A stretch of DNA of 64,000 nt. It comes from Limosilactobacillus sp. GTDB taxonomy: Bacteria; Bacillota; Bacilli; Lactobacillales; Lactobacillaceae. Below are positions 1-64,000 of the stretch, piece by piece; the first letter of the stretch is position 1; each line of letters begins with the position of its first letter. The position numbers were made by a program, and so were the translations under genes. Where the stretch lies: positions 1,054,001 through 1,118,000 of the forward strand of contig NZ_JAKVPE010000001.1 in NCBI RefSeq assembly GCF_022482365.1. Direction: 5' to 3'. The notes beneath the pieces are model-generated. The model was not told where the DNA came from, made no database searches, and worked only from the letters and a program-made list of their open reading frames with translations.

Positions 1-1330
1 ACTTCGACTGCGGCACGTAGCCGGAACCGAAGAGCACCGGTGCGGGGCCGGATGCGTAGTGGGTCGTGGAGGCCATCAGGTTACCAAAGAACCCAAGCAA
101 GAGGGCCGCCAGCATTGGTGGGACGTTAGCGGAGATGGCTACGGCCAAGAGGGCACTGTACATCGCCGTAACGTGGGCCGTCGAACTGGCAAAGAGGTAG
201 TGGCTGTAGAAGTAGAAGACGATCAGGATGATCAGGACCAACACCCAGTTCATCCCGTGCAGGGAGCCACTGATCGCCTTGCTCAGCCACGGAATGAAGC
301 CGAGGGCGGTCAGCGAACCGGCCATCATTACCAGAACGGAGAACCAGGTCAAAGTGTTCCAGGCCCCGGTCTCGTGCAGGACGTCCTGCCAGCTCAGCAC
401 CCCGGTCAGGAGCAGCAGGGCCAGCGCGATGAAAGCCGCCAGGGTGGCATCAATGCCGATGAAGCTCCCGGTGATCCAGAGCAGGAGGGCAACGACGAAG
501 ACAACTGCCATGATCTTTTCCGGCAGGGTCATCGGGCCCATCTTTGCCAGCTGTTCATCCGCCCATTCCTTGGCGTTCGGCGTTTCCTTGATTTCTGGTG
601 GGTACATTTTGTAGATCAGCCACGGAACGACGATCAGGGAAATGATGCCGGGCACCAGGGCGGCCAGGAACCAGCCCGTCCAGGTGATAATCACGCCGCA
701 ACCCTTGGCCAGCGTCTGGACCAGCGGGTTGGCGGCCATGGCGGTCATGAACATGGCCGCCGTGATCATGTCACCATGATATTCGGCAAAGATCAGGAAA
801 GAACCAATCTTCCGCTCCGTCCCGTCTTTCGGGTCGGAACCAAAGGACTGGGACAGCGATTCGATGATTGGGTAGAGCACCCCACCGGCACGGGCCGTGT
901 TGCTTGGCGTGGCCGGGGCCAGGATCAGGTCAACCCCGATCAGGGAGTAGGCCAATCCCAGCGTCCGCTTCCCAAAGGCCTTGACAAAGTTCAGGGCAAT
1001 CCGGCGGCCCAGGCCGGTCTTGATGAAGCCCCGGGCAATGAAGAAGGCCATGGCGATCATCCAGATCGAGGCGTTCCCGAAGCCGACGATCGCCTTGTCC
1101 ATCGGGACCGTCTTGGTCAAAACGGTCAGGGCAAAGGCAACGATGGAGACCCCACCGATCGGCAGGGGCCGGGTGATGCAGGCGATGATCGTGCCGACAA
1201 AGAGGGCAAACATGTGCCAGCCGGCAACCGGTACGGCCGCGGGCTTGAGCGGTGTCATCAGCCAGAGGACAATCCCCACCACCAGGGGCAGGATGAAGCC
1301 CTTGTAGTTAACGTGTTCTAATTTTTCCAT
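1..1330 (-). CDS. DASS-family dicarboxylate/anion carrier (partial, C-terminus beyond window)
   Basis: Polytopic membrane protein of the divalent anion:Na+ symporter superfamily; about 443 residues are visible from the ATG at 1330 and the frame is still open at the window edge. The stretch PATPSNTARAGG (about residue 140-150) carries the SNT motif that binds Na+ and carboxylate in this family, and a second, related SSTTHYASGPAP stretch sits near the visible end, as in the 2-oxoglutarate/malate (DiT1, YflS) branch. Many hydrophobic helices fit. It is the last gene after fumC and a fumarate reductase, 63 bp downstream of the latter, so malate, fumarate or succinate are the likely substrates (inference). 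The exact substrate and whether it works as symporter or exchanger cannot be read from sequence. Confidence 0.88.
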   Translation of the reverse strand, partial: MEKLEHVNYKGFILPLVVGIVLWLMTPLKPAAVPVAGWHMFALFVGTIIACITRPLPIGGVSIVAFALTVLTKTVPMDKAIVGFGNASIWMIAMAFFIARGFIKTGLGRRIALNFVKAFGKRTLGLAYSLIGVDLILAPATPSNTARAGGVLYPIIESLSQSFGSDPKDGTERKIGSFLIFAEYHGDMITAAMFMTAMAANPLVQTLAKGCGVIITWTGWFLAALVPGIISLIVVPWLIYKMYPPEIKETPNAKEWADEQLAKMGPMTLPEKIMAVVFVVALLLWITGSFIGIDATLAAFIALALLLLTGVLSWQDVLHETGAWNTLTWFSVLVMMAGSLTALGFIPWLSKAISGSLHGMNWVLVLIILIVFYFYSHYLFASSTAHVTAMYSALLAVAISANVPPMLAALLLGFFGNLMASTTHYASGPAPVLFGSGYVPQSK

Positions 1331-1393
1331 TTTCCAATTCTCTCTTAAATGTCAATGATTGCTGTGCGGGGCACTTTCCCCCCCCGTTTGGGC

Positions 1394-2788
1394 CTAGTGT
1401 TCGCCGCGAACGTACAGGGTTACTTGCTGGCCAGCCTGCCGACCAAAGACGATCGTCTCGGCGATCGAATTACCGCCGACCCGGTTGTTTCCGTGCAGTC
1501 CACCGGCAACTTCACCGGCCGCGAAGAGTCCAGGGATCACGTCGCCATTGCCGTCCAGAACCTGTGTCTTTGGCGTGATGTGGATACCACCCATCGTGTA
1601 GTGGATGGCCGGAGCGATGTGGATGGCGAAGAAGCCTGGCTTGTCAATGCCCCGGTCCATTCCGGTCGTCCGGTTGAATGCGGCATCGTCGTGGTTGGCC
1701 ACGGCCGTGTTCCAGGTCTTGACCGTCTCTTCCAGGACGGCCGGATCCATCTTCAGCTTGTCCGCCAAGTCCGCGATCGTGTCGCCGTGAACGACCAGGC
1801 CAACCTTGTCGTAGAATTCGATGGCCTTGGCCCGATCACGGATTCCCTGGTCAAAAATCAGGTAGGCACTGTGCTCCGGCAGGGCCGTGATCGCGTTGGA
1901 AACGATCTTCCGGGTGTTCAGTTCGTTGACGAACCGCTTCCCCTCGGCGTTGACCAGGATGGCCCCCTCGCCACGGACCGCTTCACCGATCAGGTAGACG
2001 TGCGGGTGGTCCTGCTGAACGGTCGGGTGAACCTGAACCAGGTTCATCTGCATCAGCTCGGCACCGACGTTCTCGGCCAGCTTCAAGCCGTCACCGGTCG
2101 CCCCCGGTTGGTTGGTCGTCTTGTAGTCCTTCAGGTCGGGACGGAAGCGTTCGATGTACTCCTTGGAGGCGCCGAAACCACCGGTGGCCAGAATGACCGC
2201 CTTGGCGCTGATCGTCTTGATCAGGCCGTTGGCGTTGACGTGCACCCCGTTGATTCGGCCGGCGTCGTCCTGGAGCAGCTTGGTGACCTTGGTCTGGTTG
2301 AAGACCGGAATCTTTTCTTCGGCGACCACCCTTAGCAGGCTCTTGACCAGGAAACCACCGATTGGCGCCATGCTGGCCGGACGGTGGGTCCGTTTTTTGG
2401 ACATCCCCCCGGTCACGGTGATGTCATCCAGCTTGATGTCGTGGTCGGCCAGCCAGTCGATTGCCGGCGCGGTGTGGTAGACGAAGTAGCCGAGCATGTC
2501 CTTATCGTTGAGCCGGCCCCCGTCCTTGTAGGTTTCGTGGTAGAAATCGGCAACGTTGTCGATTACCCCGTGCTTCAGTTGAACGTTGGTTTCGGCGGCG
2601 TTCATTCCGGAAGAGGCCCGGTTGGTGTTCCCACCCAGCTCTGCTTCCTTTTCAAAGACGGCGACCTTCATCCCCAGCTCGTGGGCTTGGATGGCGGCGG
2701 CCAGACCGGTCCCACCGGAACCGATGATGACGGCGTCGTAGCTGTCTTCTAGTTTGCTAACGGATAATGGTTGAAATTCTTCTGCCAT
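1394..2788 (-). CDS. FAD-dependent fumarate reductase, soluble flavoprotein
   Basis: 464 residues; FAD-binding flavoprotein of the flavocytochrome c / fumarate reductase family, reducing fumarate to succinate. An N-terminal dinucleotide motif GSGGTG lies at residues 23-28, followed by ELGGNT. Active-site-type stretches are visible: HRPASM (His135), GEGAILVNAEGKRFVNE, APAIHYTMGG and NNRVGGNS, matching the substrate-binding His/Arg regions of the family. There is no signal peptide, heme (CxxCH) domain or FMN-attachment domain, so it is probably cytoplasmic and takes electrons from reduced flavin or NADH (inference). AAGGAG precedes the ATG. It starts 22 bp after fumC, which makes the malate-fumarate-succinate route the clear context. 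Confidence 0.9.
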   Translation of the reverse strand: MAEEFQPLSVSKLEDSYDAVIIGSGGTGLAAAIQAHELGMKVAVFEKEAELGGNTNRASSGMNAAETNVQLKHGVIDNVADFYHETYKDGGRLNDKDMLGYFVYHTAPAIDWLADHDIKLDDITVTGGMSKKRTHRPASMAPIGGFLVKSLLRVVAEEKIPVFNQTKVTKLLQDDAGRINGVHVNANGLIKTISAKAVILATGGFGASKEYIERFRPDLKDYKTTNQPGATGDGLKLAENVGAELMQMNLVQVHPTVQQDHPHVYLIGEAVRGEGAILVNAEGKRFVNELNTRKIVSNAITALPEHSAYLIFDQGIRDRAKAIEFYDKVGLVVHGDTIADLADKLKMDPAVLEETVKTWNTAVANHDDAAFNRTTGMDRGIDKPGFFAIHIAPAIHYTMGGIHITPKTQVLDGNGDVIPGLFAAGEVAGGLHGNNRVGGNSIAETIVFGRQAGQQVTLYVRGEH

Positions 2789-2810
2789 TTTGTTTTAGCT
2801 CCTTTTTGAA

Positions 2811-4199
2811 TTAGTCCTGACGATCAACGTTGGTCATCTTGAGCATGTCCATCCATTCGTCATACTGGGCCTCGGTAACCTTACCGGACTTCAATGCCGC
2901 TTCCTTCAGCGTGCTGCCGGCCTTGTCAGCGGCCTGAGCAATCTTAGCGCTGTCGTGGTAACCGATGTGTGGTGACAGGGCGGTCACGGTCATCAGGGAG
3001 TTGTCAACCAGTTCGGCCATCCGCTTTTCGTTGACGGTCAGGCCGTGAACCAGTTTGTCCGCAAAGCCGGTGATCGTCCCGGTTAAGAGGTCGGCGGATT
3101 CCAGAAAGGCGTCGATCATGACCGGCTTGTAAACATTCATTTCAAAGTTCCCCTGGGAAGCGGCCATCGTAACTACGGTGTCGTTTCCGAAGACCCGGAT
3201 AGCGGCCATCGTAACGGCTTCCGCCTGGGTTGGGTTAACCTTCCCCGGCATGATGGAGGAACCCGGTTCGTTAGCCGGGATGTTCAATTCATCGTAGCCG
3301 GCCCGCGGACCTGAAGCGAGGAAACGCAGGTCCTGGGCAATCTTGAACATGTCGGCGGCCAGGGTCTTCAGGGCGCCGTGGACAACGTCTAAGCCGGAGT
3401 GGTTGGCCAGGCCAAAGAACTTGTTGCTCTTGGCGGTCAGGTGCAGGCCGTAAACCTCGCTCAGCTTTTCGGCAATCTTTTCCGGCATGCCAGGGGCGGC
3501 GTTCAGCCCGGTCCCCACGGCGGTTCCACCGATGGCCAGTTCGTTCAGCGTTGGCTCCAGGGTCTTGATGTAGTCCAGATCGTGTTCCAGGGCGGCCACG
3601 TAGCCGGAAATTTCCTGGCCAAACGTCAACGGAACGGCATCCTGCAGGTGGGTCCGGCCAACCTTGACCGTCTTCCAGTACTTGTCCTGCTTAACCTTCA
3701 GCTCGTCGATCATGTGCTGAACGGCCGGCTTCAGCTTGTCCAAGGCCTCCAGGGCCACCACGTTCATGGCCGTTGGGAAGGTGTCGTTGGAGCTTTGACC
3801 CTTGTTGACGTCGTCGTTTGGCAGGATCTCAATGTCCGGGTTGAGCTGGTGGGCCTTGTGGGCAACTACTTCGTTCGTGTTCATGTTGGTCTGGGTCCCG
3901 GAACCGGTCTGGTAGACCTTCAGTGGGAAGTCACGGCGCAGCTCCTCGTCGCTTAATGACAGTAACTCGTCGATGGCCTGGACGATCAGTTCACCTTTTT
4001 CGGTGGAAATCGCCTTGGTTTCCATGTTCGCCTGGGCGGCGGCCTTCTTGATGTTCAGCAGGGCGCGGATAATGGCGAGGGGCATGTACTGGCCAGTCGG
4101 AAAGTTGTGGCGACTCCGCTCCGTCTGTGGTCCCCACAGGGCATCAGCGGGAATTTGAACGGGGCCGAGAGTATCTTCTTCAGTACGGTATTCTGTCAT
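2811..4199 (-). CDS. fumC: Class II fumarate hydratase
   Basis: Fumarase interconverting malate and fumarate in the cytoplasm. 462 residues, the normal class II length. The superfamily signature GSSIMPGKVNP is at residues 313-323 and includes the catalytic Ser; GRTHLQDA (His184) is the second active-site region, and GSGTQTNMN a third. The start chosen is the ATG at 4199 rather than the ATG five codons upstream, because TTGGAGG lies 9 bp before 4199. First gene of the operon with the fumarate reductase and the dicarboxylate carrier: together they would let the cell use malate or fumarate as an electron sink, making succinate. Aspartase is the nearest alternative, but the N-terminal EYRTEEDTLG and TERSRHNF fit fumarase. 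Confidence 0.93.
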   Translation of the reverse strand: MTEYRTEEDTLGPVQIPADALWGPQTERSRHNFPTGQYMPLAIIRALLNIKKAAAQANMETKAISTEKGELIVQAIDELLSLSDEELRRDFPLKVYQTGSGTQTNMNTNEVVAHKAHQLNPDIEILPNDDVNKGQSSNDTFPTAMNVVALEALDKLKPAVQHMIDELKVKQDKYWKTVKVGRTHLQDAVPLTFGQEISGYVAALEHDLDYIKTLEPTLNELAIGGTAVGTGLNAAPGMPEKIAEKLSEVYGLHLTAKSNKFFGLANHSGLDVVHGALKTLAADMFKIAQDLRFLASGPRAGYDELNIPANEPGSSIMPGKVNPTQAEAVTMAAIRVFGNDTVVTMAASQGNFEMNVYKPVMIDAFLESADLLTGTITGFADKLVHGLTVNEKRMAELVDNSLMTVTALSPHIGYHDSAKIAQAADKAGSTLKEAALKSGKVTEAQYDEWMDMLKMTNVDRQD

Positions 4200-4276
4200 T
4201 TTGAAAACCTCCAAATTAATTTAACAGTCAGTGTGATCATGTAGATTGTGAAATGCTACACATCATTTAAACCACT

Positions 4277-4306
4277 ATCCTACCGCCCAGAATGGGGCAT
4301 AGTCAA
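4277..4306 (-). promoter_or_regulatory. Candidate promoter for the fumC operon
   Basis: Reading the minus strand, TTGACT (4306-4301) and TAGGAT (4282-4277) are 18 bp apart, about 80 bp upstream of the fumC start. Hexamers are near consensus but this is by eye only. Confidence 0.4.
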
Positions 4307-4404
4307 ACCTTTAGCACTTAATAAATTTCACTTATGTTGAGGCTTGTAAGCTCTAACACGATTGACTTTGCTGATAGCACTAATTATTTTTTCACAAGCC
4401 AGCC

Positions 4405-4449
4405 AAACAAAAAATCTCAAGAAATTGTTAAGTTAATTTCTTGAGATTT
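4405..4449 (-). terminator. Terminator after the relPRS operon
   Basis: Perfect 15-bp inverted repeat (4412-4426 with 4435-4449, 8-nt loop) followed on the minus strand by TTTTTTGTTT. It lies 57 bp beyond the histidine kinase stop. The rest of the 4200-4506 gap shows only the fumC promoter candidate. Confidence 0.75.
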
Positions 4450-4506
4450 AGGTAATTTAAGATCAGGATCACAAAGTAATTGGACGTTCTTTGTAAAGAT
4501 TGCTGA

Positions 4507-5751
4507 TTACTTCTCACTTAATTTCAGCGTGATCACGAAGGCCAGCGAATGATCGGCGTACTTGGCGCTGATCTTGCCCTTCATCAGTTTGATCAGATAC
4601 TGGGCCATCGAAAGACCGATCCCAAAGCCACTCTTGCCGTTCTTGGTGTGGGACTCGTCGGCCCGGTAGAAGCGTTCAAAGAAGCGGTGGTAGTCCTCGT
4701 TTTCGCCTTCCTTGTAGGTGTTGGCGACGGTGATCACGGCGTTCTTAGTGTGCTTAGCCGGTTGAACGGTCATTCGGATGGTCCCCTGGGGATCGCAGTA
4801 CTTGTTGGCGTTGTCGAGCAGGATGTTGAAGAGCTCGCGCAGGAGGTTCTCATCCCCCGTCACCACCAGATTCGGGGCGATCTTTGTTACAAATTGCTTG
4901 TCCCCCGACTTGGCCACGCTAGAAAAGCTCTGGCTAACGCTCGTGGCAAGCTTGCTGATGTCGACCGGGGCCATCGTGATGTCCGGCTGTTCCTGCATCC
5001 GGGCCAGGGAAACCAGGTTGTTGATTAACTTGGTCAGGCGGTCAACCTGCTGGCGGGTACTCTTGGTCCATTCGTTTTCCCCACCCAGCAGCTCCTGCAT
5101 CTCCGTGTTGGCGGAGATGACCGTCAGCGGCGTCTTCAACTCGTGGCTGGCGTTGGTGATGAATTGCTTTTGCCGGTGCTCGGCCTGGATGATCGGCCGG
5201 ATCGCCCGCCGTGAATAGAGCGTCAAAAGCAGGGCGTAAAGAAGCAACACGATTACCCCAAGCAGGGTCCCGGTGTGCATCAGCTCGGTCGTCCGTGCCA
5301 TCAGCAGCGACTCATCCAGGAAAACCACGGTGGTCGCCTTCTTTTGCTTGCGAATCCGGTAGGCGTAGGCCACCCCCTGGTAGCGCATCTGCCCGTTCTT
5401 CAGGCCGCGCTTGACCGCCCGCTGTGCCAGCCGCTTGGCGGTTTGAGGACCGATGCTGGTGATGTGATCATCCTCCACGCTGGTCAGCTGGTCGGCCCGG
5501 TCAAAAGTGACGCTGAAGTAGCGGTACTGCTGGAGCCCCTCGCGCGTATACTGCGGCTGCGGGTAATGCTTCGTCTGGCCACTGGTCGGCAGCTGGCCCT
5601 CGTTGTCCACCAGGATGGTCAAAACGTTGTTGACCTCCTGACGGGCGTGGTAGTAAGTCAGGCCACAGATGCTGCCGACGATCGTCATGATGACCACCAG
5701 CAGGGCCGTGGTCGACATGGCGATGAACTTATAGCGAAACTTTTGGATCAT
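4507..5751 (-). CDS. relS: Sensor histidine kinase (RelS-like)
   Basis: 414-residue membrane sensor kinase. TM1 about residues 10-33, an extracytoplasmic region of about 125 residues, TM2 about 160-180, then the dimerisation/phosphoacceptor helix with SHELKTP (His203) and a HATPase domain with LLDNANKY and GFGIGLSMAQ. No HAMP domain is obvious between TM2 and the His box. Its ATG overlaps the stop of the response regulator by 4 bp, so translation is probably coupled. The gene order alarmone synthetase - regulator - kinase is that of relPRS in Streptococcus mutans; the symbol is given on order and family, not on proven orthology. The sensed signal is unknown. Confidence 0.85.
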   Translation of the reverse strand: MIQKFRYKFIAMSTTALLVVIMTIVGSICGLTYYHARQEVNNVLTILVDNEGQLPTSGQTKHYPQPQYTREGLQQYRYFSVTFDRADQLTSVEDDHITSIGPQTAKRLAQRAVKRGLKNGQMRYQGVAYAYRIRKQKKATTVVFLDESLLMARTTELMHTGTLLGVIVLLLYALLLTLYSRRAIRPIIQAEHRQKQFITNASHELKTPLTVISANTEMQELLGGENEWTKSTRQQVDRLTKLINNLVSLARMQEQPDITMAPVDISKLATSVSQSFSSVAKSGDKQFVTKIAPNLVVTGDENLLRELFNILLDNANKYCDPQGTIRMTVQPAKHTKNAVITVANTYKEGENEDYHRFFERFYRADESHTKNGKSGFGIGLSMAQYLIKLMKGKISAKYADHSLAFVITLKLSEK

Positions 5752-6425
5752 TTACTGGTCACCGCCCGCTCAATCGAAAAGGGGCCGCCCTTTTCGCCGA
5801 CAATGGTCACGGCCGAGCGGATCGACTGCAGCTTTTGCCGGAGATAGGAGATGTTGATCCAGACGTCCTCGGCATCGGCCTCCTCATCGGACCAGACGTG
5901 GTTCACCAGTTCCTCCGCCGTTAAGCTCTTGCCGGCGTTTAAGATCAGGTACTGGAGCAGACGGCTTTCCTTCCTGGTCAGGCTGATCGAATTGTGGCTT
6001 TCCAGGGACTGGTCGTTGCTGTTTAAGGTTAGGTCGCCAAATTGGATGACGTCGCGGTTAAATTCCTCACTGCGGCGCTCCCGGGAACGCAGCCGGGCCA
6101 GCAGTTCCTTTAAGGAGAAGGGTTTCGTCAGGTAGTCGTCAGCCCCCGCATCGAGGCCGTTAACCCGGTCGTCCTCTTCACCCATCGCCGTCAGCATCAT
6201 CACGTAGGTCGAATCACCGCTGGCCCGGATCTCCTTCAAGGCTTCCAGGCCCGACTTGACCGGCATCATGATGTCTAAGATGATGACGTCGTAGGGATTC
6301 TCCTGGGCGTGATCAACGGCGGCCTGACCGTCACCAACCACGTCGACTTGGTAGCCCTTGGTCCGCATGGCGGTTGCCAGGACGTGGGCCAGTTGTTGTT
6401 CGTCTTCCGCTACTAAAATTCTCAT
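5748..6425 (-). CDS. relR: OmpR-family response regulator (RelR-like)
   Basis: 225 residues from the ATG at 6425; a longer reading to 6488 would run into the end of the upstream gene and has no ribosome site. Receiver domain: acidic pair E7/D8, phosphoacceptor D51 in ILDIMMP, and LTKPF with the conserved Lys near 101. The C-terminal half is a winged helix of OmpR/PhoB type (SLTRKESRLLQYL, then VWINISYLRQKL). It is 11 bp downstream of the alarmone synthetase and overlaps the kinase start, so all three are one transcription unit. It would bind DNA in response to phosphorylation by the neighbouring kinase; targets are not visible here. Confidence 0.9.
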   Translation of the reverse strand: MRILVAEDEQQLAHVLATAMRTKGYQVDVVGDGQAAVDHAQENPYDVIILDIMMPVKSGLEALKEIRASGDSTYVMMLTAMGEEDDRVNGLDAGADDYLTKPFSLKELLARLRSRERRSEEFNRDVIQFGDLTLNSNDQSLESHNSISLTRKESRLLQYLILNAGKSLTAEELVNHVWSDEEADAEDVWINISYLRQKLQSIRSAVTIVGEKGGPFSIERAVTSK

Positions 6426-6436
6426 TGTTCCATCCC

Positions 6437-7048
6437 CTAATCGTCTTCGTGAATCAGCTGGCGAATCGTCTGCATCTGAACGTCGCACGAGGCGAGCTGG
6501 TCGGCGCAGTGCTTCAACTCCCGGCTAATTCGTTCCGGATCTTTGATATCGTGTTTATACTTCATTTCGTGTTCCAGGCTGGCCCAGGAGTCCATGGCGA
6601 TCGTCCGCAGCTGGATCTCGACGAAGAAGTGCCCGGGATTTTGGCCTTCAATGTCCGTGTATGGGGTCTCTTCGTCCAGAATTAGGTGGTAGCTGCGGTA
6701 GCCGTTGGGCTTGGCGTTGGTGATGTAGTCCTTTTCCTTAACAATCGTGCACCAGTCGGCCTGGCGCAGCTGGGTCAGGCAACGATCGATGTCGTCGATG
6801 AAGTTGCAGACGATCCGCAGACCAACCGCGTCCCGGCAGCGGCGCAGGGCCGACTCGGTCGTGACCGGGTAGCCCTTGCGCCGGCACTTTTCCTCCATGC
6901 TGGCGGGCTCCTTGACCCGGCCAATCAGGTGCTCGTATAGTTTCGGCTGGTCGGCCGCTACGACCTGGTCATTCAGTTGTTGGATGCGCGTGCGCGTCGT
7001 TTCCAGGATCTTGGGCAGAACCTGGTCGTAAGAACCATAGATTGACAT
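6437..7048 (-). CDS. relP: Small alarmone synthetase, RelP/YwaC type
   Basis: 203-residue stand-alone (p)ppGpp synthetase: a RelA/SpoT synthetase domain without the HD hydrolase, TGS or ACT domains. Visible family features are RDAVGLRIVCNF, YITNAKPNGYRSYHLI (the GYRS loop that binds GTP) and VEIQLRTIAMDSWASLEHE (the EIQLRT motif). This last stretch and the EKCRRKGYP region look more like SAS2/RelP/YwaC than SAS1/RelQ/YjbM. AGGAG precedes the ATG. It is the first gene of a three-gene unit with a two-component system, as relP is in S. mutans. Confidence 0.88.
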   Translation of the reverse strand: MSIYGSYDQVLPKILETTRTRIQQLNDQVVAADQPKLYEHLIGRVKEPASMEEKCRRKGYPVTTESALRRCRDAVGLRIVCNFIDDIDRCLTQLRQADWCTIVKEKDYITNAKPNGYRSYHLILDEETPYTDIEGQNPGHFFVEIQLRTIAMDSWASLEHEMKYKHDIKDPERISRELKHCADQLASCDVQMQTIRQLIHEDD

Positions 7049-7071
7049 TTTTATTCACTCCTAATGTTTCC

Positions 7072-7077
7072 ATTATA
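7072..7077 (-). promoter_or_regulatory. -10 element of the relPRS operon
   Basis: Minus strand reads TATAAT 24 bp before the relP ATG; transcription would start near 7065, giving a short leader. The -35 region (TTTTCT-like) is poor. Confidence 0.45.
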
Positions 7078-7130
7078 ACAACTCACTAGTTAATAGAAAA
7101 AGGCCGCGCCCCGTTTTTACCGAAACTAAA

Positions 7131-7304
7131 AAAAGGCGGTGGGACAGAACTCGCTTGCGAGTTCGTCGTCCCACCCCCGCGAGGCCGGCTAGGCATTTCG
7201 GGCGTTGATTTATCAACGTTCGGAATCCAGCCGGCTACCGCGCTGCAGCATTTATAAGCTATATAACAGAAAAGAGGCTAGGTTAATTTCCCAGCCTCCT
7301 TAAT
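7131..7304 (-). repeat. Structured interspersed repeat, copy A
   Basis: About 175 bp that recurs at 28551-28745 in the same orientation and in the same setting, just downstream of a minus-strand gene. It contains a strong hairpin at one end (GGTGGGAC ... GCGAGTTC ... GTCCCACC on the minus strand, then GCCTTTTTTT), a middle stem (7184-7190 with 7229-7235), an inner stem ATTTCG/CGGAAT and a core hairpin CGTTGATAAATCAACG. Differences between the two copies preserve pairing. No ORF is conserved in it. It may be a mobile palindromic (MITE-like) unit or a structured RNA or terminator module. Confidence 0.7.
7268..7300 (-). terminator. Terminator after the cyclophilin gene
   Basis: On the minus strand GAGGCTGGG ... 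CCTAGCCTC followed by TTTTCT, directly after the stop codon; it forms the outer end of repeat copy A. Confidence 0.65.
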
Positions 7305-7307
7305 CAT

Positions 7308-7895
7308 TTATTCGTCAATTGTGACCTTTTCCATCACAACGTCGTCCTTCGGCTTATCCATCTGGTCGCGGGCCACCTTGCTGATCTGCTGGACGACATT
7401 CATGCCGGAGACCACCTGACCGAAGACGGTGTGGCGGTGATCCAGCCATGGCGTGCCACCAACCTTGGCGTAGTGGTCAATCGCCTCCTGCGGGAAGCCG
7501 GCAGCCTTCATCTGCTCAACCATGTTGGCCGGCACGTGCTCGTTGGAGACGATGAAGAACTGGCTGCCGTTGGTGTTCGGGCCGGCATTGGCCATTGAAA
7601 GGGCCCCGTTGAAGTTAAACAGCCGATCGGAGAATTCGTCCTCAAAGGCGTGGCCGTAGATGCTTTCGCCACCGCGGCCGGTCCCAGTGGGGTCCCCACC
7701 CTGGATCATGAAGTCCGGAATTACCCGGTGAAAGGTCACGCCGTCGTAGTAGCCCTTCTTGGCCAGCTCGACGAAGTTCTTGACCGTCTTGGGAGCCAGG
7801 GTGTCAAAGAGCTGCACCGTGATCGTCCCCAGGTTGGTCTTGATTTCAGCCTTCGGACCCTTTGCCTGGTCCAGTGCAAGTTGTGGATAATCCAT
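7308..7895 (-). CDS. Cyclophilin-type peptidyl-prolyl cis-trans isomerase
   Basis: 195-residue single-domain cyclophilin, cytoplasmic (no signal peptide), catalysing proline isomerisation. Diagnostic stretches are [19 protein letters not shown] (catalytic Arg in FHRV) and [15 protein letters not shown]. The start is set at the second ATG (7895): GAGGA touches the first ATG at 7901 with no spacing but lies 6 bp before the second. Single gene with its own terminator inside the adjacent repeat. Confidence 0.92.
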
Positions 7896-7937
7896 TGTCA
7901 TTCCTCATTTCATTTTTCTTTTAATCATACCATGGGA

Positions 7938-8987
7938 CTAGTCGTCCTGGCTAACCCGCAGCACGCAGGCCCCCTTGATGTCGCCCCGCTTGACGTACTT
8001 CAGGGCTTCGTCGGCACGATCAAAGGCGTACTCGTGGACCTCGGGGTGAATATCCAGCCGGTCGGCCAGGGTCAGGAACTCCTCACCGTCACGCCGCGTG
8101 TTGCTCTCGACACTGGTGATCGTCTTCTCGTGGAAGAGGTGCTTCTGGTAGTTGAGGGCTGGCACGTCGGTCATGTGGATCCCGGCCAGGGCCAGGGTTC
8201 CACCCGGAATCAGGCTCTCCATGGCCGGCAGGACAATGTCGCCAACCGGCGCAAAGATGATCGACGAATCCAACGGCACGTCTGACAGGTCGTAAGCGCC
8301 GTGGGCCGAGGCACAACCAAGCTGGAGGGCAAACTTCCGCGCATCGGCACCCCGGGTGAAGACGTGGACCTCGATCCCCTGGGCCAGTGCGATCTGGGCG
8401 GTGATGTGGGCCGAGCCGCCGAAGCCGTAGAGACCGAGCCGGCCACCAGCTGGAACGTTGGCCCGTTCAAAGGCCCGGTAGCCAATGATCCCGGCGCAGA
8501 GCAGTGGTGCCGCCTCTAAGGAATCAAACTTTTCCGGAATCCGGTAGGCAAAGCCCTCGGGCACGGTGACGTATTCGGCATAGCCGCCGTCGTGATCCCA
8601 ACCGGTGTAGACGGAATGCGGGCAGAGGTTCTCCCGACCAGACCGACAGAACTTGCAGACCCCACAGGCGTGCCGGAACCACGGAATCCCGATCCGCTCG
8701 CCAAGGCTAAAGCGCTGGGTTTCCGGTCCCTGAGCAACGACCCGGCCGACGATCTCGTGGCCCGGGGTGACGTGTTCCTGGTGCACGGGCAAATCCCCCT
8801 CCGTGACGTGAAGGTCGGTGTGGCAGACCCCGCAGGTCAAAACCTTGACCAGGACCTCGCCCCGGCCTGGCGTTGGCACCGGCTTCTCAACCATCTTGAG
8901 CGGGGCACGGTCCCCGTCGATCGGCCCCGGTGTGGTGACGGCCCAGGCCTTCATTGTCTTCGGTAAATCATCCATTTGCTTATCCAT
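7938..8987 (-). CDS. Zinc-dependent alcohol dehydrogenase (AdhP-like MDR family)
   Basis: 349 residues; medium-chain dehydrogenase oxidising alcohols or reducing aldehydes with NAD(P). Catalytic zinc ligands are visible in CGVCHTDLH and GHE, and the structural zinc loop is [15 protein letters not shown] (four Cys). The cofactor fold starts at [11 protein letters not shown]; the usual GxGxxG is GFGGSA. The start chosen is ATG 8987: GAGG lies 9 bp before it, while the in-frame TTG at 8996 follows GAGG with no spacing. Monocistronic, tail-to-head with the cyclophilin. Substrate not predictable. Confidence 0.88.
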
Positions 8988-9064
8988 GTCTATCAACCTC
9001 GCTTAATTGGACTTTACAAGGCTATTGTAGTCCTTTTCACCAGCTTGTGAAGAATTGCGCACCG

Positions 9065-10639
9065 TTAGTTGTAAATTTCCTGGAGCTGCTCTACCCGGCG
9101 GCGCCACTCTTCCTGTTCCTGGGCGAAGTTCGGGGTCCGGTTGATGGACGGATCGTCCGAAGCCGCCTCCTGCAGGCCGGCCGTTCCGCCGATGTCGTCG
9201 ATGATTCCCGCTCCGGCGCCATCCAGCACGACCGCCCCGCTCATGCCAGCGTTGCGCAGCCGGGATTGCTTCTGCACGCTCTCGACCTTGATTTCAAACA
9301 TCCAGCTGTCGCCGAAGTCGTAGATCAGGGTCAACTCATCACCCGGCTGATACTCGCCCAGCCAGTGGAGCTCGATGTCCTGCTCGTTGCCGGCCCCGCT
9401 CTCAAACACCGGCAGCTGGAAGTGGTGGTCGCCGTCGTTGAGTTCGAAGAGGTGCCCACCGTTGGCCCTAAAGCTGGCCAGGATTTGGTAACAGAGCATG
9501 TCCAGCCGGGTTGCCCCGCTGACCCGCAGCTGGCGCCACATGGTCGGCTGGTAGTCCGCCAGCGTCACCGTCAGGGTGTAGGCATCGCCCCGAAAATGAC
9601 GGCCCCGATCCATCGCCTCCCGCTGCTGTTCAGCCTGCTGCTGCAGATTGCGGAGCAGGCGCTGCAGGTGGTAGACCCGCTGATGGGAATAGTGGTCGTT
9701 GATCCCCTGACCGACCGACTGGACGAACTGGTCGAAGTCGGCCGACGAGAAGAGCTGCTGGTTGCGCATGAAGCGACCCAGTTCCCGCAGCGCCGTCCCC
9801 AGGTTCCGCATTGCACTCATGCTCATCTGAACGTCGTTGAGTTCCTCATAGTGCAGCAGGTAGTTGTAGACCAGGCCGAGATCCGCCAACATCGAGACCC
9901 CCTCGCCCTCGCAAAAGCTGAGGTAGTCGGCCGCCGCGTTGAGGTCCCGGTCAATGATCTGATCACTCTTGTCCCGGTTCGTCAGGTAGCGTTGGTAGTC
10001 CTTCAAGAAGAGCTCGCTGACCGCCGTGGCGTTCATAACGTCGTTGAGCGAGGCGCTCCGGTACAGGTAGGAACGGTTGTGTTCGTTCAGCTGCGGGTGG
10101 GCCGGCAGCTGGTAGTTGTGGGCAACATAGTCCTCAAAGCGTTCGATCACCGTCTCCGAATCACCGGTCTGCGGATCCGGCAGCGTGGTATTTTCGGCCA
10201 GTTGGAGGGCCAGCTGGGCATTCGTCGGCTGCTCCTCCCAGTCAACCGGTGAATTGGGCCCGGTCAACATGTTCTGGTAGCGCTGCAGCTTCTGTTGGGC
10301 CGCCGACGAGAGCTGCCGGGTAAACTCAATCTCTTGGAACTGGTGCGACCGGATCATGCTGATCTTGGCGTGCGGCACCGGCAGCTCCCCCAATAGCTCG
10401 ATGAACTCCCGCTTGAAAGCCGTCACGAAGGCCCGTGAATCGTTGAAGCGCTGCGGGTGACGGACAATCACCGGCAGGGCCAGTGCGTTGTTGACAAAAA
10501 TAATGAAATCGCCCGCGGAACGGACGGACCAAGTTGCCGGACTGTCAAACTGGTCACGCGCAACTGGACCTGGATTGACGTGCAGATGCGATGCGGTCCG
10601 ATTTTCAATTGGGTAGATTGTAAAATTTAAGTTGAACAT
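9065..10639 (-). CDS. pRiA4b ORF3-like domain protein with long N-terminal region
   Basis: 524 residues. The C-terminal part (about 345-465, from YTLTVTLADYQPTMWRQL to LIYDFGDSWMFEIKVE) matches the plasmid pRiA4b ORF-3 family, often found as passenger genes near transposons. The N-terminal 200 residues look like a compact separate domain (beginning MFNLNFTIYPIE); the middle (200-340) is helical. Function unknown. Its ATG at 10639 lies within or at the edge of the left end of an IS30 element: upstream there is no ribosome site, only IS sequence, so the native promoter and leader have probably been separated from the gene. The true start could be further in. Confidence 0.7.
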   Translation of the reverse strand: MFNLNFTIYPIENRTASHLHVNPGPVARDQFDSPATWSVRSAGDFIIFVNNALALPVIVRHPQRFNDSRAFVTAFKREFIELLGELPVPHAKISMIRSHQFQEIEFTRQLSSAAQQKLQRYQNMLTGPNSPVDWEEQPTNAQLALQLAENTTLPDPQTGDSETVIERFEDYVAHNYQLPAHPQLNEHNRSYLYRSASLNDVMNATAVSELFLKDYQRYLTNRDKSDQIIDRDLNAAADYLSFCEGEGVSMLADLGLVYNYLLHYEELNDVQMSMSAMRNLGTALRELGRFMRNQQLFSSADFDQFVQSVGQGINDHYSHQRVYHLQRLLRNLQQQAEQQREAMDRGRHFRGDAYTLTVTLADYQPTMWRQLRVSGATRLDMLCYQILASFRANGGHLFELNDGDHHFQLPVFESGAGNEQDIELHWLGEYQPGDELTLIYDFGDSWMFEIKVESVQKQSRLRNAGMSGAVVLDGAGAGIIDDIGGTAGLQEAASDDPSINRTPNFAQEQEEWRRRVEQLQEIYN

Positions 10640-11648
10640 TTAAGTGGACAGAAAAACCCATCAAGGTCTTTAATGGTGTTACCGTACAATCCATTAGAAA
10701 GAAGGGCCTTGATGAGCACCACTATTTTATCATTCCAGAACCGTGTTGTCATTGAAACACTTCATAATGAAGGACGTTCCTTGCGATACATCGCTAACTA
10801 CTTAGGCTTTAGTAAGACCACCATCTTTAACGAACTTCACCGGCTAAATAGTGAGTACCAGGCTGAGCTAGCGCAAACTGACTTTGAACAAAAGGTTAGT
10901 CAACGGGGGCGGAAGTCTTCGCTCACTAAAAACCTTAAACACTTGGTCGAGGAAAAGATTCAAGTCCAGAAGTGGTCCCCTGAACAAGTTGCCCATGTGG
11001 TTGGGATTGCCTACAAGACGGTCTATAACTGGATTGATCAAGGCTGGCTTGATGTACAGCTACCCGATTTGCCTGATCATGGAATTCGTCGTCATCGTGC
11101 TAAAGAAAAGCGTGGTACGTTCAGTCACGGCCGCTCCATTGAGGAGCGTCCTCATAAAGTCGAAACTCGCCAGGAGTTCGGCCACTTTGAAGCTGATACC
11201 GTACTTTCTGGCAAACGTAAAGGTCAAGCTGTGGCTACTTTTGTGGAGCGTAAGAGTCGCCTGACAATTGTTAAACGGCTCCATGGCCGCGACAGTCAGT
11301 CTATGACTCAAGCCGTACTTGAACTAGCTAGTCAACTTCAAGACAAGCTCAAGACGCTGACCGTGGATCATGGGAAAGAGTTCGCTAACTATCAGACAAT
11401 TGAACGGCAAACTGGTACTCCGGTTTATTTTGCCCATGCTTATTCACCACATGAACGCGGTAGTAATGAGAACCGTAACCGAGTTTTGCGACGATTTATT
11501 CCCAAGGGACAAGCTATTGAAGAGCTGAGCGATCGCCAGCTGGTTCAAATCAATTGGTATCTGAATTCCCGGCCACTTAAATGTCTTAACTGGCGCACAC
11601 CAATCGAGATCTTCCTGCTTAATTTACGTCATTAAATTCGTTCAAGTT
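10631..11648 (+). mobile_element. IS30-family insertion sequence
   Basis: About 1 kb with a single transposase gene. Candidate imperfect terminal inverted repeats are TTGAACATTTAAGTGGAC (left, near 10632) and, reverse-complemented on the right, TTGAACGAATTTAATGAC (near 11646-11628). Exact ends and the 2-3 bp target duplication could not be fixed by eye. Coding sequence is less GC-biased than its neighbours, fitting acquisition. Confidence 0.75.
10712..11635 (+). CDS. IS30-family transposase
   Basis: 307 residues from ATG 10712 (AAGAAGGG upstream); an earlier in-frame ATG at 10673 has no ribosome site. N-terminal helix-turn-helix (RSLRYIANYLGFSKTTIFNEL) for binding the ends, then a DDE integrase core: D162 in HFEADTVLSGK, D219 in TVDHGKEF and E253 in HERGSNENRNR, with 33 residues between the last two as usual for IS30. 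The gene looks intact, so the element may still be active. Confidence 0.95.
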   Translation: MSTTILSFQNRVVIETLHNEGRSLRYIANYLGFSKTTIFNELHRLNSEYQAELAQTDFEQKVSQRGRKSSLTKNLKHLVEEKIQVQKWSPEQVAHVVGIAYKTVYNWIDQGWLDVQLPDLPDHGIRRHRAKEKRGTFSHGRSIEERPHKVETRQEFGHFEADTVLSGKRKGQAVATFVERKSRLTIVKRLHGRDSQSMTQAVLELASQLQDKLKTLTVDHGKEFANYQTIERQTGTPVYFAHAYSPHERGSNENRNRVLRRFIPKGQAIEELSDRQLVQINWYLNSRPLKCLNWRTPIEIFLLNLRH

Positions 11649-11704
11649 ATTTCTTGCAATCTGCCATTGCAATAAACACCCCTACCAACTCCTTTATTTT
11701 CTAC

Positions 11705-11755
11705 TATAATAATTGTGACAGAGTTGGCGACAGAACTCAAATTCTTCCGCCAACT
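11705..11755 (+). promoter_or_regulatory. -10 box and leader hairpin of the DUF2252 gene
   Basis: TATAAT at 11705-11710, then a perfect 8-bp inverted repeat AGTTGGCG/CGCCAACT (11722-11729 with 11748-11755) in the leader before the ribosome site. No good -35 is seen. Role of the hairpin unknown. Confidence 0.4.
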
Positions 11756-11797
11756 TTCACTAAATCATTAGAATATGTCCCGAAAGGAAGGGTTAAC

Positions 11798-13186
11798 GTG
11801 AATGAACAATCCCTAGATCTTTTTGACCTGAAACGAATCAAAATTAATCACACCAAGGCGGAGCTGGAACAAATGGGCAAGCAACGCCTCAAGGATGTCT
11901 CCAGTAAAGAGCTGGCGACCTTCGTTCCGGTCAAGCGGGACCCCGTGGCCGCCATCAGCCAGACCGAAGCCAAGATGATCCCCGAGCTCCTGCCCCTGCG
12001 GCACCAACGAATGACCGCCAGCCGCTTTGCCTTCTTCCGCGGCACGGCCGAGCTGATGGAGCAGGACATGAAGCAACAACACCAGAGCGGGATTCCGATC
12101 GTCATCTGTGGTGACGCCCACGTTAACAACTTCGGCTTTTACGCCTCCCCCGAGCGCAAGCTGCTCTTCGGCCTCAACGACTTCGACGAGGCCCGGATCG
12201 GCAACTGGGAGTCCGACCTCAAACGCCTCCTGGTCAGCATTGAACTGGCCGGTAGCGAGAACGGCTTTGCTCCGGACGAGCTCACCAAGGTCCTCGAACT
12301 GACCACCAAGACCTACCGGCACGCCATCAAGAACGCCAACAAGCTCTCGCTGCCGGAGGTTTTCTACTTCTCCTTTGAAATTCACGACATGATCAATAGC
12401 ATCAACCAGTTCGGTGACGCCCCGTCCCAGATGGAAAAGATCCTGCAAAACATCATCAAGAAGAGCCAGCACAGCAATTCCGAGGAAATCGTCCGCAAGA
12501 TGGGGACCATCAACGATCGCGGCCAGCTGGTCTTCCGCGACAACCCGCCACGCGCCCGGCACCTCAGCCCGCTCCAGTACAAACAGGTGGTTGCCGGCTA
12601 CGAACACTACCGGGATAACGTTCGCCAGGACATCCGGGTCTTCCTCGCTAACTTCCACATCACCGACATCATCCGCTATAGCGTCGGCGTCGGCAGCTTT
12701 GGGACTCGTTGCTACCTCCTGATGCTGACCGGGATCGACGGGTCGCACCTGGTCCTCCAGGTCAAGGAGGCCATGCCGCTGCGTTACAACCTGCTCAATC
12801 TCAAGGTCCAGCAGGCGATCGACAACGGGATGCTGGCCGGACGGCGGATCGTCACCGCTCAGCGGGTCCTGCAGTCGACCTCCGATCCCTTCCTGGCCAG
12901 CACCCGTTTTGGCAACCGGTCCTACTACGTCCGCCAGTTCCGGGACATGAAGGAATCGATCAAGCTGGAACGGCTCGACCTGCCGAGCTACCAGCTGTAC
13001 TGCCAGACCTGCGCCCTCTGCCTGGCCATGGCCCACGCCCAGAGCCCGACCTCGCCAATGCTGCGGGGATATTTGCGCCACCAAAAGGAGCTGGACACCG
13101 GCCTTGCCCAGTGGGCCCACCAGTATGTCCAGCAGGTTGACAAGGACTTCCGGGCCTTCCAGGAATACGTCCAGAAGAATGGTTAA
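11798..13186 (+). CDS. DUF2252 family protein
   Basis: 462 residues from a GTG at 11798, chosen because AAAGGAAGG ends 7 bp upstream; the longer frame back to 11654 has no ribosome site. The family is uncharacterised but has kinase-like motifs: VICGDAHVNNFGFYASPE and LNDFDEARIG resemble the catalytic and metal loops of aminoglycoside phosphotransferase-like folds. No signal or membrane segment. Codon use is G/C-rich like the host, so unlike the IS next to it this gene seems native. Function not known. Confidence 0.85.
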   Translation: MNEQSLDLFDLKRIKINHTKAELEQMGKQRLKDVSSKELATFVPVKRDPVAAISQTEAKMIPELLPLRHQRMTASRFAFFRGTAELMEQDMKQQHQSGIPIVICGDAHVNNFGFYASPERKLLFGLNDFDEARIGNWESDLKRLLVSIELAGSENGFAPDELTKVLELTTKTYRHAIKNANKLSLPEVFYFSFEIHDMINSINQFGDAPSQMEKILQNIIKKSQHSNSEEIVRKMGTINDRGQLVFRDNPPRARHLSPLQYKQVVAGYEHYRDNVRQDIRVFLANFHITDIIRYSVGVGSFGTRCYLLMLTGIDGSHLVLQVKEAMPLRYNLLNLKVQQAIDNGMLAGRRIVTAQRVLQSTSDPFLASTRFGNRSYYVRQFRDMKESIKLERLDLPSYQLYCQTCALCLAMAHAQSPTSPMLRGYLRHQKELDTGLAQWAHQYVQQVDKDFRAFQEYVQKNG

Positions 13187-13204
13187 AAATTAAGCTTAGA
13201 CGAC

Positions 13205-13246
13205 AAAACGGGCCGCAATCTCAAAGGGTTGCGGCCCGTTTTTTGT
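13205..13246. terminator. Bidirectional terminator
   Basis: AACGGGCCGCAA (13207-13218) pairs perfectly with TTGCGGCCCGTT (13229-13240), with T-runs on the plus side and AAAA before it. Serves the convergent genes on both sides. Confidence 0.88.
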
Positions 13247-13252
13247 TAACCA

Positions 13253-13777
13253 TTATTTATTATGCTTCATCTTTTCCCGGTACTGATGCCGGGTCATCGT
13301 AACGTCCGCCGAACCAGCATTGGCGGCGTTGGCAGCCGTAGTGCTCGTAGCCTGGGCGGCATTGGCAGTCGAAGCCGTGCTCATGCTCTCCTCAGGGAAT
13401 GTAACCGTCGTTGACGTTGCGGCGGTCGTTGATGCCGCGGCCGGCGCAGACTGCGGCGTCGTGAAGATCAGCTTGTTGCCCCGTACCACCGACTGCTCGC
13501 TGTGCGGCGCGGTCGAGATTGTACTTGATTTTGGAGTTGGTTCCGGTGCCGCGGCCGCACTTGGCTTGTTGTCACCCGCCAACTGCTTAGCCATCTTAAC
13601 GTTGTTCTTGGCCACCTCGTAGTTGGTCGTGATGATCTTCATCAAGTTTTCGTCTTGGGACAGGTGCTTGTCTTTCTTAGCGTGAATCAGTTCCTTTTCG
13701 GCCTTGGCCAGGGCCTCCTTGGTGTTCACCAGTAATTCCTTGGTTTGGCTATCGTTCTTTTCTTCTGCCACGTTCAT
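13253..13777 (-). CDS. Unrecognised protein: coiled coil plus Ala/Ser/Thr-rich tail
   Basis: 174 residues, family not recognised. The first about 70 residues are charged and heptad-like (KEALAKAEKELIHAKKDK), compatible with a coiled coil. Residues about 75-155 are low complexity, rich in Ala, Ser, Thr and Pro (several TTAA/ASTAN stretches), then a basic end (RHQYREKMKHNK). There is no signal peptide or membrane segment, so the composition does not imply secretion. GTGGGGG precedes the ATG closely. A 54-codon gene lies 39 bp upstream on the same strand. Confidence 0.7.
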   Translation of the reverse strand: MNVAEEKNDSQTKELLVNTKEALAKAEKELIHAKKDKHLSQDENLMKIITTNYEVAKNNVKMAKQLAGDNKPSAAAAPEPTPKSSTISTAPHSEQSVVRGNKLIFTTPQSAPAAASTTAATSTTVTFPEESMSTASTANAAQATSTTAANAANAGSADVTMTRHQYREKMKHNK

Positions 13778-13816
13778 TCATCCCCCACAATAAAAAATCA
13801 TTACCCCTAATATAAA

Positions 13817-13981
13817 CTATTTTTCCTTCTTAGTCGAACCATAGCGGCCCTGTTCATTAATCTGGCTGCTCTTGTGGCGGTGCTTGTGGATAAACTGATC
13901 CTCGGCCGCAAAGATGAGCAAAAAGTCAATGAAGTTGCGCTTGAAGGCGTGCTTAAAGTTCTCCCACCGTGTCGTTTTCAT
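13817..13981 (-). CDS. Small basic protein of unknown function
   Basis: 54 residues from the ATG at 13981 (GGGGC 7 bp upstream); a longer frame to 14044 runs through AT-rich promoter-like sequence. Basic, His/Lys-rich (FIHKHRHKSS, STKKEK) with one short hydrophobic stretch NFIDFLLIFAAE that could be amphipathic. Probably co-transcribed with the coiled-coil gene downstream. No family recognised. Confidence 0.5.
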   Translation of the reverse strand: MKTTRWENFKHAFKRNFIDFLLIFAAEDQFIHKHRHKSSQINEQGRYGSTKKEK

Positions 13982-14110
13982 CCTGAATGCCCCGCTTTTT
14001 AGTATGATTATTTTAATTTTAAATGGCTGGCCAGTGCCTGTCAAAGCCTTCTACCCTCTGCAACCGTTTGCACAATAGCAAAAAAAGTGTGGTAGAATAT
14101 AAAGTATAGC

Positions 14111-14123
14111 GTAAAGCGCTTAC
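14111..14123 (+). promoter_or_regulatory. cre-like catabolite site at the galM promoter
   Basis: GTAAAGCGCTTAC is nearly palindromic and matches the core of CcpA cre sites (TGWAARCGYTWNCA type). It lies about 15 bp after a possible -10 (TAGAAT, 14092-14097; TTGCAC 19 bp upstream) and just before AAGGAGG, a position where CcpA would block transcription. Confidence 0.55.
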
Positions 14124-14144
14124 TTTCAAGGAGGTTTTTTCATT

Positions 14145-15182
14145 ATGGATATTACAAAAGTGCCATTTGGCAGTTTTAAGGGTGATCCCGTTACCAAGTA
14201 TGTCTTAACTAACGACAACGGTGTCCAGGCCAGCGTGCTCGACTTTGCCGGCCTGCTCCAATCCCTCAAGGTCCCAACCAAGGACGGCGGCAAGGCCGAC
14301 ATGGTCCTGACCTCAGAGAACCTGGATGAATTCACCAACAACGGTTTCTGCACCAACCGGCTGATCGGTCGGGTTGCCGGGCGGATTGCCGATGGTGAGG
14401 TCCAGATCAACGGCCACGACTACAAGCTGGAACAAAACGAGGGCAAAAACACCCTGCACGGTGGGACGAATGGTTTCTACAACCACATCTGGCACGTTGA
14501 CAAGACGGCCACTACCGCCGACAGTGCCAGCATCACGCTGAGCCTGACCCTGAGCGAGCAGGATGACACCTTCCCAGCAACCATCCACGTCACCGCTACC
14601 TACACGCTGGACAACGACGACAACCTCTCCTTGAAGTTTGGCGCTACCAGCGATGGCGACACGCTCTTCAACCCAACCAACCACACCTACTGGAACATGG
14701 CCGATGCCGGTGCCAAGACCGTTGATGGCCTGACCCTGCAGGTTAACTCCAAGCACCACCTGGCAGTTGACGACGGCAAGATCCCAACCGGCGAAATGAT
14801 CGAAAACGCCGGCACGCCATTTGACTTCTCCAAGCCAACCCTGCTGGGAGACGCTCTCAAGCAGATGGCTTCCACGAAGGAGAACGGCTTCGATGACATC
14901 TGGGTCGTTGAACCAAGCCTGACTGAACCAGTGGCCACCCTGGAGGACAAGCAGAGCGGCCGGAAGATGGAACTGTACTCCGACCGGAACGCCCTGATCA
15001 TGTACACCATGAACTCCGACGACCCCGCCGTTTACAACCACGGTGAGGTTCACCCGCACCTCGGAATCGCCATGGAAGCCCAGACACTTTCGGACGCACC
15101 TCACCACCCAGAATTTGGTGACATCACCCTGAAGGCCAACGAAGAAAAGAACTACACGATCAAGTGGCACGTTGAATACTAA
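14145..15182 (+). CDS. galM: Galactose mutarotase (aldose 1-epimerase)
   Basis: 345 residues, usual length. Interconverts alpha and beta anomers of galactose/glucose in the cytoplasm, feeding the Leloir pathway. Catalytic-region stretches: TLHGGTNGFYNHIW, NPTNHTYWNMA (the active-site His) and HPHLGIAMEAQ (the Glu). AAGGAGG sits 10 bp before the ATG. It stands alone rather than with galKTE; catabolite control is suggested by the cre-like site. Confidence 0.93.
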   Translation: MDITKVPFGSFKGDPVTKYVLTNDNGVQASVLDFAGLLQSLKVPTKDGGKADMVLTSENLDEFTNNGFCTNRLIGRVAGRIADGEVQINGHDYKLEQNEGKNTLHGGTNGFYNHIWHVDKTATTADSASITLSLTLSEQDDTFPATIHVTATYTLDNDDNLSLKFGATSDGDTLFNPTNHTYWNMADAGAKTVDGLTLQVNSKHHLAVDDGKIPTGEMIENAGTPFDFSKPTLLGDALKQMASTKENGFDDIWVVEPSLTEPVATLEDKQSGRKMELYSDRNALIMYTMNSDDPAVYNHGEVHPHLGIAMEAQTLSDAPHHPEFGDITLKANEEKNYTIKWHVEY

Positions 15183-15203
15183 AATTTAACAACTGACTAA
15201 AAA

Positions 15204-15242
15204 CACCGCCATTGGCAAAAACTGCTAATGGCGGTTGTTTTA
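15204..15242. terminator. Bidirectional terminator between galM and the DD-carboxypeptidase gene
   Basis: CCGCCATT...AATGGCGG stem (15207-15234) followed by TTGTTTTATT on the plus strand; on the minus strand the downstream side is less T-rich. Confidence 0.75.
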
Positions 15243-15245
15243 TTG

Positions 15246-16502
15246 CTATTTCCAGAAGCCCCGACTGGCAATCGTCTGCGTGACCTTGATCGGCACCTGC
15301 ATTTCCGGCAGGCCCGACAGCTGGAGATTCAGGTAGCCGACCCGCTGGCCCTTCTTCACGGGAGCCTCGAGCCGCCCCGTGAGTGACTGCTTGCTGCGCT
15401 TAATCACAACCGTGGGATGAGTCTGCTTCCAGGTGGTGTTGCGCGGCACCCAAATCCAGGTCGACTTTTTGGCCAGCGCCAGGGAAACGGTCCGGTGCTT
15501 CTTGGCATGAACGATCCGGGTGCGCTGGACGCGCTTAGATAGCTGCTGAATATTTTGCAGTTCCGCTGGCTGGTAGGAAGCCGCCAGCTTTTCGTAAAAT
15601 TCTTTTTGCATCTTGGACTGGTTGTTCCAGTCGCCCTTGGTGTGCAGGCCCACCAGGATGACCCGGTGGCCCATGTAGGTCCCGGTGGTCACGATGCACT
15701 TGCCGGCCGCGTCGGTATTCCCGGTCTTCAGGCCATCGATCTCCCAATCCTTCGGTGCGTAGCCGTTCTGTGGCAGGAGGGCGTTGATGTTGACCATCTG
15801 GTACTCCTGGCCTTCGGTGATCTTGAAGTTGGCGAACTTCTTCTTGGTGATCTTCAGCGTCTCCGGATAGTGCTTGATCATGTACTGGGAAATCAGCGCC
15901 AGATCCTTGGCCGACAGCTTATTTTCGGCATCCCCGTCGACGCCCTTCAGTTTATTCTTGCCCAGGTCCTTGTTCGGCAGGCCGATCATGTTGTAGATCT
16001 TGGCATCGGTGACCCCGGCCTTGCGTGCCATCGCCTGCATCTTCTTGTTAAAGGCGGCGGTGCTGCCGGCGTCGGCCAGGGCCAAGGCCTCGGTACTGCC
16101 GTCTGCCGAAACGATCATCATTGACTCGGCCAGCTGACGGACCGTGTAGCTCTCGCCGGTATTCAGCTGGACGTTGGAGAAGTGCCAGTCGTTGGCCACC
16201 TTGGCGACCGCTGGTGTAATCTTGATCTTTTGGTTCCAACTCAGCTTGTGATCACGGATGTCCTGCTCGATCACCGCCAGGGTCAAGATCTTGGTCAGAG
16301 AAGCGATCGGGTAGGTCTTGTTGGCATTCTTCTGGTAGAGGACCTGGCCGGTGTCGGCGTCAATGGCGTACGCTGCCCGGGCATCCATGTGGTAGAAGGA
16401 GTCGGTGCTGGCACTCGCCGACTTGACCAGTCCGTCCAGATTCAGACTAATGGTGAGAACCACTAAGAATAGATAAAATAACTTACGACCTAATTTATGC
16501 AT
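15246..16502 (-). CDS. D-alanyl-D-alanine carboxypeptidase (PBP5/DacA type)
   Basis: 418 residues. Exported penicillin-binding protein that trims the terminal D-Ala of peptidoglycan stem peptides. Signal peptide at about residues 5-32 (ending SASAS). Active-site motifs: S68-L-T-K71, K259-T-G261 (GLKTGNT). The middle motif, normally S-x-N, reads S132-A-D134. A C-terminal beta domain follows (from about 330), but no clear amphipathic membrane anchor helix is seen at the very end. AAGGGA precedes the ATG by about 9 bp. Divergent from another serine hydrolase, sharing a 194-bp promoter region. Confidence 0.88.
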   Translation of the reverse strand: MHKLGRKLFYLFLVVLTISLNLDGLVKSASASTDSFYHMDARAAYAIDADTGQVLYQKNANKTYPIASLTKILTLAVIEQDIRDHKLSWNQKIKITPAVAKVANDWHFSNVQLNTGESYTVRQLAESMMIVSADGSTEALALADAGSTAAFNKKMQAMARKAGVTDAKIYNMIGLPNKDLGKNKLKGVDGDAENKLSAKDLALISQYMIKHYPETLKITKKKFANFKITEGQEYQMVNINALLPQNGYAPKDWEIDGLKTGNTDAAGKCIVTTGTYMGHRVILVGLHTKGDWNNQSKMQKEFYEKLAASYQPAELQNIQQLSKRVQRTRIVHAKKHRTVSLALAKKSTWIWVPRNTTWKQTHPTVVIKRSKQSLTGRLEAPVKKGQRVGYLNLQLSGLPEMQVPIKVTQTIASRGFWK

Positions 16503-16696
16503 ATCGCTGTCCCTTCACGTTTTATTTTTTCCCAATTAAACAGAATAAACCTCTAATTATGAATTATCAGTGAAAATTGCTTTACTTTCAAGTTAAATTC
16601 CGTTGCTACTATAGAATTATCCGCGAGAATGGTTTATTTTTCCCCCATTCCCAAGTATGATAAATCTGTATAACGTTTTAGAGAGGGGTATCATTC

Positions 16697-17503
16697 ATGC
16701 AGCGCGTTCCACAGCGAACTCGTCGTCACCGTAAACGAGGCCGACTAATTCTGCTGATCATCATCATTTTAGCGGCCTTCATCGGCATCCACCATTTTAC
16801 GTCACTGGACGCCCGGCTCAAATCAAGCTGGAACAAGGTCGTCTACACCTCCAGCGACCGGGTCAGCATCGCCGTTTATTCACCAAAGAGTCACAAGACC
16901 TACCAGTCCACCAACGCACCCAACCATAAGTTCCACACAGCCAGCACCGTTAAAGTCAGCATCCTGGCGGGAATTTTGGCCAAACAGCACGCGCCGTTGA
17001 CCAGTACCCAGGAGGCCCTCGCCAAGGCGATGATCGAACAGAGTGATAATGACGCCACGACCGAGTTATTCACCAAGTACCTGGGTGGCAAGGCCGGGCT
17101 GCAGGCGACCTTCGACAAGTTCGGCATGAAGGACTCGGTTGCCAGCCAAACCTGGGGACTCACCACCACTACCCCTGCCGACCAGATCAAGCTGCTCAAC
17201 AACATCTTCTATAGTTCTAAGATCCTCACCAGCCAGGACCGGACCCTGATCCGCAGCATGATGAGCAACGTCGAATCCGACCAGGCCTGGGGGATTTCCG
17301 CCGGCAGCAAGCACTACGCCATCAAGAACGGTTGGCTCTCCTACGGCAGCGATAATTGGATCGTCAACAGTATCGGCTACGTCAAGAACGACAACGGGAC
17401 GGACTACACGATTGCCATTTACACCGACAACAACGACAGCATGGTTACCGGTCAGCAGACGATCGAGCAGCTGGCCCGGGTCACTAAGCCGCTGATGAAG
17501 TAG
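16697..17503 (+). CDS. Membrane-anchored class A beta-lactamase-like serine hydrolase
   Basis: 268 residues: an Arg/Lys-rich N-terminus, one TM helix (about 16-32) as signal anchor, then a beta-lactamase-fold domain outside the cell. Motifs: S83-T-V-K86, S116-D-N118 and K210-N-G212 in place of the usual K-T/S-G. The class A omega-loop ExxLN is not obvious. This points to a cell-wall hydrolase or DD-peptidase-like enzyme rather than a resistance enzyme (inference). GAGAGGGG precedes the ATG. Divergent from the DacA-type gene, and the downstream aldo/keto reductase follows after 34 bp. Confidence 0.8.
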   Translation: MQRVPQRTRRHRKRGRLILLIIIILAAFIGIHHFTSLDARLKSSWNKVVYTSSDRVSIAVYSPKSHKTYQSTNAPNHKFHTASTVKVSILAGILAKQHAPLTSTQEALAKAMIEQSDNDATTELFTKYLGGKAGLQATFDKFGMKDSVASQTWGLTTTTPADQIKLLNNIFYSSKILTSQDRTLIRSMMSNVESDQAWGISAGSKHYAIKNGWLSYGSDNWIVNSIGYVKNDNGTDYTIAIYTDNNDSMVTGQQTIEQLARVTKPLMK

Positions 17504-17537
17504 CCGTGGTAGAATAGCAGCAAAGGAAGTGTCAGTG

Positions 17538-18380
17538 ATGGATATTAAAACCAACTATCTTGACCTCGCCGATGGCAACCGGATGCCCCAGGAAGGCTTC
17601 GGGCTCTACAAGGTCGACGGTCAGGAAACAATGAACGCATCAATCAAGAGTGCCTATGACGCCGGCTACCGGCTCTTCGACACCGCCCAGCTCTATGGCA
17701 ACGAGCAGGAGGTCGGGACCGCCTTCAAGCAACTGGGGATCCCACGTGACCAGATCTTCGTCACGACCAAGGTGGCCGAGGGCAACCAGGGCTACGATCA
17801 AGCCATCGCCTCGGTCAAGGAATCGCTGAAGAAGCTGCAGATGGACCACGTCGACCTGCTCCTGGTTCACTGGCCGATCGAACGGGCCTTCTTTGAAACC
17901 TGGCGGGCCTTCGAGGACATGAAGAAGGCCGGGCTGACCCGGTCCATCGGCGTCAGCAACTACCAGATGATCCACCTCCAGTACCTGGCCACCAAGGCCC
18001 ACGAGATGCCGGTGGTTGATCAGATCGAGCTCCATCCCCTGCTGACCCAAAAGCCATTGCTGAAGTTCAATCGCGACCAGCAAATCGTCACCCAGGCCTG
18101 GAGTCCCCTCGGCCGCGGTGCCGTGCTGGGTGAGGAAGTCTTAAAGCAGATTGCGGCTGCCCACCACAAGTCGCCGGCCCAGGTCATCCTGCGCTGGCAC
18201 CTGCAGAACGGCGTCTCCTTCATTCCGAAGTCGGTCCACGCCGCCCGCATCCAGCAAAACGCCGCCATCTACGACTTCACGCTCACCGCTGACGAGATGG
18301 CCCAGATCGACGCCCTCAACAAGTACCAGCGGACCGGCCGCGAGCCGGAGCTGACCTACGAGTATGATCGGCAATACTAG
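17538..18380 (+). CDS. Aldo/keto reductase
   Basis: 280 residues from ATG 17538 (AAAGGAAG 8 bp upstream; an in-frame GTG at 17529 is too close to it). NADPH-dependent carbonyl reductase with a TIM-barrel fold. Catalytic tetrad visible: Asp and Tyr in RLFDTAQLYGNE, Lys in VTTKV, His in LLLVHWP; cofactor segment FIPKSVHAARI near the C-terminus. Most like the 2,5-diketogluconate / methylglyoxal reductase branch. Substrate uncertain. Confidence 0.9.
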   Translation: MDIKTNYLDLADGNRMPQEGFGLYKVDGQETMNASIKSAYDAGYRLFDTAQLYGNEQEVGTAFKQLGIPRDQIFVTTKVAEGNQGYDQAIASVKESLKKLQMDHVDLLLVHWPIERAFFETWRAFEDMKKAGLTRSIGVSNYQMIHLQYLATKAHEMPVVDQIELHPLLTQKPLLKFNRDQQIVTQAWSPLGRGAVLGEEVLKQIAAAHHKSPAQVILRWHLQNGVSFIPKSVHAARIQQNAAIYDFTLTADEMAQIDALNKYQRTGREPELTYEYDRQY

Positions 18381-18387
18381 AGAAGAA

Positions 18388-18419
18388 AAAACGACTGCCA
18401 AACGGCGGTCGTTTTTTTA
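18388..18419 (+). terminator. Terminator after the aldo/keto reductase
   Basis: AACGACTGCC / GGCGGTCGTT stem with a 3-4 nt loop and T7 tail. Confidence 0.85.
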
Positions 18420-18524
18420 ATGCATTCTTTCACGAAGTCGGCTGCATCCCGCGCTCAGCAAGCTTACATTGCGTTTTCAAAAAGTACCGAAAAACTGGCA
18501 ATGGAAATGTTTTCAAATTCTTTT

Positions 18525-18594
18525 GATAAACGTTTGACATTTTACTTTGGACATAGTATATTAATCACGGATTCAAAATGATAAACGTTTATCA
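18525..18594 (+). promoter_or_regulatory. Sugar-operon promoter flanked by two LacI-type operators
   Basis: TTGACA (18534-18539), 17 bp, TATATT (18557-18562) form a strong promoter. GATAAACGTTT (18525-18535) overlaps the -35 box, and a perfect 16-bp palindrome TGATAAACGTTTATCA (18579-18594) lies just after the start point. Centres are 55 bp apart, about five helical turns, allowing a looped repressor. AACGTT-centred palindromes are typical of LacI-family sugar repressors. The repressor gene is not in the window. Confidence 0.75.
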
Positions 18595-18632
18595 ATCTAG
18601 AGTTCAAGGAAAGAAAGAGTAATTGATAATTT

Positions 18633-19853
18633 ATGACTAATACTAAACATTCTATGGTTACTAAGCTGGCGTTCCTCTCCGTCTCCTTCGTGATTACGAG
18701 TGCCTACGCCATCCAGGGGTCCTTGCCCCAGTTGAAGGCGGCGCTGGGTATCAGCCAGACGCAGTCGGAATACCTGGTCACCACCCCATCCTTTGCCGTC
18801 ATGATCTTCGTGGTTCTCTCCCCATTGATTCAGGAATGGTTCCACATTTCTGACAAGAAGATCATCATGGCCGGGGTGGGCATCGTCGGTGTCGCCGGGC
18901 TAGTTCCCTTCTTCGTCAACAACTACCTGACGATCCTGATCTCGCGACTGGTCCTCGGGGCCGGTTTCGGGCTCTACAACTCGCAGGCGATCTCGCTGAT
19001 TTCCGTCTGGTACGACGGCAGTGAGCGGGCGCAAATGCTGGGCTGGCGGGCCGCGGCCGAACAGATCGGTCAGGCCTGCACCCTGTCGATTGCCGGGTTG
19101 ATCCTGAGCGTGGCCGGCTGGCATGCGTCCTTCCTGGTTTACGCCCTGGCCTTCATCGTCCTGGTCTTCTTCGCAATGCGGGTTCCAGAGGATACGGCCT
19201 CTGAGGACATTGACATCGATGAAGATAGCCTGGCGGATGAACTGGGGGAAGATGAGACCAAGGAGATCACCAAGATCAGTCCGGTCGTCTACCTGCTCGT
19301 TTTCTTTGCATTTCTGCTGGTTGTCGACTATGTTGGAATGGAGAACCGCTTCCCTGGTCTGGCCGTCACAATTAAGGGCAGCCACTACACCGGTTCCTCG
19401 ATGTTCTTGTCACTGATGCTGATCGGGGCCACGCTGGGTGGGATCTGCTACGGGGCGATCCAAAAGCGCCTCGGCTTCGGGACCGTCTACCTGGGCCTCG
19501 GCCTGATGGCATTGTCGAACTTCCTGTTTGGTTTTGCCGGCCACAACTTCATCCTGATGGTCATCGGGCTCCTGCTGATTGGCTTCCCGCTGCAGCTGGT
19601 TTCGCCGCTGATCTTCAACCTTTTGCCAGACCTGGCGCCGGCCAACCGGCAGCCGCTGGTAACGTCCTTGTGCCTGATCGGCTTTAACTTCGGCTCCTTC
19701 TTCTCGCCAACGATTGCCGAGTGGACCAACCATCTGCTGGGCCAACCGCTGGCCGGGATGGGGCTGGCCGCACCGTTCCCGATCTACGGGATCGTGCTGC
19801 TGATCATCGCCCTGATCATTTTTGTTGCAACTCGTCGTTCTGCTCAACATTAG
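18633..19853 (+). CDS. MFS transporter, probably the sugar carrier of the sucrose phosphorylase operon
   Basis: 406 residues with about 12 hydrophobic helices and an acidic cytoplasmic loop in the middle (SEDIDIDEDSLADELGEDE, about 188-206). GAGFGLYNSQA and RAAAEQIGQ resemble MFS loop and helix motifs, but the subfamily was not recognised. The next gene, 27 bp downstream, is sucrose phosphorylase and the shared promoter has sugar-type operators, so uptake of sucrose or a related sugar without phosphorylation is likely (inference); the PTS and ABC routes used by other lactobacilli are absent here. The ribosome site (AAGGAAAGAAAGAG) is rather far from the ATG. Confidence 0.82.
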   Translation: MTNTKHSMVTKLAFLSVSFVITSAYAIQGSLPQLKAALGISQTQSEYLVTTPSFAVMIFVVLSPLIQEWFHISDKKIIMAGVGIVGVAGLVPFFVNNYLTILISRLVLGAGFGLYNSQAISLISVWYDGSERAQMLGWRAAAEQIGQACTLSIAGLILSVAGWHASFLVYALAFIVLVFFAMRVPEDTASEDIDIDEDSLADELGEDETKEITKISPVVYLLVFFAFLLVVDYVGMENRFPGLAVTIKGSHYTGSSMFLSLMLIGATLGGICYGAIQKRLGFGTVYLGLGLMALSNFLFGFAGHNFILMVIGLLLIGFPLQLVSPLIFNLLPDLAPANRQPLVTSLCLIGFNFGSFFSPTIAEWTNHLLGQPLAGMGLAAPFPIYGIVLLIIALIIFVATRRSAQH

Positions 19854-19880
19854 ATTTAATTTATTTGGAGGTTTTCTACC

Positions 19881-21338
19881 ATGCCTATTCAAAACAAAGC
19901 AATGTTAATCACCTATTCTGACTCCATGGCCAAGAACATTAAGGAAACCCATGAAGTCTTGAAGGAATACATCGGTGACGCCATTGGCGGTGTGCACCTG
20001 CTGCCATTCTTCCCATCAACCGGTGACCGTGGTTTTGCTCCATACCGTTACGACGTTGTTGACTCCGCATTCGGTGACTGGGACGATGTCGAAGCCCTGG
20101 GCAAGGACTACTACCTGATGTTTGACTTCATGATCAACCATATCTCCAAGAAGTCCGTGATGTACCAAGACTTCAAGAAGAACCACGACGCTTCCAAGTA
20201 CAGCGACTTCTTCATTCGTTGGGAAAAGTTCTGGGAAGCTGCTGGGAAGGGTCGTCCGACCCAAAAGGACATTGACCTGATCTACAAGCGGAAGGACCGT
20301 GCTCCTGAACAGGAAATCGACTTCGACGACGGTACCAAGGAACACCTCTGGAACACGTTCGGTGAAGAACAGATCGACATCAACGTCAAGTCCAAGGTGG
20401 CCAACGAATTCTTCAAGGAAACCCTGACCAGCATGGTTAAGCACGGTGCCGACCTGATCCGGCTGGACGCCTTTGCCTACGCCATTAAGAAGGCCGACAC
20501 CAACGACTTCTTTGTTGAACCAGAAATCTGGGACCTGCTCGAAGACGTTCGCAAGATCCTGGCCCCTTACAAGGCTGAAATCCTGCCAGAAATCCACGAA
20601 CACTACACGATGCCACAAAAGATCTCAAACCACGGCTACTTCATCTACGACTTCGTGCTGCCAATGACCACCCTGTACACCCTGTACTCCGGTAAAACCA
20701 ACCGCCTGGCCAACTGGCTGAAGATGAGCCCAATGAAGCAGTTCACCACCCTGGACACCCACGACGGGATCGGGGTTGTCGACGCCAAGGACATCCTGAC
20801 CGACGACGAGATCGACTACACTTCCAAGGAACTCTACAAGGTTGGTGCCAACGTTAAGAAGAAGTACTCCAGTGCTGAATACCACAACCTGGACATCTAC
20901 CAGATCAACACCACCTTCTACTCCGCCCTCGGTGACGACGATCGCGCCTACCTGATGGCCCGGGCATTCCAGATCTTTGCCCCTGGTATCCCAATGGTTT
21001 ACTACGTTGGTCTGCTGGCCGGCTCCAACGACCTGGAACTCCTCGAAAAGACCAAGGAAGGTCGGAACATCAACCGTCACTACTACACTAAGGAAGAAGT
21101 GGCCAAGGAAGTTCAACGTCCAGTCGTTGCTAACCTGCTGAAGCTTTTGTCCTGGCGGAACAAGTTCGCTGCCTTTGACCTGGATGGCTCCATCAAGGTA
21201 GAAACGCCAACCGACACGACCATCAAGATCACCCGGACCGACAAGGACGGCGCAAACGTCGCTGTCCTGGACGCCGACGCAGCTAACAAGACCTTCACCA
21301 TTACCGCTAACGGTGACGAGGTCTTCGCTCAAAAGTAA
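19881..21338 (+). CDS. gtfA: Sucrose phosphorylase (GH13_18)
   Basis: 485 residues. Splits sucrose with phosphate into glucose 1-phosphate and fructose, saving ATP. Catalytic residues by motif: nucleophile D196 in [10 protein letters not shown], acid/base E237 in ILPEIHEH, transition-state Asp D295 in LDTHDG, agreeing with the known spacing in Bifidobacterium sucrose phosphorylase. [15 protein letters not shown] is the family N-terminal signature. TTTGGAGG lies 9 bp before the ATG. A sucrose 6'-phosphate specificity, known in relatives, cannot be excluded by eye. Fructose released would serve as electron acceptor in a heterofermenter. Confidence 0.93.
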
Positions 21339-21437
21339 TTTCTCAATCACGTTTCCATAATTAACAAGCACCCATATACAATCTCTCTCAATTCAATTCA
21401 CAAAGCTTGTTAAATTAAAACCACCAAGATTGGTTTT

Positions 21438-21470
21438 CAGCCCTTGCCGCCCAGGCAGGGGCTGTTTTAT
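21438..21470 (+). terminator. Terminator of the sucrose phosphorylase operon
   Basis: CAGCCCTTGCC / GGCAGGGGCTG stem, 5-nt loop, then TTTTATT. Confidence 0.85.
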
Positions 21471-21481
21471 TACCCCAATCC

Positions 21482-21520
21482 AAAAAGGACGGACACCATC
21501 AAAAGTGCTCGTCCTTTTGC
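21482..21520 (-). terminator. Terminator of the M20 peptidase gene
   Basis: On the minus strand AAAGGACG...CGTCCTTT with an inner GCAC/GTGT pairing, followed by TTGG; A-rich and T-rich on both sides, so it may act both ways. Confidence 0.65.
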
Positions 21521-21538
21521 TATATTTGTGTGTCTTGC

Positions 21539-22873
21539 TTAGTCCACGCAGAGCTTCTTGATTGCCTGAGCAAAAATCTCCATGGCCTTGAACATGTCCG
21601 GCAGTGGCCACTGTTCGTTGGCCTGGTGCATATAATCCGGCGTTGTCGGCAGCATCCCCCCGAAGGCCACGCAGTTGTGCATGGTCCGGGCAAAGGTCGC
21701 CCCACCTGAGATCTGTGGGGTGGCCGTGGTGTCGCCGGTCTGGTCCTTGTAGACTTCCATCAGGGTCTGAATCAACTTGCTGTCCTTTGGCACGTAAAGC
21801 GGCGCCACGTAGTCAAACGGGGCGTATTTGAGCTCGTATGGTGCCACGTTTTCGTTCAGCTTGTCTAGCAGCTTGTCGCGGTCAACGGTGACCGGAATCC
21901 GCAGGTCGATCTGCATCCGGGTCTCCTTCTCGTTGATCTCCAGGCTAGAGATGTTGAAGGTCAGGTGACCAGACTCGTCCTTGACGTCCCCCAGCACGTT
22001 GGTCCCGGTGGCGTCCTCCTTGAAGAGCTTGCCGAAGAAGTCCAGCGGCTTGAAGTCAAAGACCTCGTCCAGGGCGATCGCCAGCCGCAGAACGGCGTTG
22101 GTTCCCTCCGGCGCCAGCATAGCGTGAACGGACTTCCCAATCACCGTGATGGATTTGTCATCACTGGTGTACTTGAAGTTGTGCCGGTCGAGGGCGGCCT
22201 TGACCTCGTCCTGCTTCGGGCCATCGTAAACGGCCTTGTCAGGAACGGCGTTGAAAGCATTCTTCAGGCTGATGTGCAGCTTGTCGGTGCCCGGGCCCAC
22301 CAGGTAAGCCTGCTCCAGGCCCTTTTCGGCGTAGATCAGTGGGAACTCGGCGTCCGGTGAAATCCCGCTGTCGATCTGGGATTCCTTCTTGTTGTACTGG
22401 GCAATCCCCCGCCAGAGGATTTCCTCGTCGGTCCCGTAGATGAAGCGGATCCGCTGGTTGAAGTGGTAGCCGGCGTCCATTAAGGCCTTGACGGCGTAGA
22501 GGGCCGCGATGCCAGGTCCCTTGTCGTCCTGGGAGCCCCGGCCGTAAATGGCGTTGTTGATGACGGTGCCCTTGAATGGGTCGTGGTCCCAGGTAGCGGG
22601 ATCACCGGCCGGGACGGTGTCGAGGTGGCAGATCACCCCGAAGACCTTCTCGCCCTCACCAACCTCGGCATAGCCGTAGTAGCCGTCCGGATCCTCGTAG
22701 GTCTTAAAGCCCAGCTCGTCGCAGATCTTCATCATTTCGTCGAGGGCGTTGCGGATCCCCCGGCCAAATGGTGCCCCATCCTCTGCCGGCTGGTTGTAAG
22801 ACGGCACGGAAATCAACCGTTCCAAGGTCTTAACGGCTTCTTGTTGCTCTTGTTCGTTTACCAATTGTGTCAT
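21539..22873 (-). CDS. M20-family metallopeptidase (PepV-like dipeptidase)
   Basis: 444 residues; zinc dipeptidase of the PepV/Sapep branch, cytoplasmic. Two-zinc ligands are visible in ICHLDTVPAGD (His, Asp), GRGSQDDKGP (bridging Asp), IYGTDEEILW (catalytic and ligand Glu) and YMHQANEQW (His). The central lid domain lies about 190-340. It follows a YfcC-family carrier by 15 bp on the same strand, suggesting that the carrier imports a peptide or amino-acid compound that the enzyme splits (inference). Confidence 0.88.
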   Translation of the reverse strand: MTQLVNEQEQQEAVKTLERLISVPSYNQPAEDGAPFGRGIRNALDEMMKICDELGFKTYEDPDGYYGYAEVGEGEKVFGVICHLDTVPAGDPATWDHDPFKGTVINNAIYGRGSQDDKGPGIAALYAVKALMDAGYHFNQRIRFIYGTDEEILWRGIAQYNKKESQIDSGISPDAEFPLIYAEKGLEQAYLVGPGTDKLHISLKNAFNAVPDKAVYDGPKQDEVKAALDRHNFKYTSDDKSITVIGKSVHAMLAPEGTNAVLRLAIALDEVFDFKPLDFFGKLFKEDATGTNVLGDVKDESGHLTFNISSLEINEKETRMQIDLRIPVTVDRDKLLDKLNENVAPYELKYAPFDYVAPLYVPKDSKLIQTLMEVYKDQTGDTTATPQISGGATFARTMHNCVAFGGMLPTTPDYMHQANEQWPLPDMFKAMEIFAQAIKKLCVD

Positions 22874-22888
22874 GTTTACTCATTCCTT

Positions 22889-24409
22889 TTATAATACGGC
22901 GGCAACGCCTAAGAATACACAGGTAACAATAAAGAGGTAGATCATCAATTTCAGCATCCACTTCCACCAAACGCTGACGTTGACGTGAGCGATCGCTAAG
23001 GCACCCATGACAACCCCGGAGGTCGGCGTGATTAGGTTAACCCAACCGGAAGCGGCCTGGTAAGCGGTGATGACCAGACTACCGGAGACGTGGGCGAAAT
23101 GGCCCAGTGGTCCGATAATCCCCATCGTCGCGGCGGCCAAACCAGAGGTCGACGGAATCAGGAAGGACATTGGAATGTAGAAGATGTAGGTCAGGATGAT
23201 GAAGACGCTCTGGGAGAGTCCCCGCAGGCCCGTTTCACCCCAGTGCAGAACGGTCCCGGTGATCATCCCGTTGTTCATGATGACCTGAATCCCACGAGCA
23301 ACAGCAACGATGATGGCAACGCTCAGGAAGTCGGCCATCCCCTTCATGAAGGCGTCCATGAACTCGCCTTCCGTCATGTGGTAGACCCACATGATCAGAA
23401 CGGACATGAAGAGGAAGAGCATGGTGATTTCGTTGAAGTACCAGGTCCCCAGTGGGGCAATATCATGACCGACCAGGTTGCCCAGGAACGGAATCCCGGT
23501 CAGCCACTTGGTGAACTTGTCAAAGAAGTTCCAGTGGGCGTTCAGGTTGGTCCACGGAACCAGCCCGAGGATCATGATGACGAAGGTCGCACCGAAGAGC
23601 CAGAGCACGGCCTTTTGCCGACCGGTCATCTGGTGCTCGTCGTCGGTCCGCGTCTTGATCTCGAACCGCTTCTCATCCTCGGCCCGCTGGTCGTAAATCA
23701 GTGACTTGGTCGGGTCCTTCTGGATGACGGAGGCGTAGTGGTAGACGTAGATGATGCTGACGGCGGTCGTGATGATCAACAGGAGGAGCCGCGAGCCCAG
23801 CCCGTCACCTGGCGAGATGTTCAGGGTCTGTGATGCAACCCCGGTGGCAAATGGGTTCACGGTCGAGGCCAGGCACCCAACCTGGGTTCCGACCAGGGCG
23901 ATGGCAACGGCAACCAGTGAGTCGAAGCCGACCCCCATCATAACCGGAATCAGCAACGGGTAGAAGGCGATCGTTTCTTCACCCATCCCGTAAGTCGATC
24001 CCCCGATGGCAAACAGGATCATCAGGATTGGAATCAGTTGCTTTTCGCGGCCCTTGTAGCGGCGAACAATCGAACTGATCCCTTCGTTCAAGGCGTCGGT
24101 CTTATTGACGACCCCCAAGAAGCCCCCAATGACCAGGATGAACAGGGAAACCGAGATCGCACCCTCGGTCTTCTTGTCCCCGACCATCCCGATGACCGGT
24201 GCCATGAAGACGTCCCAGATCCCCTGTGGCTTGCTGGAAACGGCCTTGTAGGTCCCGGAAATGATGTTCCCGGCCTTATCCGTGGCGTAGGTCCCGGCCG
24301 GAATAATCCAGGTCAGGATGGCAATAATGACAATGATAATAAACAGAATCGTATAAGCAGTCGGCATATGGAACCGGTGCTTTTTCTTTGCTTCTGGCAA
24401 AATCCTCAC
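22889..24409 (-). CDS. YfcC-family membrane carrier
   Basis: 506 residues, about 12 TM helices, family of YfcC / C4-dicarboxylate-carrier-like (DcuC-related) proteins found with peptidases or arginine metabolism genes. Typical stretches are ILTWIIPAGTY near the N-terminus, GGSTYGMGEETIAFYPLLIP, and the SFLIPSTSGLAAATMGIIGPL plus NLITPTSGVV loops near the C-terminus. The start is uncertain: a GTG at 24409 is used with weak upstream GGG; a TTG three codons later is an alternative. Operon with the dipeptidase. Substrate unknown. Confidence 0.83.
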   Translation of the reverse strand: MRILPEAKKKHRFHMPTAYTILFIIIVIIAILTWIIPAGTYATDKAGNIISGTYKAVSSKPQGIWDVFMAPVIGMVGDKKTEGAISVSLFILVIGGFLGVVNKTDALNEGISSIVRRYKGREKQLIPILMILFAIGGSTYGMGEETIAFYPLLIPVMMGVGFDSLVAVAIALVGTQVGCLASTVNPFATGVASQTLNISPGDGLGSRLLLLIITTAVSIIYVYHYASVIQKDPTKSLIYDQRAEDEKRFEIKTRTDDEHQMTGRQKAVLWLFGATFVIMILGLVPWTNLNAHWNFFDKFTKWLTGIPFLGNLVGHDIAPLGTWYFNEITMLFLFMSVLIMWVYHMTEGEFMDAFMKGMADFLSVAIIVAVARGIQVIMNNGMITGTVLHWGETGLRGLSQSVFIILTYIFYIPMSFLIPSTSGLAAATMGIIGPLGHFAHVSGSLVITAYQAASGWVNLITPTSGVVMGALAIAHVNVSVWWKWMLKLMIYLFIVTCVFLGVAAVL

Positions 24410-24594
24410 CCCAAATCTAAAATTAGTGCAGCAAAATCAAGCAAATAATTTCACAATATAATTGTAACTTGATTTGGAAGCGGCTTCAACACTAATTGAA
24501 CATATTACCGGTACTAATTCACCTGGTTTTCAACCAAAAATGTTATAATTATAATGTTATTGGAATTTTTGTGATGTGAGAGGAGATCTTTATT

Positions 24595-25542
24595 ATGGCA
24601 ATGAATCCAAGTCAAGCACAGGACGTCTGGAAGGACGCCGGTGAACACGTTCAATTTACGGTGCTCGAACTCAACCGGGAGGACCAAGCAAAGGAGCAGG
24701 AGGCCATCCAAGAGTTCGTCGACCGCTACCAGGCGATCATCCGGTCACTGCGGATCCGGGACAACAAGGGGAACTTAAAGGCCTCCCTGGGCTTCAGCAG
24801 TGCTGCCTGGGACTACCTCTTCCCGGACGCCCCAAAGCCAAAGGAACTGGAACCCTACCAGACCATTTCCGGCGACAAGTATTCGATGCCGGCCACAAAG
24901 GGTGACATCTTCCTCCACATTCGGGCCAACGACGAGGCCGTCGTCTACGAGATGGTCTCCCAGTGCATGCTCTTCTTGAAGGACTACACGACCGTCGTTG
25001 ACGAGACCAAGGGCTTCCGTTACTTCGAGGGCCGGGCGATCATCGGCTTCATCGATGGCACCGAGGCTCCGCAGGTCGAGGACGCCGCGGACTACGCCAT
25101 CGTTGGCGACGAGGACCCGTTCTTTGAAAACGGCTCCTACGCTTTTGCCCAGAAGTGGCGCCACCACATGGACATCTGGGACAAGCTGACCACCGAGGAT
25201 CAGGAAAAGGCCGTGGGCCGGAAGAAGTTCAGCGACCTGGAGCTGGAGGACCAGGAGAAGTTCAAGAACGCCCACAACGTTGCCTCCCAGGCCAAGATCA
25301 ACGGCGTGGAACAGAAGATCGTCCGGATGAACGTGCCGTATTCTGACCCGGCCTCCGGCATCACCGGGACCTACTTCATCGGTTATTCCCGTTACTGGAA
25401 GGTCACCAAGAAGATGCTGGAAAACATGGTAGAAAAGCACGATTACCTGCTCTCCTTCTCCGACATCTTGTCCGGCCAGCTCTTCTTCATCCCGTCCCGG
25501 CCGCTTCTAGAAAAGATTGCGGATGGCGAATTGAACAAGTAG
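24595..25542 (+). CDS. Dyp-type heme peroxidase
   Basis: 315 residues; dye-decolorising peroxidase family. Signature GFIDGTE with distal Asp154, proximal heme ligand His227 in NAHNVAS, and distal Arg in IVRMNVPY. No Tat or Sec signal, so cytoplasmic. GAGAGGAG 9 bp before the ATG; TATAAT-like repeats (24541-24556 region) provide a -10. Alone in its transcription unit: the ABC-F promoter begins immediately after its stop codon. Lactobacilli often lack heme synthesis, so activity would depend on external heme. Confidence 0.9.
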   Translation: MAMNPSQAQDVWKDAGEHVQFTVLELNREDQAKEQEAIQEFVDRYQAIIRSLRIRDNKGNLKASLGFSSAAWDYLFPDAPKPKELEPYQTISGDKYSMPATKGDIFLHIRANDEAVVYEMVSQCMLFLKDYTTVVDETKGFRYFEGRAIIGFIDGTEAPQVEDAADYAIVGDEDPFFENGSYAFAQKWRHHMDIWDKLTTEDQEKAVGRKKFSDLELEDQEKFKNAHNVASQAKINGVEQKIVRMNVPYSDPASGITGTYFIGYSRYWKVTKKMLENMVEKHDYLLSFSDILSGQLFFIPSRPLLEKIADGELNK

Positions 25543-25797
25543 TTGACAAGGATCCGGCGGCTTGCTATGCTACTGATAGTTAATTTACGGAGGGATCAAG
25601 CATTGAAGTTCTAATTCTACACAAGTTAAAGCATCATTTGTTAATCGACACGACAAGGGGTGCTCTGGGTAGAATTACAGCTTAATCTTGATCACGGCGA
25701 CTGGCATTGGCCGGTTGTTTTCAGTATCAAAAAAGGGTCTACCCGGGGTGGTAGGCCCTTTTTCGTGTTCCAATCCAGAAAGGAATGTGAGACAACA
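25543..25797 (+). promoter_or_regulatory. Ribosome-dependent attenuator leader of the ABC-F gene
   Basis: Promoter TTGACA (25543-25548), 17 bp, TATGCT (25566-25571). GGAGGG (25589-25594) is followed by possible starts: TTG-AAG-TTC-TAA (25603-25614) or an ATT-initiated 27-codon frame (25602-25685). A terminator, AAAAAGGGTCTACC / GGTAGGCCCTTTTT (25730-25763), stands 35 bp before the ABC-F start. Its 5' arm can instead pair, over 11 bp, with CTCTGGGTAGA at 25663-25673 (partner TCTACCCGGGG, 25738-25748). The longer leader frame runs through that antiterminator arm, so a ribosome stalled early would favour read-through. This mirrors antibiotic-inducible leaders of other ABC-F and erm genes (established for those; inferred here). 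Confidence 0.8.
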
Positions 25798-27267
25798 ATG
25801 GGAAACATTTCAATTCGGCAGCTGACCTTCGCCTACCCCGGTAAGGATCCGCTCTTTGACCACAGCCAGATCGACATCGACGGCTCCTGGAAGCTGGGCC
25901 TGCTGGGCCGCAACGGCCGGGGCAAGACGACCCTGATGCAGATTCTCCTTGGCAACCGCGACTACCAGGGCCAAATCACCACCAACCTGAATTTCGCTTA
26001 CTTTCCCCAGGAGATTGCCGACCCGACTGACTTCGCCTGGAACGCCATTAACGCGGACGCACCCCAGCTGGAGCAGTGGCAGGTGGAACGGGAACTCAAC
26101 CTGATGGGCGTCGACCCGGCCCTTCTCTGGCAGCCCTTTGGCACCCTTTCCGGCGGCGAACAAACTAAGGTCCTGCTGGCGGCCCTCTTCGCCGATCCGG
26201 CCAGTTTTCCCCTCTTAGACGAGCCGACCAACCACCTGGACCAGCACGGCCGCCAGCAGATCGCCGACTACCTGCGGGGCAAGCGCCAGGGATTCATCAT
26301 CACCAGCCACGACCAGGACTTCCTCGACCGGGTGATCGACCACACCCTAGTGATTGAACGCCACCAGCTGGTCCTGGAGCGGGGCAACTACTCGACCTAC
26401 TTCGCCCAAAAGCAGCGCCGCGACCAGGAGGCGATCAGCACGAACGAGCAGCTGCACGCCGACATCAAGAACCTCAAGGCCGCCAAGCAGCAGCGGCTCC
26501 AGTGGGCCCAGCGCGCCGAGGGTGAAAAGAAGCATAACTCCCACGCCGACAAGGGCTTCATCGGGGCCAAGGCCGCCCGGATGATGAAGAAGTCAACGGC
26601 GATGGCCCGGCGGCTGGACAAAGCCGCCGACGAGAAGACCGGCCTGCTCCAGGAGGTCGAAACCATCGTCCCGCTGACGATCAACCAGCAACCCAGCCAC
26701 CAGTCGCCGCTCTTAACCCTCGACGACGTTAGCCTCGACCTGCCCGGCCGCCGACTCTTTGACCAGCTTTCCCTGACCGTCAAGCAGGGCGAGCAGGTCG
26801 TCCTCTGCGGCGACAATGGCACCGGCAAGTCCAGCCTCTTCAAGGCGATCCTGGGCCGGTTTAAGGGCCAGGTCAGCGGGACGATTACGATTGCCCACAA
26901 CGCGACGATCAGCCTGGTGCGCCAGGACTACGCCGACTTTCACGGCAACCTGAAGCAGTTCGCCCAGGACAACCGGCTGGAAGAAGACCAGCTGCTCAAC
27001 ATGCTGCGCAAGCTGGGGATGGAGCGCTCCAGCTTCACGACCCCGCTCGACCAGTTAAGCATGGGCCAGCAAAAGAAGGTCGAACTGGCCCGGTCGCTTC
27101 TGACTCCCGCCCAGCTCTACCTCTGGGACGAGCCGCTCAACTACCTCGATACCTACAACCAGGACCAGCTGATCCAACTCATCAAAAGGGAAAGGCCGGC
27201 GATGCTGATTATCGAGCACGACCGGCACTTTATTGACGAAATCGCCACGAAACGCGTTACAATCTAA
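25798..27267 (+). CDS. ABC-F ribosome-protection protein (Lsa/Vga-like)
   Basis: 489 residues from the ATG at 25798; the frame is open further upstream only because it crosses the leader. Two ABC domains in one chain with no membrane part: Walker A GRNGRGKT (37-44), signature LSGGEQ (117-122), Walker B LLDEPTNHLD; then a second set GDNGTGKSS, LSMGQQKK, LYLWDEPLNYLD. The charged inter-domain linker (about 195-290) enters the ribosome in this family. The second signature LSMGQQKK and WDEPLNYLD resemble the Lsa/Vga/Sal resistance group (lincosamides, streptogramin A, pleuromutilins); actual resistance is not proved by sequence. Ribosome site AAAGGAATG is somewhat distant. Confidence 0.87.
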   Translation: MGNISIRQLTFAYPGKDPLFDHSQIDIDGSWKLGLLGRNGRGKTTLMQILLGNRDYQGQITTNLNFAYFPQEIADPTDFAWNAINADAPQLEQWQVERELNLMGVDPALLWQPFGTLSGGEQTKVLLAALFADPASFPLLDEPTNHLDQHGRQQIADYLRGKRQGFIITSHDQDFLDRVIDHTLVIERHQLVLERGNYSTYFAQKQRRDQEAISTNEQLHADIKNLKAAKQQRLQWAQRAEGEKKHNSHADKGFIGAKAARMMKKSTAMARRLDKAADEKTGLLQEVETIVPLTINQQPSHQSPLLTLDDVSLDLPGRRLFDQLSLTVKQGEQVVLCGDNGTGKSSLFKAILGRFKGQVSGTITIAHNATISLVRQDYADFHGNLKQFAQDNRLEEDQLLNMLRKLGMERSSFTTPLDQLSMGQQKKVELARSLLTPAQLYLWDEPLNYLDTYNQDQLIQLIKRERPAMLIIEHDRHFIDEIATKRVTI

Positions 27268-27296
27268 GGTAATCCCAATCAAAGAAGGCACTAATT

Positions 27297-27734
27297 ATGT
27301 GGCAACGAGAAACGTTTGATGAGTTAACCACCAAGAAACTATTTGAAATCTACAAGCTGCGCAGCGCGGTTTTCATCGTCGACCAGGAGCGGATCGTTAA
27401 TGACGTCGACGACAACGACTTGAAGGCCGTCCACGTCTATGACGAACTCAATGGCCAACTGGCCGCCTACGCCCGGGTCTTTTTGAAGGCGCCCGGCGTG
27501 GTCACCTTCGGCCGGGTGGTCACCGCTCCCGCCTTTCGTGGCCAGGGACTAGGCAACGAATTGCTCCAGGAGATCATGGAGGCCATCAAGGATTATTTCC
27601 CGGGAAATGAAATCGAGATCGACGCCCAGGTGCCGGTCGAAGGCTATTATCGAAAGTTTGGCTTCACCACGGTCGGCAAACCATACACCCACGCCGGCTC
27701 GCCCCACATCAAGATGGTTCACCCGGCACTTTAA
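27297..27734 (+). CDS. GNAT-family N-acetyltransferase (ElaA-like)
   Basis: 145 residues. ElaA-type start (LFEIYKLRSAVFIVDQE) and the acetyl-CoA binding motif A RVVTAPAFRGQGLGNELL (the Q/RxxGxG/A loop). Ends PHIKMVHPAL. Substrate unknown. 29 bp after the ABC-F gene, so possibly on the same attenuated transcript. Confidence 0.85.
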   Translation: MWQRETFDELTTKKLFEIYKLRSAVFIVDQERIVNDVDDNDLKAVHVYDELNGQLAAYARVFLKAPGVVTFGRVVTAPAFRGQGLGNELLQEIMEAIKDYFPGNEIEIDAQVPVEGYYRKFGFTTVGKPYTHAGSPHIKMVHPAL

Positions 27735-27737
27735 AAA

Positions 27738-27780
27738 ACTGCACCCGACAAATCCGCAGATTTATCGGGTGCAATTTTTA
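27738..27780. terminator. Bidirectional terminator
   Basis: TGCACCCGA...TCGGGTGCA with near-continuous pairing inside (one mismatch), T5 on the plus side and a run of A/T before it. Shared by the convergent acetyltransferase and esterase genes. Confidence 0.85.
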
Positions 27781-27782
27781 CT

Positions 27783-28499
27783 TTAGCGCAAATTCAGTTC
27801 ATCCAGCCATTCCAAAAAGAGCGGGAACCAGCGGGACATGTGACGGTCGACCCGGTCACGGTTGACGATCCCCGTGTACTTGTTGGCCAGGGCGATCCCG
27901 TGGTTGCCGGTCCCGAACTCGTGCAGCTCAAACGGCACCCTCTGCTTGGCCAGGGCCACCGCGTAGGCGTTAACGTGGTCCAGAAACGGGGTCAGGCCGT
28001 CGTTGATCGAGCCCCACAAGAAGGTCGCCGGGGTGGTGGCGGTCACCAGCCGGCTAACGTCTTCCGTCTGGACTTTCATCCGGTCGTCGATCGTCGGCTT
28101 GATCACCGGATAGCCGAGGGCCGCGAACTTGGCTTTCGTCTCCGGACGATTGCTGTAGGCCGCGGCCAGTTGCCCGCCGGCGGAGAATCCGATGATCCCT
28201 AGTTTGGCGGTGTCGACGCGCAGTGCGGCCGCGTGGTCCACGATGTAGTCGAAGGCCTGGGCGATCGCCAGCTGGGCCTGCTGGTAGTCCCGGTGTTCCA
28301 GGATCGGGTAGCGGACGACGAAGGACTGGAAGGCGTGGGTGGCAAAGGTCAAGGCCACCCGCTCCGAGTCGCGCTCCTTGATCTGCTTGTAGCTGCCACC
28401 GGGGATGATCACGACCGCCGGCAGGTCCACGTCGCTGTTGCTCTGGTAGATGTCGAGCGAGGAGTCGGGCTGGGGGAGCTTAACATTAGTAATTTTCAT
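27783..28499 (-). CDS. Alpha/beta hydrolase (esterase-like)
   Basis: 238 residues; small cytoplasmic alpha/beta hydrolase of the esterase/acetyl-xylan-esterase-like group. Oxyanion region IIPGGSYKQI, nucleophile elbow GFSAGGQLAAA, Asp in WGSINDGLTP and His in GTGNHGIAL complete a Ser-Asp-His triad. AGAAGGGA precedes the ATG. Natural substrate unknown. Confidence 0.85.
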   Translation of the reverse strand: MKITNVKLPQPDSSLDIYQSNSDVDLPAVVIIPGGSYKQIKERDSERVALTFATHAFQSFVVRYPILEHRDYQQAQLAIAQAFDYIVDHAAALRVDTAKLGIIGFSAGGQLAAAYSNRPETKAKFAALGYPVIKPTIDDRMKVQTEDVSRLVTATTPATFLWGSINDGLTPFLDHVNAYAVALAKQRVPFELHEFGTGNHGIALANKYTGIVNRDRVDRHMSRWFPLFLEWLDELNLR

Positions 28500-28550
28500 T
28501 TGATAAATTCCCTTCTCAATTGGTTTTACCGTTAATTGTACGCCGAATTA

Positions 28551-28745
28551 AAAGGCGGTGGGACAGAACTCGCTTGCGAGTTCGTCTTCCCACCCCCGCG
28601 AGGCTGGCTAGGTGTCCCGACGCGAAGCTAGCCTATCCTGGTGGGCGTTGATTTATCAACGTTCAGGATCCAGCCAGCTACCGCGTTGTAAAATTCACAG
28701 CTTATACAACAGCGAGGAGGCTGAATTAACTCCAGCCCGTTTTTA
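28551..28745 (-). repeat. Structured interspersed repeat, copy B
   Basis: Second copy of the element at 7131-7304, about 195 bp, same orientation. Compared with copy A it carries about 25 extra bp around CCCGACGCGAAGCTAGCC. The middle stem is 28603-28609 with 28672-28678; the inner stem is ATCCTG/CAGGAT, replacing ATTTCG/CGGAAT of copy A. The end hairpin (28554-28597) is nearly identical. It fills the space between the esterase gene start and the end of the solute-binding-protein gene. Confidence 0.7.
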
Positions 28746-28750
28746 CTCAA

Positions 28751-29611
28751 TTATTGCAATCCCTTGTACTTTGCTGGTACGTGGAAGTACTTGATGTGGG
28801 CGTTGCTTGGCTTCGACAGGTCAACGCCGTAGTACTTAATAAAGATCCGCTTCAGGGTGCCGTTCTTCTTCAGCTTGGTCAGCTGTTGATTGACCTCCTT
28901 CTGCAGCTGGGTATCCTTCTTGTTGATCAGGTAACCCTCGCCGGGGCCCATCAGGTTCGTCCGGTAGTAAAGGCCCTTGGCAATGGCCAGGCCTTTAACT
29001 GGCGAGTACTTGACGTTCATGTGCAGGCCGTAGTTGTCGTTTGGCACAAAGTCGGCCTTCCCGTTGGCAATGTCGTTCAAGATTCCGGAGGCGTTGTCGT
29101 AGTTGACCAGCTTGGCGCCCATGTACTGAGCCCACTTCTGGTAGGTGGTCCCGGCCTCACCAGCCGAGCGCTTGCCCTTGATGTCCTTCCAGGAATGGAT
29201 TCCGGACTGGTCGCCCGCCCGCACTAGCAGGGCACCGTAAGTATACTTGACCGTCTTGGAGAAGAGGTAGTTCTTCTTGTAGACGGAGGATAAGGCAAAC
29301 TCCCCCGCCATATCGGCCTTCCCCGTCTTGATGGCGGTCAGTTCCTCTGGCACGGCCATTTCCTTAAAGACGGCCTTCCGGTGCAGGCCCTTGGCGATCT
29401 GCTTGTCGATCTCGACTTCGTAGCCGATCAGCTTGTGAGTCTTCGGCGAGTGGTAGGAGCTCATTCGTTCATCCCCGGTCGTCGCAAACACGATCTCCTT
29501 GTTGCCCTTGACGCCCTCGCTCCGCTGGTTGCCGTTTGAGCAGCCGGCAAGGCCCAGCGTCAGCAGTGACATTAAACCAATTCCCAACAATGCTTTCCAA
29601 CGTAACTTCAT
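28751..29611 (-). CDS. Amino-acid-type ABC transporter substrate-binding lipoprotein
   Basis: 286 residues, family 3 solute-binding protein. Signal peptide with lipobox LAGC (Cys about 24), then the bilobed domain: EIVFATTGDERMSSY, KLIGYEVEIDKQIAKGL, GKADMAGEFALS and KRSAGEAGTTYQKWA match the usual ligand-loop pattern. No permease or ATPase gene is adjacent, so it is an orphan that must share a transporter. It starts 8 bp after the enolase-superfamily gene, with its ribosome site overlapping that gene's last codons. Confidence 0.87.
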   Translation of the reverse strand: MKLRWKALLGIGLMSLLTLGLAGCSNGNQRSEGVKGNKEIVFATTGDERMSSYHSPKTHKLIGYEVEIDKQIAKGLHRKAVFKEMAVPEELTAIKTGKADMAGEFALSSVYKKNYLFSKTVKYTYGALLVRAGDQSGIHSWKDIKGKRSAGEAGTTYQKWAQYMGAKLVNYDNASGILNDIANGKADFVPNDNYGLHMNVKYSPVKGLAIAKGLYYRTNLMGPGEGYLINKKDTQLQKEVNQQLTKLKKNGTLKRIFIKYYGVDLSKPSNAHIKYFHVPAKYKGLQ

Positions 29612-29619
29612 AGTTTCAA

Positions 29620-30801
29620 TTACTCCTCTTCCCTAATTGTTGTTACTTGTGCATCTTCCATTGCCTGCTCACTCAGCTCCTGGCCAATCCCCGGCCGGTC
29701 CGGGATCGCGTAGCTGCCGTCCACGGGGGCGTAGTGGTAGCGCCCGGACGCAATGTTGGCCGGCTTGCGGTTGACCTCGTGCTCCTCGTGAATCAAGAAC
29801 TGCGGACAGGCGGCCTCGAACTGCAGGGCCGCCGCGGTGGCAAGCGGGCCACCGCACACGTGCAGCTGGATGCTCAGCTCGTGGGCGGCGGCGAGGCCCA
29901 TGAGCCGCACGGCGGACGTGATGCCGCCGCAGTTCCCCAGGTCAGGCTGGAGCACCTGAATGCTCCCCGAATCGACCAGCGGGGCAAAACTGAGTGCGTT
30001 GGTCAGCCGCTCCCCCGTGGCCAGCGGCAGTCCAGATTGCTGGGCCACCGTCGCAAAGCCCGCCACGTTCTGTGGTGAGATCGGCTCCTCAAAGTAGGAG
30101 ACGTTCAGCGGCGCCAGCTTGTGAGCCAGGGCGATCGCCGCTGCCGGCTCGAGCTTGGCGTGGCAGTCGACAATGAGGCGGGTCTGCTCCCCGGCCGCTT
30201 TTCTGATCGCCGCCACCCGGTCATAGGCCTCCTGCAGCTGGTGCGAATCGAGCAGGCCGCGGAACGGCAGGAAAGTCTTGCCCCGCTCAAAGTTCAGGGG
30301 ATCAATCTTGATGCCCGAATACCCCTGCCCAACCACCCGCTTGGCCAGGCGGGCGAAATCATCCGGCGCGGTCACGTAGCGGGGGAAGGGCCCCCAGCCG
30401 TATTCGATGTGGCTGGCGTAGGCAGGCAGCCGATCGTGAACCTTGCCGCCCAGCAGCTGGTAGACCGGTTGGCCCAGCGCCTTTCCCTTGAGGTCCCAGA
30501 GGGCGATGTCGATCGCCGAGACGGCGGAGTAGAAAACCACGCCCCCGCCCTTGGCCCAGAAGGAATGCTGGTAGAAGTCCTGCCAAATTTGGCTGATCTG
30601 CGCGGGGTCCCTCCCGATGAGGCGGTGGGCCAGCTCCTGGAGGACGCCAACCGTGCCGACGCTACCGATTCCATAGGCGGTCCCGGCCTCGCCAAAGCCG
30701 GTCAGTCCCGTGTCGGTCGTCAGCCGGACGACGACCGGGTGCCAGACCGGGCTGAGGCCCTGCCAGTGCAGCTGGTAAATGTCGACCTGCTTAATCTTCA
30801 T
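29620..30801 (-). CDS. Enolase-superfamily sugar-acid dehydratase-like enzyme
   Basis: 393 residues from ATG 30801 (GGGGGC region upstream), the start nested in the end of the lipoate ligase gene. Mandelate racemase/muconate lactonising fold: an N-terminal capping domain and a barrel with metal ligands D212, E238 (SYFEEP) and E264 (ATGERL). Acid/base residues differ from mandelate racemase: KxD (K165-I-D167), DxH (D212-C-H214) and LHVCGG (H314), the layout of galactonate/gluconate-type sugar-acid dehydratases. Substrate not determinable by eye. Confidence 0.83.
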   Translation of the reverse strand: MKIKQVDIYQLHWQGLSPVWHPVVVRLTTDTGLTGFGEAGTAYGIGSVGTVGVLQELAHRLIGRDPAQISQIWQDFYQHSFWAKGGGVVFYSAVSAIDIALWDLKGKALGQPVYQLLGGKVHDRLPAYASHIEYGWGPFPRYVTAPDDFARLAKRVVGQGYSGIKIDPLNFERGKTFLPFRGLLDSHQLQEAYDRVAAIRKAAGEQTRLIVDCHAKLEPAAAIALAHKLAPLNVSYFEEPISPQNVAGFATVAQQSGLPLATGERLTNALSFAPLVDSGSIQVLQPDLGNCGGITSAVRLMGLAAAHELSIQLHVCGGPLATAAALQFEAACPQFLIHEEHEVNRKPANIASGRYHYAPVDGSYAIPDRPGIGQELSEQAMEDAQVTTIREEE

Positions 30802-31840
30802 TGTCCGGCGCCCCCTTCGCGGCCTCTTCGACCAACTTATCGGCAACCTGGGTGGCGGCACCGGACGTCACGCTCTGGTCAAAGTTGAATTGTTCAAGGA
30901 TGGCAACCAGCCGATCCTTATTCGGCTGCGTCCCGTCGAGCGCCCGGGCAATCTGGTCGGCCCGCTTTTGGTCGAGGTACATCAGGTCGCCGTAAAGCTT
31001 CACGTGGGTTAGCCGGCTAGCGTCAAGGTCAAAGCCAATCCCCACGCTGCCGACGCCGTGGAAGTAAAGATCGACGTAGTGACTGGCGAGGCTGCTGCCG
31101 TAGATCCAGGTCTTGGCGCCGTACTTGCGCTTGCCCAGGTCCAGGACAGCCTGCCATTCCTCCTTCGTCAGCTGGTAGGTATGAAAGTCGGGATCATTCG
31201 CCCGGACGTTTTGGAGGATCAGCTCGCGCAGGTCCCGGGTCGTCGTCGGCCGGTTGAAGTGTGGCAGGAGGTTGGTGACCCGGCTGCGGACGGATTCGAT
31301 TCCCTTGTCCTCCAGCTTCGACTTCGGTGGTGTCAGGACCTGGTTGGCCTGGTCCAGGTCGACGTTGACCATCAGGGTGCCACCGTAGGAAACCCGGTCG
31401 CCGACGTTAGCAAAGGACATCCCCGAGAACTTCTGCCCCTGGTAAGTCAGGTCGTTGCGTCCGGTCTGCTGGGCATCAACCCCCAGCTGGCGCAGCGCCT
31501 TGAGGATTGGCCGGATGTACTGGTCAAACTTCGGTGTCTTGACCTTCTGGGCGGTATCGATGTAGACATAGGTGAGGTCGCCGGGATCGACGAAGACCGC
31601 ACCCCCGCCGGAATTGCGCCGCACCAGGGCAATTTTGTGCTCGCGGAGGTACTGGAGGTTGACCTCGTGATAGACGTCCTGATAGTGGCCGAGGATGACC
31701 ACCGGCTGGGCCGGACTGTAGAAGTACAGCAGCTCCTCGTGGGCAAACTTCGGGTCCCGTTGCAAAAATTCGGGCAAGGCCTCCGGGACCAGCGGGTTGG
31801 CCAGGTAGTCCAGTCCATTATCCGTATCAATATACAGCAC
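30791..31840 (-). CDS. lplA: Lipoate-protein ligase
   Basis: 349 residues, BPL/LplA ligase fold with C-terminal accessory domain; attaches free lipoate (via lipoyl-AMP) to dehydrogenase E2 or GcvH proteins. Motifs: RRNSGGGAVFVDPGDLTYVY (lipoyl-AMP loop), GRNDLTYQGQKFSGMSF. GTG start at 31840 with GGGGA 7 bp upstream. Its last codons overlap the next gene by 11 bp (ATGAAGATTAA), so the enolase-superfamily gene is translationally coupled to it, an unusual pairing. Confidence 0.9.
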   Translation of the reverse strand: MLYIDTDNGLDYLANPLVPEALPEFLQRDPKFAHEELLYFYSPAQPVVILGHYQDVYHEVNLQYLREHKIALVRRNSGGGAVFVDPGDLTYVYIDTAQKVKTPKFDQYIRPILKALRQLGVDAQQTGRNDLTYQGQKFSGMSFANVGDRVSYGGTLMVNVDLDQANQVLTPPKSKLEDKGIESVRSRVTNLLPHFNRPTTTRDLRELILQNVRANDPDFHTYQLTKEEWQAVLDLGKRKYGAKTWIYGSSLASHYVDLYFHGVGSVGIGFDLDASRLTHVKLYGDLMYLDQKRADQIARALDGTQPNKDRLVAILEQFNFDQSVTSGAATQVADKLVEEAAKGAPDNED

Positions 31841-31992
31841 TTTAACATCCCCACTTCATTTATTGGCGACTATTAGACTCAATCGCTTTTATTGTAGCTT
31901 TATTTTGTCAAAATAAAAGCAACTACACTCGAAAGAAATGAAAGATAACTTTAGGACTTAAGATGTAACCATTTACCTCTTCGATTAACGAA

Positions 31993-32022
31993 AAAAAGAA
32001 TAGTAAAAATACTATTCTTTTT
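31993..32022. terminator. Terminator overlapping the 68-residue gene's stop
   Basis: AAAAAGAATAGTA / TACTATTCTTTTT, 13-bp stem with 4-nt loop and T/A runs on both sides. Confidence 0.75.
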
Positions 32023-32218
32023 CATGCAATTTATCGGTAATTAAATCTTGAAAATATAACAATTCGTCTCGCGTGGCCTTTTTGGTTATAAAGTTCTTTG
32101 CCTTGCTTTTTAGCTGGTTGCGGTAAATAACCTCTTTATGTTTATCCTGGTAACGCTTATTGCTTTCTAGCTTTCTTTGGTAAGCCTCTTCCGGCGTATA
32201 TTTCCTAGCTCGTGGCAA
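32012..32218 (-). CDS. Small basic protein, unknown function
   Basis: 68 residues, TTG start with AAGGGG about 9 bp upstream. Very basic and helical (EEAYQRKLESNKRYQDKHKE), no hydrophobic segment; the size and composition resemble orphan proteins of plasmids and phages, but no family was recognised. AT-rich compared with its neighbours. 5 bp downstream of a 38-residue membrane protein gene. Confidence 0.6.
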   Translation of the reverse strand: MPRARKYTPEEAYQRKLESNKRYQDKHKEVIYRNQLKSKAKNFITKKATRDELLYFQDLITDKLHEKE

Positions 32219-32223
32219 ACCTA

Positions 32224-32340
32224 TTACCCCTTTTTAATCATGTCCTTGATCTCTTGATATAAAGCTTTGCATTGCTTTATTCCTATAATTATAAATATAG
32301 CAGCTAAACCATATATAGCAATTAGCAAAAGATACTTCAT
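32224..32340 (-). CDS. 38-residue single-span membrane protein
   Basis: ATG at 32340 with GGGGGA 7 bp upstream. Begins MKYLLLIAIYGLAAIFIIIG, one TM helix (about 3-22), followed by a charged amphipathic tail (KALYQEIKDMIKKG). A -10-like TATACT lies near 32360-32365 on the minus strand. AT-rich. Could be a small toxin, holin-like peptide or regulator; no family recognised. Confidence 0.6.
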   Translation of the reverse strand: MKYLLLIAIYGLAAIFIIIGIKQCKALYQEIKDMIKKG

Positions 32341-32382
32341 TTTACATCCCCCGTTTTATTTAGTATAATAACATTAATTGAA

Positions 32383-32417
32383 AAAGGGGCAAGCGGTGCA
32401 ACGCTCAACCCCTTTTT
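32383..32417. terminator. Bidirectional terminator-like hairpin
   Basis: AAAAAGGGG ... CCCCTTTTT with an inner AGCG/CGCT pairing. Confidence 0.7.
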
Positions 32418-32426
32418 GTAGGCTAT

Positions 32427-32564
32427 TTAGGACCGTTTGGAACGGGCCTTTTTCTTTATCCAGCGAATAAGCTGGGTAAGGTACTCGACTATCGTGAAAA
32501 TAGCAACAAATGAGCCGCTATATAACGACAATAAAGTACCGATCTTCAAGGATGTTAAAACCAC
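32427..32564 (-). CDS. Possible type I toxin-like small membrane peptide
   Basis: A 45-codon frame, hydrophobic core TLLSLYSGSFVAIFTIVEYL followed by a strongly basic end (RWIKKKARSKRS), the general plan of type I toxin peptides. A GTG at 32564 opens the frame but has no ribosome site and lies in a hairpin stem; a TTG at 32549 is another option. On the opposite strand TATATA (32519-32524) with GTGAAA upstream could start a roughly 70-nt antisense RNA ending at the 32557-32594 terminator. Tentative. Confidence 0.35.
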   Translation of the reverse strand: MVLTSLKIGTLLSLYSGSFVAIFTIVEYLTQLIRWIKKKARSKRS

Positions 32565-32595
32565 TCAACTCATTTTCGAGAAGAGTGGTTTTTTC
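32557..32595. terminator. Terminator between the aldo/keto reductase gene and the small-ORF island
   Basis: AAAACCACTC ... GAGTGGTTTT, T6 on the plus strand and TTTTAA on the minus strand; works for the reductase gene and for any plus-strand antisense transcript. Confidence 0.75.
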
Positions 32596-32601
32596 GTTCG
32601 T

Positions 32602-33429
32602 CTAAATTTTCTCCAGCGGCACCTTGGTCGTCGGGGCCGGGTATTCCTCATCGATCATCCTTAGTTCGTCATCCGTCAGCTCCAGGTCCAAAGCCGCGAT
32701 ATTGGCCTTGACGTGGTCGACGGAACTGGCCTTGGGCAGGCTGAGGACGTTGTTGTTGCGGGTGATCCAGGCCAGCATCACCTGGTATGGCGTCGCGTGG
32801 TGAGCCGCCCCGATCTCGCGCAAGACCAGTGTCGGGTGAAGGTAGTTCCAGCCGACCGCGTGAAACGGCGAGTAGCCGAGGAAGCCAATCCCCCGCTGGG
32901 CCTGCCACGGCAACAGGTCGTACTCGACGCCGCGGCTTGCGATGTTATAGAGGTCCTCGTTGGCAAAGACCTGGCCACCGTCCGGCACCTTCAGGAGGTC
33001 CTCCATGTCCGCCACGTCAAAGTTGGAAACGCCCCAGTGGCGGATCAGCCCCTCCTGCTTGAGGCCCTCCAGGCCGGCCACTGCCTGGGCAAGGTCGGCG
33101 TTGGCCCGCCAGTGCAGGAGGTAGAGGTCCAGGTAGTCGGTCCCCAGCTGCTTCAGGCTGGCTTCCAGGCTGCGCCGCTCCTGATCCGGCGTGGCGTGGC
33201 TCGGCAGGACCTTGGAGACAATGAAGGTCTGCGAACGGTCGAGCCCCTGCATCGCCCAGCCGATGATCTTCTCGCTGCCCGGGTAGCTCTCCGCCGTGTC
33301 GACCACGTTGATCCCGTGAGTCAGGCCGTAGTGGATTGCGGCGGCCTCGTTTTCGGGCTGGCGGCCCAGATCCGCCCCGCCGAGGCCAATCTGGCTGAGC
33401 TTTTCACCCTTAATCGTTAAATACTTCAT
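32602..33429 (-). CDS. Aldo/keto reductase
   Basis: 275 residues from ATG 33429, with GGAGG 8 bp upstream. Catalytic residues in GINVVDTAESYPGSE (Asp, Tyr), VSKV (Lys) and LLHWRAN (His). The cofactor helix LPKASSVDHVKAN replaces the usual (I/L)PKxxxxxR. A different branch from the reductase at 17538. It starts 5 bp after the methyltransferase stop, so the two are coupled. Confidence 0.88.
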   Translation of the reverse strand: MKYLTIKGEKLSQIGLGGADLGRQPENEAAAIHYGLTHGINVVDTAESYPGSEKIIGWAMQGLDRSQTFIVSKVLPSHATPDQERRSLEASLKQLGTDYLDLYLLHWRANADLAQAVAGLEGLKQEGLIRHWGVSNFDVADMEDLLKVPDGGQVFANEDLYNIASRGVEYDLLPWQAQRGIGFLGYSPFHAVGWNYLHPTLVLREIGAAHHATPYQVMLAWITRNNNVLSLPKASSVDHVKANIAALDLELTDDELRMIDEEYPAPTTKVPLEKI

Positions 33430-33434
33430 CTTTT

Positions 33435-34127
33435 CTACCTCCTTCGCGGATAGCGCTTGGCAATTAAAACCTTGGTCGTCGTCCAGGGGCCGCCCCACCA
33501 GCCGTTGAAGCCGGTCGACAGCACCCGAATGTCGTTGAAGCCGAGGTTACCCAGTGCCCGCTGGTACTCATCAATGTAGGCGCAGTCGGCGATCACCAGC
33601 GTCCCGTCGGCCTTCAGCACCCGGCTGGCCTCCTGAACCGCCCGGCCGCGCTCCAAGGCGGGGCCGATGTTGTGAAAGGCCAGGTCGACCAGGACGTAGT
33701 CGAAGGAGCGGTCCGCAAAGTTCAGGTTGAAGACGTCGGCGTCGACCAGCTTGACCCGGTCGGCCACCTTGGCTGCGTTAATCCGACCCTGGAGCTCCTT
33801 TTCGTCCTGGCGCCAGTCGCCAGTCCCGGTAACCTTGGCGGGGGCCGTCAAGCTCTTGGCCAGCAGGAGCAGGTCGTTGAACCGCCCGCCGCTGAGGTCC
33901 AGGATCTGGTCATGACCGCCAAAGCCGAAGCGGTCGATGATCCCCTGCCAAACCCGCAGGTGCCCGGCCGTCATCGTGTGGGTGAGGATCAGGCCCCAGG
34001 CGGCCAGCAGCACAACCCAGAGCAGGTTCCAGTAATGGGCGCTGATCAGGCTGTAAATCAGGCCGCCGACCACCAGCAGGATGTCCACGGCCAAGAGGGT
34101 AATAACGTTGATTCCACGTAGTTTCAT
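33435..34127 (-). CDS. Membrane-attached class I SAM methyltransferase
   Basis: 230 residues. Two N-terminal TM helices (about 8-28 and 33-52) precede a Methyltransf_11-like domain: motif I ILDLSGGRFNDLLLLAK, then VKLVDADVFNLNF, SFDYVLVDLAFHN and VLKADGTLVIADC. Motif I reads DLSGGRF where DxGxGxG is usual, so SAM binding may be altered. AAGGAAG precedes the ATG. Operon with the aldo/keto reductase. Substrate unknown; its position at the membrane suggests a lipid or quinone-like target (inference). Confidence 0.78.
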   Translation of the reverse strand: MKLRGINVITLLAVDILLVVGGLIYSLISAHYWNLLWVVLLAAWGLILTHTMTAGHLRVWQGIIDRFGFGGHDQILDLSGGRFNDLLLLAKSLTAPAKVTGTGDWRQDEKELQGRINAAKVADRVKLVDADVFNLNFADRSFDYVLVDLAFHNIGPALERGRAVQEASRVLKADGTLVIADCAYIDEYQRALGNLGFNDIRVLSTGFNGWWGGPWTTTKVLIAKRYPRRR

Positions 34128-34143
34128 AATGATTGCTTCCTTA

Positions 34144-34812
34144 TTAACTGACGATATCGTTCAAGCGCTGGATGTCCTCCAGCTTGCCGACCACGGTGAC
34201 CTTGTCGCCCTCCTGAATCACGTCGTTGGCCTGGGGCATCTGGTTGACCTGGTCGTCGGCGCTGACGATGATGATCACGGTGACGTGAAACTTGTTGCGA
34301 AAGTCCAGCTCGTCCAGGCTGCGGCCCACGAACTTCGGGTTGTCGATCACCACTTCGGCCAGGGTCGTTTCCTTGCTCAGGGTGACGTAATCGACGACGC
34401 TCGGGTTGAGCTGCTGGAAGATCAGCCGCTTGGCCAGGTCGTGCTCCGGCCGGACGACCCGGTCGGCACCGACCCGCTCCAGCACCCGGGCGTGGTTGGC
34501 GTTTTCGGCCCGGCAGGTCACGTCTTTGGCGCCGAGGTCCTTGGCAATCAGGGTTGCCATGATGCTGGCCTCGATGTTCTGCCCGATCGAAATGTAAACG
34601 TGGTCGAAGCTGCCCACGTCGAGTTCGCGCAGGGCGTCCTCGTCCTGGGCGTCGGCGACCACGGCCCGCATGACCGAGTTGGCCAGTTCATTGATGACTT
34701 CTTCGTTGATGTCAATCGCCAGGACCTCCTGGCCGGCCGCGACCAGCGCCTCACAGATTGACGCGCCGAACTGGCCGATGCCGATGACGGCGTAGCTTTC
34801 TTTTTTAGCCAA
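34144..34812 (-). CDS. KtrA/TrkA-type potassium channel regulatory subunit
   Basis: 222 residues: RCK_N domain with GIGQFG (11-16) and the acidic end of the nucleotide site in LAIDIN, and RCK_C domain (about 140-222). Binds ATP/ADP (and in relatives c-di-AMP) on the cytoplasmic side to gate KtrB. TTG start at 34812 with GGAGGAGAG about 11 bp upstream. It overlaps the end of the ktrB-like part of the upstream gene by 8 bp, so the regulatory subunit is intact although its partner is truncated. Confidence 0.88.
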   Translation of the reverse strand: MAKKESYAVIGIGQFGASICEALVAAGQEVLAIDINEEVINELANSVMRAVVADAQDEDALRELDVGSFDHVYISIGQNIEASIMATLIAKDLGAKDVTCRAENANHARVLERVGADRVVRPEHDLAKRLIFQQLNPSVVDYVTLSKETTLAEVVIDNPKFVGRSLDELDFRNKFHVTVIIIVSADDQVNQMPQANDVIQEGDKVTVVGKLEDIQRLNDIVS

Positions 34813-36469
34813 TTAAAACACTCTCCTCCGGATAACGATAGCTCTTCGTCTTCGGCCGGGCGTTGAAAACCGAGAACATGACGGTGTAGATGCCGACCCG
34901 CCCGATGAACATCAGGATCATGATGATGACCTGGCCGATGAAGTTCAGCTGGGGCGTGATCCCCAGTGAAATCCCGGTGGTCCCGAACGCCGCCACGGCC
35001 TCGAAGGTCACGTAGGACAGCGAATCGTGCTTCGGCAGGGCCTGGGTTTCGACCAGCAGGAGGACGGCGACGAAGAGGATCAGCAGGGCCACGAAGAGCA
35101 GGGTCAGCGCCCGGTAGACGTTCTCCTGGGTGAAGCGCCGGTGGGCAAACTCGGTATCCTTCTGCCCACGCAACGTGGCGATGCTCTGGACGGCCAGGAG
35201 CCCGACCGTGGTCGTCTTGATCCCGCCGGCCGTCGATCCGGGGGTCCCGCCGATAAACATCAATAGGATCGTAAAGCTCAGCCCGGCCGCGCTCAGTTTA
35301 TTATAAGGAAAGGTGATCAGTCCCGCGGTCCGCGGCGTAATCGCCATGAAAATCGTGTTGAGAAAGCGTTGCGGCGCCGAGAGCTGCCCACTGAGCTGGG
35401 CCAGGTTGTGCTCGGTCAAAAAGTAGACGATGACTGAGGTGATCATCAGGACCGCCCCGGTGCGCAGGGCCAGCTGGGTGTGCAGGGATAAGTGGTGGTA
35501 CTTGTGGTAGCCCAAGATGTCCTTCCAGACCAGGAAACCAAAGGAACCGGCCAGGATCAAGACCGCCAGGACGCAGATCATGTAGGGGTCATTGGCGTAA
35601 TTCTCCATGCTGTTGCCGAAGAGGTCAAAGCCGGCGTTGCAAAAGGCCGAGATGGCGTGAAAGAGGCTGTACCAAATCGCCCGCGTCAGCCCGTACTTCG
35701 GGTAGAAATCAAAGAACAAGAAGACGCTGCCGATCAGCTGGATCAGAATCGAGAGGCGGATGATCAGGTAGACCACGCTCAGTTGCGACAGGTGGTCGAG
35801 GTTCAGGGCCTCCTGAGTCAGCAAGCGGGTCGACATTCGCCTCCGCCGCCGAATCATCAGGGACATCATGACGGCAAAGGTCATGAAGCCCAGGCCACCA
35901 ATCTCCATCAGGGCGGCGATCACCACCTGGCCGAGAAGTGCGTAGTCCGCCTGGGCGTCAGTACGGGGCACGACGAACTCCTCGATCAGCTGGTCGAAGA
36001 GGTCCGGCAGGCGGTAGTCGCTGGCCCAGTCACCGAGCTGGCGCAGGGCACGCTGGTGGTCACGGATGGCCCGGTTGCGCCGGTGGTAGACCCCTGGCTG
36101 GTTAATGACGTTGTGCTGCAGCTGAAGGTCGGTGATGGCCTGACGCAGCTTCTGCAGGATGACCGGGTCGACTGGCAATTGAAGGGCCCGGAGCAGCTGG
36201 GTGGCCGAGAGCTTCCCCGCTTCAAAGTAGGCGTTGTCACCGAAGCGGTAGGTGATGGTGTTGGGCAGCTTGGCATACTCACCGGTCGGGTCGAGGATGA
36301 TTGCCGTCTCGTTCTGTTGCTGAAGCTGGCTCAGCAGGGATAAAGTGGTGGTGGTCTTGCCACTCCCCGTCTGGCCGACGATCAGGAGATGATGAGCGAA
36401 AAGCGCGTCGGTCAGCTGCGATTGCTGGCTGGCGCTCAAAGACGATGGATATTGGATGGCTGATTGCAC
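34805..36469 (-). pseudogene. In-frame chimera: HerA-like ATPase N-terminus fused to KtrB potassium channel lacking its first pore repeat
   Basis: One open frame of 554 codons, GTG start with AAGGAGG 7 bp upstream. Residues 1 to about 178 are the start of a DUF87/HerA-like ATPase: Walker A GQTGSGKT (32-39) and ILDPTGEY (58-65). From about 180 (LLGQVVIAALMEIGGLGFMT) the chain is KtrB/TrkH: pore loops SAFCNAGFDLFG, TPRTAGLIT and AFGTTGISLG, and the gating loop GGTPGSTAGGIKTTT. Three of four MPM repeats are present; the first, with its CVTGL-type filter, is missing, and so are the Walker B and rest of the ATPase. It most likely arose by a deletion joining two neighbouring genes near 35930. Neither function should be normal; the frame is nevertheless intact. 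Confidence 0.8.
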
Positions 36470-36540
36470 GATGATTCCTCCTTTTTTCTACTATAAATAT
36501 TATGGGCTAAATTGCTGAAAAGGCAACCAGCATTGAGGGC

Positions 36541-36630
36541 AAACAAAAAGACGCCCTCGTCTGTTAGACAGCTGGGCGCCTTCTTGATCAAATATTTTAG
36601 GGAGACTACGGTTTGATACCCGTAGTAAAC
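36541..36630 (-). ncRNA. Candidate short terminated transcript upstream of the chimera
   Basis: On the minus strand TTGACA (36665-36660), 17 bp, TAAACT (36642-36637) is a good promoter. The predicted RNA of about 90 nt has a hairpin ACTACGG...CCGTAGT and ends in a strong stem GGCGCCC...GGGCGTC followed by TTTTTGTTT (36585-36541). The terminator is about 70 bp before the chimera ribosome site, so it could be a leader attenuator or an sRNA. No known riboswitch was recognised. Confidence 0.5.
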
Positions 36631-36687
36631 AATATAAGTTTATTTGAATTTCTACCGAATGTCAATGAACAAATCAAGATTTAATGC

Positions 36688-36733
36688 AAAAAAGTACCCC
36701 GCGATAGGATTTCCTACCGCGGGGTACTTTTTT
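36688..36733. terminator. Strong bidirectional terminator
   Basis: AAAAAAGTACCCCGCG ... CGCGGGGTACTTTTTT, nearly perfect, between efp and the unit upstream of the chimera. Confidence 0.85.
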
Positions 36734-36792
36734 GCTTTAAACTTTAGCGACCAATGATCATCCCCAACTCTGTAAAGAGGCAATTTAAAACA

Positions 36793-36826
36793 AAAAAACT
36801 CCCTACCCGAAAGTAGAGAGTTTTGT
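36793..36826 (-). terminator. Terminator of efp
   Basis: Minus strand AAAACTCTCTAC...GTAGGGAGTTTTTTTG, 19 bp beyond the efp stop. Confidence 0.8.
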
Positions 36827-36844
36827 GTGTGATTCAGTTCGCGA

Positions 36845-37402
36845 TTAAGCCCGTGACTTGTAGCTGCCATCAGTGGTGTTGATGATCAGCTTGTCGCCGT
36901 CCTTGATGAAGGCTGGGACGTTGACAACCAGGCCGGTGTTCATAGTAGCAGGCTTGCCACCGCCATCGATGGTTGCACCCTTGATCATTGGTTCAGTGTG
37001 GGCAACCGTCATTTCAACCGTGGTTGGCAGGTCAACACCGATGATGTCGCCGTTGACGAAGTTCAGAGTGACCTTCATGTTTTCTACCAGGTAGTTCTTG
37101 TCGTCACCCAGCAGGTCGTGGCTCAGCGTGTATTGGTCGTAGCTCTCCAGGTCCATGAAGACGGCGTTGTCGCCTTCGTCGTAGAGGTATTGAGCAGAAC
37201 GCTTGTCAACGTTAACCTGTTCAACCTTTTCGGAAGGACGCATCGTGGTGTGAACAATGGAGCCGGTCCGCAGATCCTGGATGTCCATCTGCATCAGGGT
37301 GTTACCCTTACCTGGCTTGTGGTGGTTGATTTGAAGAACCTTGAGCAGCTTGCCGCCACGTTCAAAAACCATACCCTTTTTCAAATCGATCGTTTGAATC
37401 AT
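36845..37402 (-). CDS. efp: Elongation factor P
   Basis: 185 residues, full length. Binds the ribosome between P and E sites and relieves stalling at proline runs. KOW-like domain I with the loop HHKPGKGNT (modified Lys in bacilli), then two OB domains, including the C-terminal signature region MIKGATIDGGGKPATMNTGLVV split over about 135-160. AAAGGAG precedes the ATG. The 5' leader is about 130 nt with a GCAGTTGATCGCCTGACTGC hairpin; an extended -10 TGATACAAT lies near 37536-37544. Confidence 0.96.
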   Translation of the reverse strand: MIQTIDLKKGMVFERGGKLLKVLQINHHKPGKGNTLMQMDIQDLRTGSIVHTTMRPSEKVEQVNVDKRSAQYLYDEGDNAVFMDLESYDQYTLSHDLLGDDKNYLVENMKVTLNFVNGDIIGVDLPTTVEMTVAHTEPMIKGATIDGGGKPATMNTGLVVNVPAFIKDGDKLIINTTDGSYKSRA

Positions 37403-37614
37403 GTCAAAATCTCCTTTGTATCATAAGTAAGTGCGTTCATCACGGAACTTTAAGCAGTCAGGCGATCAACTGCTTCGGCCGCACCCGGGGCCGTTTTTAG
37501 TGTGCTGCTTCACGACAGCATTCACCATTTATTGTATCACATCTGGCCGGGAAACGCCTTATTGCGGGGGGATTGGTGACTATATTTTCAACTAAAATAA
37601 AACAGCGGTAGTGG

Positions 37615-37715
37615 TATAATGTAGGCACAATGATGAAAAAACCGGTGTGCAAATTGGCATAGGGGTAGCTCCTCTTACCGAGCCGGCGGGGCACTTGAAA
37701 AAGCGCCCTTTTTTG
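37615..37715 (+). ncRNA. Candidate small RNA 1 (between efp and glyA)
   Basis: Extended -10 TGGTATAAT (TATAAT 37615-37620), then about 85 nt ending in GGGGC...GCGCCC plus T7. CCGG (37642-37645) can pair with CCGG (37683-37686) and GTGC just after the first with GCAC (37691-37694), which would be a pseudoknot; a GGTA/TACC hairpin lies inside. A 10-codon frame MMKKPVCKLA starts near the 5' end without a ribosome site. No adjacent plus-strand gene, so not an ordinary leader. No known RNA family recognised. Confidence 0.45.
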
Positions 37716-37780
37716 TATTCGCCAATAACAAAAATGAAATTAAAATTTCAAATTAAGCACTGTTCAAAATATTATATCTA

Positions 37781-37876
37781 TTGACATTCCTATTGCTATT
37801 TTGTGATAATACAGTTAATCAATTAAATGACTCTTTAGAGTCCGGAAAGACGGGGCGCAATTCCCGTCTTTTTTTA
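37781..37876 (+). ncRNA. Candidate small RNA 2 (between efp and glyA)
   Basis: TTGACA (37781-37786), 17 bp, TGATAA (37804-37809), then about 60 nt containing GACTC TTTA GAGTC and the terminator AAAGACGGG...CCCGTCTTTTTTT (37846-37874). Complete promoter-to-terminator unit with no ORF. The remainder of the 37403-37934 gap holds the efp leader, small RNA 1 and the glyA terminator. Confidence 0.5.
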
Positions 37877-37885
37877 TTTTGCACT

Positions 37886-37925
37886 AAAAAAATGACCACC
37901 GCACAACCGTGCAGTGGTCATCTTT
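37886..37925 (-). terminator. Terminator of glyA
   Basis: Minus strand ATGACCACTGCAC...GTGCGGTGGTCAT followed by T7. Confidence 0.85.
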
Positions 37926-37934
37926 ATTTACAAA

Positions 37935-39176
37935 CTAGTCTTCGTCAATTGGGTGCTTGGTCGTCAGCTCGTGGACGCCCTGAGCCACCTCTTCGCGAAC
38001 CGCGTCGTCATCGGCGTTGGTCAGCAGCTTGACGATCAGGTCGGCGACTTGGCGGGCATCGTCTTCCTTAAAGCCCCGGCTGGTGATGGCCGGCGTCCCA
38101 ATCCGCAGCCCACTGGTAACGAATGGGCTCCGTGGGTCGCCAGGGATTGATTCCTTGTTGGTCGTGATGTGAACCGCGTCGAGCAGGTCCTGGGCATCCT
38201 TGCCGGTGATGCCGGTCTTGGTGATGTCGATGATCATCAGGTGGTTGGCAGTGCCGCCGGAAACGACCCGCACCGCGCCGGACTTGCTGAATTCATCGGC
38301 CATGGCAGCGGCGTTCTTAACTACCTGGTTGATGTAGTCGGTGAACTGTGGCTGCAGGTCTTCATAGAATGCCTGGGCCTTGCCGGCAATCACGTGTTCC
38401 AGCGGGCCACCCTGGGTTCCTGGGAAGAGGGCGGAATTGATCTTCTTGCCCAGCTTGGCGTCCTTGGACAGGATCATCCCCCCACGTGGGCCACGCAGGG
38501 TCTTGTGGGTAGTCGTCGTAACCACGTCGGCAACCGGCACCGGACTCGGGTGGGCGCCAGTGGCAACCAGGCCGGCGATGTGGGCCATGTCAACCATCAG
38601 GTAAGCGCCAACCTCATCGGCGATCTCGCGGAACTTCTGCCAGTCGATGATCTGGCTGTAAGCGGAGGCCCCGGCCACGATCAGCTGTGGTTGAACTTCC
38701 TTGGCGATTTCACGAATGTGGTCGTAGTCGAGCAGCTCGGTCTCTGGGTCCAGGCCGTAGCTGAAGGATTGGTAGACCTTCCCACTGAAGTTAACCTTGG
38801 AGCCGTGGGTCAGGTGCCCACCGGCGTCCATCCCCATGCCGAGGATCTTGTCACCGGGCTTCAGCAGCGCCTGGTAGACGGCCATGTTGGCTTGGGAGCC
38901 GGAGTGAGGCTGAACGTTGACGTATTCGGCACCGAAGAGCTTCTTGGCGTAGTCGATCGCCAGCTGTTCGACCTGGTCGATGTACTGGCAGCCACCGTAG
39001 TAACGCTTGCCAGGATAGCCTTCCGCGTACTTGTTCGTCAAGACGGAGCCCTGCGCCTGGCGGACTTCCTTAGAGACGATGTTTTCGGAGGCGATCAGTT
39101 CGATCGTGTCCTGCTGCCGTTGTTCTTCCTTTGCGATTGCTGCCCACAGTTCGGGTGATTTGCCTGCATATTCCAT
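37935..39176 (-). CDS. glyA: Serine hydroxymethyltransferase
   Basis: 413 residues; PLP enzyme converting serine and tetrahydrofolate to glycine and methylene-tetrahydrofolate, the main source of one-carbon units. PLP Lys in [24 protein letters not shown] and [13 protein letters not shown] are family hallmarks. Start at ATG 39176 (GAGGAGG 9 bp upstream), not at the upstream in-frame ATG at 39230. TATAAT (39222-39227, minus strand) is the likely -10, so that upstream ATG would precede the transcript. Regulated perhaps by PurR (see the PurBox-like sites). Confidence 0.96.
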
Positions 39177-39276
39177 TTGGAAATTCCTCCTCTGGTTGAC
39201 TTCGTTGCATTTGTCAATTTGATTATACAATACAAAGCCCGGATATTAAAAGGCCTTTGAAAAATAATTATTTAAA

Positions 39277-39321
39277 ATAATCGAACTTTATTTGTGAAAT
39301 CGCTAGCTAAAGTTCATGATT
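39277..39321 (-). promoter_or_regulatory. PurBox-like inverted pair upstream of glyA
   Basis: ATAATCGAACTTT (39277-39289) and, inverted, AATCATGAACTTT (39321-39309) match the PurR PurBox AWWWCCGAACWWT at 12 and about 10 of 13 positions, 19 bp apart and upstream of the glyA promoter, as in purine-regulated one-carbon genes of Firmicutes. Confidence 0.5.
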
Positions 39322-39340
39322 TAATTTGATGAGGACAGAG

Positions 39341-39374
39341 AAAAGGACCCGCTCAGCACAGCTGGCGGGTCCCA
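39341..39374 (-). terminator. Terminator of the 38-residue gene
   Basis: Minus strand GGACCCGC...GCGGGTCC followed by TTTTCT. Confidence 0.8.
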
Positions 39375-39392
39375 CTTAGTTTCGGGTGGAGA

Positions 39393-39509
39393 CTAGTCTT
39401 CGACCTTCTTGGCTTCTTCCATTGCCTTCATGATGGAAGGGTTCTTGGAGTGACAGTCCTTGATCATTTGCAGGTCTTCTTCGCTTAATTCAACCGTGTA
39501 CTTAGCCAT
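39393..39509 (-). CDS. 38-residue acidic/helical protein, unknown
   Basis: ATG at 39509 with GTGAGGGAG just upstream and its own terminator. Begins MAKYTVELSEEDLQMIKD and ends EEAKKVED; the ELSEEDL pattern is common in small soluble helical proteins. No hydrophobic segment. The strong ribosome site, G/C-rich third positions and dedicated terminator argue for a real gene. Confidence 0.65.
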   Translation of the reverse strand: MAKYTVELSEEDLQMIKDCHSKNPSIMKAMEEAKKVED

Positions 39510-39592
39510 ATTTCTCCCTCACTTTGCTTAAAGAATTAACTTTAATATACCACACTGAGCCCGCGATGCACGGTCAAATTCGACAAGTTGCT

Positions 39593-40444
39593 TTATCGTG
39601 CCTGCTCTAGATAATGCCAGGCTTCCTCGTAAGAAAGATTGTACGCATCCATTAGCTTATGAACAATTGTTTCATCATCCAGCCGCAAGCTGATAAGCAT
39701 TTTCACCGCAGACTCGATGCCCTGTTCACGACCCTTTTTCAAGCCGATTGCTTGACCTTCGTTCCGTGCTTCCATTAAATCTAACTCGTACTTCATAAAG
39801 CTCCGCCGCCTTTCTGGATCGTGCTTGATTCGCTCCATTTTTTGATAAATTCGTTCTGCTAACTCATCCCCCGGCGTTCGCTCATTATGCATTAGGCGGA
39901 GGAATCCTGCTACCCCCATTTTATCATGAAAGTCTGTTGCCTTCGCATTGAAAACTACCATGTAAAACTCCGCTCCGGCAGAACGATCGGGATTTTTGAC
40001 CGAGCGCATCTCATATTCATCGAACATCTCGTCGTCGCCGTAATAGTCAAAGTCGCAGAAGAAAATCACGTAGATCGGGGTGACATGCTGCTCATCATAC
40101 TTGTCACCAGGCTTGAGTATATCCGCATGGTTCAAGTAGTAGCGCATTCTGAATGGCAGATTATGATTGTTCTTCACCTGCATCTCTAGAATATATATCC
40201 GGTTTTGATCATCTTGCACATAAACGTCAAAGCGCGGCGACTTGACACCCAGCGTTGTATTGACCTGCTTTTGCGTCGCAACTCGTTGGATACTTTTGAT
40301 CTTTAGCTCCGGGAAAATTTGCTGGAGCAGTTGCAAGCAGATCTGCTCGTCCTCCATGACCATTCCAAACATACGATCATTCGCCAACGTTAGCCGCTCC
40401 CACTTGGCCGCGGCCGCCCGTCTTTCTTGTTCTCGGCTGCTCAT
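39593..40444 (-). CDS. Rpn-family PD-(D/E)XK nuclease (transposase-derived)
   Basis: 283 residues from ATG 40444 (GGAGGG 8 bp upstream). Family of recombination-promoting nucleases (PDDEXK_2, once called putative transposases). N-terminal LTLANDRMFGMVMEDE, active-site strand pair SPRFDVYVQDD and RIYILEMQV (Asp, then E-x-Q), and a C-terminal helical tail with RNEGQAIGLKKGREQG repeats. Often multicopy and variable between strains. Less G/C-biased than neighbours, suggesting transfer. It sits beside the giant adhesin gene. Confidence 0.88.
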   Translation of the reverse strand: MSSREQERRAAAAKWERLTLANDRMFGMVMEDEQICLQLLQQIFPELKIKSIQRVATQKQVNTTLGVKSPRFDVYVQDDQNRIYILEMQVKNNHNLPFRMRYYLNHADILKPGDKYDEQHVTPIYVIFFCDFDYYGDDEMFDEYEMRSVKNPDRSAGAEFYMVVFNAKATDFHDKMGVAGFLRLMHNERTPGDELAERIYQKMERIKHDPERRRSFMKYELDLMEARNEGQAIGLKKGREQGIESAVKMLISLRLDDETIVHKLMDAYNLSYEEAWHYLEQAR

Positions 40445-40565
40445 TTCAGTCCCTCCATTCTTATACTCGGCGGCAATCGGGCCCCCTAATATATAAGAAC
40501 GGAAAAAATGCCGAATTATATTAAATTTTTTGAGAATTTTTCGCCAATCGCGTGCCATGAGAAAA

Positions 40566-40600
40566 CAAAAACAGGGTTGCTATCGCTAGCAATCCTGCCT
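40566..40600 (-). terminator. Terminator of the giant adhesin gene
   Basis: Minus strand CAGGATTGCTAGCGATAGCAACCCTG followed by TTTTTG; stem of about 10 bp. Confidence 0.75.
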
Positions 40601-40621
40601 TCGTTTCGTAAATCCAACTAT

Positions 40622-43600
40622 TTACTCATCTTTTTTTTTCTTCCGCAAGCCTGCGAGGCCGAAGAGGCTAGCCAGGCCAGACAGTGCCAGGCCGAGGGTC
40701 GAAGCCTTAGATGCCGCTTCGTTCCCCGTCTGTGGCAGCTGACCAGCTTGCTGATGCCGCTTCTGGTTCTGCGCTGCATCATTGGCCGTCGTCGTTGCCG
40801 TGCCGGCGTTAGCACCGGTATGGCCGTTCGTGGCGCTTTGACCCGACTGGTTGCCGCCAGTCGAGCTGCCATTGCCGGAATGACCAGGCTGACCTGGTGC
40901 AATTGATCCGGCATTGTCGTCAATGTAGCCAGAGTTGTGCGGCTCGGTTGGCTGACTCGGGCTGACCGGCGTCGTCGGCTGAGTGGATTCACTCGGCTGA
41001 CTTGGTTCAGTCGGTTGACTCGGGCCTGTTGGTTGGCTCGGGTTCGTCGGCTGACTTGGACTCGTCGGTGATGTCGGACTTGTCGGTGACGTTGGGCTCG
41101 TTGGTGACGTTGGACTCGTTGGTGACGTTGGACTTGTCGGTGACGTCGGACTTGTCGGTGACGTCGGGCTCGTCGGCGTCGTTGGACTCGTTGGTGACGT
41201 TGGGCTCGTCGGCGTCGTTGGGCTTGTTGGGCTCGTCTCCTTGTAAGTAATCGTGACGATATCGTTGGCGGTATCCGCGTTGACATTCTCTTCCGCTACC
41301 TGCATTGGATCGGCCGTGTAGCCCGTGAAGCTTGGTGCGGTGTATGCGTCCCACTGTGCCTTGCCGCTGGTCGAAGCCGCCGGATCCAGCCGCCAAGCAC
41401 TGTAGCTAGCCTGGCCAGTAACCTCATCGTAGGTCTCCGTCCGCGTAAACGTAACCGTCTGCGTGATGGTTTCCGTGGTGCCATCCGGCTTAAAGACCTT
41501 GATCGTCCGCGTCGGCGTGCTCGTCTGCGAACTGGTCGTGATCTTGTGAACCAGGTGAATTGTGATTGTCTGGCTCGCGGCTGCTGTGAAGGTGTAGCTC
41601 GTCGGCAGGCTCTGATTCTTGGCAAGCTTGTAATGAGCCGGTACTTCGAGGCCAAGAGCGATCGTTTGACCATTCTTGCCGCCCTTGGTGATCGTCGTGA
41701 CAACCGGCTGACCCGGCTTGTCATCGTCGACAAAGTTAATCGTCAAGGACTCATCGTTAGCCGTGTAGGTGATGTCAATCGTCTCGTTCGGCGTGTTGGC
41801 ATTAACCGTGACGGCGCCAATCTGATTAATGGTCGTAGTATGACCATTGATCGTCTGCTTGATCGTCGCCGTGTAGCCAGCTGGTGCCGTTACCGAGTAA
41901 GCCGTCCATGCCGAATTGTCGGTTGACCAATTACTCAGGTTAGTCAGCTTGTCCGTGACTTCATTGTAGGTTGCCGTCCGGTGAATGGTTGCCGTCTGCG
42001 TTGTTGTGGTCGTCCCACTCAGCTGATGGTCATTGATCGTCCGGGTGACGTCCTTAGTTAGGTCGTGATCCTTGAACCAATTTGGATCAGTCGTTGGATT
42101 AGTTGTCGGATCAGTTGGATCAACCGTCCTCGTCTTTTCCTTCAGGTGGATTGTGATCGTTTGATCTGCGTCCGCCGTGAAGGTGTAGCTCGTCGGCAAT
42201 TTTTGGCCGGATGCCAACTCGTAGTGATCCGGAACTGTGACGCCGCTGAAGTCAATGATTGTATCGCCGGTCTTGCCTGTCTTCGTGATCGTAGTGCCAA
42301 CCTGACTGTCATTATTGTCGTCATCGACGAACTTGATGTTGACGGTCTGGTCATTAGCCGTGTAGGTCACAGTGACCTTCGAATCATTGTCAGTTGCGGC
42401 TGGCGTTACTTCGGCAACCCTGCTTGGATCCGCCGTGTAACCAGCGAAGCTCTTCGGCGTAAAGCCAGTAAACTTGTCGTGGCCACTTTCAGCTGTCCAG
42501 GCGCTTTCGCTGTTAGCCACCAGCTTGCCGGTAACCTCGTCATACTTAGCAGTCCGCGTAAATTCAACAGTCTGCTTCTTCTGATCTTCTGGAATCTGGG
42601 ACAGCTGATCAGTTGTCAGCCCTTCGTAATTAATGGTCCGGGTAACATCTTTGACCAGCCCTTGATTCTTGAACCAGTTCGGATCCTTAGTCGGGTTGGT
42701 AGCCGGCTTGGTTGGGTCAACAATCTGCTTAGCGTGAACTAAGTGGATTGTAATCGTCTGATCCTTGTCCGCCGTGAAGGTGTAGCTCGTCGGCAGACTC
42801 TGTCCTGATGCCAATGCATAGTGCGCTGGCACCTGAACGCCGCTGAAGTCGGTCAGTGTTTGACCGGTCTTGCCAGCCTTGGTGATCACGGTGCCAACCT
42901 GACTGTCACCATCATCGTCATCGACGAACTTGATGTTAACAACCTGGTCACCAGCCGTGTAGCTGATGTTCACAGTTTCATCGGCTGTTTTGCCATCAAC
43001 CTTCTTTTCAGCAACACTGTCCTGACTAGGCGTGTAGCCCGCAATCGTTGGCACCGTGTAGGCAGCCCACTTTGCTGGGTCGCTGGTGGTCCAAGGACTG
43101 TAGGTGGCTTCGCCGGTGACTTCATCAAAGGTCGCGGTCCGGGTAAAGTGAACCGTCTGCTTGATCGTGTCTTTCGTCGTATCCGGCTTCGTGATCGTGA
43201 TCGTCCGCGTCGTGTCCTTAGTCAAGGCTTCCATCTTCTCGTAAGTCTTGCTCGTGTCGCCTGGTACCGGATCAGTTGGCGCGGCCTCACCTGGGTGAAC
43301 CGTGATCGTCGCGTGTTCGATCTGAACAACAACCGTTGGAATACCATTGGCCGTGGCATGAACCTTGTTTGGAATTGTCTGTCCAGCAACTATCTTCCAG
43401 CCAGCTGGCGCAACCGGGTTAACGGCGACATCCGTACCAGTCTTCCCGCTCAGCGGAGTCGAGCTGATCTCGGTACCAGCCGCATCCTGGTAAGAAATCT
43501 TACCAGTTTGTTCATTAGCCGTGTAGCTAATCTCAACTTTTTCGTCAGTAGTATCGGCGTTGACCGTCTTGGCAGCCACCCCAGCCGGCGATGCAGTATA

Positions 43601-46600
43601 GCCACTGATCGTCTCCGGCGTGTAGACCGCCCACTGGTCACTGCCCTTGTGAGTCCAATCGCTGTACGTTACCGCACCCGTGACCTCATCGAAGGTGGCC
43701 GTCCGTGTGAATTCAACTTGCTGGGTAACCGTCAAGCTTGTACCGTCCGGTTTCGTGATCGTGATCGTCCGTGTTGGTGTCTTGGTCAAGGATTCCATCG
43801 TTGGGTAACTCTCGCTTGGGTTGCCAGGTACCTTGCCGGTTGGTGCGGTCTCGCCTGGGTGAACCGTAATCGTCGCATGTTCGATCTTGACGACAACTGT
43901 TGGAATGCCCGTGGCAGTTGCCTTAACCGTGTCCGGAATCGTCGGCTGGCCGGTAACTAGCTGCCAACCAGCAGGAACATGGTCAACGTGAACCGCAACC
44001 TCTTCGCCAGTCTTCCCGCTCAGTGGCGTTGAGCTGATCTCATTGCCTTTTTCATCCTGGTAAGAAATCTTCCCAGTCTGGTCATTAGCGGTGTAGCCAA
44101 CTTCTGCCGTGGCATTTTCAGTATCAGGCGTAACGTTCTCAGCCGCAACCGTCCCGGCAGTGTAGCCAGGAATTGCAACCGGCGTGTAGGCTGCCCACTG
44201 AGCGTCGCCGCTATGGGTCCAGTCACTGTACGTTGCCTTGCCAGTTACTTCATCATAGGTGGCCGTCCGTGTGAACTTGACCTCTTGAGTAACCTTCTGG
44301 GTGCTGCCATCCGGCTTCGTAACCGTGATCGTCCGCGTTGGCTTCTTGGTCAAGGCTTCCATCTGTTCATACTTGCCGGAGCCCCCCGGAAGTGTTTGGC
44401 CACTCGGGTCGGGGTCATCAAAAGTAACGGTAAGGGTCTTGTGGACCAGATGAATCGTCTTGCTTTGGGCCAGATCCGAACTAAAGGTGTAGCTGGTTGG
44501 CAGGCTCTCGTTCTCAGCGAGCTTGTAGCCGGCTGGGATCGTCAAACTAAGGTGGTCAATCGTACTGTTGGCGAGGCCATACTGCGTAATCGGCGAGCCA
44601 ACCTGTTGATTGCCCTCGTCATCGTCCACAAAGCTGATCGTCAGCGTTGCGTCCAGCTGGAAGTCCGCGTTCGATGAAGCCGTAATTTGATAGTTTGAAT
44701 TCTCGTCCTGCAGCTTCTTCAACGCGGCTGGCGTCAATTCTACCTTGTACGTTCCCGATTCGCTCGGCGTACCGTCGGCGAACTGGAAGTCGTCCTTGGT
44801 CAAACCACTAACTGTAGTTTCACCATTGTCGCCGAGTTTGATCGTAACCGTGATCTGGCTCGGATCAATCGTGGCTGTGGTGTTTTCCTGATGACCCGTC
44901 GTCGTGATAGTTCCAGCGGCCTGACTAATCTGGTAGCCAAACTGGCCGCTCTCGCTGACCTGGTAGTTCGGATTATCATCCGCCAGCTGCTGCTGACCAT
45001 TATGATTCAGCTTCAGGTGGTAGTTACCGACATTGGTTGGTGCACTGTCTAGCTTGTTGCCAGCAGCGTCATACCAGTCAAAGTCGCCTGCCGTTAAGCC
45101 TGAAACATTCAAGCTGTCAGTGCCAACTAGGCCTTCTGCCGTCAGCTGACCATCAGTCGGGCTCACGGCTCCCGGCTGACCATCATAGGTCTTGCCCAGA
45201 GTCGATCCCGGCTTATCAGCGAGGGTGACGGTCAGGTCCTTCTTCTGAATATCAAATCCAGCGGAACCCTTGAGGTCATTTTCGCTGATCGTGACGTTGC
45301 CGGCGCCTGCCAAGCGGTCGATTGCCGCCTGGAGGTGAGTGAGGCCTGCCGCCGTCAGCTTAATCGTGTAGCTGCCAACCTTCGTCGGTGCCGTTGAAAG
45401 GCTGTTGTCCTGGGCATCGTACCAAGCATAGTCGCCAGCTTGCAGCGTGTAAGTACTCTGGCTAGTGCTGCCTGGGTAGGCCAAGGTCACGGTGATGTCG
45501 CCACTCGGGCTCGTCACCTCGCCGTTCGTAACCGGCTGACCGTCATAGGTCTTGTGGTTGCTGCCGCTCAGGGTTGCACTGACGTTTTCGCTTGCCGGCG
45601 TGATTGTGTAGGTAAATTCGCCGGTAACCGCATCGTTGGCAAAGCTGTAGTTGGTGTTAGCAGTGCGCAGCTTACTAATGCTGCTCTGCTTGAACTTCAG
45701 ACTGTAAGTCCCGACATTCGTTGGCTCGCCGGTCAGGGCTGTGTAGGTACCATCCGCATTCTTGGCAAACCATTCGTAGTCGCTGGCGTCAATTCCGGTC
45801 GTACTGAGGCTCTGCCCGGTAACGAGACCAGATGGCGTCCAGCTTACCCCTGCCAAGACATCGCTAGCAGCCGTAGAACTGCCATCATATGCCCGGCTAG
45901 CACTGCCGCTAATTGCTGCCGTCGCCGGAGCCTGCTTGATTTCGTAATCAATCGTGCCCGTTGCTTCAGTAATCTCGTAATTAGTGTTGGCCGTCTGCAG
46001 CTTCTGGTAAGCAGTACTCTTCAGGCGTGCCTGGTACTTGCCAGCGTTGGTTGGAACCGCGGTTAGCTTGTTGCCCTGGGCATCGTACCAGTCAAAGTCA
46101 CCCGCAGACAGCGTCCCCTTATCAAGGCTGGTTGTACCATCCTTAACCGTCAGGCCGCTAACGTCCAGGCTTGCCGGCTGACCATCGTAGGTCTTGTCCT
46201 GCGAATCGCCTGAAACCGTCACATTGATGAGCGGTTCCGGCGTGATCGTAAAGGTAGCAGATCCCGGAACGCTGGTTACCGTGTCAGCGAACTGAACGTT
46301 GGAACCCGTCAGTTGGCTCAAGCGGGCCTTCAGTCTTGTCAGGCTGCTGTCTTTCAGCTTGATCGTGTAGGTGCCAACATCCTGCGGTGCCTCAGTCAGC
46401 TTGTGGCCATGAGCGTACCAGTCAAGGTCGCCGGCCGTGATCGTGTAGGTGCTGTTGGCATTGCTGCCTGGGTAGGTTAGCGTCACGGTGATGTTGCCGC
46501 TATTGCTGTTAACCTCACCAATCGTGACCCGATTGCCGTCATAGACCTTCGAGTTGGAACCGCTCAGTTTGGCGGTGGCGGCATCCGAAGCCGTGATGAC

Positions 46601-49600
46601 GTAATCAGCATCGCTGTTAAATGTCCACTGATAGTTTTGGCCATGGTTGCCATCCAGCGCCTTCAGCTTTTCCTGACCGGCATTCGAGAGCTGAATCTTG
46701 TACGTACCAACGTTAGAGGTACTGCCGTTATTTGGCACAATCTCCAAATCGTCAGCAGTCAAGGCAACTGTCTGTGGCTGACCATCTGCAGCGTAAATCG
46801 TAGCAGTATAACTGTACTTGTTCATGTCCAAATCACTGACGGACGTGGACTTCGCATCGTAGGTCCGGCCGTCGTGGCCCGTCAGCTGAACGGTTTCCTT
46901 ACCCTGCTTAACGGTAAAGGTACCCTTGGTCGTAACGTCAGCCGCGTCCTCCGGGTACTCATAGTTGGTGCCAAGAGCGGTCTTAATATTATTCAGGCCA
47001 TCCGCCGACAGTTCAACCTCGTAATCGCCGACGTTGCCCGGCTTCTGAGCGTAGACCACGTCGCCATCCCGCTGAGTGTAGCTCAAGGCCGCGCCGCCTT
47101 CAGTAGCGATACTCAGGGAGTAGCCAGATGGGTTGCTGCTAAGTGCATCTTTCCAATCTTGGGACCCGTAGACAACCGACTTCTTAGCATCATTAACGGT
47201 AATCGTTACCGGCATTTGGGTAACTTCAAACCCGGCCGTGGCGTCCTTCGCCTGGGTCCAGTCATAGTTGCTGCTGCCCGTCTTCGTAGAGATCGACAGG
47301 TTAGCGAGCTTTTCTAAGCCATGTTCTGATAACTTGACCCGGTAGTCGCCAACATTAGTTGGGTTAGTCACGAATTCAAGGTCGGCATTGGTCAGCTTTA
47401 CTTGGCCGGCAAAAATCGGCGTATCAGCCACGCCATTCACGGTCGCGGTGATGGTCAGCTTGTAGTTGCCGGCATTAATTGCCGTTGACTCGCCATACTT
47501 AACCTTCTGCGTACCAGTAATCGTGACGGTCGCAGCCGCCGGACTAATGACGTAGGTTGCTGGTTCGTGCGAGGCGTCAGTAGTTGCGGTTTGCTCAAAG
47601 TCATAGTCAGGGTAGAGGGACTTCAAGCGAGCAATCAAGGCCGCCGAAGCCTTTACCTGATACTTGCCAGCATCTTTTGGCAGCTGATCAGTGGCGGACC
47701 CATTGTTAGTGCCGTAGTCAATGTAAAGCGATCCGGCCTTGAGACCGATCTCTTCCTTGGTTGGCTTATGGTTGGCCGTATCAACCCAGTTACTGAAGTC
47801 CAGGTTGTAGGCGTTTGGATCCAGTGCCAGCTCAGTACCATAGGTCGTGGTTTGACTACCAGTCAGGGTCAGTTGCGCCTTCCGCGTGTAGATCAGGTAC
47901 GTCGCCTCGGTGTCGTCCTGACTGATCTTGTAATTAGCAGCACCAGTGAGGTTATTGATCCGCTCCAGTGCGGCGGCGGTCAGACGAACCGTGTAAACCG
48001 GGTTCCCCTCAGTGACGTTGCCACTGGCGTTGGCGTTCTTAACCGCGTTGCCAGCCGCATTGACCACTTCCAAGTCACCGGCAGACAAGGTGTAGCTGGC
48101 GATGTCAGTCGGCTGACTGCCGTTGTTCCAGCTAATCTTGATCTTACCGCTCGAAAGATCGTCAGCGGTAATTGCCGCCGTAGATCCGTCATAAACTTTG
48201 GAAGCCTGGCCGGACAGCTCGATGACCAGATCACGCTGCTTAATCGTGTAGGTCACTGAACCAGTAATGGTGCTGTTGCCATGCTCGTCGACAAAGGAGT
48301 AGTTCGGGTTGGCATCTGCCCACTTCTTCTTGCCATTGGCGTTTAATAGCAGGTAGTAAGTGCCGGCATTCGTTGGCGCACTAATCTTGTGGGTACCGGC
48401 CGCATCAGAGTACCAGTCAAAGTCACTAGCGTCGAAGGTTGGCGTCTTCAAGCCTTCAGCGTTGTTAAAGCCATAGTCGGTGGCGCTGGATGGATTGAAG
48501 CTGGCTACAGTGCCGTCGTAGGTCGTTTCTTCGTTGCCGTGCAGCTGAACCTTGCCAGAAACGGTTTGCTTGATTTCAAAGCTAGCCTGACCGGCTTGAT
48601 CAGCGGTGGTGGTTAACTTAACCATCCCTGCGCCAAGCACATGGTCAATCTGGGCTTGGATGCTGCTGATTCCGGCAGCGGTGAGCTTCAGGTGGTATTT
48701 GCCGACGTTCGTTGGGGCAGTGCCTTCTACCCATTCGTAGTCGCCCTGCTTCAGTGTGTAGCTGGTTGGCAGGTTGGCAATATCCTCGCCGCCGTTCAGT
48801 TCAACCTTGATCGTTGACCCATTCTTATAGAGCTCATCGGCTGTGACGGCGGAACCGTTGTAAACCTTGTAGCCGTTACCGCTAAGGGCAGCAGTCACGT
48901 TGGCTTCCGTGATGGTGTAGGTTGCCGTGCCCGCAGTCGACGCGGTTGCCGACCAAGTGACGTTGTCGCTATTGATCTTCTTGATATTGTTCCAACCCTG
49001 CTGGGAAAGACGGGCAGCATAGGTGCCGACCTTCACCGGAGCAGTCGTGGTCCAATTACCATCAACCTTGAATTCAACGTCGCCATCTTGCAGCGTGTAG
49101 GTTGGGTTGCCAGGCTCATCCAGGGTCAGCGTGTACTTGCTCAGGTAGCCATCTTCGCCAGCTGGGCTGACCGCCTTGCCAGTGTAAGCGTACGATGGCG
49201 TCCCGCTGAAGGTTGCCTTCCCAATGGCCTTGTCAATGACCAGGGTACCGTAAGAACTGTCCTTGGAAATCGTGTAATTGTTGCCAGCAAGGCTTTGAAT
49301 CCTCGTCACTCCCGCATCGGTCAATACGATGTGGTAAGTCCCGCCGGCGTTAATGGCCGTCGTCGGGTTGCCGTCCGCATCAACGATTTGGAAGTCGCCA
49401 GAGGTCAGAGCAACCCCGGTCAGGTCCTTGCCGCCGTTGGTCGATTTGAAGCTGACCGTCACGCTATTATTGCCCGTGGTGTTGTAGCTGACGCCAATCG
49501 AGCTGCCAGTGTAGGTTTCCGTCTGCGTGCCGGACACAGTGGCGTTGTTCGTCGAAGCGGTGATTGTGAAGCTAGCCGAACCAGTAATGGCGTTATCGGC

Positions 49601-52600
49601 AAACTTGACATTGCTATCGCCGCTCTGACTAGTACCAGCCAGTGACTTGAGGTAGTTTTCAACGTTCGTCACCCCGGTACTATTCAGGGTGATTGTGTAG
49701 CTGCCGGCATCAGTGGCGTTGCCAGTGATGTCGTAATCGGTGTCCTTCAGGGTGTAGCTGGCACTATTGCTGCCTGGGAAGTTCAAGTTAACCTTGATCT
49801 GGCCGCCCTGGTTGATTTCGTCAAGCGAGATCGCGTTGCCGTCGTAAACCTTAGAGTTTGATCCAGTCAAAGTTCCTGTAGCCTCGGCGGCAGAAATTAC
49901 GTATTTGCCTAAGCCCGTCTGCGTCAAAGTGAAGTTCGGGTTCAGGCTCTGCAGCTTTCTCAGACCGCCATCAGTGAGCTTGATGTAGTAAGTGCCGACG
50001 TCCTTCGGGTTGCTGGACAGCGCGTTGCCGGTGGCGTTGACCCACTCGTAGTCGTTGCCGGTCATGCCGGTAGTGTTCAGTTCAACTGTCTGACCATCAA
50101 CCTGCGTCGTCAGCTTCAGCTTGCTTGGGTCAATCGTGTCAGTGGTGGCTGCATCGTAGGTCTTGCCATAGTCACCGTTATTGCTGATTGTAGCAGCCGT
50201 CGACAGCGACGTGATTGTGTAATCGGCCGTGCCGGTGATGGCGTCATCCGCAAAGGTGACGTTGCTCAGAGCATTCCCAGCGGCGTCGGTGCCAGAGCCG
50301 GCCTTGTCCTCAATCAGCTTTTGAATTGCCGACGGCTTCAAGGACAACGTGTAGGCCTGGCTGTTGGCGTCGACTGGCGCAGAGCCGTCGCTGGTGTTCC
50401 AAACGAAGTCATCAGCGGTCAGGGCAACCGTCTCCGAATGACTGGCATCCCCATTTGCTGGGTACTTGATCGTCAGCGTGATGTTGTTGCCCGCATCGTG
50501 CTTATTCAAATCATCCAGGGTGACGCCCTTGCCGTTGTAAGCCCGTCTGCCACTGCCGCTCAGCGTTGCGCTGGCGTTGGCCTGGGTAATCGTGTACTTC
50601 CCCAGACCGGTGTTAGTCAGGGTGAAGTTCGGGTTATCCGCCTGGAGGGTTGCGAAGGCCGCGTCAGTCAGCTTCAGGTAGTAAGTGCCGACATTCTTCG
50701 GCGCGCTGATGGCATTGCCATCCTGGTCGACCCATTCAAAGCTGCTGCCATCGATTCCGGTCGTTGTCAGGTCAACGGTTTGACCATTAACGGTCGTCGT
50801 CAATTTGAGCTTGCTTGGATCAATCGTGCTGGTGGCGGCACCGTCATAGGTCTTGGTGTAGTCACTAGCGTTGGCCAAAACCGAATCGCTGGCCAGCGGA
50901 TTAATCTTGTAGCTGGCGTCACTGGTGATGGTTGACTCACCGCTGGCGTTGGTCCAGACGAGGTTGTCATTGCCAAATTGGCTAATGATCCCGTTCTTGC
51001 CCTGGTCGGTTAACCGAACCTGGTAAGTCTTCGCATCCGTTGGCATCGTGGTTGTCCAATTCTGGCCATCCGTTGAAAATTCAACGTCACCACTACTCAA
51101 GCTGTAGGCGCTCGCGTTAGCGGTTGGCCCGGTAACCGTGACCTTCAAACCGGTGGTTGAGCTATTCAGGTCACCCACCGTAATTGGCTGGCCATTGTAG
51201 GTACTGGACCCGTTACCGGTCAGCTTAGCACTGGCTGTTGCCTTGCTGATTACTAGCTTACCCGCATCAGTATCACTTTGCGAGATCGCGTAGTTGCTGC
51301 CAACCGCAGCTTGAATCTTCGCAATGCCGGCATCCGTCAGAACGACCCGGTAAGTGCCGTGATTAGTGGCAGAATTGCCGCTTTCGCCAGCAAGCCGGAA
51401 GTCGCCGGAATCCAGGGTGACGTTGGTCAGTGGCGCCGTTGCCCCGTCCGCGTTATTGGCGGCATTGGCAATCGTGACCTTCACACTGTTGGAGCCGCCC
51501 TGCTCGTAGGCAACGGAAATCGGGCTGCCAGTGTAGGATTCATTTTGCGTGCCGGAAACGCTGACCACGTTTGCTGACGGGTCAACCGTGAAGGTCGCAC
51601 TGCCAGTCAATGCAGCGTCGGTCAGGTCAACGTTGCCCTTCCAAGTCGAATCCGCCGCAATCTTCGCTTTCAGGTGCTGAAGGATATTGGCCTTATTCAA
51701 TTCCAGCGTGTAGGTGGCCGCATCAGTGGCGTTGCCGGATGTCCAGCTGTAGTCGCCGTCCTGCAGCTTGTAATCAATCGTCTTGTTGACACCCGATACG
51801 GAAATCGTAACGACGATGTTACCGCCAGTCTTGTTCAGGTCGGCAGTAGTAACTTGAGAGCCGGTGTAGACCCGGTGGTTGCTCCCGGAAAGGACAGCCT
51901 TCCCGGCAGCCTGGGTGATTGTGTAAGTCCCATTGCCGATGTTGGCAAAGTCGACCTTGCTCCAATCCAGGTTCGTGTCGTCATCCGTGTTCTGCCGGAT
52001 CTTCTCCTTGCCAGTCTCGGTCAGTTCAATCTTGTAGTCGCCAACGTTAACTGGTGCCTGGTCGCCAGCGTAGACCGTCCCATCGGCCGCCACGAACTGG
52101 TAGTCCTGGCTGTCAAGGGTCAGAGTCGGGTTGCCCGGCGCTGTAATCGTGATGCCAATCGGCGTGGTGTAGCTGGTGATTGCCGTACCATCGTAGACCT
52201 TTTGGCCGGCACCCTTCATGACAACCTGTGGCGTTGCCTTGGTGATCGTAAAGGTTCCCTGGCCCGCGCTTTCGACTTTGTAGCTGTAGTGGGCGGAATC
52301 AAGCGCACTGATGGCGTTCTTCCCCTGCTCACTCAGTTGAACCTGGTAAGTTCCAGTATTGGTTGGATCCTGGTTCGGTGCGAATTCCAGGTCGCCGTTC
52401 TTCAGCGTGTAGGTCTGGCCGTTGCCAAGGGTGATGGCGTAGTCATTGACATCAATCTCGCTGTTGTCAAAGGCCGTCCCCTTGTAGGCCACGCTCTGGC
52501 CGCCGTTCTTGTCCGCCAGGGTGACGCTGACCCCCGTGGTCTTTTGAATGGCATAGGTTGCCGAAGTGTTGTTGACCCAGTTGTAGTTGTTGGTTGCCGA

Positions 52601-55600
52601 CTTCAGCTTAGCAAGGCCGGTATCCGTCAGCTTGACGGTGTAGCTGCCCAGCTCAGTTGGTTCAGTACTATCGTTGTCGATAGCAAAATCGCCGCCAGCC
52701 AGTGAGAGTGCCACACCTGCTGGAATTGTCAATGTCTTGCCATTATTAGTACTAATGGTCGGAACAAACTTAGTGCTGTCAAACTGTCCGGTCTTGCCGT
52801 TGTAGTTAACGGTCTGACCGCTATCAGCAGTAAAACCAACCGTGGCCGTCGCCTTATTAATCTTGTAAGTGGCCTCGCTGGTGATTGTGCTGTTGGCCCA
52901 ATCAATGTTAGCGGCATTTTCGGCCGTGATCTTGGCCTTGCCAGCAGCCGTCAGTTCAATAGTGTAATCGCCGGCGTCGACTGGGGCAGTCGTGTAGGTT
53001 TGGCCGTCCTTCTTCCAGACGTAATCCGTGCCGGCAGTCAGGTCAACGGTCGTCGCGGTGTTAGGAGCGGTGATCGTGACCTTGACCGGCGTCGTGTAGC
53101 TGGAAATTGCCGTGCCATCGTAGGTCTTTTCACCAGCCCCATTCAGGGTGGCGGTCCCGGTGGCCTTGGTAATTACCAGGCTGCCGTAAGCACTGCTGTC
53201 CTGGGAAATCTGGTAGTTCTTGCCGACCGCGTTTTGCACCTTAGCGACGCCTGCATCAGTCAATACAACGTGGTAGGTGCCGACGTTGATCGGGTCGCCT
53301 TCAACGGTGAAGTCACCGGAATCCAGCGTTACCGTGCTTGCATCCGCCGTCTTGCCCGTGGTGTTGCCAGCAGCATTGGCAATCGTGATTGTCACGCTGT
53401 TCGTACCGTTGGCCTGGTAGTTCAGGTCAACTTTCTGACCAGTGTAGGTTTCTGTTTGGCTGCCGCCCACCTTAACGACGTTTGCCGAAGCGTTAATCGT
53501 GAAGGTGGCCGAACCGGTAATGGCGTCATCAGCAAATTGGACGTTGCTTTGCCCGTCCTGACCGGTCCCGGCCAAGGACTTGATATAGTCCTTAACTGCG
53601 GTTACGCCGGCCGAAGTCAGGCTAACGGTGTAGGTGCCAGCATCCGTGGCGTTGCCAGAAATGTAGTAGTCGCCAGTCTTGAGCGTGTAGGAGTGAGTCC
53701 CCGTCAGGCCAGGAATGGTCAGCGCCACTTTGATGCTGCCGTTGCTGTTGAGCTCGGTCAGGCTGACTGCATTGCCGTTATAGGTCTTGGAGTTGCTGCC
53801 GCTCAGCACGCCACTTGCGTCGGCCTGGGTAATTGTGTATGTCCCCGTGCCGGTCTGGGTCAAGGTGAAGTTCGGGTTGGCCGCGTTCAGCTTAGCAAGC
53901 CCATCGGCAGTTAAGGCAATGTGGTAGGTGCCAACCGCCTGCGGGTTGCTGCTTAAGGCATTGCCAGCAGCGTCGACCCACTGGTAGTCGCCGGCCGTCA
54001 GGGTACTGGTATCCAAGCTAACGGTCTTCCCATTAACCTGGGTGCTAATCGTCAGCTTGCTTGGGTCCACCTCGGTCGTCGCGGTTCCATCATAAGTCTT
54101 GCTGTAGTTACCAGCCGTCGCGTTGTTGGCAATCGTGGCGTCGGCCGCCAGCTTGGTAATGGTGTAGTCCGCGCTCCCGGTGATGGCATCGTCGGCAAAC
54201 TTGACGTTGCTCAGCTTTTGACCAGCAGCGTCGGTGCCATAGCCAGCCTTGCCTTCAATCAGTTGCTTAATATGATCGGCGTTCAGCGACAGCGTGTAGG
54301 CAGTATCGCTGGCGTTAACTGGTGCGGCATGGTCCGTGGTATTCCAAGTGTAGTCGCCACTGGCCAGGTCAACCGTCTCGCTGTGGCTTCCGCCATTTTG
54401 CGGGTAGGTAATCGTCAGCGTAATGCCGCCCTTGTTCAGGTCGCTATCGGTGACGGCTTGACCGTTGTAGGCACGGGTCCTGCTCCCGCTCAACGTTGCA
54501 CTGGCCGTGGCCTGGGTGATCGTGTAAGTTCCCAGACCAGTATTGGTCAGCGTGTAATTCTTGTTATGACTCTGCAGCGTTGCAAAAGCGCTGTTCGTGA
54601 GCTTGACGTAGTAGGTTCCAACGTTGACCGGATCGTCAATCTTATTGCCGTTCGCGTCAACCCATTCGTAGCTACTGTCGTCGATTCCGGTCGTGTCCAG
54701 CTTTACCGAATTGCCATTCAGGGGCGTTGTCAGCGTAAACTTGCCGGCATCAATCGTGTGGGTTGCCGTACCGTCATAGGTCTTGCTGTAGTTGCCGTCG
54801 GTCGTGTTGACCAAGACCGAATTTTCGGCGACTGGGTCAATCTCATAGGTAGCAACGCTCTTAATGGAGCTGTTTGCACTGCCCCAGTCAATGTTCGTAT
54901 ACGTATCCTTGATCTTCTGCTTACCAGCATCGGTCAGTTCAATCGTGTACTTGCCCACGTCAGATGGTGCCGTCGTGTGGGTCTCGCTGCCAAGCTTCCA
55001 AACGTAGTCGGTACCGGCAGTGAGCGTAATGGTTTTTGGCTCTTTTTTGTTGCCCTGGGTAGTAAGGGCAGTAACCTTCAAAGCAATCGGCGTCTTGTAA
55101 CTAGTGATTGGCGAACCATCATAGGTCTTCTTGCCAACACCACTGAGGACGGCGGTCCCGGCAGTTTTGACAACTGTCAAGGTTGCCTGTCCCGTGATCG
55201 TTGATGCACCATTTTCTTCCCAGACAATGTTGCCCGTGCTGCCATAGTTTGCCTTAATAGCAGCCAAGCCGTCAGCGCTGATTCGAACAAGGTAAGTTCC
55301 GACATCCTTCGGCCTATTTTCTGTCCAAGTCAGTCCATTATCTGAGGAATATTCCAGATTGCCAGTGGTGGAGTGAGAGAAGAACGTATAAAATTCATCA
55401 TTTTTCGGAATATCAACAGTTAGCGTGACGCCACCATGTTCCATTGAATCTGGGTAAATCCGCTGACCAGTGTAAGTGGTGCTGCCGGTGCCACTCAACA
55501 CGGCATGAGCAACGCGTGGATTAATCTTCAAGGTTCCATAACTGGCATCCTTGCTGATCGAATAGTTGTCACCAACAGCCTTCCGGAGCTTGGCTAGGCC

Positions 55601-58600
55601 AGCATCGGTCAAAACAATGTGGTAATTGGTTGGCGTAGTGCCATCAGCTTCAACCGCATTGATAGCATCCACCTTAGCGCCGGTAGCATCAACGATTTCA
55701 AAGTCGTCAGAAGAGAGGGTAACACCGCTAATCACCTTGCCCCCATTGCTGGAAATAAAGGTGACTTTAACGCTGTTGTCACCATCAGCCTTGTAGTTAA
55801 CACTCTTGGCAGTCCCACTGTAGGTTTCTGTCTGTGTTCCGGAGACGGTTGCAACATTGGCGGATTTGTCAATGGTGTAGGTAAAGTCACCAGAAGCCGT
55901 AAAGTCGTAGTTCGGGTTGGCAGCGTTCAGCTTGCTGATCCCATTACTGTTGAGCTGCAGGTAGTAAGTGCCCGCACTCGCCGGGTTAGAAGCAGCCGTG
56001 TAAGTCCCGTCGGCATTCTTAGTGAACCAGCTGTAATCATCAGCAGTCAGGGTTGAGGTGTCGAGGCTTTGACCCGTCAGCAGATCTGCTTTCAGCGCAA
56101 CCTTACTGAGAACATCACTCGCACTTGTTGCCTTGCCATCGTAGACTTTGCTGCCTGCACCAGAAACGGTGACAGCAGCTGGCTTGGCCGTGATCTGGTA
56201 ATTAATCGTTCCGCTAGCTTCAGTGAAAGCATAGTTTGGATTAGCAGACTGCAGCTGTGCCAGGGCCGTGGTCTTAAGCCGTGCCTCGTATTGGCCAACG
56301 GCCGTCGGGGCAGCGGCTAGCTTGGTCCCGCTCTGGTCGTACCAGTCAAAGTCATCAGCGGTAAGTCCAGTAGTTGTCACTGGTATATCGGAGATGGTAT
56401 TGTCAGCCATCGTTTCCAGTTTGGTGAGGTCCAGGCTGGCAGCTTGACCATCGTAAGTCTTGCTTTGGTCGTCAGCTGTAACTTTGACGTTGGAAATTGC
56501 CTTTTGCTTGATTTCAAAGCTGGCAGTCCCAATCGTCGCAATAGTGGTCGTTAATTCGACATTATGAATTGGATTTAGATCAGGGTCAAAACCATCCGTA
56601 CCTGAATAAATGGCTGCTTCAATATTCTGAATACCTTGCTGCGTTAATTTAAGCGTGTAGGTACCGACAGATTTTCCATCCCCGCTAGTCCAGGTATAGT
56701 CACCATCTTGTAAGGTGTAACTGGTCGGGATGTTCAAATCAGCGTTGCCGTTGATAGCAACTGTAATTGTTGATCCACTAGCAGTTAATTCAGCTGCCGA
56801 AATGGTTTTACCGTTATAAGTCTTACTGCCCTGACCGCTGAAAGCAGCGGTTACTTTGGATATATCAATAACATATTTGGCATTCGATTTGAAGGTCCAA
56901 TTGTAGTTATCGCCTTTATTGCCATCTTCTCTCTGGAAGCGCTTTGTGCCCGTACTCCCATCTTTTATAACAACGTTATATGTGCCTACATTTGTAATGC
57001 TCCCATTTACAGCTTCAGTTTTCAAACCGTTTTTAAGAGAAACAGCGCCCGCAACAGTGCCATCTGATTTATAAATAGATACAGGATTCTCGCCATCTGT
57101 AAGCGTATAGCTGAATTTGCTTGCATCAGGTCTCCCATTAGCAACGGCATAGTCTACTTCTTGAGAACCGTTCAAGGTAACAACAATATTCCCCTTATCG
57201 ACCGTGAAAGTTCCATAAGAAAGGCTGGTCAGACTGCTTGGGAAGGTGTAATTAGTGTTGCCAAGCTTTGCTTCAATGTTAGCCAGACCCGTGCTGGTTA
57301 AATGAACTTGATAGGTGCCCGCGTTGCCAAAGGTGGCCGCAGTCGTCCCGTCACTAGTGGTGTAGGCCAGATCGCCATCCTGCAGCTGGTAGGCAATGCT
57401 GTTACCCTTGCTATCTTTGATCGTAAGGGTAAAGGCAGCGCTGCCGTCACTGTTCTTGATGCTCGATGGATCCTTGCCAATCGCATTCAGCCAATCCTGT
57501 GAGCCATAGGTGACTTCTTTAGAGCCCGTTACACCGATGGTCAATGCTGCATTGTTAATCGTATAAGTAGCACTGCCAGTAATCGTCGATTGACCACTGT
57601 CATCGGTCCAAGAAATGCTCTTGTTGCCGAACTTCTTCTCAATGTTCTGCTTACCAGCATCAGTTAGCGTAACAGTGTAGGTTCCGGAATCGGTTGGCAA
57701 ACTGGTCGTCGTAGTCCCATCCTTGGTAAATTGGACGTCTCCTTGAGTGAGGGTGTAGGTACCCCTCGTGGCAGAGTCTGGCCCCGTTACCGTGACCTTG
57801 ATGCCGTTGTTGACGTCATTCCAGGTAATTGGACTGCCGTAAGTGCTGCTTGCCAAGCCGGATAATTCGGCCTTTGACGTAGCACTGTAGGTAATATTAA
57901 TGACCTCAGGCTTGGTGTCATTGGTGACAGTAACTGCTTTCAAATCATCCGTCGAACCAGTCGTTTCTTCGCCACCGTCAACTGACTTGGTGACTTTAAT
58001 GGTGTAACCAGAATATTTAGGCGTATAAGCATCCCAAGAGCCGGATGTTGCATCTGAAACTACTATTCCCTTGTCATCGTTATCTAGCTTAACCGTCCCA
58101 CTAAATGGCGACGTTTGCGTGGTGGTCGTCGTGGTGCCATCAGGAGCAGTTTCGTTGATTACTCTGACAATATTGCTTGGAATATAGTAAGTAGTAAGCG
58201 TTTTACGCCAGTACCAAGTAGGGTCAGTATCGTTGGTAAAGTAATTTTCACCGCCCGTAGCAGGATAGCCTAAGTTCATGGTGTTGAAACCATTACTTAC
58301 TCCATCCGTGATAGCAGAGAAGCCGTCTTTGCTAGGAATATCTACACTCCAAGAACCAGTCTTTGGACTTTCTTTAGTGCCTTTAATGTCATACCATTTG
58401 CCTGAAATAACTTTGAATCCTGCCGTATTGCTATCGCCTTGCGATGGATCCCATTCCCAGTTGCCAGCCTTGACAACCTTACCAGTGGCCTTGTCCTTAG
58501 TTACATTGCGCTTGTAATAAACTTCAATCACGGCATCATCAAACAGCTTGTCACCCTTCTTGTAGAAAGTGCCATTGACGATGCAGTCAGCTGCAACAAT

Positions 58601-61600
58601 GTAATGCTCAGTTACCGTCCTTGCCTCTGTTTCAGTTGCTTCTTCAGTTGGATCTTGGGTATAGGTAATGTTGATTACTTCTGGCTTGGTATCAGTTGTC
58701 ACAGTGACTGCTTTCAAATCGTCAGTTGAGCCAGTAACAGCTTCACCACCATCGACTGACTTAGTAATCTTAATTTGATAGCCAGCCTCACTTGGAGCCA
58801 AGGAAGTAGCATCAGCCCATTGGTTTTTGCTGGAATCAATTGTCCAGTCGCCAAATTTAACACCCGTATCATTTGAATTAATTACCGCGGTTCTGCTCTT
58901 TTGGGCCGACTGCGTCTTAGTACTGGTGATGCCATCCTTATTAGTAACGTTAATTACTCGATCAATGCTACTGCTTGTGTCAGCACTTTTAACAAAGAAA
59001 ATCGTCTGCTCTTTGCTAGTCTGACTTGCACTCTTAGTTGTATAAATAGTGTCCGCATTGGCATTGGTTGGCCGTACGAAAATTTGAGCATCAATAACGG
59101 CATGACCGTTATCATCATAGACAACATTTGTAAAATTATATCCAGTAATTGTGTATGTTGGTGCTTTAATGTCACTGCCTATGGTCCAGTTACCGGAAAC
59201 CACCTTAAATCCTGGCGTTGCAGTATCGCCCTCAGAGGTGTCTAGTGACCAATGATCATCCAGAGTAGCATCCCACGTCCAGTCGGCAGAATTAGTGCTG
59301 CCGTTGGTCTTAAACGTGCCGTTGCTGTAATTTTTCTTAAAGTAAACGTCGACCTGGGCGTCGGGTTCGGCTTGCCCAGCGTCATTGCCGTTTGAATCAA
59401 CGTAGCGGTAGTGTTCAGTTACGGTTCTGACGTCAGTTTCTTTAGTTGGTACGTAGTAAACCGTATTCTCTTGCGTTGTAACTGGGACAGCAGCATAAAC
59501 CCTATTTCCATCAGTTTCAGTGCTTAACAGTGTGTGGACGGATGTTGGGCTAAAGTGGGTTGCTGACGTATCAAACTTATTTGCTGTGGTTGTCGTCCAG
59601 TCACCGGTCGTTAAGGCAGTGTAACCATCAATTGTTGGTAAATCAAATGTAACGGTATTATTATCGCTTGATACAGTAGCTTTGGTATCGTATTTTCCGT
59701 CCCGACCGTCATCGTAGCCCTTACCATAATTCCAGTAAGGATCTATTACCCAGCCAGTGTACTTAACATTGCTTTCTTTGCCATTGACGTCATCCTTAGT
59801 GGCAGTCTTGGTCCGCTTGTAATGGAAAACAACTTTGGCGTCATCGCTGGCCCTTTCGCCCTTATGGTCACCAGCGCCGTAGACGAAGTGCAGGATGGAG
59901 GTCTCATTCGCCTCTTCTGTCGTAGTGACTTCAGTTGTATTGTGCTTTAAGTGAATGACAATGTTGCAGCCAAATAAATCCTTTTTAGCCGTGTCACTCC
60001 ATCTGAAATTTGGATAAGTCCAGACGCCAGAATTAGCATTTTCAAGTGTATTCCATTGATCTCCGCTAAATGTCACTCCCTCAGGAACACCGGTAGCTGA
60101 AACAGAGGTGTAGTTACCAGCATTGGCACCTGTAGGAAAAGTGCCAGCTGGAATAGTTAATTCTGTATAGCCCCCACTTTGGGGATCATCAACTTCTTGA
60201 GTGTACAGATCTTTATTATCAGTATCGTCATGAAGAGTAATCTTAAAGTACATCTTTTCATTCAGATGAATCTTCACCGTGGTAGCCGTCGTAGCAGATG
60301 CATCAAGTGTGTAGCTAGTTGGCAGACTTTGCCCACTAGCCAACTGGTAGTGCTCTGGCACGGTCATCGTAAAGTTCAGGTTCGTCTCCACGCCCGGGGT
60401 CATACTCTGCGTATGAGTTTCACCGACAACAACACCATTATTATCATCATCAACGAATTCAAAAGTTACAATCTCAGATTTTTTCGGCGTGTAGTAAACC
60501 GTATGATCGTTTAATTCACCGTAGGTTTTACTACTATCTACTTGATTAGGGTCAAAATCACTGCCTAAAACATCAAATGAAGATGCTGAAGTAGATGCCT
60601 TACTACCATCACCATTTAAAGTCCAGTCACCATTAGTAAGGGCATTATATCCAGTAATGTCAGGTGTTGATACAGTTAACGTGCCGTCAGTTACAGCTCC
60701 AGTCTGGCCATTTAATGCCGTGATGTTATAGCTATCATAATTCCAACTATACGTCGTTTGTCCTGTCGCTGAGTCTTTAGTAGCTGTTCTGGTATAGTTA
60801 ATTGTTACTGTTGCATCATCTGCAGCTTTTTGCCCTTTTTTGTCGCCTGTACCATCACCATAAACATAATGAATAGTTGCTGTTCTAGTGGCCGTTTTCT
60901 CTCTAAGATGAATAGTAAATGTTGCTCCACGGAGTTCTTTAGCTTGCGCAACTGTCCACTTATAATTGGGGTTCGTCCAGATAGTACTACTGTCACTTAA
61001 ATCCTTACCTTGATCACCTGTAAGGACCCCTTTTAGATTTTCATCAGGTACAGTAACACCAGCAGACATGTAATGATTCGTATCTACATCCGTTGGCAGG
61101 CCCGTATGATTAAAATCTCCTCCAAGGAATCGCCAACTTGAGCCAGCTTCATCTACAGTATTATCGAGATCACATTCCTCACTGTAAAGATCTTGACCAT
61201 TATCATCGTCATGAAGCTTAATAGTAAAGTATATCTTCTCATTCAGTTTAATCTTAACTGTAGTAGCTGATGTAGTTGATTCAGGAAGTGTGTAGCTAGT
61301 TGGGATTGTTTGTCCACTGGCTAACTGATAGTGATCTGGCACCTTCATCGTGAAGTTAAGGTTAGTTGCCTTGCCAGGTGTCATATCTTGTGTATACGTT
61401 TTGCCTACAACAGTTTCATTGTTATCAGCATCGACGAATTCAAAGGTTACTTTTTGTGTAGTTTGATCAGTAACATTCAGCGATGCATCAACAGCATCAG
61501 TCGTAACCGGCTGACCGTCAGCGTTTTTGTACATTGCCTGTATCTGAACAGTCTGTTCCCCTGCCTTACTCGTGTCCGGCTCCTTAACGAAGCTGTAAGT

Positions 61601-62845
61601 GGTCCCCTCAGGAAAGACATCCTTGTTAGAAACCAGGTCCGCAGCGCTTACGTTGGAACCAGCCTTGACAGATTTGTTTGTCGTTTCAACCTTCGCCGTC
61701 GTCTCAAGAGTGAGTCCCGGTACCTTCGTCTTGGCGCCAGTTGGCAAGGTCACCAGGATGTAGCCCTTGTAGGCTTTCCCAGCAGTAAAGGTCGTCGAGC
61801 CGTCATCGTTGACCCACTTGTAGGTCGTACTATCAGGTGAAGCGGCCCCAGTGTTGGCAGCAAGAACGAGCAGGTTAGCCGCTACGGCCGCCTGTTCGTT
61901 GGCTGACGAAGCCTTGTTAGTATCGTCGCTAATCTTCTTTACGTATTGGGAGAAGTCAATGCCGGCGAGGCCCTTCGTGATGTCGACCTCAATCTTGCCG
62001 CCTGTGCCGACCTTATCGCTCCAGGCAAACTGAGATTGTGAGGAAGTACTGCTATTTGCTGAGGAAGCAGCTGATGAGTCCGCGGATGAAGCACTGCTGT
62101 TCGCTGAGGATGCGGCTGACGAGTCCGCAGATGAGGTACTACTATTTGCCGAGGATGCTGCAGAAGCTGCGCTGGAGGCGGCGCTAGCTGCTTGCTCTGC
62201 GGCGCTGCTTGTGGAGGAAGAAGCAGTACTCGTAGTATCGGAAGCAGCGTTTTTGGCAGATGAGGTGGCTGGATCAGCACTGGTTGCGCTGGAGGCGGCA
62301 CTAGAAGCGCTATTTGCCGCGTCTGAGGCCGCACTAGCCCCATTGGACTCAGCACCGCTCTTGGCGGATGAAGAGGTAGCTGAACCCTCACTGCTGGTTG
62401 CACTAGAAGCCGCATTGGTTGCGCTGCTCGTCGTGTTTGAGGCCGCACTAGCACCATTGTCGCTTACGGCGCTTGAATTGCTAGCGTTGGAAGCACTGCT
62501 TGTTGCCGAGGAATTCCCACTTGCTGAGGCATTCGATGCTGAGCTGGCACTCGTGGTGCTGCTAGTAGACGCACTGCTACCAGTCGACGAGCTGTCTGCG
62601 GATGAATCGGCATTTGCAGCACTGCTGCCAGTGGATGAGCCGGCGCCGGATCCTGCTGCTGATGTCACAGGCGTCTCTTCCACTTCTGCATTAGCTTCGG
62701 CGTTGTTATTGATATTCAGACCGGCCGAAATGCCGAGAGTGAACATGAAGGTCGCGCAGGCCGTGATCCACCGTTTCTTGGCCTTGTACAACCGGTAGTT
62801 CTTCCGTTCAGGAGTCATTTTTCTTAATAAATTATTTTTTCCCAT
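40622..62845 (-). CDS. Giant LPxTG-anchored MBG/Mub-repeat surface adhesin
   Basis: 7,407 codons from ATG 62845 (GGGGGAAG 6 bp upstream). Exported and covalently wall-bound. Order: KxYKxGKxW-like signal peptide (1 to about 52, with YKAKKRW); Ser/Ala-rich low-complexity stalk (about 52-271); a non-repeat region with two near-identical VTFEFVDxDNN modules and several modules carrying D-D-A-x-V (about 300-1655); about 40 tandem MBG-like modules of about 110 residues, each with a K-x-Y-D/N/T-G core and G-T-Y-x-(V/L)-x-L-(T/S) (about 1656-6062); six MucBP plus Mub_B2-like units (about 6064-7202, FVDDD and TRTITITKPDG); Thr-Ser-Pro repeats (about 7203-7282); LPQTG at 7370-7374, hydrophobic helix, KKKK tail. 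Probable role: adhesion to mucus, plant or cell surfaces, or aggregation. No frameshift seen. Confidence 0.93.
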   Translation of the reverse strand: MGKNNLLRKMTPERKNYRLYKAKKRWITACATFMFTLGISAGLNINNNAEANAEVEETPVTSAAGSGAGSSTGSSAANADSSADSSSTGSSASTSSTTSASSASNASASGNSSATSSASNASNSSAVSDNGASAASNTTSSATNAASSATSSEGSATSSSAKSGAESNGASAASDAANSASSAASSATSADPATSSAKNAASDTTSTASSSTSSAAEQAASAASSAASAASSANSSTSSADSSAASSANSSASSADSSAASSANSSTSSQSQFAWSDKVGTGGKIEVDITKGLAGIDFSQYVKKISDDTNKASSANEQAAVAANLLVLAANTGAASPDSTTYKWVNDDGSTTFTAGKAYKGYILVTLPTGAKTKVPGLTLETTAKVETTNKSVKAGSNVSAADLVSNKDVFPEGTTYSFVKEPDTSKAGEQTVQIQAMYKNADGQPVTTDAVDASLNVTDQTTQKVTFEFVDADNNETVVGKTYTQDMTPGKATNLNFTMKVPDHYQLASGQTIPTSYTLPESTTSATTVKIKLNEKIYFTIKLHDDDNGQDLYSEECDLDNTVDEAGSSWRFLGGDFNHTGLPTDVDTNHYMSAGVTVPDENLKGVLTGDQGKDLSDSSTIWTNPNYKWTVAQAKELRGATFTIHLREKTATRTATIHYVYGDGTGDKKGQKAADDATVTINYTRTATKDSATGQTTYSWNYDSYNITALNGQTGAVTDGTLTVSTPDITGYNALTNGDWTLNGDGSKASTSASSFDVLGSDFDPNQVDSSKTYGELNDHTVYYTPKKSEIVTFEFVDDDNNGVVVGETHTQSMTPGVETNLNFTMTVPEHYQLASGQSLPTSYTLDASATTATTVKIHLNEKMYFKITLHDDTDNKDLYTQEVDDPQSGGYTELTIPAGTFPTGANAGNYTSVSATGVPEGVTFSGDQWNTLENANSGVWTYPNFRWSDTAKKDLFGCNIVIHLKHNTTEVTTTEEANETSILHFVYGAGDHKGERASDDAKVVFHYKRTKTATKDDVNGKESNVKYTGWVIDPYWNYGKGYDDGRDGKYDTKATVSSDNNTVTFDLPTIDGYTALTTGDWTTTTANKFDTSATHFSPTSVHTLLSTETDGNRVYAAVPVTTQENTVYYVPTKETDVRTVTEHYRYVDSNGNDAGQAEPDAQVDVYFKKNYSNGTFKTNGSTNSADWTWDATLDDHWSLDTSEGDTATPGFKVVSGNWTIGSDIKAPTYTITGYNFTNVVYDDNGHAVIDAQIFVRPTNANADTIYTTKSASQTSKEQTIFFVKSADTSSSIDRVINVTNKDGITSTKTQSAQKSRTAVINSNDTGVKFGDWTIDSSKNQWADATSLAPSEAGYQIKITKSVDGGEAVTGSTDDLKAVTVTTDTKPEVINITYTQDPTEEATETEARTVTEHYIVAADCIVNGTFYKKGDKLFDDAVIEVYYKRNVTKDKATGKVVKAGNWEWDPSQGDSNTAGFKVISGKWYDIKGTKESPKTGSWSVDIPSKDGFSAITDGVSNGFNTMNLGYPATGGENYFTNDTDPTWYWRKTLTTYYIPSNIVRVINETAPDGTTTTTTQTSPFSGTVKLDNDDKGIVVSDATSGSWDAYTPKYSGYTIKVTKSVDGGEETTGSTDDLKAVTVTNDTKPEVINITYSATSKAELSGLASSTYGSPITWNDVNNGIKVTVTGPDSATRGTYTLTQGDVQFTKDGTTTTSLPTDSGTYTVTLTDAGKQNIEKKFGNKSISWTDDSGQSTITGSATYTINNAALTIGVTGSKEVTYGSQDWLNAIGKDPSSIKNSDGSAAFTLTIKDSKGNSIAYQLQDGDLAYTTSDGTTAATFGNAGTYQVHLTSTGLANIEAKLGNTNYTFPSSLTSLSYGTFTVDKGNIVVTLNGSQEVDYAVANGRPDASKFSYTLTDGENPVSIYKSDGTVAGAVSLKNGLKTEAVNGSITNVGTYNVVIKDGSTGTKRFQREDGNKGDNYNWTFKSNAKYVIDISKVTAAFSGQGSKTYNGKTISAAELTASGSTITVAINGNADLNIPTSYTLQDGDYTWTSGDGKSVGTYTLKLTQQGIQNIEAAIYSGTDGFDPDLNPIHNVELTTTIATIGTASFEIKQKAISNVKVTADDQSKTYDGQAASLDLTKLETMADNTISDIPVTTTGLTADDFDWYDQSGTKLAAAPTAVGQYEARLKTTALAQLQSANPNYAFTEASGTINYQITAKPAAVTVSGAGSKVYDGKATSASDVLSKVALKADLLTGQSLDTSTLTADDYSWFTKNADGTYTAASNPASAGTYYLQLNSNGISKLNAANPNYDFTASGDFTYTIDKSANVATVSGTQTETYSGTAKSVNYKADGDNSVKVTFISSNGGKVISGVTLSSDDFEIVDATGAKVDAINAVEADGTTPTNYHIVLTDAGLAKLRKAVGDNYSISKDASYGTLKINPRVAHAVLSGTGSTTYTGQRIYPDSMEHGGVTLTVDIPKNDEFYTFFSHSTTGNLEYSSDNGLTWTENRPKDVGTYLVRISADGLAAIKANYGSTGNIVWEENGASTITGQATLTVVKTAGTAVLSGVGKKTYDGSPITSYKTPIALKVTALTTQGNKKEPKTITLTAGTDYVWKLGSETHTTAPSDVGKYTIELTDAGKQKIKDTYTNIDWGSANSSIKSVATYEIDPVAENSVLVNTTDGNYSKTYDGTATHTIDAGKFTLTTPLNGNSVKLDTTGIDDSSYEWVDANGNKIDDPVNVGTYYVKLTNSAFATLQSHNKNYTLTNTGLGTYTITQATASATLSGSRTRAYNGQAVTDSDLNKGGITLTITYPQNGGSHSETVDLASGDYTWNTTDHAAPVNASDTAYTLSLNADHIKQLIEGKAGYGTDAAGQKLSNVKFADDAITGSADYTITKLAADATIANNATAGNYSKTYDGTATTEVDPSKLTISTQVNGKTVSLDTSTLTAGDYQWVDAAGNALSSNPQAVGTYHIALTADGLAKLNAANPNFTLTQTGTGTYTITQADASGVLSGSNSKTYNGNAVSLTELNSNGSIKVALTIPGLTGTHSYTLKTGDYYISGNATDAGTYTVSLTSAGVTAVKDYIKSLAGTGQDGQSNVQFADDAITGSATFTINASANVVKVGGSQTETYTGQKVDLNYQANGTNSVTITIANAAGNTTGKTADASTVTLDSGDFTVEGDPINVGTYHVVLTDAGVAKVQNAVGKNYQISQDSSAYGSLVITKATGTATLNGAGEKTYDGTAISSYTTPVKVTITAPNTATTVDLTAGTDYVWKKDGQTYTTAPVDAGDYTIELTAAGKAKITAENAANIDWANSTITSEATYKINKATATVGFTADSGQTVNYNGKTGQFDSTKFVPTISTNNGKTLTIPAGVALSLAGGDFAIDNDSTEPTELGSYTVKLTDTGLAKLKSATNNYNWVNNTSATYAIQKTTGVSVTLADKNGGQSVAYKGTAFDNSEIDVNDYAITLGNGQTYTLKNGDLEFAPNQDPTNTGTYQVQLSEQGKNAISALDSAHYSYKVESAGQGTFTITKATPQVVMKGAGQKVYDGTAITSYTTPIGITITAPGNPTLTLDSQDYQFVAADGTVYAGDQAPVNVGDYKIELTETGKEKIRQNTDDDTNLDWSKVDFANIGNGTYTITQAAGKAVLSGSNHRVYTGSQVTTADLNKTGGNIVVTISVSGVNKTIDYKLQDGDYSWTSGNATDAATYTLELNKANILQHLKAKIAADSTWKGNVDLTDAALTGSATFTVDPSANVVSVSGTQNESYTGSPISVAYEQGGSNSVKVTIANAANNADGATAPLTNVTLDSGDFRLAGESGNSATNHGTYRVVLTDAGIAKIQAAVGSNYAISQSDTDAGKLVISKATASAKLTGNGSSTYNGQPITVGDLNSSTTGLKVTVTGPTANASAYSLSSGDVEFSTDGQNWTTTMPTDAKTYQVRLTDQGKNGIISQFGNDNLVWTNASGESTITSDASYKINPLASDSVLANASDYTKTYDGAATSTIDPSKLKLTTTVNGQTVDLTTTGIDGSSFEWVDQDGNAISAPKNVGTYYLKLTDAAFATLQADNPNFTLTNTGLGKYTITQANASATLSGSGRRAYNGKGVTLDDLNKHDAGNNITLTIKYPANGDASHSETVALTADDFVWNTSDGSAPVDANSQAYTLSLKPSAIQKLIEDKAGSGTDAAGNALSNVTFADDAITGTADYTITSLSTAATISNNGDYGKTYDAATTDTIDPSKLKLTTQVDGQTVELNTTGMTGNDYEWVNATGNALSSNPKDVGTYYIKLTDGGLRKLQSLNPNFTLTQTGLGKYVISAAEATGTLTGSNSKVYDGNAISLDEINQGGQIKVNLNFPGSNSASYTLKDTDYDITGNATDAGSYTITLNSTGVTNVENYLKSLAGTSQSGDSNVKFADNAITGSASFTITASTNNATVSGTQTETYTGSSIGVSYNTTGNNSVTVSFKSTNGGKDLTGVALTSGDFQIVDADGNPTTAINAGGTYHIVLTDAGVTRIQSLAGNNYTISKDSSYGTLVIDKAIGKATFSGTPSYAYTGKAVSPAGEDGYLSKYTLTLDEPGNPTYTLQDGDVEFKVDGNWTTTAPVKVGTYAARLSQQGWNNIKKINSDNVTWSATASTAGTATYTITEANVTAALSGNGYKVYNGSAVTADELYKNGSTIKVELNGGEDIANLPTSYTLKQGDYEWVEGTAPTNVGKYHLKLTAAGISSIQAQIDHVLGAGMVKLTTTADQAGQASFEIKQTVSGKVQLHGNEETTYDGTVASFNPSSATDYGFNNAEGLKTPTFDASDFDWYSDAAGTHKISAPTNAGTYYLLLNANGKKKWADANPNYSFVDEHGNSTITGSVTYTIKQRDLVIELSGQASKVYDGSTAAITADDLSSGKIKISWNNGSQPTDIASYTLSAGDLEVVNAAGNAVKNANASGNVTEGNPVYTVRLTAAALERINNLTGAANYKISQDDTEATYLIYTRKAQLTLTGSQTTTYGTELALDPNAYNLDFSNWVDTANHKPTKEEIGLKAGSLYIDYGTNNGSATDQLPKDAGKYQVKASAALIARLKSLYPDYDFEQTATTDASHEPATYVISPAAATVTITGTQKVKYGESTAINAGNYKLTITATVNGVADTPIFAGQVKLTNADLEFVTNPTNVGDYRVKLSEHGLEKLANLSISTKTGSSNYDWTQAKDATAGFEVTQMPVTITVNDAKKSVVYGSQDWKDALSSNPSGYSLSIATEGGAALSYTQRDGDVVYAQKPGNVGDYEVELSADGLNNIKTALGTNYEYPEDAADVTTKGTFTVKQGKETVQLTGHDGRTYDAKSTSVSDLDMNKYSYTATIYAADGQPQTVALTADDLEIVPNNGSTSNVGTYKIQLSNAGQEKLKALDGNHGQNYQWTFNSDADYVITASDAATAKLSGSNSKVYDGNRVTIGEVNSNSGNITVTLTYPGSNANSTYTITAGDLDWYAHGHKLTEAPQDVGTYTIKLKDSSLTRLKARLSQLTGSNVQFADTVTSVPGSATFTITPEPLINVTVSGDSQDKTYDGQPASLDVSGLTVKDGTTSLDKGTLSAGDFDWYDAQGNKLTAVPTNAGKYQARLKSTAYQKLQTANTNYEITEATGTIDYEIKQAPATAAISGSASRAYDGSSTAASDVLAGVSWTPSGLVTGQSLSTTGIDASDYEWFAKNADGTYTALTGEPTNVGTYSLKFKQSSISKLRTANTNYSFANDAVTGEFTYTITPASENVSATLSGSNHKTYDGQPVTNGEVTSPSGDITVTLAYPGSTSQSTYTLQAGDYAWYDAQDNSLSTAPTKVGSYTIKLTAAGLTHLQAAIDRLAGAGNVTISENDLKGSAGFDIQKKDLTVTLADKPGSTLGKTYDGQPGAVSPTDGQLTAEGLVGTDSLNVSGLTAGDFDWYDAAGNKLDSAPTNVGNYHLKLNHNGQQQLADDNPNYQVSESGQFGYQISQAAGTITTTGHQENTTATIDPSQITVTIKLGDNGETTVSGLTKDDFQFADGTPSESGTYKVELTPAALKKLQDENSNYQITASSNADFQLDATLTISFVDDDEGNQQVGSPITQYGLANSTIDHLSLTIPAGYKLAENESLPTSYTFSSDLAQSKTIHLVHKTLTVTFDDPDPSGQTLPGGSGKYEQMEALTKKPTRTITVTKPDGSTQKVTQEVKFTRTATYDEVTGKATYSDWTHSGDAQWAAYTPVAIPGYTAGTVAAENVTPDTENATAEVGYTANDQTGKISYQDEKGNEISSTPLSGKTGEEVAVHVDHVPAGWQLVTGQPTIPDTVKATATGIPTVVVKIEHATITVHPGETAPTGKVPGNPSESYPTMESLTKTPTRTITITKPDGTSLTVTQQVEFTRTATFDEVTGAVTYSDWTHKGSDQWAVYTPETISGYTASPAGVAAKTVNADTTDEKVEISYTANEQTGKISYQDAAGTEISSTPLSGKTGTDVAVNPVAPAGWKIVAGQTIPNKVHATANGIPTVVVQIEHATITVHPGEAAPTDPVPGDTSKTYEKMEALTKDTTRTITITKPDTTKDTIKQTVHFTRTATFDEVTGEATYSPWTTSDPAKWAAYTVPTIAGYTPSQDSVAEKKVDGKTADETVNISYTAGDQVVNIKFVDDDDGDSQVGTVITKAGKTGQTLTDFSGVQVPAHYALASGQSLPTSYTFTADKDQTITIHLVHAKQIVDPTKPATNPTKDPNWFKNQGLVKDVTRTINYEGLTTDQLSQIPEDQKKQTVEFTRTAKYDEVTGKLVANSESAWTAESGHDKFTGFTPKSFAGYTADPSRVAEVTPAATDNDSKVTVTYTANDQTVNIKFVDDDNNDSQVGTTITKTGKTGDTIIDFSGVTVPDHYELASGQKLPTSYTFTADADQTITIHLKEKTRTVDPTDPTTNPTTDPNWFKDHDLTKDVTRTINDHQLSGTTTTTQTATIHRTATYNEVTDKLTNLSNWSTDNSAWTAYSVTAPAGYTATIKQTINGHTTTINQIGAVTVNANTPNETIDITYTANDESLTINFVDDDKPGQPVVTTITKGGKNGQTIALGLEVPAHYKLAKNQSLPTSYTFTAAASQTITIHLVHKITTSSQTSTPTRTIKVFKPDGTTETITQTVTFTRTETYDEVTGQASYSAWRLDPAASTSGKAQWDAYTAPSFTGYTADPMQVAEENVNADTANDIVTITYKETSPTSPTTPTSPTSPTSPTTPTSPTSPTSPTSPTSPTSPTSPTSPTSPTSPTSPTSPTSPSQPTNPSQPTGPSQPTEPSQPSESTQPTTPVSPSQPTEPHNSGYIDDNAGSIAPGQPGHSGNGSSTGGNQSGQSATNGHTGANAGTATTTANDAAQNQKRHQQAGQLPQTGNEAASKASTLGLALSGLASLFGLAGLRKKKKDE
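40724..40738 (-). other. LPQTG sortase recognition site of the adhesin
   Basis: Codons for LPQTG, followed by a hydrophobic helix (LGLALSGLASLFGLAGL) and RKKKKDE, the complete sortase A sorting signal. Confidence 0.95.
41040..41235 (-). repeat. Thr-Ser-Pro wall-spanning DNA repeat
   Basis: Tandem 9- and 18-bp units encoding (S/T)PT with alternating GTTGGTGACGTTGGACTC-type spellings. Codon variants are mixed (GGACTC, GGGCTC, GGACTT), so the array is old but still similar enough for slippage or recombination. Length would set the distance of the adhesin from the wall. Confidence 0.85.
41240..44655 (-). repeat. Six MucBP/Mub_B2-type repeats
   Basis: Each unit of about 190 residues has a MucBP-like part (FVDDD or GKISYQD, then P-x-G/H-Y/W-x-L) and a B2-like part (TRTI ... 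FTRTATYDEVTG ... W). Two units share GKISYQD and ISSTPLSGKTG almost exactly, as do two with NIKFVDDD, pointing to recent internal duplication. Confidence 0.85.
44660..57880 (-). repeat. Array of about 40 MBG-like modules
   Basis: About 13.2 kb. Counted by eye from recurring starts such as ATLSGSxxRAYNG, VSGTQTETYTG, GxLSGSNSKxYDG, AxLSGxGxKTYDG. Modules differ at DNA level but a six-module block appears twice (54840-53170 and following; 50895-49220), and other pairs are similar. Confidence 0.8.
62035..62690 (-). repeat. Ser/Ala-rich low-complexity stalk
   Basis: Codes for runs such as SSADSSAASSANSSASS, repeated several times next to the N-terminus. Serine-rich regions after KxYKxGKxW signals are typically O-glycosylated and exported by SecA2/SecY2 in streptococci and lactobacilli (established); glycosylation here is inferred. 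Confidence 0.75.
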
Positions 62846-63081
62846 CGTATCTTCCCCCAATTCAACGTGGATTCTACTACATGAGCATAACACTTTTTCG
62901 CGCACCTTTAACCTCATCGGCGCGCCTTTTTTGACATCCAACCTAATTAATGTTCAAGTAGCCAAAATTTCTCTCAAAGTGCCAAATTTATACTACATTA
63001 ATATATCTATAATGATACTCGGCTTTCATTACCGGCTCCAGCTATTTGCAATTAGTTAAGCAATTTTTATTTAATGATCTT

Positions 63082-63771
63082 TCACCGCAACAGGTCGTTC
63101 AGGCTCCACCGAATTAATTCCCGGTGAATCTTCACTGCCTCTGCGGTTCGGTGCCCAGCCAGTGCCCTGACCAGGCGCCGGTTCAACTGGATGATCTTTT
63201 CCCGGCCCTTCTTAGTACTGTTCCAACCGCCGAGGACGACGTAGACCGAATGAAAGCTGCTGATCAGAAGCGGGTAAACCTGGTTGTCGGCGTCGATCGC
63301 CAGCTGGTGAAAAAAGCGGTAGAGGAATTCGCCGGACTGCTGATCGGACAGGGCAAAGTCGTCCACGATGTTGCGCAGCTGGGCCGCCTGGGCCTTCGTG
63401 ATGCTCGTGCTGACCAGGCGCACGATCTCGCCCTCGACCAGCTGTCGGGCCTGGTACATCGACCGCAGCAGGGCCGGATCGTAGTGGCCGCGCGTATAGT
63501 GCAGAAGCTCGTTTAGCGTCTGCAGGTCGCCCTCCTTGAAGTAGTCGTTCACCGTGCTCCCGCTCTGCGGATTTACCCGGATTAGCTTAAGCTGGGCGAG
63601 CTGATTCAGGCCGCGATTGATCACGGAGCGGCTGACCTCCATCTGTTCCGCCAGGGTGCGCTCGCTCGGCAGCGAGTCGCCGGGCTTCAGTTGGCCGGAA
63701 AAGATCCAGTCCTCGACCTGCTGAACGAAGAGCTCCTGCTTGGTCTGCGAGCGAATCGGTTTGATCTCCAC
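63082..63771 (-). CDS. FadR-subfamily GntR transcriptional regulator
   Basis: 229 residues from GTG 63771 (GAGGG 7 bp upstream); a longer frame to 63855 has no ribosome site. N-terminal winged helix (SGQLKPGDSLPSERTLAEQMEVSRSVINRGL is the recognition part, residues about 26-57) and an all-helical FCD effector domain (about 90-225). FadR-type regulators respond to carboxylates or sugar acids. Divergent from a dehydrogenase gene with a fitting operator between them. Confidence 0.88.
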   Translation of the reverse strand: MEIKPIRSQTKQELFVQQVEDWIFSGQLKPGDSLPSERTLAEQMEVSRSVINRGLNQLAQLKLIRVNPQSGSTVNDYFKEGDLQTLNELLHYTRGHYDPALLRSMYQARQLVEGEIVRLVSTSITKAQAAQLRNIVDDFALSDQQSGEFLYRFFHQLAIDADNQVYPLLISSFHSVYVVLGGWNSTKKGREKIIQLNRRLVRALAGHRTAEAVKIHRELIRWSLNDLLR

Positions 63772-63791
63772 ATGATTACCCTCTTTCTGAT

Positions 63792-63802
63792 TGGTTGAAC
63801 CA
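63792..63802. promoter_or_regulatory. FadR-type operator
   Basis: TGGTTGAACCA is a perfect palindrome that fits the FadR/GntR consensus TNGTNNNACNA. It lies 21 bp upstream of the regulator start in the divergent region, suiting autoregulation and control of the dehydrogenase. Confidence 0.6.
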
Positions 63803-63914
63803 GTATCCAATTTCAATTTTACCACTCTTTTTATGAATGCGGTGCCAATCTGCATTTTGTTTTAGCTTTTCAATTGATAAACTGTGATTGTTTGATATAG
63901 AAAGGGTGATTTCG

Positions 63915-64000
63915 ATGAAAATCAAAAATGTAGTTGTCGCGGGCGGCGGTGTACTGGGGAGCCAAATCGCTTACCAATCCGCCCTCCACGATTTCCAGGT
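63915..64000 (+). CDS. 3-hydroxyacyl-CoA dehydrogenase-like NAD-binding protein (partial, cut by right edge)
   Basis: 28 codons visible from ATG 63915 with AAAGGGTGAT 5-14 bp upstream. Starts MKIKNVVVAGGGVLGSQIA, a Rossmann start with G-G-G-x-L-G-S, as in 3-hydroxyacyl/3-hydroxybutyryl-CoA dehydrogenases and L-gulonate dehydrogenase-like enzymes. Too short to decide. Divergent from the FadR-type regulator, which likely controls it. Confidence 0.65.
   Translation, partial: MKIKNVVVAGGGVLGSQIAYQSALHDFQ

Follow-up and report, generated by a model that had tools for sequence, protein, structure and literature searches.

An open DUF87/HerA-like ATPase-ktrB gene fusion in a Limosilactobacillus genome, probably formed by a recent deletion

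The genome of the Limosilactobacillus strain analysed here, a gut-type lactic acid bacterium, harbours a gene in which the front of a DUF87/HerA-like ATPase is joined in frame to the back of the potassium channel subunit KtrB. In all likelihood the two genes were joined by a recent deletion from one GGCCAG word to another, and the functions of both parents were very probably lost; most likely, the fused gene is an ordinary pseudogene created by a recent deletion. The window, i.e. the whole stretch of 64,000 nucleotides under study, comprises positions 1054001-1118000 of an assembly that consists of a single contig of 2,335,319 bases. The fused frame and its neighbours are listed in Table 1.

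Table 1. Features of the ktr region, given as positions in the window.
Feature	Position	Strand	Description
Fused frame	34805..36469	-	554 aa, GTG start
5' part, DUF87/HerA-like ATPase origin	35936..36469	-	residues 1-178; retains Walker A, without the Walker B half
Junction GGCCAG	35927..35932	-	Gly-Gln, residues 180-181; same reading in both L. kribbianus parent genes
3' part, ktrB origin	34805..35932	-	begins at L. kribbianus residue 83 (457-codon frame); remainder of repeat 1 and repeats 2-4
ktrA, intact	34144..34812	-	TTG start, 222 aa, TrkA_N and TrkA_C; 8-bp overlap with the fused frame (34805-34812)
Presumed efp (elongation factor P)	36845..37402	-	upstream neighbour in the shared block; 185/185 residues identical to L. 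kribbianus
Presumed methyltransferase-like gene	33435..34127	-	downstream of ktrA; order shared with L. kribbianus and L. pontis

The open frame described by the original prediction, which had left the strand unnamed, is real and reads through its 554 codons from a GTG start at 36469 to a stop at 34805-34807. Both proposed halves were recovered by domain searches. Within the first approximately 178 residues, assigned to the HerA/DUF87 type, the Pfam model DUF87 matched residues 21-73 with 47.4 bits (cut-off 23.2), and both the Walker A motif GQTGSGKT (residues 32-39) and the motif ILDPTGEY are present. The remainder matched TrkH at residues 179-539 with 181.1 bits (cut-off 27), the alignment covering positions 91-495 of the 502 of the profile and leaving its start unmatched. 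The NCBIfam TrkH-family model was entered at position 38 of 391 and, with 273.1 bits, did not reach its cut-off of 331.15, which is hardly informative since the full-length ktrB product of L. kribbianus also remains below it (323.7 bits). An AGGAGG-type ribosome site lies just 5' of the GTG start, and a promoter-like sequence at 36526-36499 agrees with the consensus at 9 of 12 positions (a consensus match only). Judging from these signals and the clean frame, the fused protein may be made. The Rfam search of window positions 30000-40000 gave no match at gathering score.

Separate parent genes were found in the relatives. The nearest relative found was L. kribbianus, whose DNA is 92% identical along 2,934 bases reaching from the ktrB part past ktrA. 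A full-length ktrB in one frame was present in all 26 loci compared (24 from Limosilactobacillus or other relatives, one from Ligilactobacillus and one from Paucilactobacillus), and in 17 of them the ATPase gene lay upstream of it in the same orientation, within the stretch taken per locus; a weak ATPase piece of 61 residues was also recorded in locus L021. The recurrent order is efp, ATPase, variable genes that often include an oleate hydratase, ktrB and ktrA. Some species carry between ATPase and ktrB a gene which we take to be of DUF915 type (no NCBIfam match) together with an oleate hydratase gene on the opposite strand (906.2 bits, NCBIfam), others neither, and the distance between the Gly-Gln words of the two parents amounts to 3,974 bp in L. 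pontis and 1,035 bp in L. frumenti. The expectation of adjacent full-length parents in related genomes was thus borne out as far as separate genes of the same block are concerned, but additional genes separate them in many relatives. The source genome proceeds from efp to the ATPase front, at once to the ktrB back, and then to ktrA. In the L. kribbianus assembly the parents are located on two contigs (ATPase on the small contig C71, ktrB on C1); the arrangement that preceded the deletion is inferred from the gene order of other species. In the draft genome of L. pontis the oleate hydratase gene itself is split into two frames (L005:2864-4635).

The parent ATPase comprises 391 residues in L. 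kribbianus and a frame of 436 residues in L. pontis. The 178 residues retained in the fusion therefore correspond to about 41-46% of the protein rather than to the N-terminal third proposed originally. They are approximately 67-69% identical to the L. kribbianus ATPase, with saturated silent sites, while the other compared genes of the locus are 95-100% identical to those of L. kribbianus. Decay of the ATPase part within the fusion was considered and found to be unsupported, since the intact genes of L. kribbianus and L. pontis differ equally (66% amino acid identity), which indicates that this ATPase gene is variable in general. In many Limosilactobacillus species it keeps its place close to ktrB, but only about 66% of its amino acids are shared among L. 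kribbianus, L. pontis and the window.

The join, predicted near 35930, falls on the word GGCCAG, whose Gly-Gln reading corresponds to residues 179-180 of the ATPase and 83-84 of KtrB in the L. kribbianus frames. The same word, read as Gly-Gln, occurs in the ATPase genes of L. kribbianus and L. pontis and in the ktrB of L. kribbianus, while the L. pontis ktrB has GGTCAG at this place and thus differs by one base. The source genome lacks the whole stretch from ATPase codon ~179 to ktrB codon ~83; the ktrB identity starts at L. kribbianus residue 83, and tblastn extends it to 79. In a whole-genome search the ATPase was matched only over residues 6-181 of 391, a single TrkH-family place was detected, and the oleate hydratase had no match anywhere in the source genome, although the same search matched it in three of three relatives. 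Beyond the fused gene and a split kimA gene described below, no second copy or relocated remnant was found in searches that covered the ATPase, the TrkH family, the front of KimA and the oleate hydratase; remnants of the KtrB front (residues 1-82), of the presumed DUF915-type gene and of the L. kribbianus frames of GGDEF/EAL type may have escaped these searches.

These features suggest a recent deletion between identical GGCCAG words in the DUF87 ATPase gene and ktrB, presumably by illegitimate recombination or slippage. Such an event would have fused the ATPase start together with its ribosome site to the back of ktrB in frame, would have abolished the functions of both parents and would have left ktrA downstream without a whole channel subunit. 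Pseudogenes and gene fusions are known to arise by deletion between short repeats. The present case resembles them in the identity of a few bases at the join, the loss of the intervening DNA and the restriction to one lineage, and differs in that the frame happens to remain open. Six shared bases alone would be weak evidence for the mechanism. An in-frame outcome is not surprising either: of the 583 pairs of places at which the two L. kribbianus parent genes share a six-base word 287 are in phase, i.e. the odds are about even, and as both parents read GGCCAG as Gly-Gln the frame would have stayed open without any selection.

According to an alignment to the solved KtrB structure 8k1s, the lost residues 1-82 of KtrB (L. 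kribbianus frame) hold what we take to be M1, pore helix 1 and the first filter segment. As regards the first pore loop, the proposed loss of the first M-P-M repeat with retention of pore loops 2-4 agrees with this alignment and with the late entry into the TrkH profile; the remainder of repeat 1 is kept. KtrB is defined by four M-P-M repeats contributing one filter segment each, a number the fused protein does not reach, and by an adjacent KtrA (RCK) partner, which is present and, as had been claimed, intact and overlapping the end of the fused frame. Compared with the KtrAB channel of Bacillus subtilis (8k1s, 4j7c), residues 180-554 of the fused protein align along KtrB, but about 179 unrelated residues take the place of M1, pore helix 1 and filter 1. 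Hydropathy analysis likewise showed that the stretch at L. kribbianus residues 19-47 is missing and that the first remaining hydrophobic stretch spans fused residues 177-206. Membrane helices tend to be oriented according to the positive-inside rule; with the sequence RRRRR following this first helix (~178-206), the rule would place the ATPase part on the outer side of the membrane.

The ATPase part itself resembles the Limosilactobacillus DUF87/HerA-like ATPases in its front with the Walker A motif, being 69% identical to that of L. kribbianus, but lacks Walker B and the C-terminal half of the RecA-like fold, including the motif DEAHRYL of the relatives, which we assume to be of Walker B type. 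HerA-type structures matched the L. kribbianus ATPase mainly at residues 224-352, a region absent from the fusion. An AlphaFold2 model based on 36 sequences reached a mean pLDDT of ~59 for residues 1-170, 68 for residues 171-230 and 88 for residues 231-540, and its best Foldseek hits were KtrB structures (8k1t, TM-score 0.61 by query, 379 columns). Lacking the Walker B half as well as M1, pore helix 1 and filter 1, the fused gene is very probably null for the functions of both parents, and the deletion would entail the loss of Ktr-type potassium uptake.

The whole fused query was matched in only one of 50 genomes of the genus, that of the source strain itself, which is the only representative of its species in this survey. 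Among the other 49, none of which has the fused gene, 37 contain a ktrB relative, open over at least 447 residues in 36 cases. The 12 genomes without a ktrB match, four of which are less than 90% complete, indicate that the absence of ktrB is not rare in the genus. A 24-base sequence spanning the junction occurred only in four loci of the source genome itself among the 136 loci searched. Two further candidates were dismissed: the 383-aa frame of genome G009 is part of a ktrB split into two frames, with no ATPase match in the 7-kb stretch examined, and the 504-aa frame of G044 is an ordinary full ktrB. The G009 gene (L132, G009:C5) is broken around residues 84-97, i.e. by a different break in the same gene. 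Searches of paper titles did not reveal a KtrB/DUF87 fusion among the matches listed.

A comparison rooted with L. pontis assigned to the KtrB part one nonsynonymous and 20 synonymous codon changes in the lineage of the window compared with three and 25 in that of L. kribbianus (5 and 21 ambiguous), and to KtrA zero and 16 in the lineage of the window. The KtrB part is thus free of visible decay after the join, which fits a young and a selected fusion alike; the absence of the fusion from the relatives searched favours a recent join, and the fusion is probably young.

Potassium uptake may be affected beyond ktrB. The source genome also encodes a relative of KimA, a potassium/proton symporter of the KUP family (6s3k, E 3.5e-96), as a second potassium importer, but this copy (C1:2039750-2041587; L105:2251-4088) is interrupted near codon 290-300 by a one-base frameshift that leaves two frames, as seen in a comparison from which genome G022 was left out. 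A kimA match was obtained in 48 of the 50 genus genomes, and in the other 47 the frame is open over at least 612 residues. Neither Kup above the cut-off nor KdpA was found in the source genome, the positive controls being six and five, respectively, of 14 named genomes; a Kup candidate below the cut-off (20.5 bits) falls inside kimA. One frame of 256 aa matching the potassium channel-type model PF07885 was detected, and one or two such frames occur in each of four relatives. A draft genome of the genus (G019) has neither a ktrB nor a kimA match and may be a parallel of a double loss.

Of the two readings offered by the original prediction, the loss of Ktr by a frame-keeping deletion has gained support from the separate full-length parents, the in-phase identity at the join, the occurrence in one of 50 genomes and the little change since, whereas the reading as something new found no positive support beyond the open frame. 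A working protein, either a membrane domain of three loops bearing a head that binds nucleotides or a competitor sequestering KtrA, would account for the kept frame, the kept ktrA and the undecayed KtrB part. A young deletion would equally show no decay, however, and the confinement to a single genome, the missing Walker B half and first filter segment, the predicted position of the ATPase part outside the cell and its poor model make this extremely unlikely. We regard it as very unlikely, too, that the living strain holds both full genes and that the assembler collapsed the stretch between them. In favour of such an artefact, the one-base change of kimA lies in a short one-base run, an error type of long reads, so that the kimA frameshift is possibly a residual assembly error. 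On the other hand, the 2.34-Mb genome is a single contig with a completeness of 100 and a contamination of 1.26, the oleate hydratase and the back half of the ATPase were matched nowhere in it, and an identity of a few bases at the join would presumably be too short to mislead an assembler. Furthermore, 36 of 38 L. kribbianus frames of at least 100 aa matched with more than 60% identity in two regions stay in one frame, the exceptions being ktrB and kimA (four further L. kribbianus frames of the ktrB-side region had no match), so that the assembly is not riddled with frameshifts.

The same comparison, in which both recognised potassium importers are hit while nearly all other frames are intact, could point to a selected loss, in which a harmful potassium influx favoured both the deletion in ktrB and the frameshift in kimA. 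Suppressors of c-di-AMP-free Bacillus subtilis with a defective ktrC are reported to have later gained kimA mutations, and another suppressor to have lost ktrB through a frameshift (PMC7857571), and loss of ktrB restores several traits in a streptococcal cdaA mutant (PMC10243994). In the strain studied here, however, a c-di-AMP defect at the level of synthesis finds no support as the cause, as the synthase CdaA looks intact: it is full length (287 aa) and differs from that of L. kribbianus in five residues, none of them in DGA or RHR, which we take to be the CdaA motifs. Two events are also few, and a selected loss appears unlikely. Slightly less doubtful, but still speculative, is the broader notion that every recognised active potassium importer has been lost, that the strain relies on an unrecognised entry route or lives under conditions rewarding the loss, and that the fused protein might still bind KtrA and a nucleotide.

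If the deletion reading preferred here is correct, the fused protein itself is most likely of no consequence, being the product of a loss-of-function deletion. Annotators may nevertheless credit the strain with Ktr uptake since the fused frame still gives a TrkH match of 181 bits. If the kimA frameshift is true, both recognised potassium importers would be naturally mutated in this strain, which would make it useful for learning how a lactobacillus obtains potassium and whether its c-di-AMP control is altered; this double hit puts the finding slightly above routine. Reportedly, B. subtilis without KtrAB and KimA is unable to grow at low potassium (PMC5573677), and loss of KtrA in E. faecalis weakens growth under stress, which is restored by added potassium (PMC9945522).

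Apart from the ktr region, a sequence of ~170 bp at window positions 7123-7300 occurs in several copies across the L. kribbianus genome; an internal repeat was looked for within it and not found. Positions 10612-11668 are an insertion relative to the L. kribbianus contig and contain a 320-aa frame; as its terminal pieces recur at the ends of many L. kribbianus contigs, it is probably an insertion sequence. A single frame of 7439 codons on the minus strand (40622-62941) has LPQTG and a hydrophobic tail close to the end; we read it as encoding a giant repetitive surface-type protein.
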